DNA from: Loxodes magnus | Taxonomy: Eukaryota > Ciliophora > Karyorelictea > Loxodida > Loxodidae | Length of the DNA: 64,000 bases | Direction of reading: 5' to 3' | Assembly (NCBI GenBank): GCA_946699065.1 | Contig: CAMPDV010001095.1 | Coordinates: 62,001-126,000, forward strand | In this document: in pieces, positions 1-64,000 of the stretch | Layout: the number at the start of each line of letters is the position of its first letter | Position numbering within the stretch: the stretch's first letter is position 1 | The notes under the pieces: generated by a model | The model's database searches: none | The model's input: the letters and a program-made list of their open reading frames with translations, nothing else | What the model was told of the DNA's origin: nothing | Translations under genes and position numbers: made by a program

Positions 1-818
1 ATACCAAATCATTCTGGAATGGGTTCTTCATTTAGTCAGTAAGATGCTACTGAGCTCATTCTTGAAAACCCGATTTAAATTTCTTTATTATTCTCACCTT
101 TTATCAAGCAGAAAATAAACATAGGAAAGGCTATTAAGGTTGTAAGAATCATGAGAAAAGCAATAATTTTAATATACTCGAAATAAAGCTGAACTCCTCC
201 TCCTAACTCTGTAATATTTATAATATTTTCACAAAGTTTTTTCATATCACAACACTTTATATCGTCATAGGATTAATCTGGCTTTTCTAATTAAAATTGT
301 TTTCCATACTTTGATTGATACAAACCCAAAACATCTTACGATCTTGCTTTTTAGTATCTGGGATATTTATGTACTTCTTTTTACTATTCATTATTATTTT
401 ATAATTCATTTATACTATATTAAACGTTTGACTCGTTCTTCTCGTTTTATCAAGAACTTCTTTGAGTAGATTTTAAATATTATATTTCGATTCGTTAATC
501 TTCACTCAGGAGATTTAAGTTTTAGAATTTAAGAACTGATTCTTTCTTCGCTTCTGTGTTTTGATAGTTTTTAACATTTATTATAGTTTATTATATAGGA
601 TACTAGTACTCAAAATCTTGGTCCTACTTCTTTTTTTCTTCTGCTTCTTCTAACTAAGGTTAGGTATTTAAAATATCAATCTGTTTAGACACGTTTTTTC
701 TGCTTTTTTCCTTAGCTTTAAATGTTTCGTACATTTAAAGATTTGGATTTTAGTTTATATCTGGTAAGTTAGAGAAACTCCTTTGAAAGCTGTTTTAAGA
801 TTAGGATTTTTCAGACAT
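1..818 (-). CDS. OSCA/TMEM63-like channel, 5' part (cut by window edge)
   Basis: N-terminal part of a paralogue of the channel genes at 33-60 kb; the rest lies beyond base 1. The ATG at 818 opens a hydrophilic Gln/Asn-rich cytosolic region of about 200 residues that shares the segment SNLPDINQ with the gene ending at 56736. It is followed by ELGGGVQLYFEY and the first membrane segment, which starts at residue 223 and is in frame with the ATG (666 nt apart). The two Trp codons of the SYW and PEW motifs are UGA here (36-38 and 9-11), whereas the tandem copies have UGG. This shows UGA is read as Trp. Family assignment is by homology to the other copies, not by this fragment alone. Confidence 0.8.
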
Positions 819-2980
819 TTATATAACTTTAACTTTAAAACTATATAAATAATAATAACTATTAATAAACGATAAAGTTAAAAGGCTTGCTAAATTAAAT
901 CTAGCGACAGGAATTAAGATAGTTAAACCTGAAAAAAAACGTGCAAGGATTTATACCAAATTCGAGTATCTATAATTGAATAAGCAAGGAGACGAATGAA
1001 AAATAACTTGATAAAGGAAATTTTAAAGAGTGTAGTTCAAATATTCGTTTAAAAGACGAATGCTAGGTATAGTTAAAATTAAGATTCTTAATATTTAACT
1101 TGATTTTCTATTATTACTCATTTACCATTTTCATTAAAGTTCTGAAAATCGGGATTTATTAATACAGTCTAAATAATTTAAAATTTATAAAAATAACTTG
1201 AATCCTTAAGTTAATAGCAAGTAAGAAAAATCTCTTTCTTACAAGATAAATGATAGAAGATAAAATTCTTCTTTATTTAATAATCTATTAGCTCATTTTT
1301 TCTCCTCTTGTAATATAAATATATTTAGATTGCTTTTCATTAAACCTTCATAATTTTTAAATCTATTTAGTTAAAAAATTATAATGAATGAATTTATTTG
1401 CCTCAGATTCACTTACAGAAGAGATTCTTCTCTATTAAGATTAGTCGATTATTTTTTTTTACATAGCTATGAGGAAATATAATGGCATTAGTTATTTATT
1501 CTTATAGTAGACATTTTACATTTATTTAGGTCTTTATATAAGTCTCTATACTGCAAGGTCTTCAATTTTAATTTTTAATTTATTTTGAGAGTTCAAATAA
1601 AGTTTCTTCCACATTTTTAACTTTAATTGAAGTTATTTACTCTTCATTACTATTACGACTATCTTAAAGTATATTCATTAACCTGACTCTTTTCTAAATC
1701 CAGCTTCTTATAAGCATTAATTTATATAATTTGCTAGTATGATATCTCAATATTTAAGAACTATTGAGAAAAGAGAAATTTTAATTGATAATTTCTTTTC
1801 TCTCTAGCTTAAAAAAATCTATTAAGGGCTTTCTTATCTTGGTAGTGTTTCTTCTTCCTTTTATTTTAACTATATCTAAGTATTTACTAACCAGTTTTCT
1901 TAACCTTGCCTTCTATGAGATATTTCTCCACTCTAAGTTAAAATTCTTTAACTTCTATCATTTTTTTTATAAAAAACACCCTTCATCCTTTTTAATTCCG
2001 CTATTCATGTTGAATAAATCAAATAGAAAGGGTGTTAAGTTAAATATTTAGAAAAAACGGAGAAGATGGAGTTAAATAAACTTAATAGGAAACAAAAAGC
2101 TTAAGCATTATGAAGATATTAATACATAAAAAAGAACAAATAAGCTATTAGTAAAATTTAGGCCTAAAACTAAAAATAATTGGAATATTTAGGGGATTCT
2201 AAAAAAGGGTAAGAATTAGTAAAGTTTGATTTAATGATATATCAAGTTTCTTGTAAGCTAGAATTATAGTTTTTTAAGCTATGAAATAAAATATTCTAAG
2301 CTAAATATAAATAAAATTAAAAAATTTTAATTTATACTCTGTTAGTAAAGCTAAATTAAATTTATGGAGGAACAAGTCTTCAAGTGTATGGATGAGTAAG
2401 TATAAAATTAAAGAATTTGATATGATATAGATATTCTTATACAAACTTTAGCTGCTTTTAAATTTGCACTAGATCACTTATATATTATATTTTTTTGCAT
2501 AATATACTAGAGTCAACGTTACTTTATTTCTAAAGCATGGTATAATTACATAGAATGAACTTTCTATGTTCTTTCAATTCAAAAAATTCATTTAATGTTC
2601 TTACTGATAATTTAGAATTAATTTGGGCTTTATATCAAAATGAAACTTCGAAACAAGTTACACGAGTTTTATACGAATACCTTTATCCATGATTTTGGAT
2701 ATTGATCTATTAGCGAAGCTCATGAGTATTTCTATGCTTCACTTCTTACTTTAAGAAAGTTTCTTTATTTTAAGAAATGAAACTATGATTTGCTTAGCAT
2801 CTAGTATTTAGACAGAGCTAGCTTTCTAAATCAAGCTTTGCATCAGATTTTAGCTTAAATATTTTCCATTTTCTGCTTATCTTACGCAATAATTGCTTCA
2901 ATAAAATTATCAATATTAGTGGCTAATTTGAATAAGCATGCTCATATATTTCATTCTAATCAACTAAAGAAGTAAGAATA
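819..2980. other. AT-rich intergenic region, one small candidate gene
   Basis: Very AT-rich. Apart from the small minus-strand frame at 1747-1986 I see no supportable gene. The right part, from about 2.3 kb, begins the older segmental duplication matched from about 20.7 kb. Confidence 0.4.
1747..1986 (-). CDS. small Gln-rich hypothetical protein
   Basis: ATG to UGA in one frame, 79 residues, with no internal UGA and many G-starting codons, which is unlike the surrounding AT-rich DNA. The middle is hydrophilic and Gln/Glu-rich (QKEEETLPRQESPQQ) and the C-terminus is mildly hydrophobic. No family is recognised and no paralogue was seen in the window. It could be a chance open frame. Confidence 0.35.
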
Positions 2981-3240
2981 TCAATATCTTATTACTGAAA
3001 TACCTAGATTATATGAAAAGCTAATTTTCCTTTCTCTTTATAGAATACTTGACCTAACAATCACCTCTATAAAATCCATTTATGAATTAAGCTTTAAAAA
3101 TAGATTTTAAAACTATATAAAACTTTATTTTTATTCAAGTATACTCAAAAGAGATTTTCTAGTCAAATCAATTAAGGCAAATAAAAGATTTTGCAACTTA
3201 TGTATAGTCAATTTTATTTAAATGAATACCTTCTACTAGA
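2981..3240 (-). pseudogene. decayed paralogue of the 89-aa gene at 21300-21569
   Basis: The minus-strand frame ending at the UGA 2981-2983 aligns with the 89-residue protein at 21300-21569. Shared features include LLF..L..L.RK.LL, EQK..FIQ, QRERK and LGI.VI. The ATG of the intact copy aligns with a non-ATG codon here and I found no replacement start, so I call it a remnant. Conservation of the reading frame between copies is the main evidence that this was protein-coding. Confidence 0.4.
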
Positions 3241-3315
3241 AGTTTTCTAATATGTTACTTTAATCACCTAAATACCATTTATTCTATAAATTATTATATA
3301 TATAAAATGGATGTC

Positions 3316-3477
3316 GCCCGTCAGAAAAATTAGTAGGTAAAATGGTGCAGAGTATACTTCATTGCGAGTAATCTCGCACTAGAAGCCACCACGGGGAAGG
3401 GTGAATAAGCTCCGTTGAGACATACCTAACTTACCCCGAGGGTTCTCTCTAGCAGTATGGAAGTTTGATTGACGGGC
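3316..3477. ncRNA. GC-rich structured RNA candidate, member A
   Basis: A 162-nt GC-rich island in very AT-rich DNA, closed exactly at its edges by an 8-bp perfect helix (GCCCGTCA at 3316-3323 with TGACGGGC at 3470-3477). An internal hairpin TGCGAG/CTCGCA spans 3363-3378. It aligns with the island at 60594-60747: both have AGGTAA, CATTGC.AGTA...GCA, and GGTTCT.TCTA near the 3' side, and both end with TTGAC plus the closing strand. Base pairs differ in a compensatory way, which indicates selection on RNA structure. Strand is unknown. It does not resemble tRNA, 5S, U-snRNA or SRP core motifs that I know. An ATG-led frame at 3309 could also be drawn through it, so coding is not excluded. Confidence 0.5.
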
Positions 3478-4120
3478 CTTCTAATTACCGACTTAATAAC
3501 TAATTCTTATTTGGATCTTATTCAAGAAGACTGAAACATTTGACTCAAGATTTAAGAATAATTTTTAATAAGAAGATTCCCCGTTTGGAGAAGCTGACAT
3601 AACTCATTGGACTTCTAGAATTTTAGCAAGAAACATGAGAACATTTTTCTTAATATTAAATATTAATATTGAAAGGGCTACTCACAATGAGGTGCTACGT
3701 GCTCTATAATAATTTTTATTTATTTATTATAATTATGTATTATAAGTTATATTGCTTAAGTATTTTGGTATATAATAGTGAAATAATAAGCTATAATAGA
3801 AGTATTCAAAGAAAGCAAGAAGAAAAGCAAAATTACATAAGGCTAAATATATCAATATGCTATTTTCTTTTGCTGATAAAATATACTGAGGTAAGTTTAG
3901 GATCATAATGAGTTAGTGAAAAATGTCTTTATTTTTCAATGTACTATAGGTTAATTAGTAGGGATATTTTATGCTTATTCATTAATAGAGATAAATTTAA
4001 GTATAAGCTATTATCTTCTTATCTTATACTAATAAATTAAGAAAGTGTATAAGTTAGTTTCTAGATTTTAAAGAGCTAAGTAAGTTTTAGATATAATAGG
4101 AGCTATTTTTAGTATAAAAA
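3478..4120. other. intergenic, diverged match to the second duplication copy
   Basis: Contains a small second GC-rich patch at about 3676-3705 with a CTCA/TGAG hairpin; a comparable patch with a GTGCTAGCAC palindrome lies near 21.94-21.98 kb. From about 3.7 kb the DNA aligns with 22.4-23.0 kb at clearly reduced identity. Several frames can be drawn but none is convincing. Confidence 0.35.
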
Positions 4121-4602
4121 ATGGATAATTTCTTGCAAAAAGTCTTTACTCAATAGGAACCATCCCAATCAAATTACGATTAGCATAACATACTCCAAGA
4201 ACCCACCTCTGATGAAGTTCGCAATATTATTTCTTTTTCGTTCCAGAATTAAACTAAACTAAGCCAGTGCCGAAGGTCTAAGAATCTTATGTCTCGAGGC
4301 CAAACCAAAGCAGAGGAAGACATAAAGTCGATTATGGGTACTTAACTTCCCCAACCTCTGATGAAGATGACCTTGTTGTTCACCTTCGAACAACTATGGC
4401 GGTTTTAAAAAATATATATAATAAGGATAGAAAGTAATGCTGGTATTGCAGATAATTTGTCATATTTTAAGATAATGCTAAAAATTCTAATAAAAATAAA
4501 AATTTGAAAGCTTTAACATATGTAGATCCATAAGCGAACTATATTGTACTCCAGAAGGTTTAATATACAGAAAAAAGATGTACACAGGGAATTAAATTTT
4601 GA
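4121..4602 (+). CDS. hypothetical protein with CxxC motif; needs an intron or has a frameshift
   Basis: The ATG at 4121 opens a hydrophilic frame (FLQKVFTQQEP) as far as PTSDE. The continuation that looks most like protein is in another frame: VPKVQESYVSRPNQ, a second PTSDE, then CWYCRQF and a UGA stop at 4600-4602. A 47-nt GT-AG intron at about 4213-4259 would join them and leave 145 codons exactly. A one-base sequencing error is the simpler alternative. Base composition is richer in G and C than the flanks. Function unknown; CWYC could bind a metal. The equivalent part of the second duplication copy does not preserve the gene. Confidence 0.45.
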
Positions 4603-6125
4603 AGGACATCACATTTGCTTAGCAAAGAAGAAATTTGAATATGGATGGAATCGAACTCGACTGAAGCAAGATATCTTTTATTAAAAAGGGTTAAAAGAGT
4701 AATGGAAGATATATACTTTAAAAAGAAGACACAGAAGGAGCCTGGAAATGGAATTATAATTAGCAAAACTTTAAATTTCAGTGATGAACCTTATTGATAG
4801 GTGGAATCATTATAATTCATTATTATTATATATATAAAAATATGAAAGAAGTTCTTAATTTAATCTTATGAGATAAGTGCCTTAGAATTCTCGGACTAGA
4901 AGGAAAGTATTATTCAAAGTCAAGACAAAAAAAAGAAATTAATTTATAACAAAATTTTCGATCTGAATAATAAAATAAATAGGATAGTAAATAAACTAAG
5001 TAAGTTCCAAAAAAGTTGTGCTAAATTTAGATTGCTGGAAAATGTGCTTATATGGGCCAAATAAAAAATGCTTTCATTATATTATTATTGTAATCATTAA
5101 GTTAATATCATTATAACAATATGCTAAAATATCTTTATTTTTAATCTTAAGATTTAATTTTCAAAAGCTAAATCTCTGAATAGAGGAAGAATGTACATCA
5201 TTCTAAATCATAAAGTTGATGTGTAGTTATTATAAAAAAAATTTGCTTTAAAGATTTATTTTATTTAAGTTAAAATGGAAGATCAATTGTATTTTAATTA
5301 GTTAGCATAAGAATTAGCGTTCTTTAAATTATCAGAGCTCAAAAGTATAGTCAAGTCTAAATATTTATTTTGGAGTTTTTTTTGTTTCACTTGGACTCTT
5401 TTTATAAATCCGGTCAAAGTAGTATAAGAGTAAAATATTTAGTATCTTTAAATTATATCATGAAATATCTCTTTGATGTATTAACGTTTTCTTTATTTCC
5501 CCCTTTAAACTTATATTAACACATTTACTTTAAATTCTAAACGATCCATAATTTTACCTTAAAGAACATAAGAAACCCTAATTAAAAAATTATTGCTCTA
5601 TTTTCATAAATGCTTTTTGATATCACTTTATAAATGTAAAGCTTAAACTCAAAATTAAGAAAGCTTATAAATCCATATTTTTGAGTTCAATCTAGAAATT
5701 AAATTATTTATTATTATAATAATACTTTCAAATCTTTAAAGGCACTACTTCCTGTAAAAGCCCATATTAACTATAAAAAAGTAGAAGGTTTTAATATCTA
5801 ATATAAAATGACTTGCTTATCTAGTTATTTTAAAACTTTTACTTAAATTTCAATCTTTTTATTAAAGTAAAGACTCTTAATGATTTTAATTATCCTTGCT
5901 TTTGTATACAAATTAATTAGTCTATTTGTAATTAATTTCTAACTTTTGTCTAGTTTTATAAAAGAAAACTTCGCTTTACTAATCCTAGAATTTTTCTTTT
6001 TTCTCTACAAGTTAATTTTTACTCCTTTAAGCTACAATTAAGGGATTTATAAAGCTTCTATGATTTTATTATTTGCCTATTTTCATTATTGTTATCAATT
6101 AAAGCCATTCTATAGACTAGCATAC
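4603..6125. other. intergenic, old duplication
   Basis: AT-rich. The stretch from about 5.5 kb aligns with 23.7-24.3 kb at roughly two-thirds identity by eye. No supportable gene. Confidence 0.4.
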
Positions 6126-6599
6126 TCAATTTTGCTCTTTTAAACTACATTATAATGAATTATATATTGCTTGCGTAGTTACCATAAATTATGCTATATA
6201 TGCTTATTTAGGTTCTTACTAGTTATTTTATGAATATGGTTTATTAATTAAAGAAAGCCAATTCACTAACTTACGTGTTTATAGATTTTAAATATGAATA
6301 AATGTTAGTTCAGCATTCTAAAAGATTGTTTTTAAACTTAAATAGAAGGATTGAGTATATTTAGAGGCTGCATTTGCTGATTTTAACTACTAAACTAAAT
6401 TTAGCATTTTTTTACTTTTATTTCCTTTTTTTTTAATTGATCTCTGTATTAAATTAGATCTATCATCTTTTAATTCTACTTGAATGTCTTCTTTATCCTA
6501 GTTAATTAATCTCTTCCCTTTAGGGTATTAATGTATTAATGCAAATGTATTATAGTATTAATCTCCTTTAACATTTATAAATCATATATTTTCTAGCAT
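6126..6599 (-). CDS. hypothetical protein, paralogue of 24331-24777
   Basis: ATG to UGA in one frame, 157 residues, ending about 290 bases downstream of the kinase stop on the same strand. It aligns in frame with the 148-residue protein at 24331-24777: FILS near the start, a Trp encoded by UGA in both, then KRLI..DKED.QV.L....LIQ and EPKQ near the C-terminus. The nucleotides have diverged strongly while the frame is kept, which supports a real protein. The N-terminal third is mixed hydrophobic; the rest is basic and Gln-rich. No known family is recognised. Being adjacent to the kinase in both duplication copies, it may be co-inherited with it, but nothing shows a functional link. Confidence 0.55.
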
Positions 6600-6885
6600 G
6601 CTTAGTATAAATTGAGATACCTTTATTAGCTTTTGATTTTATAAGTTAAATATTTTAAATTTTTATTAAGTAAACACTATTATGCATTCCATTTTTAACC
6701 TTTCCTAATGAAATTATTTAACCTTTCTTTTAAAATAAAGAGTCATATTCAGTAGAAGTATATGATATGCTAAAATACTATGAATTTAAATTGAAGCCAG
6801 AAATGAATTTAAATTTAAAAGCTTTCTATTTAAAAATGTTGATATTAGGATATATTCAAAAAGGTTTAATATGAAATCCTATAAA

Positions 6886-9018
6886 TCATAGGTGCTGCAT
6901 CACTTTTTCCATTATCTTCTCAAAAGCTGTTGGTTTTTCTAGTACTATATTCATACCTGCATCTAAACAAGCTTGAATGTCACTTTGATGAGTAAAAGCT
7001 GTGTAACCTATTATTGTTCCTTTAAATCCTTGCTATCGAAGTTTGATAGTTGCGTCTCAACCGTTCATTATTGGCATTTAACAGTCCATTATTATTACTT
7101 TAATTCCAAGACAACAATTTCTATCGAGCTAGGCTTCATATAAACTAACGCACTCTTGGCCATTTTAAGCTTCTATAAACTTAATCTAAGTATTTTCAAA
7201 TAAACTTGTTAGAGTTAGCCTAATTAATGGAGTGTCATCTACTATTACAAGTTGCGGACATTTGCACTTTACTTGATGTTACATTAAAGATCCAAAATCA
7301 GGAACGACGAGTTTAGGTTCTCTATGACTTTCCAAAACAAACTACTCCTCAACAAGCTTAGCAGTAACTAAAAATGAAATTTTTGTTCCCAGGTCGGATT
7401 TTATTTTCAGTGGAGTAGCATTTCTGTTTAACTATTTTACTATAGCATTACATATTGGTAATCCGATATTTGCTGTAGGTAATTCATTCAAAGTATTTAA
7501 ATCACCAAACATTTCAAGAATTTTTTATTATCTTTCCTGATGAATCCCAACTCCTTCATCTTGTATCTTTATCTTCAAATCTACTGGAGAGTTTTCATCT
7601 CTTAAGGTCTAAGTAAATTTGATAGTTATAGTAATTTTTGAGTTCATCTAGGAGTATTTTATAGAGTTTTAAAGCAACTTAGTAATCACATTTTTTATTC
7701 TATTTCTATCTCCTTCAACTACTTAGAAGCGATCAATATTAACAAAATTAGTTTAGATCTTTATTTTATTCTCTGATATCTCTTATTCAATATTTCCTTT
7801 TACTTCTTTTAATAGCTCTTTGAACGTAAATTCTTAGTTCTAAAGTTAGAAGCTGTTGTTTTAAATATCTACAAAGTCTTTAAAATTATTAACCATCAAA
7901 AGAATTTAATTTGCTGATGAGCTAATTAGTTATAAGTTTTACTCTAGAGTTTATTTGAAGTTCTGCTTCTGATTTTATAGTGAGATGTTTATCTTATTAA
8001 TCAGATGGAAAATGTTGGTTATAGGATGTCGTAAATGATGTCCTATGGAACGAATTAGCATCATCTTGTATTTATTTTCTAGACCCAGCTGAATTTTACT
8101 TTCTTGATGCTCGTAAATCTAAGTTAGATCGTGGAAACTAATAATAGTAGCTTTAGCCTAGTTAATTTTGATGTTTTGAATGCTTACTTTGTAAAACCTA
8201 TTTTTCTAGTTTTAAATCATACTTATTATTTCGAATTTTTTGACTTCAAAATTACTTTGGTAGATATAAGAAAGCAGCTCGTCTTAAAAGAGTTCAGTTT
8301 GGGATTCTAAATATTGAAACTTGTTGATCATCTTAAAGAAATTGCCCTGAAAGAGCTTAGTGGCCTCATCGTTCATATAATGAATACTATTAGTATCAAA
8401 AATGACAATTGCGTTGTCAGTTTAAGTAGCTATGAATTTGAACTGATTAAGTTACTCCTTATAAGAGGAGTTCAACTTGAATACCTTTCTATTTATCTAA
8501 TCGTTATAATAGAAATATATGAATTCAAGTATCTGTAGGAGGCAAATAACAGACAGTTAGTAGATGGTCCAATTCTAGATCTATTGCAGATTAAGACATA
8601 AGACGATAGTTCCAGATATACTTATAAAGCAATTGAAGGCAAAGTTGTATACTATGAAGAATCCTGAAATGAACTTACAGCACTAGAACGATCAGATATT
8701 AAAATTACTGCTAGATTCGTCTTTCATCATTTCTAAACAGAAGAAAAATCCTATGAAGATCGTTACTTTTGCAAGCTAAACAGAATATTAAGGATATCTT
8801 TTAAGTATCTATATTAAAACAAATCCTGCGATCACGTTAGATAAAAGCCAAAAAAACTCCCCATCTACTTCATAGAACAGAAAGTGAGCAAACGATCAGA
8901 ACGAGAAATTGATGACGATAGCCTTGTAAAGAAAGTTCAGCAAAAATTTGTGCTTGGACACAATATGCTACTTGAAGTTTTCTTCGCTCTATTTACTCTT
9001 AAACTTATATTTGTTCAT
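6886..9018 (-). CDS. membrane hybrid histidine kinase (copy 1)
   Basis: 710 residues, ATG 9018 to UGA 6886. About six hydrophobic segments occupy residues 20-205. A PAS-like domain follows (AIVIFD...YMNDEA), then the H-box HHLRHP with the phospho-acceptor His at 327, N-box LLQNSIKYS, G1-box DEGVGI and a G2-like IGLPI. A C-terminal receiver domain has VDD (593-595), phospho-Asp in MDCQMPIMNG, GYTA and EKP. These are the residues needed for autophosphorylation and internal phosphotransfer, so it is probably a membrane sensor kinase with an unknown signal. UGA encodes Trp at residues 41, 109 and 654; the last follows MNG in the receiver. Copy 2 at 25032-27164 has exactly the same length and the same UGA codons. 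Confidence 0.92.
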
Positions 9019-9058
9019 TATAATAAAAATGCTTTGGATACTGTAAATAAACTAATGA

Positions 9059-9880
9059 ATGCTTTAAAGTTATTAAATCATCATAAACTTAAAAAAAATA
9101 ATTAGTAACTATAACGAACTTAATCTTCTTCTTCGCTAGTCAAATTACTTCAATCTATTTATCTACTTTAAAAGCTCAATCTTCATAATAACTGGAGGAT
9201 TAGTTTTAGTATGCCTAAGAAGGACTAAAGAAGGACTTAACTTTTGTATAGATAATTTATTTTTTGAGTTAGCTATTTGATATCACTTTTCTTAGGCTAA
9301 TGTGAAGAATTAGCTAGTAATTAATCCAAAAAATCTATTAGAAAGACTTCTAGATGCAGCATACAAAAAATACAATCTCATTATCTCAACTGAACTTCTT
9401 AAAAACTACCTCAACAAACTAAATTATGGCTTTATATTTGACGATTTCAATTTCTTCCCTTATAATAACTCAAAACTAACAACTTAACTTATATTTCATA
9501 ATTTTTATTTTCCTTCTGTGGCTTAGGAAATAAAGAGGTATTTACTTATATAAGTTTAATTAAGTTCTATTTATGAACCTTGCTAAATAACTAAGTTAGA
9601 ACCATAACACTTCTAGAAATATAATCTTAAGTTACTAGTAGTTTTAGTCTTCTCTACTATTTTTCTTTTTCTCTCTTTTTGTCTTTAAGAGAGTTTTCCA
9701 AAGACTTAATATTTAAATTTTTATATTAGAGGTAAAAACTAAAGTAGGAAGAAAGTAAACTGGTATAAAGGTTAAGTTGATAACAAAATGTAGAATTAAA
9801 ATCCACGCTTGACTATCAAGTTGTAAGTTTCATTTAACAAACAAAAACTCCAAAAAAAATTCCCAAAATTAGTATTTTGA
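9059..9880 (+). CDS. possible divergent membrane protein next to the kinase
   Basis: A plus-strand frame starting 40 bases from the kinase ATG, 273 residues with one internal UGA. The first half reads well (FIITGGLVLVCLRR, then NPKNLLERLLDAAYKKYN and a Phe/Asn-rich stretch) and has one clear hydrophobic segment; a second lies near residue 190. The second duplication copy does not keep this frame, so either it has decayed there or the frame is fortuitous. Not recognised. Confidence 0.3.
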
Positions 9881-12800
9881 CCTATCTAAATCTACAAAAT
9901 AGGCAAATAATTTATATCATCAAGCTCGTTAAAATACCTTAAAAGCAAGATTTTAGTATAAACAATTTTGGAATTAGTTAGATTAAATAAGAAAAAGAGT
10001 ATAAGAAACTAATTTGAAGACATAAACAGAAGCAGCTAATAAATGTAAAATCTATTATTTCAAATAAGGAAGAAATAGAGATAAATTATCTGAAGTGGCT
10101 TATCAATTCTATTTTGAAGTCAGTTAATTTAAAATTTAATTCTATCAGATGCAAAAAATTCTAATTTTAGAACTCTTATCGAGCAAAAATTATTCATTTA
10201 CAAAGAAGAGAAAATTGGAATAAAAAGCAGGAAGTAGTAAAGGAATAACCTTTGAATGAAAAGAATAAGATTCTAAAAAAGTCACATAGTGCAATAATCG
10301 TTCAATGATGTAAATTTTTAAGGTAAAAGTTAAATACTCTATTAAAAGCACTTGTATATATATAATCAAAAATAGCTTAGCTATTTTCATAAATAGTTAT
10401 CTTTACCTTAATAGCATTAGTATATTTATATAAATAAAATCATATAAGCTATGGAGTTAGAAGTAGCTAACATAAATAACCTTTAGTGGCTTAATTACAA
10501 AAGGCAAAATTACAACTCTTTCTCAATTCTTAAGTCATTCTGATATTGCTTTCAGTAAATTCAAATCGAGCATGAGGTTTACTAGTAAATAGAATATTAA
10601 AAGCTAAATACTCTTTTAAGATACGGATTTTATATATAATAGATGGAGATATGATAATTGACCAGACACTGTTTTTCATAATATGATACTGTATTACTAT
10701 TAAATTAGCTATTTCCCTTTAACTAAGAATTATATACTAACCATTAAATTTGAAAAGCATTAATAAAGGAATAACTTTAATGCTTGAAATACTCTTACAG
10801 TCCAATTATTACCCTATATTAACTAACATTTCTCTTTCAGGTTTATTAATTAAAGTGTAAAGGAAATAAATTTCCCTTCTATCATTTCAATGGAATTGAT
10901 ATAATTTCTGTTTTTTAAGGAAAGAAAACAATAATTTTAGAAAATTTAGTTATTAGTGCTATAGTTAAGAGCTATCTTTGCTATTTTTAAAGCTCTTAAC
11001 TAGAAATAATTCTGAAAAAAGCCTCATAAGCAATTTAAAATTATTAACTTAAATTTCCTTTCAATCCATTTAACCTATTTACACTGAACATTCTTGGAAC
11101 TAATATTCAGCTATAATAGTCTAATTCAGCAATTTCTACTCTGTAGCTAGTTATTATTAACATAGTTAGATATTTTAGAACTTTTGCTTTGAAGCTAAAT
11201 TTCTTTAGTTCCATTATTTTCAAAAATCCTTTAAAAAGCGTAAAGTTTTGCTATAGTAAGCTGATTTATTAATCCTTTAACTCTAAACTCTTAGTAGCTT
11301 TCTCCTTTATTTAAACACTTAGCTTATTTATCTTTTCCTTATGTTCCTGTTGTCAATTAGTATATAATATGAACTTTATTAGAAAGAAGAGTAGCAAAGC
11401 TAAACTTCTTTTAAGGTAGAAAATAAAGATAAATAAGCATTGCTTTAAATTAAGCGAGTAGAGTTGAATTAACTCAGCTATTTCAGATTAAATGAGATTA
11501 TACATCAAACTGAGAAAACTAGATCAGTTAAAATGTAAAAATAGCCAAAAACTAAGCTTCTCTTAATTTCGCTAGACTTTAGTTTCCACTCCATTTGCTT
11601 ATCTTATATTATCAAAATTTCCCTTAAGACTTGATAATTAAAGAATAAAGAGTAATTGAAATCAATTAGATTTTTCATTTAAATAGGACTCTCTAAAAGG
11701 CTATACTTAAAAAGATAAGACAGTAACTCAGCTTTAGTTATCACAGAAGTTATAAGATAGTGGCATCTATTAAGAAAGTATTTAAATCTGAAGCCCTTAA
11801 GTTAATATTTGGATACTTTAGATCATTATTTTAAAATAAATCTAAAGATACCAAATACTAAAAAAGTAACCATAAAAGAACTTAGAGGAAGCTAATTACA
11901 ACTAACTTTTACTTACACTGTCACATTTCTAAGAAAAAAAGGTTAACTTTAGCATGATATAAGGTAATTTACCTATTTTATCATTATGCTTTATTCAGAA
12001 ATAATTTGGCAACTTATAGAAAGGAAAGCTAGTGAAGTAAGTTGATTCATCAATTATACATATGCTAATTATATTTAACTATTATAGAAAAGAGTAAAAT
12101 GCTCAAGAAGATTAATAGCTGTATAGCAATATAGATAAGTTAGTCTAAAGTTAAGATGATAAATATCCCTATATTTGACTAGTTTAGGAATATAAATATA
12201 ATCAAACTGGCAGTCAATAAGTCTTAAATAAATTTATCCATATAAGTTTCTTTTTATCTAAACTTAGCTTTAAAGCTAAACTTATGCTTAAACCTTCTAT
12301 AAAAAGAGAGATTGGAAATAATAATAAAAGTTTTTAATCTTAATACCTAAGAATAGATAAAGCAAGCAATTAGCTAAATAGTAGAATCATTACTACCAAA
12401 CATAGAAAATTCTAGTAATGCAAAAGTTTGGCTATTAGAGAGTTAAATTCGTTCCTTAACTTATCTAATTTCCAAGAGGCAGAAATTTTTTCATGCAAGT
12501 AAATAAACTATACTTCTAACTATAAAAGCTATAAGACATTGAAAGCAAGAGTATTAGAATTAGACATGCAAGGTAAAATAATCAAAAGGATTTGGGATAA
12601 TTAATTACTTTGTAGAACCATAGAAACGAAAATCCTCAGTAATCAATCAATTTATTAGTAGTTAAGCAATCTACGAAAACTAGAAAGCTATACTTCTTTT
12701 TTTTAATTAAAAAGATTTCTTTATTAACTAAGCAAATCAACAGAATCTTAGTAACTTTAAACAACAAATAACTAAATCTAGAATTAAATTTCCCTTTTAC

Positions 12801-13751
12801 TTAGATTTGATAAATAAAGAAATCATTATATATCTTTAGTTCTTATTAAAAGGGATTGATAAAGATTTAAAAAATAGATTTAAACATATAGAAAGCTTTG
12901 TCGTTAATATATAAAAAGAATGATAATTTAAGTTTTCGTAAACAATTAAATAGCAAGGACTTTTAAGAGATAAGAGCTTTATTTAATTAAGCTTAAGCAC
13001 TTACTTCAAATAAACTTAAAGAGTAGAGATTTTGAATTATTTTGAGTATAAGCAAAGAAAAAGTTTGGAAGAAGAAAATCGGAACTTAAGCTAAATAAAT
13101 ATAAGAATATACTGACTAATTATATGATATATCAGAAAAGTTATTTATTCAAATGACTTAAATAAACAGAATTATTCCCTTTAAATAAAATTATCTAGAT
13201 AGCTAAATTTATCTTACATTCATATATTATATAGTTGTTGATTGGAATCAAGAAATAGTAAGTAGTTGAAATTTAAAAAACTGAAGAAAGTTCTTTTAAA
13301 GGCTAGGATTAAAAAGTTATAGGAAAACCTAAATAGATAATTTAAGCCAAAGCAGAACTTTTAGAATAAAAAGCTTAGAATATTAATAAATTTTAAAACT
13401 TGAAAGTTTAAAATCCTTATACAACCAAATAGAGCATTTGATTGAAGAATTAACTTATACTTAATAATTAATTATAAATTCAAAAAGAAAGAGTTTTTCA
13501 ACAAAAAGATATCTTTATAAGGAGCAATTTTGAATTATAATAGATTAATATACAATCTTAAAATTTATTAATTTGTCTATTATACATTTATTTAGAAATT
13601 ATTTTTCTTTATTTTTTTTGTTTAAAATCAAAGCTAAGGTTCCTTTATTTTTATAATGGTTATTTCACTCAATTAAACTACATTAATTTTTGTTAAAATA
13701 AATTTTAAAATAATCTCTTTAAGTAATTTAAGTTTATTCAATAAGTTATTT
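9881..13751. other. long AT-rich region, old duplication, no clear gene
   Basis: Aligns piecewise with 28.0-29.0 and 31.9-33.3 kb at low identity; the 29-32 kb genes of the second copy are absent here. Frames are open in all directions because only UGA stops, but I found none with a convincing start, composition or paralogue. Confidence 0.4.
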
Positions 13752-15431
13752 TCACTTTTCATTCTCTTGATTTTGAGTGATATCCCATTCTTGAATGTGT
13801 GATTTTTCAGTAGCTTCTTAAGGTGAATTTTAAAAACTTAACAACGATGAGATTTCGTTTTTTAAAGCGTTTTTTGAATACTAAGATATCATTTTTTATA
13901 TGTCACTCTTTTGACTTTAATCGAAAGAGTAATTTATTATATCTTCACTAATTTAATACAAAAATGCATTCTTTTTTCAAATGATTTGAAAATTAGACTT
14001 ATGATTATCCTCTTTATCCTCTTTATCCTCTTTAACCTCTTTATCCTCTTTATCCTCATAATCCTCATCGCAATTATCAATGATTTCATCTTCAACATAC
14101 TACTAATTTTGTTCTTAGAATGAGTGATTTTTTTAATTTTATTCTTTGAAACTTTAAGGTACATTCCTTGACCTTTTCTCATTTAAATCTTTACTTTAAG
14201 AATCTATGTCAGAATTAGATGTGTCGCTATCATCATTACATGGTATCAATTAAAAATTACAATAAAAACAATCTTTTTCTTTATCCTTTTCTTCATCCTT
14301 TTCTTTATCTTTATCTTTATCTTTATCTTTTGTACTTAATTTTTCAAGTTCGACTTTTTTAGTATTCAGTACTTTTTCTAATTCTTTCATCCTTATAAAT
14401 TATATAATTTCTTTCAATACTGTTTTAAACGGAATTTTTTTATTTGCAAAATCAGTTTATTTCTTCTAGTTAAACCAAGTATTGCTTTCAAAAGAATCCT
14501 ATTTTAAATTACTTAACATCTACCTATATGTCGATTGACTTTCTGTAAGCTTTATATTATCTTCTTCATCTTTAAATTCACTTAACTTAATGTAAGAGTC
14601 CGAAAAATAAAATATGAACCTTTCTTCAATCAAATTAAATTCTAAATATAGACATCTCTTTTTCCAGTTGATTCCTAGAGCCTCTATTGTAAACTTGTAT
14701 GTTTACCCTTCTATTATTTAATTTAGCTATTATAATATCTAATTTGCTTCATACTTTTTAGACTATTCTACCATCTTTAATTGATTGCTACAAAATTCTT
14801 ATACACGCTTGATATTTAAAAGCTTTAAGTAGCTTTTAGGGAAATCATATCAGTGAATGACTAGCTTTATAACAGATATAATTATTGATGTTAAACTGAT
14901 TATCATACTAAAGATTCTAAACTCGTCATCTAATTATTAGTTTTCGTAATTGTTTGCGAATTGAATCACCAGTTAAGGCCCACTTTCAAAGATAGTTTCA
15001 AGTAATGAAATTCAAAAAAATTAAGATTATAAAAGCAGGGATTATTCCCAAATCTATTAGATGCTTATGTACTTTTTAGTGAAATAGAATATATAAACTT
15101 CTACAATCCCAAGTATTCCAAATGGTAAAAACATCAATTTCATAATTATTTCAGTTACAAACTTACAGGTAACTATTTCCTTATTCCATTTATACCTTTA
15201 TCTTATACTTTAAATGGCAAGAATGGCTGAAATGGAAGGAAACGTAATTAAAAAAGTAAAAGCTGCTATCTACAATTTTTAATCGTAAAATTCCACTATT
15301 AAATAGTATCTTAAATCTGTATAAAAATCTAAAAGCATTAGAAATGCACCAAAGTAAGCAAGAAGGAAAGGAAAGAATTGATTTTTATACTAAGTTTTTA
15401 TGTAGTTCTTCAAATAAAGGTAATTTACCAT
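13752..15431 (-). CDS. XK-related-like membrane protein with charged repeat tail
   Basis: 559 residues, ATG to UGA exactly in frame. Multiple membrane segments fill residues 15-200 and include LLDFYTDLRYY, ITFPSISAILA and the motif ESGPQLVIQ, which resembles the E..PQL..Q signature of XK/XKR membrane proteins. A basic, hydrophilic cytosolic half follows: a short Lys-Asp run (residues about 367-390), CFYC then C (a possible metal knuckle), and an acidic-basic EDK repeat (about 455-475). UGA encodes Trp at residues 140, 194 and 485. XKR proteins assist lipid scrambling in animals; that role here is inference. The family call rests on topology and one motif, so another multi-pass family is possible. 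Confidence 0.68.
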
Positions 15432-16470
15432 TTTAAACTAATTTTAAAATTTCTTTTTTTAAATAAAATTAAAAATTCCAATGAAATGAAAAAGAAATTC
15501 TACTGATAGAAATTATTTAAAAGATGAATAAAAGCATTAAAGCATTATAATCAAATTTCTATTTAAATTAATGTAATAATTTAAGTAAAAAAGTATCTGA
15601 AAATAAAGAAACAAAAAAGTAAAAAATTTATTTTCATTGAAAAGAGTTCTGGAGAATATTGCTGAGTGACTGGTAAAAAAATCAAGAAGATGATACTGCT
15701 AAAATGATTTTAAATAGCTGAGTATTAAATTTTAAAATTTTTCAGATTGATAAAATAAAAAATCTAGTCAGTTTTGAATTATCAATTTAAAATTAAAAAA
15801 TTTCTATAGATATTAAAAAGGCTAATAAAATTAATAAATTAAGGAATTATAAAATCAAAATTATAATATACTAAAAATAATTAAAATTAAAATTGAAAAT
15901 CAAGAATAAATCTTAATTTTAGAGTTAAAAATTCAAAAATATAATAAACTTTTGATTAAAAATAAATTATTTTAATAGTTAAAATAAATTGAAATCAAGA
16001 TAAGCTATTTACAAATCAAATTATTTTATTAAATAATTTAAATTTAAAATATCTAAAAATTATGAAAACTTTTTAGACTGAAATAAAAACATTAAATGCA
16101 TCTGGTAAAAATAAAAATTTCGTTTTAGCAATAAAATTAAATTTTTTACACTTTTTTCATTGAAATATTTTTTAACTGAAGTTTAAGCTTTATCAACTTA
16201 ATTTAAGAACAAATGAAAAATTTTGTTTTCTTAGAGATATAAAAGATCCGATAATTACAAAGTTTATTAATAAATTAATTTAGAAATGATTATTCGCTAA
16301 TAATATTAATTCTAGAAAAAGAAGAAAAATAAAAATATATAACTTTTATTTAATATTTATACGCTAAAAATACATAAAAATTTAGGAATTTAAGAAAGAT
16401 TTCACTCAAAAAGAAATTTAATTTTTACTCTTCAAAAACTTGACCTGTTTGACAATAAGTATATAATTAA
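15432..16470. other. AT-rich intergenic region
   Basis: Upstream of the XK-related-like gene. Long A- and T-rich runs, no supportable feature. Confidence 0.4.
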
Positions 16471-17139
16471 ATGAAAACTGGTGAGACAAAAGAAATTTAT
16501 AATTTTTTAAATCAAAATCAAAAGAAAATAATAAAATTTCAATTAGTTAGTCAAATTTAAAAGATTGTTTCCAAATATTTTGTGAGTTAACTTTTTCAAA
16601 AATAATAAAAATAAATTGAAGTTGAGTGGTTTTAAAAGCATTTCAACCTATGTTTAACTAAAAATCTACATCTTCTTTTAAAAAGTATATCTTAGATGTA
16701 TAAAATTGTTATCAAATCTTAAGTCGATTTTTAGAGATTTTCTTCTCCTTTTTCTATTTTAAATTTTCTTTGTTTCTCTGGTAAAATTTAACAAAATTTG
16801 TCTTTTAATATCAACAAATTAATTCTATAATTGATCTCTCTAATTTTTTAAGCAATACCATCTTAGTTATCTCTTTAGATTTACCTCAGACTATGTAGTG
16901 ATAATAACTAAATAGCTTCTTAAATGTTTCATCTTTTTTTCGTTAAATTCATGATTTATTTCTCATATTTAAATTTTTTTTTATAACAAATAAACTTGAG
17001 ATTAGATAGACTGTTGCTCTTATGGAAATCTAAGCTAGTAGTAAAGAAACTAATTTATAAATAATTAAAATACGATATGATATTAACGAAAAGAAGTAAA
17101 GCAAATAAGAATCTCAATAATTTTATGAAATAAGCATGA
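16471..17139 (+). CDS. possible hypothetical protein, no internal UGA
   Basis: A 222-codon frame from ATG to UGA without any internal UGA, longer than expected by chance at this composition. It begins MKTGETKEIYNF, is Gln-, Leu- and Lys-rich and has hydrophobic stretches in the second half. There is no motif and no paralogue in the window. It lies alone in a gene-poor stretch, so chance remains a real possibility. Confidence 0.3.
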
Positions 17140-20100
17140 ACACTAAGAGCTTTTTATCTATATCTTTAAATGAACTAAAGTCTTATTATAAAGATAGTGC
17201 TTTGCAATTAGTCAGATCTTTAGCACACCAATACTTGAAAAAATTGAAAAAGTGAATTTTAACACTTCTTTATTTTAATATATCTCAAACTAGAAAGACG
17301 AGAGATAAATTTTAATTTAAGTTAAATGAGCTATTTGGTAAATAAAAGTCTGAACGAAAGCTATTTTAATTCCTAATTAAATTAATAAAATATAACAAAA
17401 TAATTTCTTTTATAATGCTAAAACTCTATTTCCTTTAATTTTTAACTAAATAAAAATCTAAAACTATTCTCATTCTCATTTTTATTTAAGATTTAGAATT
17501 TATTTCAATGGAAAAAGTTTATACCATTTTGTTTTATCAAATATAAATAGTCATAATAATTATACAATAAACATAATTTTAAAATCATTCCCTCAAAAAG
17601 ATGTTTAAATCTTTTTCAAAAATACTTTCTCTGGAAATATTAAAGTTTTAAAAAGAGTAGAAATAAAAAAATTATGGAATTATGTTTATGCCTTTAATCA
17701 TTTTTTATTGATTAAATTTCTAGTTAATTATTCTCTTTTTTTTAAATAAAAACATTAAGCTTCTATCTCATATAAATAAATCTAGTAGTATTAATTTAAT
17801 TTTTTTCCTATATCTTAATGAATTAAAAAATTGGAAACACTTTTTTAATTAAATTGTTTCTTTATAAAAAAATAAATATATTAATTATAAAATTTTCAAA
17901 TATGTTAAAAAATATGCTTGCTTTAAGAAGGAAAATTATCTTAAATATTTATATAAATATTCTATTATTATAATGATATTAAAACATCTTTATTTAATAT
18001 AGTTTTATTATTCTTTTTATTTATTCTTTAAATATAAATCTTACTAAAAATTAGGAATTTTTTTTAGTTTAATTAAAATAAAAAGTTATATCAAATTTGG
18101 AAAGTTTTATAATTTTTATTTCTCTTTCATTTACTATTTTCTCACTTAAATATGCTTATTATTTTAATAGTTATACTACATTTTTTTTCTTTAATAAGAA
18201 CTTTAATTTATTTATAATTTCACTTCTTTTTAAATAAATTTGCGAAATTGCGAAATTGCGAAATTGCCTAAATTCTTCTTTAGTCAAAATACCATATATT
18301 GAACTTCTCTAGCTAAAAAACTATTTCAGCATGATGTGATTTTCCTTTTATTCCTTTAGCTAATTTTCTAATTTTTATGTTCTATCTTCCTGAAAATATT
18401 TACTAAGCACATAAAAACTAACTTAAATATTTTTAAATCAGAATATAATATCATTCTTCATTTTAATTCTCACTTTGTTCTAACATTTAAACCAAGAAAA
18501 TTTCCATGATTTTTGAAAATTTTTGAGTTAAAAAAAAGATCTTTTTATTACCAAGCCTTTTGATTCAAATATACTATAACCTTTATATAAATACTTAGAA
18601 ACCATCTTTATTTATTAGCCAAATTATTATATTTAATTAAATCTTTTTATCTTGAAAAAGAGAAAGTTGTTAGTTTTTTTTAATTCTACCCATAAATTCA
18701 AATTCTGATTTTAGATTTGAATAACTTGCTCACTTTTACTTAAATTTAATCCTGTTTAATAACAAATTTTAACGCCTTTTCCTACTTTTCTTTCCTGATA
18801 TTTTATTAACTTTCATTTTTGATTTTTTTGAATTGAATGATTTAAAATTAAGCTTTACTATTTTAATCAACGTTAATTTACTATCTTAGTAAACACTAGC
18901 TTTGAACTGTCTCTAAGTTTCATATTTCTTAACTTAATCTTTGGCTATTGAAATTAAAACAGCTATTCATATGGCTCATTTATCAGTTTTGCTAATCTTC
19001 GTAACTCTAATTAAATTGATTATTATCGGTATAAATCTCTATATTAGTGAGTTTAAAATAGCAAACTTTGGAAATTTACCATTTAATAAATAAATTACTA
19101 GCTATAATCATTAGAATGGATAAGATTATAAGTTTGAATTCTATTCAGAAAAAGTCTGAAAAGCAGCTTCTAAGGATATTAGTGATTTTAAAATAGCTAA
19201 AAGTAATTAATTTTTCAAAGGAAGATAGATATATAAGATAAGGCTTTATGGGTTAAAAAGGTAAATAGATATAAGATTAATCTTTAGAAACAAATGAAGA
19301 AAGAAAGGGCTCTTCTATCAATCTAAAATTTAAAATGATTAACAGAGAAGTAAAAATCATAACTATAAACAAAGACTTATTTCTTAAATATCTTGAATCT
19401 AGGATGTGAGACATTTAAAATTAACTAGGATCAAAATATTTTTTTCATAGATAAGTGAGAATAAGAGGAATTCGATCATCTATATATATGACTCTTAGAA
19501 TATCTTGGAAAATAATTACAAATTTTAGTAAAAACATTGATAATAATAATTAAATGGAGATAATTGGATTAATGATATAAATAGATCCTTTGCTTCAGCT
19601 CCGAGCAAGTTGATGTAGCGTAGTTATCATTGATGGTAGAATATTATCCTTAAATGGAAATTTTTAAATATGTTATTTTACCTCTAAGTGATTATTGATG
19701 CACTAGTAAAAATAAAGAAAGAAGGTAACGAAGAAAAGTCAGATAGATTATTTTAGAGTTCATGTAATGAAATAGTTCTATTTAAAGAAGAATATGATTG
19801 AGTCTATAATCTTTTGTTTTATCTAAAGAATTTAAATATGAGTATGATTATATAAAAAGTAAAGCTTTCTATCTAAAGTAAATAAATTTATTAAATACAA
19901 AAAGAAATCAAAAATTTTCTATATATAAAGCTTCTAAAGTTAAGTCAAACTAGGATGTATTAGAGTATTGCAATTTTCATGATAAAAGATATTATTTTTC
20001 GGAAAAGAAGAACTAAAAATTCTTTAATTAAAAAAAAAACATTATGAAGATATTTCAAAACGGAAACTCATCGTAACCTTAAAATAAATAATGAAATAAA

Positions 20101-20789
20101 ATGAATTGATTTAAAAAAATATCAACTTAATATTTCAAAATCTTAAAATAAGAAGCACTAAAGGAAAACTAGGTGGACTAATATAACGAAAATTCAGAAG
20201 AAAATTACTATATATTTTTTATTCTTGACTTTCAAACTGCATTTTTAGTAGATTCATTGGTATAACTTCAAACTTATTCACCACAGATGGTAAATATAAA
20301 ATCCTTAATTTAAAATATCTTAGTTGGATCTCTTTAATCAAAAGCTTTATTTGGATTTCTTAAAAGCTCTTGATATATATAAATTCGCTATCTTCTAATT
20401 ATCCTAACTAATAACTTTCTTTAATTTTCAACCTTAAATAAATCCCATAAGTATTAACACTAATGTGATGTAATTAGTGGAAATTTTCAAAGAATTTTCA
20501 TTAAGCTATTAGAAAATTGAGATGAACTTAGAAATATTTTAAAGGCTAAAATACTTTCTGATACTTTCCTAAAATAGATTGATATCAAAATTTATTCTCT
20601 CTATAAGAATAAAATTTACTTTTAAAATTAATTTGGAAGAAAATCTCAGATAATTAAGCATTTTCTTTATTTAAAAGGAAAGAGGATTTCTAATATAATA
20701 TTAAATCTCCTTTTTTTATATTTTTTTGATCGCAAATTTGGTACCTTGCTCAACTATAACTCCTGATATACAGTCTTTAAGCATTAACG
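17140..20789. other. gene-poor AT-rich stretch
   Basis: No supportable gene. Homopolymer-rich and of uniformly low complexity. It contains one short tandem repeat at 18240. Confidence 0.4.
18240..18268. repeat. short tandem repeat, three units of TGCGAAAT
   Basis: Three head-to-tail 9-base units (GCGAAATTG) in otherwise unstructured AT-rich DNA. Function unknown. Confidence 0.6.
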
Positions 20790-20995
20790 ATTTCCGGTGA
20801 TATGTGCAGGGATAGGTACTTGATATTTGAATATCTGCAATTCAGGGAGCTCTATCGCTATGGACTGCCTGTCATCAAGCCACCACTGATGGTAAACCGG
20901 ATAATTCAATTGAACTTTGAATCAGTATGTTACCCTCATGTTAGTGACCTGTATCTAAGTGTAGACGAAACACTACTTCAGTAGACGCCAAATTT
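20790..20995. other. GC-rich island, coding or RNA, undecided
   Basis: About 200 bases with far higher GC than the flanks. The plus strand has a 60-codon frame free of UAA, UAG and UGA. The minus strand has a frame with one UGA and plausible protein (including LDDRQSIAIELP). Short hairpins are present: TCCGGT/ACCGGA, GATATT/AATATC and CATCA/TGATG. It does not clearly match the two related structured islands. I cannot choose between a gene fragment and a structured RNA. Confidence 0.3.
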
Positions 20996-21299
20996 AAATT
21001 ATTAGATCAATATTTTACAAGTCCTACATAGTAGATTTTAATATCCTCTTTTTCCATAACTTAAAATCTCCATTTACCTACTGATAAACTTTTCGATTGC
21101 TTTTTATATCATCCTGATATGCTTCAACAGCATTTCTCTAACTTAAACTAAAACTTCCGATCTTTATTTTTGAGAGAAAAAAACAAAAATCTTTTGTAAT
21201 TTCTTTCTTCTTGCTTTTATAGATAATCAGTGTGCAATAAAATTGTCAGTACTATTGCTAATTTGAATAAACATGCTCATATATTCATTCTAATCTGTT

Positions 21300-21569
21300 T
21301 CATTAGTAAAAAATTCGTTATATTATTACTAATATACCTAAACTAAGCAAAGCTCTATCTTTCCTTTCTCTTTAAAAATTTGAACCTAGCAATAACCTCT
21401 ATTAAATCCCTTTAGTATTCTATTTGAATATTTGGTTTGAAATCTAGATAAAAATGCATTTTTATTCAATTACACCTAACAACAATTTTCTAGCCAATTC
21501 ATTTAAGTCAAATAAAAGCTTTCTAGCGTCTTCTTAGCGAATTATATTGAAATGATTACTTTCTTCCAT
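21300..21569 (-). CDS. 89-aa hypothetical protein (intact duplication copy)
   Basis: ATG to UGA, 89 residues, no internal UGA, begins MEESNHFNIIRQED. The core KLLFDLNELARKLLLG is amphipathic and helix-like, followed by EQK.IFIQ and QRERK. The reading frame is conserved with 2981-3240 despite heavy nucleotide divergence, which supports coding. No family recognised. Downstream on the minus strand the frame stays readable through 20.8 kb if the UGA is Trp, so a longer protein is possible. Confidence 0.5.
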
Positions 21570-21671
21570 ACACTTTCTATTGTATTTCTTTCATTACCTT
21601 CATTCAATTTATTATATAATATGGTTAGGTATTATTCTAAGTATATTTTATTATATAATTTATTTTAAATA

Positions 21672-21955
21672 GGGAGGAGAAATCCTCTCACTATGATTGA
21701 AAGAAACTCAGTAAATAGGAAGTACTCTGTGTAAAGACATGAACAAGAATCTTGGCTGGAGCAAAGTATATCAAGACCGAGGAATCAAGTAACAATATAT
21801 TGAACGATGCCTGAGATTAAGGTCTCTTTAGAGAAGCACTCTGACACTGGCCCTATAAGAGAAAAGAATTTCCAAGGGATGATAGCACAGGGAAGAATGT
21901 ATCATAATACACTTTTAAACTTTAAAAAGCTTTAATTAAAGAGCTGCGGGCTATC
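21672..21955. ncRNA. GC-rich island at the position equivalent to member A
   Basis: A GC-rich stretch in the second duplication copy at the place where the first has the 3316-3477 island. It opens with a perfect 7-bp hairpin with a GAAA tetraloop (GGGAGGA/TCCTCTC with one G-U). It contains AAGGTCTCTTT, distantly like the GGTTCT.TCTA box, and a CTTGG/CCAAG pairing. Sequence similarity to the other two islands is weak. A frame from ATG 21694 (MIERNSVNRKY) also looks protein-like, so coding is a serious alternative. Confidence 0.3.
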
Positions 21956-24330
21956 GTAGTGCTAGCACTCTATAATCTTAGTTTTATTCGTGTTATATTA
22001 CTTAATACTAGTTATAGTCTCATTTTATCATTATCATCTAATTCTGATTGATAAAAAAAGGAGATATAATAGTACAGGGTATTCTATATCCTTAGTATTT
22101 AAACATAAAGATAGGTAAGAAATTCTCTAGTAGCTTTTAATCCTTATTACTAGAATTACTCTCCATCCTTTGAACATAAGTACATATCAGTAGTTATAAA
22201 TATTAATATCATCTATACCTAAATCTTTATACTCTCTCATTAATAGATAGAGAGAAGTTTTAATTAACCAAATGTTTTAGAAGAAGCCAATGGTTTGAAA
22301 ATTGGATTGCTAATTAAAGTTTAAATTCGTAGGCTTGAAAATAATATCCGAATGTATGAAGTAAAGAAAAATAGAAGATTATAGTCAAGTATTTATATAC
22401 TAAAGTGATGAAGTATTTTGGTATATAGTAGTGAAATAAGAAACTTCCAAATAAAGTGAGGAGAAAATTAAATTTTATTTAAGGAGATGAAAAAGGAACT
22501 TTCATCAGATTTAAGTAAAGCTAAATAATGAATAAATCAATAAAATCAGATACTATCAAATATCAAACGTTCTATCAGGTTTTATTGAGCTTTAACTATT
22601 TTTTCATCATTTTTAAAGTGAAAAAAGATCAAAAACTAAATCAAAATCAATAGAATTGGCTAAAAACGAAAAAGCTTATAAAAGTTAAAGGCTTTTTAAG
22701 TTAACAAAATACATTGAGCTAAATATAGGGAACATACTAGTTCCTTTTGGTGATAAAAATATATTCAGGTAAGTTTTAGAATCATTATGAATTAGTAAAA
22801 AATATCATATATAAGGAAGAAAATTAGCAAAGTATTTACTTTTCAGCTTATTACAAATTAGCTAATTTGGAATATTTTATCATTATACATTAAAGAAGTC
22901 AACTCTAGTATTAATATATATCTACTTTTCTTTTTGCTATAAATTAAGAAAATGTATTATTAACTTCTAAAATTAAAAGAGCTAAACAAATTTTAGATAT
23001 AAAAAGAGAAAGATTGAGTCTAAATGATTCAAAAATGCATAAGCATATGCAATAAAGTAAAATACTTTAGAAATCTGAAGCTGAATTAAATTGATCTAAG
23101 TTAAGTCATTAAAAAAATGATTTAATAACAAAAAATTCTAGCTGAATGAGAAAAATTATAATAAGAGGAAGAGTAAATATATTAGGCTAGCTACTAAAGC
23201 AGTTATAAAAATCTTAGCTGTTGGGAATTTTTTAAGCGAATTATGTGAAAATTGCTTCTAATATATTAATGATATAATCTTTTAGATGTATTAATAATAT
23301 AAAGTTCTAATATATCTTCATTTTTAGTCTAAAGAAGATAGCTTTCATAAACTAAATCTTATAAAGAAGAGTTAAGGTGTAGAATTCTTATTAATGAAGC
23401 TGAAATATGCTTTTATAAATAGAAGCTACAGCTTTAAGATTAGGATAAGCTTGCTTAAAATAGAAAAGCAGACTATTTCTCCTTTATCTAGTTAAAATTA
23501 TAAATATCATTTCTATAAAGTATCAGAGCGCTTGAAAATAGTCGATTTTAATTTTACATATGATTGATTTTTCCATTTTGCTTAGATCCTTTATTAAATA
23601 AAGGCAATGTAACATAGGAGTAAAACTATAAAACATCAATAAATTTTATTATGAACTATCCCTATGATTTCATATCATTTTCTTTATTTCATTCTTTTTA
23701 GTTTTTTTAAAACTCTTTCATAAATGAACTCAAATTCATATTAAAGCATGAAGAAAACCTTATTTATCAATTTTATGCCTGATCTTTGTAAAACTTATTA
23801 ATATCCCTTTATAGCCTGGGGCTTCATGTCATAATTAAGAAAGTTTATTTATCCATACTTTTGAGTTCTTCTCAAATAGTAAAATAAGTTGTGATTATAA
23901 AAAATCCTTTCTTTGCTTTCAATTTTTTTTGTGAAGCATTATTTAACTATAGAAAAATTAGAAGTTACTATATCTAATTTATAATTGCTTACTTATCTAG
24001 TTAAAACTTTAACAATATATGCATCTCTTTAATGATAGCAATGGACATTAATCCTTGTTTTTACATCTTAAACCTCTCATCTACTAGTTATTAAATTCCT
24101 TACTTTTACCTAATTTCATTTATGAGAGTTTTCGTTTTTCTTATTTATGAATTTTTCTTTTTTCTTCAGAATCATTTTTGTTCCTCTAAGATAAAATAAA
24201 AAGGTACAAGCAGCTTCTATTAGTTTATTATTTACTTATATTCTTTAACATTGTCAATTAAAATCATTTCATAGACTAGCTTCCTTAGGTTTACTATAAA
24301 AGCAAGCATAGTAATGCGTTTTTCTGAATT
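21956..24330. other. AT-rich, old duplication, no clear gene
   Basis: Diverged counterpart of 3.5-6.1 kb. The gene seen at 4121-4602 has no preserved equivalent here. A GTGCTAGCAC palindrome lies at about 21.96 kb. Confidence 0.4.
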
Positions 24331-24777
24331 TCATATACCTGCTATTAATACTTATTTAGGTTCAAGTGACTTATTGCTTATTTTTTAATATAATGATAGA
24401 TTAATAAATGAACAGCAAATACTCTCTATTATGTGTTTATACTCTGAGTGTAGAATTAGCATATGACAGCCTTTTTTTAAGATAATTTTTAAAGCTTAAA
24501 TGATAGAATTAAGCATATTTACAGACTTTAATTTTTGGCTTTGTCTACTTAACTAGATTAAGCAAGTTTTGCTACTTTTAGTTTAAATAGCTTTTATAAT
24601 TTGTTTTCTGCATTAAATTAGATCTATCGTTCTTAATACTACTTGACTATCTTCTTTATCAGGTTTGATTAATCTCTTCACTCTGCATTATAAACATATT
24701 TTGTAATATAGTATTCATATCCATTAGCACTTCCAAGGATATACAATTTCTATTGAGCTTAGTATAAATCGAGCCAT
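24331..24777 (-). CDS. hypothetical protein, paralogue of 6126-6599
   Basis: 148 residues, ATG 24777 to UGA 24331. It begins MARFILSS and contains CRVKRLIKPDKEDSQV; basic and Gln-rich after residue 45. The frame matches the paralogue at 6126-6599 across strongly diverged nucleotides, including a UGA-encoded Trp before the KRLI block. It lies downstream of kinase copy 2 on the same strand, as in copy 1. Function unknown. Confidence 0.55.
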
Positions 24778-25031
24778 TTTTACTCGATTTTTGGATTTTA
24801 AATTAAAAAATTAGAATTTTTCTTAAGCAAATCACTTATAAATCCCATTTAACCTATCCATACCAAATTATCTCATTTTTTGACTAAAGATACTAAATTT
24901 TAACTTAAGTGCATAATATGCTATATTTCGATAAAATTAATTTCAGAAATGAATTTAAATTTAAAAGCTTTCTATTTAAAAATGTTGATATTAGGATATA
25001 TTCAAAAAGGTTTAATATGAAATCCTATAAA

Positions 25032-27164
25032 TCATAGGTGCTGCATCACTTTTTCCATTATCTTCTCAAAAGCTGTTGGCTTTTCTAGTACTATATTCAT
25101 GCCCGCATCTAAACAAGCTTGAATATCACTTTGATGAGTAAAAGCTGTGTAACCTATTATTGTTCCTTTAAATCCTTGCTATCGAAGTTTGATAGTTGCG
25201 TCTCAACCGTTCATTATTGGCATTTAACAGTCCATTATTATTACTTTAATTCCAAGACAACAATTTCTATCGAGCTAGGCTTCATATAAACTAACGCACT
25301 CTTGGCCATTTTAAGCTTCTATAAACTTAATCTAAGTATTTTCAAATAAACTTGCTAGAGTTAGCCTAATTAATGGAGTGTCATCTACTATTACAAGTTG
25401 CGGACATTTGCACTTTACTTGATGTTACATTAAAGATCCAAAATCAGGAACGACGAGTTTAGGTTCTCTATGACTTTCCAAAACAAACTACTCCTCAACA
25501 AGCTTAGCAGTAACTAAAAATGAAATTTTTGTTCCCATGTCGGATTTTATTTTCAGTGGAGTAGCATTTCTGTTTAACTATTTTACTATAGCATTACATA
25601 TTGGTAATCCGATATTTGCTGTAGGTAATTCATTCAAAGTATTTAAATCACCAAACATTTCAAGAATTTTTTATTATCTTTCCTGATGAATCCCAACTCC
25701 TTCATCTTGTATCTTTATCTTCAAATCTACTGGAGAGTTTTCATCTCTTAAGGTCTAAGTAAATTTGATAGTTATAGTAATTTTTGAGTTCATCTAGGAG
25801 TATTTTATAGAGTTTTAAAGCAACTTAGTAATCACATTTTTTATTCTATTTCTATCTCCTTCAACTACTTAGAAGCGATCAATATTAACAAAATTAGTTT
25901 AGATTTTTATTTTATTCTCTGATATCTCTTACTTAATATTTCCTTTTACTTCTTTTAATAGCTCTTTGAACGTAAATTCTTAGTTCTAAAGTTAGAAGCT
26001 GTTGTTTTAAATATCTACAAAGTCTTTAAAATTATTAACCATCAAAAGAATTTAATTTGCTGATGAGCTAATTAGTTATAAGTTTTACTCTAGAGTTTAT
26101 TTGAAGTTTTGTATCTGATTTTATAGTGAGATGTTTATCTTATTAATCAGATGGAAAATGTTGGTTATAGGATGTCGTAAATGATGTCCTATGGAACGAA
26201 TTAGCATCATCTTATATTTATTTTCTAGATCCAGCTGAATTTTACTCTCCTGATGCTCGTAAATCTGAGTTAAGTCATGGAAACTAATAATAGTAGCTTT
26301 AGCCTAGTTAAGTTTGATATTCTAAATGCTTACTTTGTAAAACCTATTTTTCTAGTTTTAAATCATACTTATTATTTCGAATTTTTTGACTTCAAAATTA
26401 CTTTGGTAGATATAAGAAAATAGATCATCTTAAAAGAGTTCAGTTTGGGATTCTAAATATTGAAACTTGTTGATCATCTTAAAGAAATTGCCTTGAAAGA
26501 GCTTAGTGGCCTCATCGTTCATATAATGAATACTTTTAGTATCAAAAATGACTAATGCGTTATCTGTCTAAGTAGCTATGAACTTGAACTGATTAAGTTA
26601 CTCCTTATAAGAGGAGTTCAGGTTGAATAGCTTTCTATTTATCTAATCGTTATAATAGAAAAATATGAATTCAAGTATCTATAGGAGACATATAACAGAT
26701 AGTTAGTAGATAGATCAGTCCTGGAATTATTACAGGTTAAGGCATAAGAAGATAGTTCCAACTATACTTATAAAGCAATTGAAAGCAAAGTTGTATACTA
26801 TGAAGAAGCCTGAAATAAACTTACAGCACTGAAACGATCAGATATTAAAGCAGCTACTCATTTCTTCTTTCATCATTTCTAAACAAAAGAAAAACCCAAT
26901 AAAGATAGTCGTTTTTGCAAGCTATACAGAGTATTATGGATATCTATAAAGTATACGAAGTAAAAAATATCCTGCGATCACATTCGAAAGAAGCCAAAAA
27001 AACTCCCCGTCGATTTTAAATAAGAGCCAGTGAACGAACGATCAAAAAGAGAAGTTAATGATGATCGCCTTATAAAGCAAACTCAGTAGAAATTTGTGCT
27101 TGGACACAATATGCTACTTGAAATTTTCTTCCCTCAATTTACTCTTAAACTTATATTTGTTCAT
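25032..27164 (-). CDS. membrane hybrid histidine kinase (copy 2)
   Basis: 710 residues, the same length as copy 1, with the same domain order: membrane segments, PAS-like region, HHLRHP H-box, ATPase boxes and receiver. All three UGA-Trp codons are kept (for example 25203-25205 in the receiver). The 3' part, which encodes kinase and receiver, is almost identical to copy 1; the 5' part, which encodes the membrane region, carries many more differences, consistent with a conversion tract. Both copies therefore look functional. Divergence in the membrane sensor half may mean different inputs, which is inference. Confidence 0.92.
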
Positions 27165-29234
27165 TATAATGAAAATGCTTTTGATACTGTAAAATAAACT
27201 AATTAATATTTTAAAGTTAATAAACCAAAAAATTCTTAAAAAATGAATAACTAAGTAAAGCAAAATTAGTCTTCTTTTTCTTTCACTAACTGCTTCAATC
27301 AAATTTTTCCTAATTTGAAAACTTAAATCAGAAAAAGCTGAAAATTTAGCTTTTGCTTTTTAAGAAGAGTTCAAAAACTCTGATCTTTTTGGGATATAAT
27401 ATTTACTTTTTGTATTTATCACTCATTAATGCTTTTTTTGGGTTAATATTTCGAAATTTTCAATTAATTAATCCCCAAAAATTTTATTAAAGGTTTCTAG
27501 TCCTAACCTATCAAATACTATCTCACATCTCTCTTTACAAACTACCATCATAATTATGACATTTTAGCTGTCAACTTAAAATAGCTTCTCTTATAATTAC
27601 CTAAAACCTATTGCTTAACTTTTATCTAAGATCTTTTATTCTCTTTCTACAGTTCAGGAAATAAAGGAGCATTTTACTTATATGAGTCTAATTAAAATCT
27701 ACTTTAAGCTATTTTTTAATTACCAAAGAACACCGTTATGATATCTCTAGAAATGGAAGCTTAAAATGTAGAGTTGCTTTAGTTCTCTTACTATCTAATC
27801 TTTTCGCTCTCTTTTAGGTTTGAAGGAAATTTTATAATAAATCATTTAAAAGCTTGAGGCTTATATTTTTAAATTTTAGATTAGAGGGAAAATTAAAGTA
27901 GGAGATTTAGTCAACTGGTATTAAATTAAGTTAACACAATAAATTAGGGTTTAAATCAAGGCTTGAATAATAAGTTATCAAGCTTCATTTACCAACTAAA
28001 AACTCTAAAATTAACACCAAAAGTTAATTAATTTTGACTAATTAAAACCACAAAATGACAAAGGATTTACATTTTTAAAAGCGACAAAATACCTAAAAAG
28101 CTAGATTTCAGTATGAATAATTCTGGAAATAAGAAAGGTCAGATAAGTAAAATGTAGTTAAGAGATTATGTTGAAGATGTAAAACAGAAGCAGCTTATCA
28201 ATATCAAAATTTAATTTTAAATAAAGCGAAAATAAAAATAAGCTATCTGAAGGGGCTATTCAACTGAAAACCTACAATTATTTAATTAAAAATTAGCTCT
28301 ATAGAAGATAAATATTCCCCAAATTCTATACTCATATCGTGCAAAAGCATATCATATATAAAACAAAGGAAATTAAAATAAAAAGCAGGAAGTAAATATG
28401 GAAAGACCTTTGAATAAAAGGATAAGATTTAAAAAAGTCACAAAGCAATATTCTTTTGATGTTATTACTCTTTAAGTAAAAATAAATTTCTCTATTCAAA
28501 GAACTTATGAATATAGAATCTAGCATAGCTTAGTTATGTTAACTAATAAACAGTCTCTAATTTAATAGCATTAAGTATGATAATCCAAGTAATATCATAA
28601 AGGCAATGTATTTAGAGGTATAACTAACATAATCTCTTTTAGTTGCTAGATAACAAAAATAAACTAAAGATCTTAATTAGTTCTTAAGCTTCTCTGCTAT
28701 TGCTTTTAATAAATTCAGATCAGAATGAGGTTTGGATATAAATATAAAAATTTAAGCTAAAGCTCTTTTAAGATGCAAAGTCAGGGTATAATCAAAAGCA
28801 ATAAGGATAAATAAATAAGCATTGTCCTTTATATTAGACTATATAATTCTATTAAATTAGCTATTTCCTTATAAATAATAGCTATAAATCAAGCTTATAA
28901 AAGTTAAAAATAATAATATAAATCACTTAAATGATAGAAAGTACTCTCATCTTAAAGGTTATAAGGTTTAAGATAATAGACAATTAATATTTTATAACTA
29001 TTACAACTTGCTCTAAGGTTAATTAGATATAAAGTAAAGACAGGAAATTAACATGTTATTATTTTTGTGGAATTGCTATACATTTATATTTATAAAGATA
29101 GCTTAACTATTTTGTTTTAGTCATATCAATAGATCTCAAGATATAATATAATAAGACAAGCATGGATAGATTTTTACACATAAACCCTAAAATTTAGATA
29201 CATTTTTACAAAATTTATTTCTGTCAATATCACC
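27165..29234. other. AT-rich, counterpart of 9.0-10.9 kb
   Basis: Aligns with the region upstream of kinase copy 1 but does not keep the divergent frame seen there. No supportable gene. Confidence 0.4.
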
Positions 29235-29698
29235 TCAGCTTTTAATATTTTAACTTATACTTCGCATTGTAAATTAAAAGATAATTATCTTTTGCTTTTT
29301 TTACCTTCTTAGATAGTTACCATTTTTAGTGATACTCTTTTGATACCTTTTATTGTTTTCACTCTTATTATTTAAACTTCCACAAACTTGGAATAAAACC
29401 TTTATTTTATTTTCTTCTTTCTTTATTCTTGTTTTATTATCACTTCTTTGTGCAATTTTTAGATTTCTTAATCATATACTATTTTAAACTCTAATATTCT
29501 TAGTATTAGATTTATAATCTTTACTCTCATTTACCTTTTACTTCTGCTCATTTTGATTTTGATTTCTCTTTTATTCGAATTCAATTTCCTCATAACTATC
29601 TTCGGATTCTTACCTTTTCTCTTCCAACCAAAAAAGTCCAGGAAGAATTTACTTTTTTAAGTATTTTTTTAAAACTTAAATTCCGATTTTTAATTCAT
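29235..29698 (-). CDS. acidic/Gln-rich hypothetical protein with candidate 14-nt intron
   Basis: The ATG at 29698 leads into FFLDFFGWKRK. The following DSYEEIEFEQKRNQNQNEQK, rich in G-starting codons, is in another frame. Removing a 14-nt GT-AG segment (29600-29613, GTAAG donor) joins them and gives exactly 150 codons to the UGA at 29235. The tail is basic and Lys/Gln-rich. Without the intron the first frame also stays open, so the structure is uncertain. No family recognised. Confidence 0.4.
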
Positions 29699-29790
29699 TT
29701 CCTCTCTTATGTTAGATAATTCCCTTCTCCAATTTTAATGAATTTAAGTGGCAAAACTTTGATAATAATGATAGCTATTAATAAGCAATA

Positions 29791-30855
29791 ATGCTTATAA
29801 ATCTTAATTAAAGAAGGCAATTGAATGGAGATTTAACATAAAAATCAGATAACATATTTAGTATATAAGGTATGCTGTTGGTAGGATATTAGCTAACTAG
29901 CGTTGATAGATAGTATATTGAGAGACCATTTATTATTATGTCTATTAAAAAGGCTTAAACTAAGTAAGTTTTTCTTCTTTTACTAAGCAGATAGATGCTT
30001 AATAAGCTCATACATTTTATTAGTTGACTCTAGTTCTTATACTCATGTAAATATTTGAAGCTAGAACTTTTGGTATCCTTTGGAAAAATGATGTCATTAG
30101 ATTTAGCTAACTAGGATATTGTGAACACTTTTGTAAATCTACTCCTTAGTACTTCAAAAAAAGGAGTTTTTTCCATCAACTGTTGCTGTATTTATAAGCA
30201 TAATAAGCAACTTGATTATAAGCTAATTAGAAGAAATAATAACATTTCTAGCCGTAGAACTAGAATCATACAGATAATTTTAGTTATTTATCTTTACACT
30301 CCTAACTTAAATTTTCTCTTTCGTCCATTTTAACTGATTATTCGTTCAAACTATTATCAAGCTGGATTAGTAAATTTCGCTTATTTCCACACCGAATATT
30401 GTTTCCTTCAAAATGGAATTTCTTAGTTATGCTATTTTCCAAAACCCTTATATCATCGTAAAACTTCACTAAGGCAAGTTGATTTTTTAATATTAACCAT
30501 CAGACTCTAGACTGTTAATAGCTATTCTTAAAAGTGTCTTAGACTTTTTGTCTATTCTATTTAAATAAAGATTAAGCATTAAATATCAAAAGGTTAAACT
30601 CTTGTAAGGTATAGTAAGGATATAGTTAGAATAAAAGGTCAAAAAGGACTGAGAAGGTATGAATATAATTTGATAATACAACCTCATAGTTAACTTCATT
30701 TGATTAGCATAGAAGACAAGGATATAAAAATAGTCATTGCAAAATAAAGTCCCCATATAAAGCATGATTTATAATCAAGATAGAAGAGTAGAAAAGCTAC
30801 TAAGAAAAGACAAATTAAAGATACATGCTTAAGTAGTAAGTTTTTTCATTATTGA
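29791..30855 (+). CDS. hypothetical protein of 354 aa
   Basis: ATG to UGA in one frame with a single internal UGA. A 70-codon stretch (30121-30333) lacks UAA and UAG altogether, which is unusual in this DNA. Leu/Ile-rich first half (LLVSFGKMMSLDLANQDIV), Cys cluster INCCCIYKHNK, basic second half ending in a Lys/Arg-rich tail. No domain recognised. It starts 92 bases from the divergent gene at 29698 and belongs to material absent from the first duplication copy. Confidence 0.45.
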
Positions 30856-31076
30856 TGCTAATATTTAAACATAATATGAAGAAAATTAAATACCAAATAT
30901 AAAGAAATTTCAATTAACCATAGTGGTTTCTCTAATACTTTTTACAGCTAAAACCAATCATACTTTCTAGCTTATAAGTGAGGATTAATTTTCAATACAA
31001 TAGAGATAAAATTGGTTAAAAATAAATACTAAAGCTAACTTAAAGATTATAGAAAGATTAATTAGTGGAAAGAAGC

Positions 31077-31943
31077 TCATGTAATAAGAATTTTGGGGTA
31101 TTTATTCATTTTAACAACAGATAAAAAGTTAATGATAGAGATAATTTAGGTTTGAGGTTTTTGAGGTGCTTCAACCTCATCAACACATCCTTCTAAATAA
31201 TTTTCATGGGTATAGTTTAAAAGTCATAGGATTTCGTGCTTCAACTCTCCGTCTTCATCTTTATCATTTCTTGAACTTTTTGCTCCTATATCTTTTTATT
31301 ACTATTATAGGGGTCAATCATGTTTTTAGTCAATAAATTTTGCCTTACTTATTGCAAAATAGTTTTATTTCCAGTTTTCTAAGCATTTGCCATCAGTAGC
31401 TTTTGCGTTCTTAATATTCTTTAAAAATCTTTTTTTAACTTTGATTCAAATTTTCTCTCAAGTTCTTGGATTTTCTTTCATTGTCTGTATAAATGGTTCT
31501 TTGCTTATAATAGCAGCAGATATTCTTTTTTCTAAGTCCAGTTAGTAAATTTTAACTACTTTCTTTATTTTCATTTTAACTACTTCATTAGCATCTTAAA
31601 TTTAAGAAGAAAGCTCAGGTTATGCAAGTATCTTTTTATCGGACTATTATACACATTCTTAGATTTTAATCTCTTACCTATTAATTTAATAAATTTTGCT
31701 TCCCTATATGTTTCAAAAGGCAAGAAGGTCGCATTCTTGGCTTATATTTCTCATTTGATAACCTTATTTTTCCTTAGCTATTATACCTTATAATTTAATA
31801 TTCTCCCCTTTAAATTTGATTACTTTCCCTTACTTCCTCCTCTAGACTTTTGACTATTCCTACCTATTAAAACTGCAAATCTTTATCTTGTTGAAGTATG
31901 CAAAAACGCTTCTTAATGAAGATAGGTTTCTGTTATTTTTCAT
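31077..31943 (-). CDS. possible Myb/SANT-like protein
   Basis: 288 residues, ATG to UGA exactly in frame. The central region (residues about 135-205: LDLEKRIS, NPRTWEKIWIKVKKRF, LENWKQNY) has the three-helix, Trp-anchored pattern of SANT/Myb or MADF DNA-binding folds. Two of its Trp codons are UGA (residues 162 and 166). The C-terminus has a QQQQ run, an acidic patch and HEILWLLNY. The basic N-terminus (KVIKFKGENIKLQG) is not recognised. If the fold call is right it would be a nuclear DNA-binding protein; that is inference. Absent from the first duplication copy. Confidence 0.55.
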
Positions 31944-33394
31944 TAGTGAAAGAAAGATTAAGATAAACATAGAGCTCTTAATATGTTTAAAGTGCTTCTA
32001 GAAGATTGCTTAATGAAGATTAATATAAAGATGAGCATTGCTAGTGGAAAGAGAAGCGCTACATTAAACTCAGCTATCTCTGGATAGATAATAATAGTAT
32101 ATAAGGCCATGAGAGCTTGAAAGTCATAATATAGAAATAGCTAAAAAACTAGAAGTACTCTTAACTATAAGCCAATAACTAGACTTAACTTAGCTGTCGA
32201 TTACTCTATCTTATATTATTCAAATTCTCTCAAGGTTTGCTAGCAAAAGGGAAGAGGAAATTAGTTGGATTTTTCATTTTAGTGCATTCTCAAAGAAACT
32301 GCAATTTAGAAAAAGAAGACACAGCAGCTTAGCTTAAGTTGATATTATAAACCAGAAGCATCTAAGGACTTAAACTTGAAAATAAACTCCTTGAATCCTT
32401 AAAATCAGAAAAGACACAATTAAAACTAACTTTTATTTATACCTTATTATTACTAAGAATAAAAAGGCTAGCTTTAATATGCTTAAATCAATTAATCTAC
32501 TAGATTTAGAGAAAGCAAGAGAAAGTAAGAGAAAGCTAAAACTACTTATAAAAGAGAAAATTATCATAGAAAGTTGATTATCAATTCTATTTATACAAAT
32601 TTCATCTACCAAATATATAAAAGAGTCTAGTGCTTAAATATGCTAATAGCTGCTTATGAAGAAATTATAGATAAGTAACCTATTAATTCCTGAGTTAGGA
32701 TGCTATATATCCATGAATCCAATTGATTTGGGAATATAAATAGCATATAACTGGCTATCAATAAACTTAAGGAATTTATCCATACAACCACTCTTTATTA
32801 CAGCTTAGCTTTCACGCTAAAATGGTTATGGTTTTTAATTTTAATCCTTAAGAATATATAAAGCAAGTGAATAGCTAAATAATAGAGTCATTATTAGAAA
32901 ATTAGAAAAATCTAGTAATGTAAAAGTTTTGCTATTAGAGAGTTAAAATAGCTCCTTAACGTATTTAATTTCTATTAGACACATATTAAATTAATAAGGT
33001 AAATAACTTATACTTCTAACTATAAATGCTATAAGGAAATTAAAATAACTATGCTAAAATTAAGCTTACAAGGTAAAGTATTCCTTTAGGATTGTACCGA
33101 AAGCTTTCAATTAGAACTAAACTGAAGAAAAATTTGGGATAGCGAGATATTTTTATAGTCTGGTAGAAATTGAAATTCTACTATATTCAACCGTATTTTA
33201 AGAAGTTAAGCAATCAAAGAATTTTAGATAGTTAGCTTCCACTTCTTAAATTTAATTTCTTTATTAGCTTAGAAAATCAATAGGATCTTAGTAATTTAAG
33301 CCATATTTATCCATTATGTAATTTAATAGTCAGAGAAAACTTTTAAGGCATATTTAAGATATAAAACTTATATTATGTTAAATTAAAGTATCTT
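31944..33394. other. AT-rich, end of old duplication
   Basis: Aligns with about 11.4-12.9 kb at low identity. No supportable gene. Confidence 0.4.
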
Positions 33395-36300
33395 TCAGCT
33401 TTCATCTTCGCTGTGTTTATTTTCCAATTTTTTGTTTCCTTTAAAATGACTTTTTAAGAATTACTCTGTAGACTGCGTTACTATCTATTGGTTATTTTAC
33501 TAGCTCTATGCATTTTGCTAGTTTTACTAATCTGATTCTTCGTTATTTTCTTCAAATTCTATTGAAGAATTACTTTAGCCTCTTGGAGTGCTAGCTTAAC
33601 TCTAAATTATATCTTTCTTTTCAGTTTTCTCATTTCAAATTTGTTAGTTATTTGGTAATTCTGGTTCTTTAGGATTTTGAAGTTATTTTTAAATTAATAG
33701 TTCTTAATCTTTCTTTAACTGCTCGTTTTTCTAATATTTAATTAAATCATTAATATATGAGATTTATTTATTTACATAATGCTAATAATTCAATAGGATG
33801 AAACATTCCTATTCTTTATCTTACTCTACTTTCTAATCTTAATCATGATGAGTATTTAATCTTTCTTAATTTTTCCTATTTTAAATTTGATTAAATCATA
33901 TCTTATTATTTTGATATCATTGAAGTTTATTTTTCTAAAGGTAAGGACATTTTTAATTGTAATCTACTTAGATATCTAATTTATCTTCATCATATGATTT
34001 TCACCTATACAGATTTTAGCCTTAGCTTAGGTTTAATTTTTTATCTTTTTTGTCTAAATAATCTTTCAGCATTTTTGATATCCAGTCGTATAATAATGCA
34101 TTTCCAAGAGATAATCCTAACCCTATCATGAAATACACTTTTCCACTTGATTCTGTTTTATTGTAGAAGAATCAACCACTCGCTGCATAAATTATTAGAT
34201 AGAATTTTATTTTCTTCAGGTTGTTATAGTTAAGATGCTATGAAAGTGGCTCAGACTTTGCATATCGTCTTAACATGTTTATTTTATCTACTCAATAGAG
34301 AAAGATAAAACTCAGCATTGCCCACATAAAAACTAAAGGACAGAGAGGAGCATAGGCAAAACAAAAGATAAGCGATTTGTTTATATCAGAATACCTCTCT
34401 GAAATATCTAGTTGTCTACCCTTGAAAATTTAATTGGCTTAAGCTTAAGAAATAAATTTTTTTTAATCATTAATTTTACATTCAACACATTTTTTTTTTA
34501 TAACTTGAACAAAGTATAATGGATCGATAAATTTCATAAGAGGGTCTATAAATGCAAAGGTGACTTGAATGTAAAACAAATCAGCTATTAAATTTCCATC
34601 TTCTTATCAGTTTTTACTATTGTTGTTTATTAATAGTACCAGAAGAGCTGTTGCAGCACTTTAGCAAACGGTGAGCTTATTAGTAATTGAGATTAATAGC
34701 TTAGTCTTAGTCTCGTGAATTTCTAGATTAGTTAGTTTTCTAACTGAAACTTTGAGAACTTTATTGATAATTATAATGAAAATAGAAGCTACTAGAGATG
34801 TATAACGTTCAAATCCACCGTATTTATTTTAATGCTTTAAGCTATTTTCGATGTTCTGTTACTATTTCTGAATTCAAAATAAACCTATAAATCCGACTGC
34901 TAAGACAAAAAGTGAAATTGACCAAGTAATAGCATATCTTTCGAGCTTTTTTATTAATTTAGCTCCAAGGTTTTCCCAAATTAAATCTTCAGGTTCAGGA
35001 GCTCGTTTTATTTTGATCTTTCTTTAATTGAAAAGTTCTGGCTTTTACTTATTTATGCACTTTCTATTAAATCTGTCAATAAAGTCACCTCCAAATTTTT
35101 ACGTCAATTTTTTAGCATATTCTTCATTCTAAAAAATTACTAGCGCTTCCCCAATTTAACTAGTATCATCTTATTTCATATCTATTTAAATGAGTTTTTT
35201 TATGGAATTCATGTCTGACTTCATTTTAGCACTTAAATTTTCTAACTTATTCTTTTGACTCTTTTTATTAAGATATTTGAATTTAGCTTTTAAAGCTTTA
35301 TTTTTTTCGTAAGCACTAATTTGTTTAATAATATCCCTTCTATCGTAAAGAAAAAATATATCCTTTATTATTTTTTAATCTTTTACTATTTTTTAGCTTA
35401 GATTCTAAATTCCGTCAACCAGCCCATTTAGGAAGATTTCAAGTTTTTCTATATCTACTTTTTCATTTCTCTATCCTATATTTCTTATTCAAACCGTAAA
35501 ATCTGAAATTTCTGTTAATTCTTCGTCAATTTTCTTTGCTTTCTTATCTGTTTAATATTGCATTAGTGCTAGACTTATTATTATCGCTATTATGTTTACT
35601 AAGTGTAAGATGCCAAACCATTCCGGAATTGTTTCTTCATCTAGCCAGTATGAAGCTACTGAGCTCATTCTAGGAAACCCAATGTCATTTTCCTTATTAT
35701 TCTCACCTTTTTTCATACAGAGAACAAACATAGGAAAGGCTACTATGGTAGTAAGAATCATGAGATAAGCAATAATCTTAATATACTCGAAATAAAGCTA
35801 GACTCCTGTTCCTAAATCTTTGATTTTGATAATTTTTTCACAAATAGGATATCTTTCAAAATTTTCTTTGCTTTAGTTATTTTATTTTTATTCTTCATTT
35901 TGAGCATTTTGAGCATTTTGAGCATTTTGAGCATTTTGAGCATTTTGAGCATTTTGAGCATTTTGAGCATTTTGAGCATTTTGAGCATTTTGAGCATTTT
36001 GAGCATTTTGAGCATTTTGAGCATTTTGAGCATTTTGAGCATTTTGAGCATTTTGAGCATTTTGAGCATTTTGAGCATTTTGAGCATTTTGAGCATTTTG
36101 AGCATTTTGAGCATTTTGAGCATTTTGAGCATTTTGAGCATTTTGAGCATTTTGAGCATTTTGAGCATTTTGAGCATTTTGAGCATTTTGAGCATTTTGA
36201 GCATTTTGAGCATTTTGAGCATTTTGAGCATTTTGAGCATTTTGAGCATTTTGAGCATTTTGAGCATTTTGAGCATTTTGAGCATTTTGAGCATTTTGAG

Positions 36301-37348
36301 CATTTTGAGCATTTTGAGCATTTTGAGCATTTTGAGCATTTTGAGCATTTTGAGCATTTTGAGCATTTTGAGCATTTTGAGCATTTTGAGCATTTTGAGC
36401 ATTTTGAGCATTTTGAGCATTTTGAGCATTTTGAGCATTTTGAGCATTTTGAGCATTTTGAGCATTTTGAGCATTTTGAGCATTTTGAGCATTTTGAGCA
36501 TTTTGAGCATTTTGAGCATTTTGAGCATTTTGAGCATTTTGAGCATTTTGAGCATTTTGAGCATTTTGAGCATTTTGAGCATTTTGAGCATTTTGAGCAT
36601 TTTGAGCATTTTGAGCATTTTGAGCATTTTGAGCATTTTGAGCATTTTGAGCATTTTGAGCATTTTGAGCATTTTGAGCATTTTGAGCATTTTGAGCATT
36701 TTGAGCATTTTGAGCATTTTGAGCATTTTGAGCATTTTGAGCATTTTGAGCATTTTGAGCATTTTGAGCATTTTGAGCATTTTGAGCATTTTGAACATTT
36801 TGAACATTTTGAACATTTTGATTTTCTTATGTTACACTTCTTTTTATTTTCATTGTTTTCTATCAGTTTTAAGCTAATTTTAAATCCGCTTTTTCGAACT
36901 ATTTTCTTCTATTTTCTATATTTATGGTTTTTAGCATTTTAAAATCTTGAAATCAACCTTAAGTTTATAATTTTCTTCTTAAATCCCCATCAAAACCATT
37001 ATTCCTCTCCGTAGTTTTTTTTTCTTCTACATCTTGTTGATTTTTTAAACTCTAAAGTTCTTAGTTTTCAGTTGGCAAATATTAATCCTCACTAATATTT
37101 TCGTACTGCCCGTAATGCATTTTCAATCTATTTTATTAAGTTCCACTTTCATAAATATTATTTTAATTCTCCCTCTTCTATTCTTCAAGCCCATCCTAGT
37201 CATATGATAAATAGTACCTGTAAGCTTTTTCCCCTACCTTCTCAATTCTAACTGTATAATTCTATTTGCTTTTCTGTTTTTTTCTTATTTCTGTTAAGGT
37301 TGCAGACTTCCTTAACTCCTTAACCTGAGATTTAGTGTTTCCTTCCAT
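33395..37348 (-). CDS. OSCA/TMEM63-like channel with 102-unit NAQ repeat (array gene 1)
   Basis: 1317 residues, ATG 37348 to UGA 33395, in frame throughout. Order: hydrophilic N-terminus (MEGNTKSQVKEL), three NVQ then 99 NAQ tripeptides (about residues 178-483), membrane segments from residue 530, a cytosolic domain with EALVIFQNEEYAKKL and APEPEDLIWENL (typical of the OSCA/TMEM63 loop), a multi-pass pore-like region with YAPLCPLVF and LYWVDK, then a Gln/Asn-rich tail. UGA encodes Trp at residues 825, 914, 1019 and 1059; 1019 is in the conserved YWVDK. Such proteins form mechanosensitive cation channels or scramblases in the TMEM16 superfamily. Its tail differs from the other array genes. The repeat is longer than any normal family insert. 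Confidence 0.8.
35898..36815 (-). repeat. 9-bp coding minisatellite, 102 units
   Basis: TTTTGAGCA repeated 99 times plus three TTTTGAACA units at the right end, 918 bases without interruption. In the channel frame it encodes NAQ (and NVQ). Other frames give KML, or SIL on the plus strand, but these do not connect with the channel. Confidence 0.95.
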
Positions 37349-38321
37349 TTTTATTAATTTAAATTAAAAGAATTTCAAATCATTATAGCTAATAAAGCTA
37401 TACTCCCTCTTTATTAGTAATCACGTTAAAGAAGCTTTTAACAGTATAATCAGATATAGAAGTAACAAAGGCAGGTATATGAGTATATGCTATCTAGTAG
37501 CCTTTAGATGGCATGCATATAATACTGATAAGTAGCTTATTAAAGTGAGCATTTAGTAATATACATAATAAAAAGGCTTTTGATAAGTATAGACAAGCTA
37601 ATAGTCCTTTAATAATAAGATAGGCTTTCTATAACTATACCCTTTTATAGGATTGCGTATAGTTCTGATATTTTAAGTTATACTTTCTAATACTCTTCAG
37701 AAAGAAAAGCCAATAGATTTTATTATTTCAGGCTTTAAGAGTTGCTTTAGATAAATTTACTATTTAGACTTTAACTTACCTCTATTCATTTTCCTTATAC
37801 TCTTCAACACTCCAAAGTTCTGCTTCAATTAACTCTAAAATATAAGAAAATAGTTAAAATCTTAGCATGCTAATATGAAGTATGATTAATAGCTCTAATT
37901 ATAATACTTTTACTAAGAAGAAAGGATTAAGAAACAGTAATTAGAACTGATTTAATAAAGAAGAAGATAATCAGCTAATTTGTATAACTATAACCCTTTC
38001 CTTTTTTAATTATATTATTGTATCCATCTACAAGCTATAATAGTTCATTTTGTCTAACTTTTTATTAAATTTAGGTGTTGATAAATATACCCAATCCTTA
38101 GTAATTTTACCTTTAAGTCTAGCCTTTTAGTTATTTAGCTCCTTATACTTGCTTAGATTTTCTCTACTATTTTAGTTTATTTTTACTTCAAATCCACTAA
38201 CTCAAGATCATTTAGCTTGTAAGCCTTTTTCATTTAAGACCTCAATTTGATAATTTTTAATTCTTCCTCGCTTTATATTTATAGTACCCTTTGCTAGTTT
38301 TCTAGAGATTTAATCTATAAA
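37349..38321. other. region upstream of array channel gene (unit 1)
   Basis: Repeated in units 2 and 3. A minus-strand stretch near 37.98-38.3 kb reads well in parts (GTINIKRGRIKNYQIEV in one frame; MKKAYKLNDLELVDL from an ATG at 38233 in another) but no frame has both a start and a consistent end, so I do not call a gene. Confidence 0.3.
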
Positions 38322-38642
38322 ATGTGTGGAAAGATACAGTTAGATCGTATGTTTGATATAAAAATCAATAGAGAACTGAGAAAGTAAAAATAGCTTAGCT
38401 TCGCAGAATATAAAAAGCAGCTCTAGTTTGCTGAAAGAATAGTAATGTAGGCTTAAGCTATTAAAAGGACTCAATCCTTATGCAAAAGCTTGAATCAATA
38501 AGCTAGAAAAGTTAAAAGAAGGACTAAGAAAAGTTAGTTTAATGATGCAAGATTGAATAAATTAGTCTCTTCATTAAGTGTTGTTAAAGCTGAAACGCAA
38601 ATTCAGAATTAAAATACTACAGAAAGCATATTTAACCCTTGA
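38322..38642 (+). CDS. small basic hypothetical protein (unit 1)
   Basis: 106 residues, ATG to UGA, no internal UGA; begins MCGKIQLDRMFDIKINREL and is rich in Lys, Arg and Gln (ARKVKRRTKKS). It is present unchanged in length in units 2 and 3 (46029-46349, 53700-54020), but those copies are too recent to test selection. Function unknown. Confidence 0.35.
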
Positions 38643-39341
38643 GTTTTGTTTTAATAATATCCCTTACAATTAGAACTAATTAAACTTAAGGATTTGTTTT
38701 ATAATGGTAGAGAGAAAGTTTATTTAAGATATATACTATAAAGTAACGCTTTTAGAAGGAGTTGAAGGTACATATTTAAGCTGAATGATTATAAGTAAAA
38801 ACTCAAGTTATGGACTAAAGTTGGTAATAGATGGAGACATGTTGGAGTCTCATTTCAATCATAATTACTATAAAAGGTCTTTAGGGAAAAGTCAAATTAT
38901 ATCATATAAGGATAGAAGTTATCAAATATGAGAAAGACAATTAAAGGAAAATGAAACGCTAATGCATAGTCCTTTTAGTTGCCTAGCTGTAATAATCCAA
39001 ATCAATAATTCTATAGTAAGGTTAAATGAACTTAAACTATAAAGCCTGAACGAAGAGATATTTTATCAACTTTAAATCAAAGAATAGAAATTTAATTCAC
39101 TATAAAAGAAAACTCATATCAATAAACCCAATATGTCTAGATCTAAGTAGCTGAGATATATCTAGTCTAAGCTAAGTACTCTAAACTGCTTATCTAAAAT
39201 TAGAATACTTATTAAGTTTAATTCATAGAAATTCAAAATCGATAAATAACTAAGGACATAAGTATGACTGGATTATAATGATGTGTAACTTACCTAACAA
39301 GTGATTTAATACTTAAAGCACTGCTATACATTTTCTAATTA

Positions 39342-40358
39342 ATGTCAAACTCTTCTTTTGGGACGAGTTTACAAAATTTTAATTCATTTTTGTTAGGAAA
39401 TAAAAAGGAAAAATCCAACTAATTAAAATTTTTAGACTATATAGTCAGAAGAGTGTATCGATTTTTAAGAAAGCTAGAAGTAAGCAAAAAATTGGCTTTT
39501 TTTAAGTTATCTAAAATTCAACGGAAAAAGCACAAAATGAATCAAAGAAAAAATTATCATTTGAGATAAAAACAATGAATAGCAAAATCTAAACCTAGTT
39601 ATCCATATATACACTATAATTGACTATAACTTAAATGGATAAATTTCTATATCTAATCTATTAGCATTTATAAAATAAGGAAGCAATCTTATAGCTTTCG
39701 CAAGGATCTCAAGGATCGTCATTATACTGTTGGAAATCCCTTTTTTGTTTGTGAAGAATTTGAAAATTTTGAACATATTATGGATTGCAATTTTTATATA
39801 AATATAAGGAAACAACTTAAGCAAAAGATTGGTAATTTAGATTTAAGGCGTCTCATACTATATGATCAAATTTATATTAGCTAACTACCCAATCAGTAAA
39901 ATAGAATTTTAGGATTTATGAATAAAGTTTATTAGACAAAATGTCACTAGAAAGAAGACAAGAATTATTTAAAATGGAAAAAGCTGAATAAGAAGACTCT
40001 AAAAAGATCGCTTAAGAAAGAAAGAGTTTTGCGAAGAACACTACAAAATAAATGTCTCTTTTTGGAAGAAATCATTCTGATAATTAAATACGCCAATAAA
40101 CTGTTTTAGTTTACGTCTAATTTCTATATATTTTTGGCTTTGCAAGTATATTATAATTACTCAGATTTAAATTGCAAAAGAGAAAGTAGAACCTATTCAG
40201 AGCTATTCTTTTATTAAGATACTAGATACTTAATGTTTAGAGTTTCAAAAAAGAAGTGCTAGAGTACCTTATATCTTAATTAGAGTAATAACTTAAGAAA
40301 AACAAACCCCGCTTCACTAATAAAAGATACCTGTGTTTATAAATGGAAGTACAAATGA
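39342..40358 (+). CDS. hypothetical protein with Cys/His cluster (unit 1)
   Basis: 338 residues, ATG to UGA, with two internal UGA. A 60-codon block around 39.70-39.88 kb has no UAA, UAG or UGA and reads RKDLKDRHYTVGNPFF then VCEEFENFEHIMDC. The Cys..Glu..His..Cys spacing recalls the zinc knuckle after reverse transcriptases of non-LTR elements, but I see no catalytic motif, so this is only a resemblance. The rest is basic and Lys/Leu-rich. Copies at 47049-48065 and 54720-55736. Confidence 0.35.
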
Positions 40359-41357
40359 GATTTCTGTACCAATAAATAGAAAGAAGGGATAATAAGCTAA
40401 GTCACTATATCAAGTCTTAAATATTTATTGATTTATTACTTTATGAAGCATACAATTAAGGTAAGAAAGGAAAGATACTAAGTGAGAATGGTTCTTTAAC
40501 CTTTTTACTAAAACTTAACTTTTTATTATTTTCGTCAATTAATCCATAAATAGAAGATTTTGTCTTCAATTAAGCTTGACTTATCCATATGGATTTACTA
40601 TAAGTTAGCTGGCTTTTAATTATTATAATATGTTAAAAAGAAATCAGAAAAAGGTAAAATGGAAAAGAAATGAATAAGACAGATGGCAGATAAGAGTCTT
40701 GAAATCATATCGAAAAGAAAAACCATCCAAGCAGGTTAACTCTGCGTTTCTCTAAGAAATCTTTAATTTACTTTGCTCTTATAAAGAGTAAGGAATAATT
40801 CATTAAAATAATGCTGAAATTATAAGAAGAAATCAAATAATTGAAAACAGGATAAGAAAAGCTAAAGTAAGAACTATTAAAACAAGGAATAATATATAGA
40901 CTTTAGACTTTTTTCAAATAGAGGATTTAAAAACCTTTTGATTCATTTAATAACTTTAAATAAACTAGATTATTTCTAGCAAATGAACAAAGAAATAAAA
41001 CCAAACAGTACAGAAGATATTAGATTATTCCTTTTGAACCATCAAAAGTTTAAGCAACATTATTTATCCCTAGATTAAGGAACTATGATAAATGAAAATG
41101 TTCAAAAGGAAAACATTTATTAAACTTAGAACTTTTGACTTAAATTATTAAAGAGCTTCATAATCATAATGATCCAAAGATTTAGAAATATAATATTTTA
41201 TTAAGATAGGAAAATAAATATAATCCTATATTTTTAGGTTAGCATTAGAGTAGTTAAGATTGCTTTTGATTAGCTATTTTTTATTATCTTTAATAGATAT
41301 TATCTGATATTTTATTATATAAGGGAATTAAAAACTTTATTAATCGATAAAGTAAAT
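40359..41357. other. AT-rich stretch before channel gene 2 tail (unit 1)
   Basis: No supportable gene. The same stretch recurs in units 2 and 3. Confidence 0.4.
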
Positions 41358-44300
41358 TCAGAATGTTTCTTTCACTCTCCATTTTCTTTTTTCTTGAACT
41401 TCTACTTTCTACTCCTTTACTTTTTAAAACTAATGCTGAGCATGTTCAATAGAATAAGATTCTTACTTGATCTCTGATTGAAACTGTGGATATTACATAT
41501 CCTGATAATCAGCTTCTTCTTCTTCAACACAATAGTCTTCAAAACCGATCAAAGAGATACTTTTGCTTTATGGAATATTTTAATTATTCAATACTTTCTC
41601 CTGTTATACCGTGTTTTATTTTATTTAATTCAGCGATTTTATAACTTCCTATTTCACTCTTTATGATTATGGCTGATCCAACTCATCCAGATTTTAAAGA
41701 GTTTATTAAGTGCTTTTAATATTTTAAATATCATTGTACAAAGTATGTTTATTTTCAGTTTGCTGAAACTGCTAATCTTAGATATTAATATCAGCTTATT
41801 GTTACTTTTATTCAAATATTGCATTCAAAAAGGTATTTTATGAATTGACATAATTGAAGTAGTTATAAATTAAGAAACTTTGGTAATTCTTTTTCTATTC
41901 ATCTGAGTTTTCTTAAGTTAAAGAGCAAACTTAAGATGCTTCTTTATCCACTTTGTCAGTTTTATTTTAAGTTTAATTGTTGTATAAAATTTTCATTATA
42001 TGCTGTTAAAGATAAGGACATTTTAATCGTAAATCACTTTCGCTCTTTTAAAGAATTTTATCTTGAAAATGTTTTATTTTACTAAACTTGAACTCCTCTT
42101 TTACATAAACGTATACTCTCTTTCAGCATTTTTGATATCCAGTCGTATAATAATGCATTTCCAAGAGATAATCCTAACCCTATCATGAAATACACTTTTC
42201 CACTTGATTCTGTTTTATTGTAGAAGAATCAACCACTCGCTGCATAAATTATTAGATAGAATTTTATTTTCTTCAGGTTGTTATAGTTAAGATGCTATGA
42301 AAGTGGCTCAGACTTTGCATACCGTCTTAACATGTTTATTTTATCTACTCAATAGAGAAAGATAAAACTCAGCATTGCCCACATAAAAACTAAAGGACAG
42401 ATAGGAGCATAGGCAAAACAAAAGATAAGCGATTTGTTTATTTCTGAATATCTTGCTGCAATATCTAGTTGTCTACCCTTGAAAATTTAATTGGCTTAAG
42501 CTTAAGAAATGAATTTGTTTTAATCATTAATTTTACATTCAACACATTTTCTTTTAATAACTTGAACAAAGTATAATGGATCGATAAATTTCATAAGAGG
42601 GTCTATAAATGCAAAGGTGATTTGAATGTAAAACAAATCAGTTATTAAGTTTCCATCTTCTTATCAGTTTTTTACTATTGTTGTTTATTAATAGTACCAG
42701 AAGAGCTGTTGCAGCACTTTAGCAAACTGTGAGCTTATTAGTAATTGAGATTAATAGCTTAGTCTTAGTCTCGTGAATTTCTAGGTTAGTTAGTTTTCTA
42801 ACTGAAATTTTGAGAACTTAATTGATAATGATGATGAAAATAGAAGCTACTAGAGATGTATAATGTTCAAATCCACCGTATTTATTTTAATGCTTTAAGC
42901 TATTTTCGATGTTCTGTTACTATTTCTGAATTCAAAATAAACCTATAAATCCGACTGCTAAGACAAAAAGTGAAATTGACCAAGTAATAGCATATCTTTC
43001 GAGCTTTTTTATTAATTTAGCTCCAAGGTTTTCCCAAATTAAATCTTCAGGTTCAGGAGCTCGTTTTATTTTGATCTTTCTTTAATTGAAAAGTTCTGGC
43101 TTTTACTTATTTATGCACTTTCTATTAAATCTGTCAATAAAGTCACCTCCAAATTTTTACGTCAATTTTTTAGCATATTCTTCATTCTAAAAAATTACTA
43201 GCGCTTCCCCAATTTAACTAGTATCATCTTATTTCATATCTATTTAAATGAGTTTTTTTATGGAATTCATGTCTGACTTCATTTTAGCACTTAAATTTTC
43301 TAACTTATTCTTTTGACTCTTTTTATTAAGATATTTGAATTTAGCTTTTAAAGCTTTATTTTTTTCGTAAGCACTAATTTGTTTAATAATATCCCTTCTA
43401 TCGTAAAGAAAAAATATATCCTTTATTATTTTTTAATCTTTTACTATTTTTTAGCTTAGATTCTAAATTCCGTCAACCAGCCCATTTAGGAAGATTTCAA
43501 GTTTTTCTATATCTACTTTTTCATTTCTCTATCCTATATTTCTTATTCAAACCGTAAAATCTGAAATTTCTGTTAATTCTTCGTCAATTTTCTTTGCTTT
43601 CTTATCTGTTTAATATTGCATTAGTGCTAGACTTATTATTATCGCTATTATGTTTACTAAGTGTAAGATGCCAAACCATTCCGGAATTGTTTCTTCATCT
43701 AGCCAGTATGAAGCTACTGAGCTCATTCTAGGAAACCCAATGTCATTTTCCTTATTATTCTCACCTTTTTTCATACAGAGAACAAACATAGGAAAGGCTA
43801 CTATGGTAGTAAGAATCATGAGATAAGCAATAATCTTAATATACTCGAAATAAAGCTAGACTCCTGTTCCTAAATCTTTGATTTTGATAATTTTTTCACA
43901 AATAGGATATCTTTCAAAATTTTCTTTGCTTTAGTTATTTTATTTTTATTCTTCATTTTGAGCATTTTGAGCATTTTGAGCATTTTGAGCATTTTGAGCA
44001 TTTTGAGCATTTTGAGCATTTTGAGCATTTTGAGCATTTTGAGCATTTTGAGCATTTTGAGCATTTTGAGCATTTTGAGCATTTTGAGCATTTTGAGCAT
44101 TTTGAGCATTTTGAGCATTTTGAGCATTTTGAGCATTTTGAGCATTTTGAGCATTTTGAGCATTTTGAGCATTTTGAGCATTTTGAGCATTTTGAGCATT
44201 TTGAGCATTTTGAGCATTTTGAGCATTTTGAGCATTTTGAGCATTTTGAGCATTTTGAGCATTTTGAGCATTTTGAGCATTTTGAGCATTTTGAGCATTT

Positions 44301-45055
44301 TGAGCATTTTGAGCATTTTGAGCATTTTGAGCATTTTGAGCATTTTGAGCATTTTGAGCATTTTGAGCATTTTGAGCATTTTGAGCATTTTGAGCATTTT
44401 GAGCATTTTGAGCATTTTGAGCATTTTGAGCATTTTGAGCATTTTGAGCATTTTGAGCATTTTGAGCATTTTGAGCATTTTGAGCATTTTGAGCATTTTG
44501 AACATTTTGAACATTTTGAACATTTTGATTTTCTTATGTTACACTTCTTTTTATTTTCATTGTTTTCTATCAGTTTTAAGCTAATTTTAAATCCGCTTTT
44601 TCGAACTATTTTCTTCTATTTTCTATATTTATGGTTTTTAGCATTTTAAAATCTTGAAATCAACCTTAAGTTTATAATTTTCTTCTTAAATCCCCATCAA
44701 AACCATTATTCCTCTCCGTAGTTTTTTTTTCTTCTACATCTTGTTGATTTTTTAAACTCTAAAGTTCTTAGTTTTCAGTTGGCAAATATTAATCCTCACT
44801 AATATTTTCGTACTGCCCGTAATGCATTTTCAATCTATTTTATTAAGTTCCACTTTCATAAATATTATTTTAATTCTCCCTCTTCTATTCTTCAAGCCCA
44901 TCCTAGTCATATGATAAATAGTACCTGTAAGCTTTTTCCCCTACCTTCTCAATTCTAACTGTATAATTCTATTTGCTTTTCTGTTTTTTTCTTATTTCTG
45001 TTAAGGTTGCAGACTTCCTTAACTCCTTAACCTGAGATTTAGTGTTTCCTTCCAT
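41358..45055 (-). pseudogene. chimeric OSCA/TMEM63-like gene with frameshifts (array gene 2)
   Basis: Same N-terminus and body as array gene 1, but the part left of about 42.9 kb, including the tail, matches the gene ending at 56736. Compared with genes 1 and 3 it has an extra T in the run at 42668-42673, within the membrane region. It also has two single-base deletions in the tail (about 42019-42024 and 42045-42049) compared with 56736-59882. The span is not a multiple of three. Either it is a broken copy, or homopolymer errors remain in the assembly. Confidence 0.75.
43956..44522 (-). repeat. 9-bp coding minisatellite, 63 units
   Basis: 567 bases of the same TTTTGAGCA unit, ending in three TTTTGAACA; encodes NAQ in array gene 2. 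Confidence 0.95.
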
Positions 45056-46028
45056 TTTTATTAATTTAAATTAAAAGAATTTCAAATCATTATAGCTAAT
45101 AAAGCTATACTCCCTCTTTATTAGTAATCACGTTAAAGAAGCTTTTAACAGTATAATCAGATATAGAAGTAACAAAGGCAGGTATATGAGTATATGCTAT
45201 CTAGTAGCCTTTAGATGGCATGCATATAATACTGATAAGTAGCTTATTAAAGTGAGCATTTAGTAATATACATAATAAAAAGGCTTTTGATAAGTATAGA
45301 CAAGCTAATAGTCCTTTAATAATAAGATAGGCTTTCTATAACTATACCCTTTTATAGGATTGCGTATAGTTCTGATATTTTAAGTTATACTTTCTAATAC
45401 TCTTCAGAAAGAAAAGCCAATAGATTTTATTATTTCAGGCTTTAAGAGTTGCTTTAGATAAATTTACTATTTAGACTTTAACTTACCTCTATTCATTTTC
45501 CTTATACTCTTCAACACTCCAAAGTTCTGCTTCAATTAACTCTAAAATATAAGAAAATAGTTAAAATCTTAGCATGCTAATATGAAGTATGATTAATAGC
45601 TCTAATTATAATACTTTTACTAAGAAGAAAGGATTAAGAAACAGTAATTAGAACTGATTTAATAAAGAAGAAGATAATCAGCTAATTTGTATAACTATAA
45701 CCCTTTCCTTTTTTAATTATATTATTGTATCCATCTACAAGCTATAATAGTTCATTTTGTCTAACTTTTTATTAAATTTAGGTGTTGATAAATATACCCA
45801 ATCCTTAGTAATTTTACCTTTAAGTCTAGCCTTTTAGTTATTTAGCTCCTTATACTTGCTTAGATTTTCTCTACTATTTTAGTTTATTTTTACTTCAAAT
45901 CCACTAACTCAAGATCATTTAGCTTGTAAGCCTTTTTCATTTAAGACCTCAATTTGATAATTTTTAATTCTTCCTCGCTTTATATTTATAGTACCCTTTG
46001 CTAGTTTTCTAGAGATTTAATCTATAAA

Positions 46029-46349
46029 ATGTGTGGAAAGATACAGTTAGATCGTATGTTTGATATAAAAATCAATAGAGAACTGAGAAAGTAAAAATAG
46101 CTTAGCTTCGCAGAATATAAAAAGCAGCTCTAGTTTGCTGAAAGAATAGTAATGTAGGCTTAAGCTATTAAAAGGACTCAATCCTTATGCAAAAGCTTGA
46201 ATCAATAAGCTAGAAAAGTTAAAAGAAGGACTAAGAAAAGTTAGTTTAATGATGCAAGATTGAATAAATTAGTCTCTTCATTAAGTGTTGTTAAAGCTGA
46301 AACGCAAATTCAGAATTAAAATACTACAGAAAGCATATTTAACCCTTGA
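46029..46349 (+). CDS. small basic hypothetical protein (unit 2)
   Basis: Second copy of 38322-38642, offset 7707, same length. Confidence 0.35.
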
Positions 46350-47048
46350 GTTTTGTTTTAATAATATCCCTTACAATTAGAACTAATTAAACTTAAGGAT
46401 TTGTTTTATAATGGTAGAGAGAAAGTTTATTTAAGATATATACTATAAAGTAACGCTTTTAGAAGGAGTTGAAGGTACATATTTAAGCTGAATGATTATA
46501 AGTAAAAACTCAAGTTATGGACTAAAGTTGGTAATAGATGGAGACATGTTGGAGTCTCATTTCAATCATAATTACTATAAAAGGTCTTTAGGGAAAAGTC
46601 AAATTATATCATATAAGGATAGAAGTTATCAAATATGAGAAAGACAATTAAAGGAAAATGAAACGCTAATGCATAGTCCTTTTAGTTGCCTAGCTGTAAT
46701 AATCCAAATCAATAATTCTATAGTAAGGTTAAATGAACTTAAACTATAAAGCCTGAACGAAGAGATATTTTATCAACTTTAAATCAAAGAATAGAAATTT
46801 AATTCACTATAAAAGAAAACTCATATCAATAAACCCAATATGTCTAGATCTAAGTAGCTGAGATATATCTAGTCTAAGCTAAGTACTCTAAACTGCTTAT
46901 CTAAAATTAGAATACTTATTAAGTTTAATTCATAGAAATTCAAAATCGATAAATAACTAAGGACATAAGTATGACTGGATTATAATGATGTGTAACTTAC
47001 CTAACAAGTGATTTAATACTTAAAGCACTGCTATACATTTTCTAATTA

Positions 47049-48065
47049 ATGTCAAACTCTTCTTTTGGGACGAGTTTACAAAATTTTAATTCATTTTTGT
47101 TAGGAAATAAAAAGGAAAAATCCAACTAATTAAAATTTTTAGACTATATAGTCAGAAGAGTGTATCGATTTTTAAGAAAGCTAGAAGTAAGCAAAAAATT
47201 GGCTTTTTTTAAGTTATCTAAAATTCAACGGAAAAAGCACAAAATGAATCAAAGAAAAAATTATCATTTGAGATAAAAACAATGAATAGCAAAATCTAAA
47301 CCTAGTTATCCATATATACACTATAATTGACTATAACTTAAATGGATAAATTTCTATATCTAATCTATTAGCATTTATAAAATAAGGAAGCAATCTTATA
47401 GCTTTCGCAAGGATCTCAAGGATCGTCATTATACTGTTGGAAATCCCTTTTTTGTTTGTGAAGAATTTGAAAATTTTGAACATATTATGGATTGCAATTT
47501 TTATATAAATATAAGGAAACAACTTAAGCAAAAGATTGGTAATTTAGATTTAAGGCGTCTCATACTATATGATCAAATTTATATTAGCTAACTACCCAAT
47601 CAGTAAAATAGAATTTTAGGATTTATGAATAAAGTTTATTAGACAAAATGTCACTAGAAAGAAGACAAGAATTATTTAAAATGGAAAAAGCTGAATAAGA
47701 AGACTCTAAAAAGATCGCTTAAGAAAGAAAGAGTTTTGCGAAGAACACTACAAAATAAATGTCTCTTTTTGGAAGAAATCATTCTGATAATTAAATACGC
47801 CAATAAACTGTTTTAGTTTACGTCTAATTTCTATATATTTTTGGCTTTGCAAGTATATTATAATTACTCAGATTTAAATTGCAAAAGAGAAAGTAGAACC
47901 TATTCAGAGCTATTCTTTTATTAAGATACTAGATACTTAATGTTTAGAGTTTCAAAAAAGAAGTGCTAGAGTACCTTATATCTTAATTAGAGTAATAACT
48001 TAAGAAAAACAAACCCCGCTTCACTAATAAAAGATACCTGTGTTTATAAATGGAAGTACAAATGA
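47049..48065 (+). CDS. hypothetical protein with Cys/His cluster (unit 2)
   Basis: Second copy of 39342-40358, same length and same two internal UGA codons. Confidence 0.35.
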
Positions 48066-49064
48066 GATTTCTGTACCAATAAATAGAAAGAAGGGATAAT
48101 AAGCTAAGTCACTATATCAAGTCTTAAATATTTATTGATTTATTACTTTATGAAGCATACAATTAAGGTAAGAAAGGAAAGATACTAAGTGAGAATGGTT
48201 CTTTAACCTTTTTACTAAAACTTAACTTTTTATTATTTTCGTCAATTAATCCATAAATAGAAGATTTTGTCTTCAATTAAGCTTGACTTATCCATATGGA
48301 TTTACTATAAGTTAGCTGGCTTTTAATTATTATAATATGTTAAAAAGAAATCAGAAAAAGGTAAAATGGAAAAGAAATGAATAAGACAGATGGCAGATAA
48401 GAGTCTTGAAATCATATCGAAAAGAAAAACCATCCAAGCAGGTTAACTCTGCGTTTCTCTAAGAAATCTTTAATTTACTTTGCTCTTATAAAGAGTAAGG
48501 AATAATTCATTAAAATAATGCTGAAATTATAAGAAGAAATCAAATAATTGAAAACAGGATAAGAAAAGCTAAAGTAAGAACTATTAAAACAAGGAATAAT
48601 ATATAGACTTTAGACTTTTTTCAAATAGAGGATTTAAAAACCTTTTGATTCATTTAATAACTTTAAATAAACTAGATTATTTCTAGCAAATGAACAAAGA
48701 AATAAAACCAAACAGTACAGAAGATATTAGATTATTCCTTTTGAACCATCAAAAGTTTAAGCAACATTATTTATCCCTAGATTAAGGAACTATGATAAAT
48801 GAAAATGTTCAAAAGGAAAACATTTATTAAACTTAGAACTTTTGACTTAAATTATTAAAGAGCTTCATAATCATAATGATCCAAAGATTTAGAAATATAA
48901 TATTTTATTAAGATAGGAAAATAAATATAATCCTATATTTTTAGGTTAGCATTAGAGTAGTTAAGATTGCTTTTGATTAGCTATTTTTTATTATCTTTAA
49001 TAGATATTATCTGATATTTTATTATATAAGGGAATTAAAAACTTTATTAATCGATAAAGTAAAT

Positions 49065-52000
49065 TCAGAATGTTTCTTTCACTCTCCATTTTCTTTTTTC
49101 TTGAACTTCTACTTTCTACTCCTTTACTTTTTAAAACTAATGCTGAGCATGTTCAATAGAATAAGATTCTTACTTGATCTCTGATTGAAACTGTGGATAT
49201 TACATATCCTGATAATCAGCTTCTTCTTCTTCAACACAATAGTCTTCAAAACCGATCAAAGAGATACTTTTGCTTTATGGAATATTTTAATTATTCAATA
49301 CTTTCTCCTGTTATACCGTGTTTTATTTTATTTAATTCAGCGATTTTATAACTTCCTATTTCACTCTTTATGATTATGGCTGATCCAACTCATCCAGATT
49401 TTAAAGAGTTTATTAAGTGCTTTTAATATTTTAAATATCATTGTACAAAGTATGTTTATTTTCAGTTTGCTGAAACTGCTAATCTTAGATATTAATATCA
49501 GCTTATTGTTACTTTTATTCAAATATTGCATTCAAAAAGGTATTTTATGAATTGACATAATTGAAGTAGTTATAAATTAAGAAACTTTGGTAATTCTTTT
49601 TCTATTCATCTGAGTTTTCTTAAGTTAAAGAGCAAACTTAAGATGCTTCTTTATCCACTTTGTCAGTTTTATTTTAAGTTTAATTGTTGTATAAAATTTT
49701 CATTATATGCTGTTAAAGATAAGGACATTTTAATCGTAAATCACTTTCGCTCTTTTTAAAGAATTTTATCTTGAAAATGTTTTATTTTACTAAACTTGAA
49801 CTCCTCTTTTACATAAACGTATACTCTCTTTCAGCATTTTTGATATCCAGTCGTATAATAATGCATTTCCAAGAGATAATCCTAACCCTATCATGAAATA
49901 CACTTTTCCACTTGATTCTGTTTTATTGTAGAAGAATCAACCACTCGCTGCATAAATTATTAGATAGAATTTTATTTTCTTCAGGTTGTTATAGTTAAGA
50001 TGCTATGAAAGTGGCTCAGACTTTGCATACCGTCTTAACATGTTTATTTTATCTACTCAATAGAGAAAGATAAAACTCAGCATTGCCCACATAAAAACTA
50101 AAGGACAGATAGGAGCATAGGCAAAACAAAAGATAAGCGATTTGTTTATTTCTGAATATCTTGCTGCAATATCTAGTTGTCTACCCTTGAAAATTTAATT
50201 GGCTTAAGCTTAAGAAATGAATTTGTTTTAATCATTAATTTTACATTCAACACATTTTCTTTTAATAACTTGAACAAAGTATAATGGATCGATAAATTTC
50301 ATAAGAGGGTCTATAAATGCAAAGGTGATTTGAATGTAAAACAAATCAGTTATTAAGTTTCCATCTTCTTATCAGTTTTTACTATTGTTGTTTATTAATA
50401 GTACCAGAAGAGCTGTTGCAGCACTTTAGCAAACTGTGAGCTTATTAGTAATTGAGATTAATAGCTTAGTCTTAGTCTCGTGAATTTCTAGGTTAGTTAG
50501 TTTTCTAACTGAAATTTTGAGAACTTAATTGATAATGATGATGAAAATAGAAGCTACTAGAGATGTATAATGTTCAAATCCACCGTATTTATTTTAATGC
50601 TTTAAGCTATTTTCGATGTTCTGTTACTATTTCTGAATTCAAAATAAACCTATAAATCCGACTGCTAAGACAAAAAGTGAAATTGACCAAGTAATAGCAT
50701 ATCTTTCGAGCTTTTTTATTAATTTAGCTCCAAGGTTTTCCCAAATTAAATCTTCAGGTTCAGGAGCTCGTTTTATTTTGATCTTTCTTTAATTGAAAAG
50801 TTCTGGCTTTTACTTATTTATGCACTTTCTATTAAATCTGTCAATAAAGTCACCTCCAAATTTTTACGTCAATTTTTTAGCATATTCTTCATTCTAAAAA
50901 ATTACTAGCGCTTCCCCAATTTAACTAGTATCATCTTATTTCATATCTATTTAAATGAGTTTTTTTATGGAATTCATGTCTGACTTCATTTTAGCACTTA
51001 AATTTTCTAACTTATTCTTTTGACTCTTTTTATTAAGATATTTGAATTTAGCTTTTAAAGCTTTATTTTTTTCGTAAGCACTAATTTGTTTAATAATATC
51101 CCTTCTATCGTAAAGAAAAAATATATCCTTTATTATTTTTTAATCTTTTACTATTTTTTAGCTTAGATTCTAAATTCCGTCAACCAGCCCATTTAGGAAG
51201 ATTTCAAGTTTTTCTATATCTACTTTTTCATTTCTCTATCCTATATTTCTTATTCAAACCGTAAAATCTGAAATTTCTGTTAATTCTTCGTCAATTTTCT
51301 TTGCTTTCTTATCTGTTTAATATTGCATTAGTGCTAGACTTATTATTATCGCTATTATGTTTACTAAGTGTAAGATGCCAAACCATTCCGGAATTGTTTC
51401 TTCATCTAGCCAGTATGAAGCTACTGAGCTCATTCTAGGAAACCCAATGTCATTTTCCTTATTATTCTCACCTTTTTTCATACAGAGAACAAACATAGGA
51501 AAGGCTACTATGGTAGTAAGAATCATGAGATAAGCAATAATCTTAATATACTCGAAATAAAGCTAGACTCCTGTTCCTAAATCTTTGATTTTGATAATTT
51601 TTTCACAAATAGGATATCTTTCAAAATTTTCTTTGCTTTAGTTATTTTATTTTTATTCTTCATTTTGAGCATTTTGAGCATTTTGAGCATTTTGAGCATT
51701 TTGAGCATTTTGAGCATTTTGAGCATTTTGAGCATTTTGAGCATTTTGAGCATTTTGAGCATTTTGAGCATTTTGAGCATTTTGAGCATTTTGAGCATTT
51801 TGAGCATTTTGAGCATTTTGAGCATTTTGAGCATTTTGAGCATTTTGAGCATTTTGAGCATTTTGAGCATTTTGAGCATTTTGAGCATTTTGAGCATTTT
51901 GAGCATTTTGAGCATTTTGAGCATTTTGAGCATTTTGAGCATTTTGAGCATTTTGAGTATTTTGAGCATTTTGAGCATTTTGAGCATTTTGAGCATTTTG

Positions 52001-52726
52001 AGCATTTTGAGCATTTTGAGCATTTTGAGCATTTTGAGCATTTTGAGCATTTTGAGCATTTTGAGCATTTTGAGCATTTTGAGCATTTTGAGCATTTTGA
52101 GCATTTTGAGCATTTTGAGCATTTTGAGCATTTTGAGCATTTTGAGCATTTTGAGCATTTTGAGCATTTTGAACATTTTGAACATTTTGAACATTTTGAT
52201 TTTCTTATGTTACACTTCTTTTTATTTTCATTGTTTTCTATCAGTTTTAAGCTAATTTTAAATCCGCTTTTTCGAACTATTTTCTTCTATTTTCTATATT
52301 TATGGTTTTTAGCATTTTAAAATCTTGAAATCAACCTTAAGTTTATAATTTTCTTCTTAAATCCCCATCAAAACCATTATTCCTCTCCGTAGTTTTTTTT
52401 TCTTCTACATCTTGTTGATTTTTTAAACTCTAAAGTTCTTAGTTTTCAGTTGGCAAATATTAATCCTCACTAATATTTTCGTACTGCCCGTAATGCATTT
52501 TCAATCTATTTTATTAAGTTCCACTTTCATAAATATTATTTTAATTCTCCCTCTTCTATTCTTCAAGCCCATCCTAGTCATATGATAAATAGTACCTGTA
52601 AGCTTTTTCCCCTACCTTCTCAATTCTAACTGTATAATTCTATTTGCTTTTCTGTTTTTTTCTTATTTCTGTTAAGGTTGCAGACTTCCTTAACTCCTTA
52701 ACCTGAGATTTAGTGTTTCCTTCCAT
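49065..52726 (-). CDS. chimeric OSCA/TMEM63-like channel, tail frameshifted (array gene 3)
   Basis: Same chimera as array gene 2 but with an intact membrane region. One base is missing at about 49726-49732 compared with the gene ending at 56736, so the Gln-rich tail is out of frame and would end after roughly ten altered residues at a UGA. The channel core would still be made. Carries 59 tripeptide units. A homopolymer error in the assembly could also explain the missing base. Confidence 0.7.
51663..52193 (-). repeat. 9-bp coding minisatellite, 59 units
   Basis: 531 bases of the TTTTGAGCA unit with one internal variant (GAGTA near 51957, giving NTQ) and three terminal TTTTGAACA. Confidence 0.95.
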
Positions 52727-53699
52727 TTTTATTAATTTAAATTAAAAGAATTTCAAATCATTATAGCTAATAAAGCTATACTCCCTCTTTATTAGTAATC
52801 ACGTTAAAGAAGCTTTTAACAGTATAATCAGATATAGAAGTAACAAAGGCAGGTATATGAGTATATGCTATCTAGTAGCCTTTAGATGGCATGCATATAA
52901 TACTGATAAGTAGCTTATTAAAGTGAGCATTTAGTAATATACATAATAAAAAGGCTTTTGATAAGTATAGACAAGCTAATAGTCCTTTAATAATAAGATA
53001 GGCTTTCTATAACTATACCCTTTTATAGGATTGCGTATAGTTCTGATATTTTAAGTTATACTTTCTAATACTCTTCAGAAAGAAAAGCCAATAGATTTTA
53101 TTATTTCAGGCTTTAAGAGTTGCTTTAGATAAATTTACTATTTAGACTTTAACTTACCTCTATTCATTTTCCTTATACTCTTCAACACTCCAAAGTTCTG
53201 CTTCAATTAACTCTAAAATATAAGAAAATAGTTAAAATCTTAGCATGCTAATATGAAGTATGATTAATAGCTCTAATTATAATACTTTTACTAAGAAGAA
53301 AGGATTAAGAAACAGTAATTAGAACTGATTTAATAAAGAAGAAGATAATCAGCTAATTTGTATAACTATAACCCTTTCCTTTTTTAATTATATTATTGTA
53401 TCCATCTACAAGCTATAATAGTTCATTTTGTCTAACTTTTTATTAAATTTAGGTGTTGATAAATATACCCAATCCTTAGTAATTTTACCTTTAAGTCTAG
53501 CCTTTTAGTTATTTAGCTCCTTATACTTGCTTAGATTTTCTCTACTATTTTAGTTTATTTTTACTTCAAATCCACTAACTCAAGATCATTTAGCTTGTAA
53601 GCCTTTTTCATTTAAGACCTCAATTTGATAATTTTTAATTCTTCCTCGCTTTATATTTATAGTACCCTTTGCTAGTTTTCTAGAGATTTAATCTATAAA

Positions 53700-54020
53700 A
53701 TGTGTGGAAAGATACAGTTAGATCGTATGTTTGATATAAAAATCAATAGAGAACTGAGAAAGTAAAAATAGCTTAGCTTCGCAGAATATAAAAAGCAGCT
53801 CTAGTTTGCTGAAAGAATAGTAATGTAGGCTTAAGCTATTAAAAGGACTCAATCCTTATGCAAAAGCTTGAATCAATAAGCTAGAAAAGTTAAAAGAAGG
53901 ACTAAGAAAAGTTAGTTTAATGATGCAAGATTGAATAAATTAGTCTCTTCATTAAGTGTTGTTAAAGCTGAAACGCAAATTCAGAATTAAAATACTACAG
54001 AAAGCATATTTAACCCTTGA
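53700..54020 (+). CDS. small basic hypothetical protein (unit 3)
   Basis: Third copy of 38322-38642, same length. Confidence 0.35.
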
Positions 54021-54719
54021 GTTTTGTTTTAATAATATCCCTTACAATTAGAACTAATTAAACTTAAGGATTTGTTTTATAATGGTAGAGAGAAAGTTTA
54101 TTTAAGATATATACTATAAAGTAACGCTTTTAGAAGGAGTTGAAGGTACATATTTAAGCTGAATGATTATAAGTAAAAACTCAAGTTATGGACTAAAGTT
54201 GGTAATAGATGGAGACATGTTGGAGTCTCATTTCAATCATAATTACTATAAAAGGTCTTTAGGGAAAAGTCAAATTATATCATATAAGGATAGAAGTTAT
54301 CAAATATGAGAAAGACAATTAAAGGAAAATGAAACGCTAATGCATAGTCCTTTTAGTTGCCTAGCTGTAATAATCCAAATCAATAATTCTATAGTAAGGT
54401 TAAATGAACTTAAACTATAAAGCCTGAACGAAGAGATATTTTATCAACTTTAAATCAAAGAATAGAAATTTAATTCACTATAAAAGAAAACTCATATCAA
54501 TAAACCCAATATGTCTAGATCTAAGTAGCTGAGATATATCTAGTCTAAGCTAAGTACTCTAAACTGCTTATCTAAAATTAGAATACTTATTAAGTTTAAT
54601 TCATAGAAATTCAAAATCGATAAATAACTAAGGACATAAGTATGACTGGATTATAATGATGTGTAACTTACCTAACAAGTGATTTAATACTTAAAGCACT
54701 GCTATACATTTTCTAATTA

Positions 54720-55736
54720 ATGTCAAACTCTTCTTTTGGGACGAGTTTACAAAATTTTAATTCATTTTTGTTAGGAAATAAAAAGGAAAAATCCAACTAA
54801 TTAAAATTTTTAGACTATATAGTCAGAAGAGTGTATCGATTTTTAAGAAAGCTAGAAGTAAGCAAAAAATTGGCTTTTTTTAAGTTATCTAAAATTCAAC
54901 GGAAAAAGCACAAAATGAATCAAAGAAAAAATTATCATTTGAGATAAAAACAATGAATAGCAAAATCTAAACCTAGTTATCCATATATACACTATAATTG
55001 ACTATAACTTAAATGGATAAATTTCTATATCTAATCTATTAGCATTTATAAAATAAGGAAGCAATCTTATAGCTTTCGCAAGGATCTCAAGGATCGTCAT
55101 TATACTGTTGGAAATCCCTTTTTTGTTTGTGAAGAATTTGAAAATTTTGAACATATTATGGATTGCAATTTTTATATAAATATAAGGAAACAACTTAAGC
55201 AAAAGATTGGTAATTTAGATTTAAGGCGTCTCATACTATATGATCAAATTTATATTAGCTAACTACCCAATCAGTAAAATAGAATTTTAGGATTTATGAA
55301 TAAAGTTTATTAGACAAAATGTCACTAGAAAGAAGACAAGAATTATTTAAAATGGAAAAAGCTGAATAAGAAGACTCTAAAAAGATCGCTTAAGAAAGAA
55401 AGAGTTTTGCGAAGAACACTACAAAATAAATGTCTCTTTTTGGAAGAAATCATTCTGATAATTAAATACGCCAATAAACTGTTTTAGTTTACGTCTAATT
55501 TCTATATATTTTTGGCTTTGCAAGTATATTATAATTACTCAGATTTAAATTGCAAAAGAGAAAGTAGAACCTATTCAGAGCTATTCTTTTATTAAGATAC
55601 TAGATACTTAATGTTTAGAGTTTCAAAAAAGAAGTGCTAGAGTACCTTATATCTTAATTAGAGTAATAACTTAAGAAAAACAAACCCCGCTTCACTAATA
55701 AAAGATACCTGTGTTTATAAATGGAAGTACAAATGA
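54720..55736 (+). CDS. hypothetical protein with Cys/His cluster (unit 3)
   Basis: Third copy of 39342-40358, same length. Confidence 0.35.
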
Positions 55737-56735
55737 GATTTCTGTACCAATAAATAGAAAGAAGGGATAATAAGCTAAGTCACTATATCAAGTCTTAAAT
55801 ATTTATTGATTTATTACTTTATGAAGCATACAATTAAGGTAAGAAAGGAAAGATACTAAGTGAGAATGGTTCTTTAACCTTTTTACTAAAACTTAACTTT
55901 TTATTATTTTCGTCAATTAATCCATAAATAGAAGATTTTGTCTTCAATTAAGCTTGACTTATCCATATGGATTTACTATAAGTTAGCTGGCTTTTAATTA
56001 TTATAATATGTTAAAAAGAAATCAGAAAAAGGTAAAATGGAAAAGAAATGAATAAGACAGATGGCAGATAAGAGTCTTGAAATCATATCGAAAAGAAAAA
56101 CCATCCAAGCAGGTTAACTCTGCGTTTCTCTAAGAAATCTTTAATTTACTTTGCTCTTATAAAGAGTAAGGAATAATTCATTAAAATAATGCTGAAATTA
56201 TAAGAAGAAATCAAATAATTGAAAACAGGATAAGAAAAGCTAAAGTAAGAACTATTAAAACAAGGAATAATATATAGACTTTAGACTTTTTTCAAATAGA
56301 GGATTTAAAAACCTTTTGATTCATTTAATAACTTTAAATAAACTAGATTATTTCTAGCAAATGAACAAAGAAATAAAACCAAACAGTACAGAAGATATTA
56401 GATTATTCCTTTTGAACCATCAAAAGTTTAAGCAACATTATTTATCCCTAGATTAAGGAACTATGATAAATGAAAATGTTCAAAAGGAAAACATTTATTA
56501 AACTTAGAACTTTTGACTTAAATTATTAAAGAGCTTCATAATCATAATGATCCAAAGATTTAGAAATATAATATTTTATTAAGATAGGAAAATAAATATA
56601 ATCCTATATTTTTAGGTTAGCATTAGAGTAGTTAAGATTGCTTTTGATTAGCTATTTTTTATTATCTTTAATAGATATTATCTGATATTTTATTATATAA
56701 GGGAATTAAAAACTTTATTAATCGATAAAGTAAAT

Positions 56736-59700
56736 TCAGAATGTTTCTTTCACTCTCCATTTTCTTTTTTCTTGAACTTCTACTTTCTACTCCTTTACTT
56801 TTTAAAACTAATGCTGAGCATGTTCAATAGAATAAGATTCTTACTTGATCTCTGATTGAAACTGTGGATATTACATATCCTGATAATCAGCTTCTTCTTC
56901 TTCAACACAATAGTCTTCAAAACCGATCAAAGAGATACTTTTGCTTTATGGAATATTTTAATTATTCAATACTTTCTCCTGTTATACCGTGTTTTATTTT
57001 ATTTAATTCAGCGATTTTATAACTTCCTATTTCACTCTTTATGATTATGGCTGATCCAACTCATCCAGATTTTAAAGAGTTTATTAAGTGCTTTTAATAT
57101 TTTAAATATCATTGTACAAAGTATGTTTATTTTCAGTTTGCTGAAACTGCTAATCTTAGATATTAATATCAGCTTATTGTTACTTTTATTCAAATATTGC
57201 ATTCAAAAAGGTATTTTATGAATTGACATAATTGAAGTAGTTATAAATTAAGAAACTTTGGTAATTCTTTTTCTATTCCTCTGAGTTTTCTTAAGTTAAA
57301 GAGCAAACTTAAGATGCTTCTTTATCCACTTTGTCAGTTTTATTTTAAGTTTAATTGTTGTAAAAAATTTTCATTATATGCTGTTAAAGATAAGGACACT
57401 TTTAATCGTAAATCACTTTCGCTCTTTTTAAAGAATTTTATCTTGAAAATGTTTTATTTTACTAAACTTGAACTCCTCTTTTACATAAACGTATACTCTC
57501 TTTCAGCATTTTTGATATCCAGTCGTATAATAATGCATTTCCAAGAGATAATCCTGACCCTATCATGAAGTACACTTTTCCACTTGATTCTGTTCTATTG
57601 TAGAAGAATCAACCACTCGCTGCATAAATCATTAGATAGAATTTTATTTTCTTCAGGTTGTTATAGTTAAGATGCTATGAAAGTGGCTCAGGCTTTGCAT
57701 ATCGTCTTAACATGTTTATTTTATCTACTCAATAGAGAAAGATAAAACTCAGCATTGCCCACATAAAAACTAAAGGACAGATAGGAGCATAGGCAAAACA
57801 AAAGATAAGCGATTTGTTTATTTCTGAATATCTTGCTGCAATATCTAGTTGTCTACCCTTGAAAATTTAATTTGCTTAAGCTTAAGAAATAAATTTTTTT
57901 TAATCATTAATTTTACATTCAACACATTTTTTTTTTATAACTTGAACAAAGTATAATGGATCGATAAATTTCATAAGAGGGTCTATAAATGCAAAGGTGA
58001 CTTGAATGTAAAACAAATCAGTTATTAAGTTTCCATCTTCTTATCAGTTTTTACTATTGTTGTTTATTATTAGTACCAGAAGAGCTGTTGCAGCACTTTA
58101 GCAAACTGTGAGCTTATTAGTAATTGAGATTAATAGCTTAGTCTTAGTCTCGTGAATTTCTAGATTAGTTAGTTTTCTAACTGAAATTTTGAGAACTTAA
58201 TTGATAATGATGATGAAAATAGAAGCTACTAGAGATGTATAATGTTCAAATCCACCGTATTTATTTTAATGCTTTAAGCTATTTTAAAAATTCTATTACT
58301 ATTTCTTAATTATAAATAAAACTACGAATCCACCTACTAGAACTGCAAGCGAAGTTGACCAAGTAATAGTGTATCTTTTAATCTTTTTACTTTATTTAGC
58401 TCCAAGGTTTTCCCAAATTATATCTTCAGGTTCAGGAGCTCGTTTTATTTCTATTTCTCTTGAATTGAAATGTTCTGGTTTTTATCTTTTTATTCACTTT
58501 CAATTAAATCTATCAAGAAAATCACCTCCAAATTTTTCAGTCAATTTTTTAGCATGATTTTCTTACCCAAAAATAACTAGAGCTTATCCTATTTATTTCT
58601 CATCTTCATTATTAATCTCTTTTTCTACTAATTTAATTATCATAGTCAAGTTTTCTTTCATTTTTTTCTTTAATTAATCTAGCTCTTTTTCAATGTTTTT
58701 CCTTCCTTTCAAATAATTTAACTCTTCTTTTTTAAACTTTTACTTTTAGTATTCAATCAATCGTGTGTGAATTTCCTGTCTATCATATAGAAGAAGGATT
58801 CTTTTGACAGGCTATTAATCTTAACTTACATTTTAGTTTTAACTTTAAACTCCCTCAATTTGCCTTTTTAGGAAGTTACTAAGTCTTTCTTTATCTACTT
58901 TTTCATTTCTCTATCCTATGTTTTTTATTCAAACTGCAAAATCTGAAGCTTCTATTAATTCTTCGTCAATTTTCTTTGCTTTCTTATCTGTTTAATATTG
59001 CATTAATGCTAGGCTTATTATTATCGCTATTATGTTTACTAAGTGTAAGATACCAAACAATTCTGGAATTGTTTCTTCATCTAGCCAGTATGAAGCTACT
59101 GAGCTCATTCTAGAAAGCCCAATGTCATTTTCCTTATTATTCTCACCTTTTTTCATACAGAGAACAAACATAGGAAAGGCTACTATGGTAGTAAGAATCA
59201 TGAGATAAGCAATAATCTTAATATACTCGAAATAAAGCTAGACTCCTGTTCCTAAATCTTTGATTTTGATAATTTTTTCGCAAAGCTTATATCTATCATT
59301 ACTTTCTTAGCTTTAGTTTCTTTATTTTTATTCTTCATTTTGAGCATTTTCATTGCCTTATTAAATGCTTTTTTTTACCTAGTTTTATTTTTGATATTAC
59401 AAAGCAATTTCCAAACTAGCTCTTTATCTTTTTGCTTTGTCTTGTTACTTTAGTTTTTTAATCATTTTATTTAAGTCAAATCAGCTACTAAAAATATTTC
59501 AATTATTATTCTTCTAGCTTGGTTATTAGCTTCTTTGTGTTGTTTTCTAATCTTCTATTTCATTTTAAAGCTCTTAAGTTTGTATTTCTTAGCTCTAGAT
59601 TTTGAGTTATGACTCACGCCTTGCTTTTGCATTCTGCTTGTTCTGAAAATCAATAATGGCATACTATCAAGGACATTCGTACTCATTAGCTTGCTGTTCC

Positions 59701-59882
59701 TTCTTTTCTTCTTCATGCTAAAGTTAGGTATTTAAACTATCATATTAGCTAAGTAAGTTATTTCCGCTTTCTTCCTTATGCTTATATGCTCCTTATCCTC
59801 ATACATTGGGCTTTTAGTTTATATCCGGCAAATTTGAAAAATTACTCTACTTGTTTTTTTTTGGCTAAAGCTTTACTGCCAT
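56736..59882 (-). CDS. OSCA/TMEM63-like channel with a single NAQ (array gene 4)
   Basis: 1048 residues, ATG 59882 to UGA 56736, in frame throughout. The Gln-rich N-terminus (MAVKLQPKKNK, SNLPDINQ, many UAA-Gln) matches the gene at 1-818. One NAQ sits where the array genes have 59-102. Membrane segments start at residue 228, followed by the cytosolic domain, pore-like region and a long Gln/Glu-rich tail ending RKWRVKETF. Right of 58285 it diverges clearly from the other copies; left of it, it is almost identical to genes 2 and 3. It is the best candidate for the ancestral, intact form and the donor of the tail of the chimeras. In the PEW motif it has Leu (PEL). Confidence 0.8.
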
Positions 59883-60593
59883 TAATATGAAATAGCTTTA
59901 GAAATAATAAAAACAGCAATGGTTACTAATAAGCAAGAGCCATAAATCCTTCATTTAAAGTATTAAGTCTTCAGAAACTAAATCAATAGCTAATCTAGTA
60001 AATAGAGGAAAGCCATTCTAATAGCTGAACAAGTATTAAGTTAGATAGTATTTAACGATGATAGTTAAAGGCCTAAAGAGATATATAGCTGTATACCGTT
60101 TTAAAGGATATATTTATCTTTAATATTTAGATTGATTTCTATAAAAGATGACTATATAATCTCCACTACTACTTTGGTATTAACCTCTTTTAAAATACTT
60201 AAATACTAGAGCTAATAAATACTTATAAAAGTAACTTAAATCACCTAAATTAATGCTTGAGAAACGAATAACTAAGTAGACAAAAAATCCCTTAATAGAT
60301 ATACTTGCTATTGTTTTCTTTCATTTATGAAATCTAAACTTAATTTGTTAGATTTGATTCCAACTTTTAAAGCTGTAAAACTAGTCTCATAGTATAAGTA
60401 AAAATAGCTATAAAAAGAAATGATTTACATAAGTGTATAGAAGTAGTTCTGTATAGTTATATTAATTACTTTAAACCCTTTAATTTATTTTAGTGTTATC
60501 AGATTATTTATCATTTTAAGAAATTAAGCAAATAAATTGAATAGTAATAGTTAGTTATGTTCTTGCTATATAATTCATTTATGGATTCTGGTT
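59883..60593. other. AT-rich intergenic region
   Basis: Upstream of array gene 4; no supportable feature. Confidence 0.4.
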
Positions 60594-60747
60594 TCTAGTC
60601 GACATGTTAGGTAATCCAATGCAGTCATTTCTGCATTGCAAGTACTATTGCAATAGATGACACTACAAGCAAGTAAGGTAGGATCCATTGTGTGATAAGC
60701 CTTACTTGTTTGAAGGTTCTTTCTATTGGTACGAGAGGTTGACTAGA
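60594..60747. ncRNA. GC-rich structured RNA candidate, member C
   Basis: A 154-nt island closed by a 10-bp helix with one G-U pair (TCTAGTCGAC at 60594-60603 with GTTGACTAGA at 60738-60747). Internal perfect hairpins: CAATGCAG/CTGCATTG (60617-60638), alternatively TTGCAA/TTGCAA, and CAAGTAAGG/CCTTACTTG (60670-60708). It shares sequence boxes and order with 3316-3477. In the closing helix CCC/GGG of that member is CTA/TAG here, and in the inner hairpin a G-C pair is A-T: compensatory changes. Strand unknown. Confidence 0.5.
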
Positions 60748-60790
60748 GGGAAATGAAATCCAGATCTCAGAGTTATCCTGATTTTACATG

Positions 60791-61540
60791 TCACTATTAT
60801 TAGGAATTAGAAAACAACAAAGACATGACTGAGATCAAAAACAATTATTACTTAGAAGAATTTAACCTAATTGAGTTATTCTACGCAAATATTGGAATTT
60901 TCTCTAACCTCTTCTAATTCCAGCCTTTGGAAGAATTACAAGAATTTGAAGAGTGAAGGTAATCAATTTTGATTATAAAAAAGGAGAGAAGAAGATAAGA
61001 ATCAAAGAGACCAGATGAAGCTAGAAACATTTTTAGCCTATTATTAATAATTAAATTTGGTTTCTTTATTTTTTCGTGGTGAACCAAACAATGGTGGTAC
61101 CAGGTTAATTTAATTTATTTATATCGAAAAAAAATTTAAAACTTCTTTAGATATAAAGCTGGGAAGATTTAACTTCCAAGTTATTTTTGGTGTAAGAATT
61201 TAACAATCTCTGCTAGTTCCTTTATCCTTTCCTTCTTAATTTACAGCTCTTTACTCTTCACTGTTATTTCCATAGACTTATATTATTTAAGATTTGATCC
61301 AACTCTACACTAAATCTGAGAATTTTGAATTGTTAAAGATTTAAGATGCTTGCTATCTATCTCTTTACAGATGGTAAGGTAAAATACATTAAAATTCCTC
61401 TATTTATTTACCTTAAAAGTAAGCTTAATGGGTGCTTTCTAATCTAAATACTCAATTCTTTTCCTTTTCCTTATCTCTTTTAAAGATCCTATTTGAGGTT
61501 TCTTATATATGCCTATCTTCGAGGTTATTACCTCTTCCAT
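60791..61540 (-). CDS. hypothetical protein of 249 aa
   Basis: ATG to UGA with no internal UGA over 249 codons. The N-terminal half reads well: SLKEIRKRKRIEYL, KLTFKVNKQRNFNVFYL, then a Lys/Glu-rich helical stretch. It loosely resembles the array-gene N-terminus (TLTEIRKKQKSKQNYTVRIEKVG), which may be chance. The C-terminal half is less convincing, and an antisense frame at 60753-60956 (MKSRSQSYPDF to LQEFEE) is rich in G-starting codons, so the real 3' end may lie earlier. Function unknown. Confidence 0.45.
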
Positions 61541-63562
61541 TTTTAACTTAAATTTATAAATTTTTTAGATTAAAAATCCAACTAATACAGTCTTATTTTT
61601 TATACTCCAATATAGTTTCTTATTAATATTCTCAAATGAGTAGTAGGAAAATAATTGCTAGATATAAGGACCATAAAAGAAAAGATAAGATGGAAATTTG
61701 CTTTAGAGGTAGCAAAACTTGATTATTATTGAAGGCTTTACAACCATAAAAGGTAGTAATCAAGCTATTAGCAAAATTGATTAAATTTATAGAGACTACA
61801 AGGAAATTGGACTAAGATATCTTACTTTAAATAAATATATGAAATATGCTTAATTTTAAAGAGACTTAGTAAGGTATATAGTTAGGCTTGTCTTTCAGTA
61901 TGCTTAAAAGATTAATATTTTCATTATATATTAACAAAACAGAAAAGGCTGCTTGGAATCTCTTCCTACCTTAAATATTTGGCAGGCATTTACTTACTTT
62001 ACCTTCGCTTTAAGTTAGAGTTTTCATGAAAGGTTTATGTTCTCATATACTTAATAGGAAATTATTAAAGAAGCTACGGTTTTTCCTTTCTATATTATGA
62101 TAAAATTACATAAAAGTGATCTTTAATTGGAATATCAAAAGAAATATACCTTTTAAGTTTGTATTAAAAGAGAACAGTTATTGGTATTTTTTGGCTGTTT
62201 ATTTGAAGGTTTCCATTAAATAAATCATCCACCTTTTCGAGAGCTTGAGTTTTTAGAAAGTCCTAATTCCGTAGATACAATAACATCTTAATCCAATCAG
62301 TTTCTCTTCCAAAAGGTCTATAAAAACTCAAAAAAATAACTCCTTAAAGTGATATCTTTCATATAAGTGATTTACTGATGTTACTTCTGATGATCCTAAC
62401 TTTGATACTTAAGCTCTTTTAACTACTTAAGAAAATAAAACTTAAGACTCTTGATTCTATGACATTTTAAGAATCTAATTGAAAGTAGGATCAAAGGCTT
62501 TAAAGAGATCGATTAGACTTTCGTCCAAATAGATTCTAAATAATTGGGTTTTTCTTCTCATAAGCTAGTAATATCAATTATATGGAATTATCTTTTTGGC
62601 TTCTGTTCCCATCTTTGTAGTATATTCTTCATCTTTTATAATGAAAATTAGAATATAAGGAAAATTAATGGGAGAAAATATGAAAGGATTATGATTGAAG
62701 TTATAACTGATAAAGTTTCCAAATATCAGGGTTTAAAAACTACAAAATACCCTAGTTAAAGCCTTTTTGACAGTAAGTCTTTTCAAATCCAAGAGAGTCG
62801 ATAACTGCTTTCAAAAATCAGTAAGAAAATATCTGGTTTTTTGTTAATCTGCTTCCTAACTAGCATATAATAAGTCTATAATACAAAATGAGTTTGGAGA
62901 TTAAAGGGACTAGTTAATAAAGAAATTCCACGTCATAGAGGTGCTGAATCATCTACATTTTCTATAAGCGGGAATATTTAGTAATTTTAACCTTTAATAG
63001 TCCGAGTATCTTCTCATGGTTAAAGCTTTAGAGCAAATCTGATGATTGTAAAATAAGGAGTGGAATAATTTCTAAAAATAGAATCAATAACATTTTCGTT
63101 TTCTTTTAATCCAATAATATATAAAATAATATGGCAAATGGCTACCATCAGTTAGACTCTAGTGTTATAGTAAATAAAGTATACTCATATTATAAGTATG
63201 ATAAGTTAACTGAAAATGACTAAAATGGGTGAATGTAATAATATAAGGTATTTTGTATACTAATCTAATAATTAAGTCAGAAATTAGGCAACAAATATTC
63301 TCAGTATCATTCTTATTAAAAATGAAATATTCCTCATTGCTTAAATAAGCAATATATGACTGAGGTTAAAATATAACAAGGTATCAAGCTTAGTATTCAT
63401 GTAATCTCACTAAAAGATAGGATTTAGTCAAGTTTAATCCAGATGATTAAGTAGCTTTTTACTAGCTTGAAATTAAACGGAGAAGAAGGGCTTGAATTTG
63501 AATGACTACGAAGTAAAGAGAAGTCAAAAGGATTATAATAAGATATTATATATATACAAAAA
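61541..63562. other. AT-rich intergenic region
   Basis: No supportable gene. Confidence 0.35.
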
Positions 63563-64000
63563 ATGGTTGGCTTGAGAAAGGTTTTTTTACCACCTCCTCA
63601 GAGTAGGAGAGAAAACCTGAACCATCATTTCTAACCACGTCTTAGCTTAAACTAACCCACTCTTCTTCCTAAGATTTATTAGATCCTCAGAAAATAATTT
63701 TTGAAAACCTCTAAAAAATGCAAAATGATAATAACGAACTTTCCATACAACTTAATTCACTGAAAGAATAAATCTAATGCCTGATAAATAACGTGAACAC
63801 GCTAAGATAAGAAAATAGTAACTACAAGACTGAACTCAGCAATCATCCTTAGTTATTAGAATTTAACTAGAGAATCAAGCAGACAGAAGAAAAATTAAAC
63901 TAATTCGCTGAGATTACTGAGAGTCTGTTTCTAAAAAATCTCTCTCACAACGATCCTATGGATATAGAGCCAGCAATTCAACCAGCAAAAAGAAATAGAA
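63563..64000 (+). CDS. coiled-coil protein, 5' part (cut by window edge)
   Basis: The ATG at 63563 gives MVGLRKVF, then the well-reading frame shifts: QERKPEPSFLTTSQLKL, SSSQDLLDPQKIIFENL, and a heptad-like coiled coil (NELSIQLNSLKEQIQCL, then LRQENSNYKTELSN) continuing past the edge. A 23-nt GT-AG intron starting at the T-run, or one missing T in it, would restore a single frame. The opening recalls MDNFLQKVF of the 4121 gene. Composition is less AT-rich than the flank, supporting coding. Function unknown. Confidence 0.5.

Follow-up and report, generated by a model that had tools for sequence, protein, structure and literature searches.

The stretch analysed here, which we call the window, comprises 64,000 nucleotides of a genome searched as 705.7 Mb in 7843 contigs and most likely identical with the macronuclear assembly of the karyorelict ciliate Loxodes magnus. 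Passages of PMC11441545 on this species describe a MAC assembly of 706 Mbp with about 2,700 RVT_1 copies, state a paucity of DNA-transposase domains, report monoallelic insertion polymorphisms and leave most of the interspersed repeats unclassified. Our identification draws on genome size, RVT_1 abundance and genetic code. Under table 11 the window is without long frames. As stop codons are read as sense in this genome, the scarcity of table-11 frames does not amount to a scarcity of genes; reverse transcriptase (RT) domains score well despite some 15-21 in-frame TAA, TAG and TGA codons each (150 scored matches listed), and one RT domain translated with table 27, the karyorelict code, matches RVT_1 with an E-value of 4.7e-36. 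A domain search with table 27 placed two histidine-kinase domain frames on the minus strand of the window, at 7060-8691 and 25206-26714; in both frames HATPase_c is above its cut-off, while HisKA and Response_reg are weaker and below theirs. The two frames sit on a duplication with an offset of about 18 kb. The segment 33960-59300 holds four direct copies at spacings of 8057, 7708 and 7672 bases, three of them with a nearly perfect array of the 9-base unit CATTTTGAG (103, 64 and 60 units), and 20739-21000 is a GC-rich island with up to 46% G+C per 120-base window, further to the two that are the subject of this study.

Each of these two islands is closed by a long helix, P1. At the first, the 5' strand GCCCGTCA (3316-3323, plus strand) pairs perfectly with the 3' strand TGACGGGC, read from the sequence at 3470-3477 (plus strand), and at the second CTAGTCGAC (60595-60603) pairs with GTTGACTAG (60738-60746) in nine pairs, one of them G-U. 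Compared with dinucleotide shuffles, the fold of 3310-3482 has a z of -2.44, with 3 of 200 shuffles equally good, and that of 60590-60752 a z of -5.97, with none of 200 equally good. The islands can be aligned with each other and have an identical order of boxes; pairing and alignment thus bear out the first-pass annotation, which had described boxes in one order and long closing helices at both places. The structured head, as we call the folded part, spans 3308-3488 (plus strand) at the first island, where covariance model R1 gives 168.1 bits over positions 1-181 and the family consensus folds accordingly, and 60582-60762 (plus strand) at the second, with 186.7 bits and with folds of both the single copy and the consensus; R1 was built including both window copies, and these two scores are matches by construction. 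Both islands are parts of longer repeated units, which run to about 3730 and 61120.

The first unit, family 1, is about 430 bp long, and the island is its first 170-180 nt or so. A full-length copy lies at 3300-3730 (plus strand), the block conserved in an alignment of 21 copies, and it consists of a ATATAAAATGG start, the structured head, a body, a tail resembling that of LINE class 1, and a TTTATTTATTTATT end. In a genome search with the island, all 40 scored places matched at 92-100% (2525 first-look candidates). Between about 3300 and 3727 the window copy resembles the 20 of these 40 places that were aligned with it; outside, similarity drops to background level. The consensus of these 21 sequences is 93.4% identical to window 3300-3735. 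An exact 27-base core of the family occurs 848 times genome-wide, as against 0 in the reversed control. Among the 100 core places listed, a single tandem array on contig C45 (1095600-1152379) accounts for 41, mostly 1.41-1.46 kb apart, and with so many cores together the copy number of the family is not its number of insertions; the array itself appears as a family-1 unit caught in a satellite. The window also contains a paralogous stretch without the family-1 unit: the flank 2899-3289 resembles 21235-21619 (74%), the right flank 3726-3792 aligns to 22378-22445 (79%), and where family 1 would sit there are about 760 bases of other DNA, including a third family described below.

Family 2 has a longer unit of about 550 bp, with a head of the same kind, a body unrelated to that of family 1 and a different tail. 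Its copy at 60565-61120 (plus strand) was delimited by aligning the window copy with 29 genomic copies, taken from 30 loci of which one (L030) was the window copy itself and was left out; these 30 sequences resemble one another between about 60565 and 61120, and their consensus is 90.8% identical to window 60567-61123. The genome search with the second island gave matches at 85-100% in all 40 scored places, out of 1013 first-look candidates.

Both tails are shared with LINEs. The tail of family 1, at 3660-3730 (plus strand), consists of an AT-rich lead-in, a GC hairpin that is somewhat decayed in the window copy, and TTTATTTATTTATT; its consensus shows 91.5% identity, over 59 bp, to the 3' end of a class-1 LINE at locus L109, whose RT domain (RVT_1 E 4.7e-36, table 27) lies about 1.3 kb upstream of the match. 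The tail of family 2, at 61020-61115 (plus strand), matches L110 at 87% over 84 bp. L110 is a 601-base piece lying 1.05-1.65 kb past a same-strand RVT_1 match, which places the tail about 1.4 kb downstream of it; this comparison joins two separate pieces, the RT match and L110, with the intervening DNA outside it, and the case from sequence that the family-2 tail belongs to a second LINE class is good but not closed. By eye, the families end in TTTA- or TTAA-like repeats whose length varies among copies. Target-site duplications were sought by comparing the words shared by the two flanks of a copy with those of mismatched flanks, and none emerged for family 1 (6.9 bases in the same copy against 7.5 mismatched, 16 copies) or family 2 (6.95 against 7.03, 20 copies). 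With truncated tails and repeated right flanks dropped, 16 of 21 and 20 of 30 copies were kept, and the test is a weak one with flanks of about 75% A+T and tails of TTTA-like repeats.

The class-1 LINE tail terminates other non-autonomous families as well. One of them, the third family, has a different head and lies at 21668-21990 (plus strand), with a fixed 5' end in 20 aligned copies including that of the window; its tail match lies at 21938-21988 (78.8%). Another LINE-tailed family, type B, is represented by a partial copy at 4182-4421 on the minus strand, assigned by eye against the type-B consensus. To the eye, a body module, TTCATCA..GG..GGGGAA..GTACCC, seems to be common to types A and B. 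An initial idea that the two types represent the LINE itself was given up, since the 5' end is fixed in both consensuses and inspection by eye revealed no RT. Heads, bodies and tails may have been swapped as modules among the LINE-tailed families.

Some features of the surroundings of the copies deserve description. Three of the 21 family-1 copies (L010, L011 and L021) adjoin, by eye, the tail of another copy, and at L109 the frame of another element (MASKKQQN...), which carries a CYVCNKQHQWKYC knuckle, opens no more than about 100 bases beyond the LINE 3' end; we read this pattern as a habit of head-to-tail insertion. Several LINEs start with ATATAAAATGG or close to it, as family 1 does (L042, L043, L096-L098, L102 and L103), and those at L095 and L109 start near it; at L069, L094 and L056 the ATGG or the exact lead-in is not kept. 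This resemblance may mean that family 1 opens with LINE-like bases, the elements having common 5' ends, or it may reflect a target preference.

Given the perfect inverted repeat 3316-3323/3470-3477 in an AT-rich genome, it could be argued that the closing helix represents the terminal inverted repeats of a MITE-like DNA transposon. We regard this as hardly credible. The conserved unit extends about 250-370 bp beyond the inverted repeat, and both the alignment and the paralogous stretch place the repeat inside the unit and not at its termini, which refutes the proposal on boundaries; moreover, the tails match LINE 3' ends, and DNA-transposase domains are scarce in this genome according to the passages of PMC11441545 cited above.

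The bodies and tails of families 1 and 2 gave no further significant match when the consensuses were compared, whereas the head consensuses, both of which begin with TAAAATGGAT, are identical at 102 of 141 positions (E 2e-16). Folded separately, the two family consensuses arrive at one plan: P1, P2, the hairpins P3 and P4 and a long arm, P5, with P2-P5 meeting in a four-way junction without unpaired linkers in both folds. There are 56 pairs in the fold of family 1 and 67 in that of family 2, 44 of them common to both. Between the families the core boxes are 83% identical (49/59), against 44% for the 5' strand of P1 (8/18), 63% for its 3' strand (10/16) and 50% for the distal P5 arm (23/46); pairing is largely kept in P1 and the distal P5 arm despite this low identity. 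The heads have z values of -2.35 and -5.83 relative to shuffles and the body segments 0.25, -0.55 and -3.29, the last belonging to segment 2b, which is structured too. More subfamilies of the head exist. The pattern TAGATGCCACCACY, whose final letter excludes the next base of the main families, occurs at 38 places as against 0 in the control, and model R1 finds the head in all 30 of these places that were fetched, at 52-183 bits; the subfamilies were sampled by this sequence-pattern search. Homologues of the islands are therefore present genome-wide with helices largely kept, as SINE-like copies in several subfamilies.

The first-pass annotation had also reported that helix positions covary, and changes of that kind were found by more than one route. 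When the 56 family-1 pairs are read in family 2, 34 are the same, 5 are changed on one side, 9 on both sides, 5 are broken and 3 gapped, such that 48 of 56 stay standard. Under a null model that kept the base-by-base substitution spectrum and moved the positions, the mean number of double changes was 2.55 and that of broken pairs 18.2, and for both measures 0 of 2000 replicates were as extreme as the observed 9 and 5. The reverse test, with the family-2 fold read in family 1 (36 same, 6 one-side, 11 both-side, 10 broken, 4 gapped), gave 11 double changes where the null mean was 3.23 (0/2000); most of the pairs on which the two tests draw are the same. RNAalifold on a 26-row alignment predicted 37 pairs, in 10 of which at least one sequence is changed on both sides with the pair kept. 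In a further alignment of 16 diverse rows, picked by hand from L021, L033, L049 and the pattern loci, 79.5% of the cells are standard under the named fold as against 33-45% when the fold is slid, and the covariation score and the number of double-change cells are above those of all 500 shuffles. Two of the five measures on these copies are unimpressive, with 24 pairs showing a double change against 18.4 (11/500 shuffles) and 63 further pair types against 60.4 (127/500). The covariation evidence comes mainly from the two families. A protein-coding explanation of the head is ruled out by the substitutions between the consensuses, which are flat over codon positions (17/21/20); conservation of a reading frame, the outcome against which the annotation was to be checked, was not seen.

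The same double changes could in principle arise at the DNA level, through palindrome correction by template switching or through CpG decay on both arms, rather than by selection on an RNA. Both strands do fold well, and one P4 pair illustrates how decay can intervene. A genome-wide pattern search found 103 places with both of its letters changed, and among about 100 listed, by eye, about 33 are T-A, a form that loss of CpG in the two arms can produce, one is G-U, and the rest, about two thirds, are unpaired (A-A, T-T, A-C, G-A). The variation of this pair is mostly decay and not compensation, and CpG decay is a confounder here. Yet the double changes between the families are spread over several helices nested in the junction, with transversions among them (columns 74/148, C-G to A-T; columns 24/160, A-T to C-G), the core boxes are kept as sequence (49/59), and where only one side is changed the plus strand has G-U more often than A-C (8 against 2, small numbers summed over two overlapping cross-tests). 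Taken together, these points make a DNA-level origin of the double changes unlikely, and selection on a folded RNA is the reading that we carry forward.

What kind of genetic entity carries this fold? That the islands are stand-alone structural RNA genes, as the annotation proposed from their GC content, agrees with the real structure and compensatory changes and with the lack of an Rfam family, but it is contradicted by the hundreds of copies, by the fixed longer units with LINE-like tails and by the paralogous stretch without the family-1 unit, and we consider it highly improbable; each island instead forms the 5' part of a repeat unit of high copy number, one with a LINE-like tail. Of the "undescribed structured RNA family" first proposed, the structure and its compensatory changes thus stand, and the status as stand-alone RNA genes does not. 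The most parsimonious interpretation, which we hold with considerable confidence, is that each island constitutes the 5' module of one of two SINE-like, non-autonomous families mobilised by LINEs, which have a structurally conserved head in common. The elements are short (about 430 and 550 bp), dispersed, multi-copy and without coding capacity, each has its 3' end in common with a partner LINE (that at L109 for family 1, probably that at L110 for family 2), and by eye the 3' end is a simple repeat. We envision that the element RNA would be copied by the reverse transcriptase of a LINE, recruited via the 3' tail, and that the folded head would act as RNA, where it probably protects the transcript and docks on a host factor or the ribosome, or else carries the promoter. 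With such a role at the RNA level, selection on the mobile source copies would keep the pairing while the sequence drifts.

SINE heads are usually traced to descent from tRNA, 7SL or 5S RNA. The annotation had recognised no RNA family in the islands, and in this it was right: no Rfam covariance model reached its gathering score in the window, and, with E-values allowed up to 10, weak hits only were obtained for the two islands and five relatives, far below the family cut-offs, with no tRNA, 7SL or 5S family among them. For the first island these hits were rli37 and snoR64a. The second had nine, the best being mir-26, whose E-values were 0.038 on one strand and 0.06 on the other, with 19.9 bits where the family cut-off is 57; in L033, a relative from family 2, mir-26 came up again in either orientation (E 0.45 and 7.7). 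The mir-26 match falls on the distal hairpin of P5 and was read as a generic hairpin match. No tRNAs were called in the window, and ARAGORN at relaxed thresholds returned only implausible ones. Scoring with the pol III A- and B-box consensus gave best hits at non-matching places in the two heads, and no strong site that both have in common.

A tRNA-, 5S- or 7SL-derived head diverged beyond recognition would have the cloverleaf-like topology of the four-way junction in its favour, together with a weak A-box-like site, TAGGTAATCYGG, that matches the consensus at 10 of 12 positions in family 1, and GGTTCTCTC, kept in both consensuses. Set against these are the Rfam results given above (nothing at gathering score, otherwise hits that are weak and generic), the lack of any tRNA call in the window, a length of 170-180 nt that includes a long closing helix, and a B-box-like site of only 7/11, and we find such a descent rather doubtful. 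It can be hypothesized, as a tentative proposal to which we give slightly more credit while still holding it below an even chance, that the Loxodes head adds a fourth type to the known SINE heads. Its RNA domain would stem from a host RNA absent from the catalogues, or would be an invention of the elements themselves; selection for mobility would maintain it, it would be employed alongside more than one LINE partner, and the covariation between the families would reveal a functional RNP-binding fold. What sets the present case apart is that two families with different LINE tails have one head, with no match to tRNA, 7SL or 5S RNA and with structure-preserving change, and the RNA-level role of a SINE head becomes testable by covariation across subfamilies. 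LINE-partnered SINE-like families are also added to a karyorelict ciliate, in whose somatic nucleus repeats remain.

As a four-way junction with few or no linkers, the Loxodes head is in the company of tRNA, U1 snRNA and the hairpin ribozyme; it resembles these RNAs in the junction and differs in having no Rfam match. SINEs with LINE-derived 3' tails form the known LINE/SINE pairs. Unlike in those pairs, the head in Loxodes is not recognisably tRNA, 5S or 7SL, but the elements are likewise short, non-coding and high in copy number, with a head-body-tail layout and a 3' tail in common with a LINE, and here, too, one head is found in two families with different LINE tails. For the partners, the Loxodes magnus LINE families rnd-1_family-27 and -19 of PMC11441545 are possible candidates; in this genome the two tails sit at the 3' termini of RVT_1-bearing elements or close to them. 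The main text of that paper contains no word starting with 'sine'. Among ciliates, passages of PMC5405496 annotate as putative SINEs a set of repeated inserts without protein-coding potential in Paramecium tetraurelia. Those passages describe no structured head such as that of the Loxodes elements, but the two cases are alike in that a ciliate has non-autonomous class I elements beside its LINEs.
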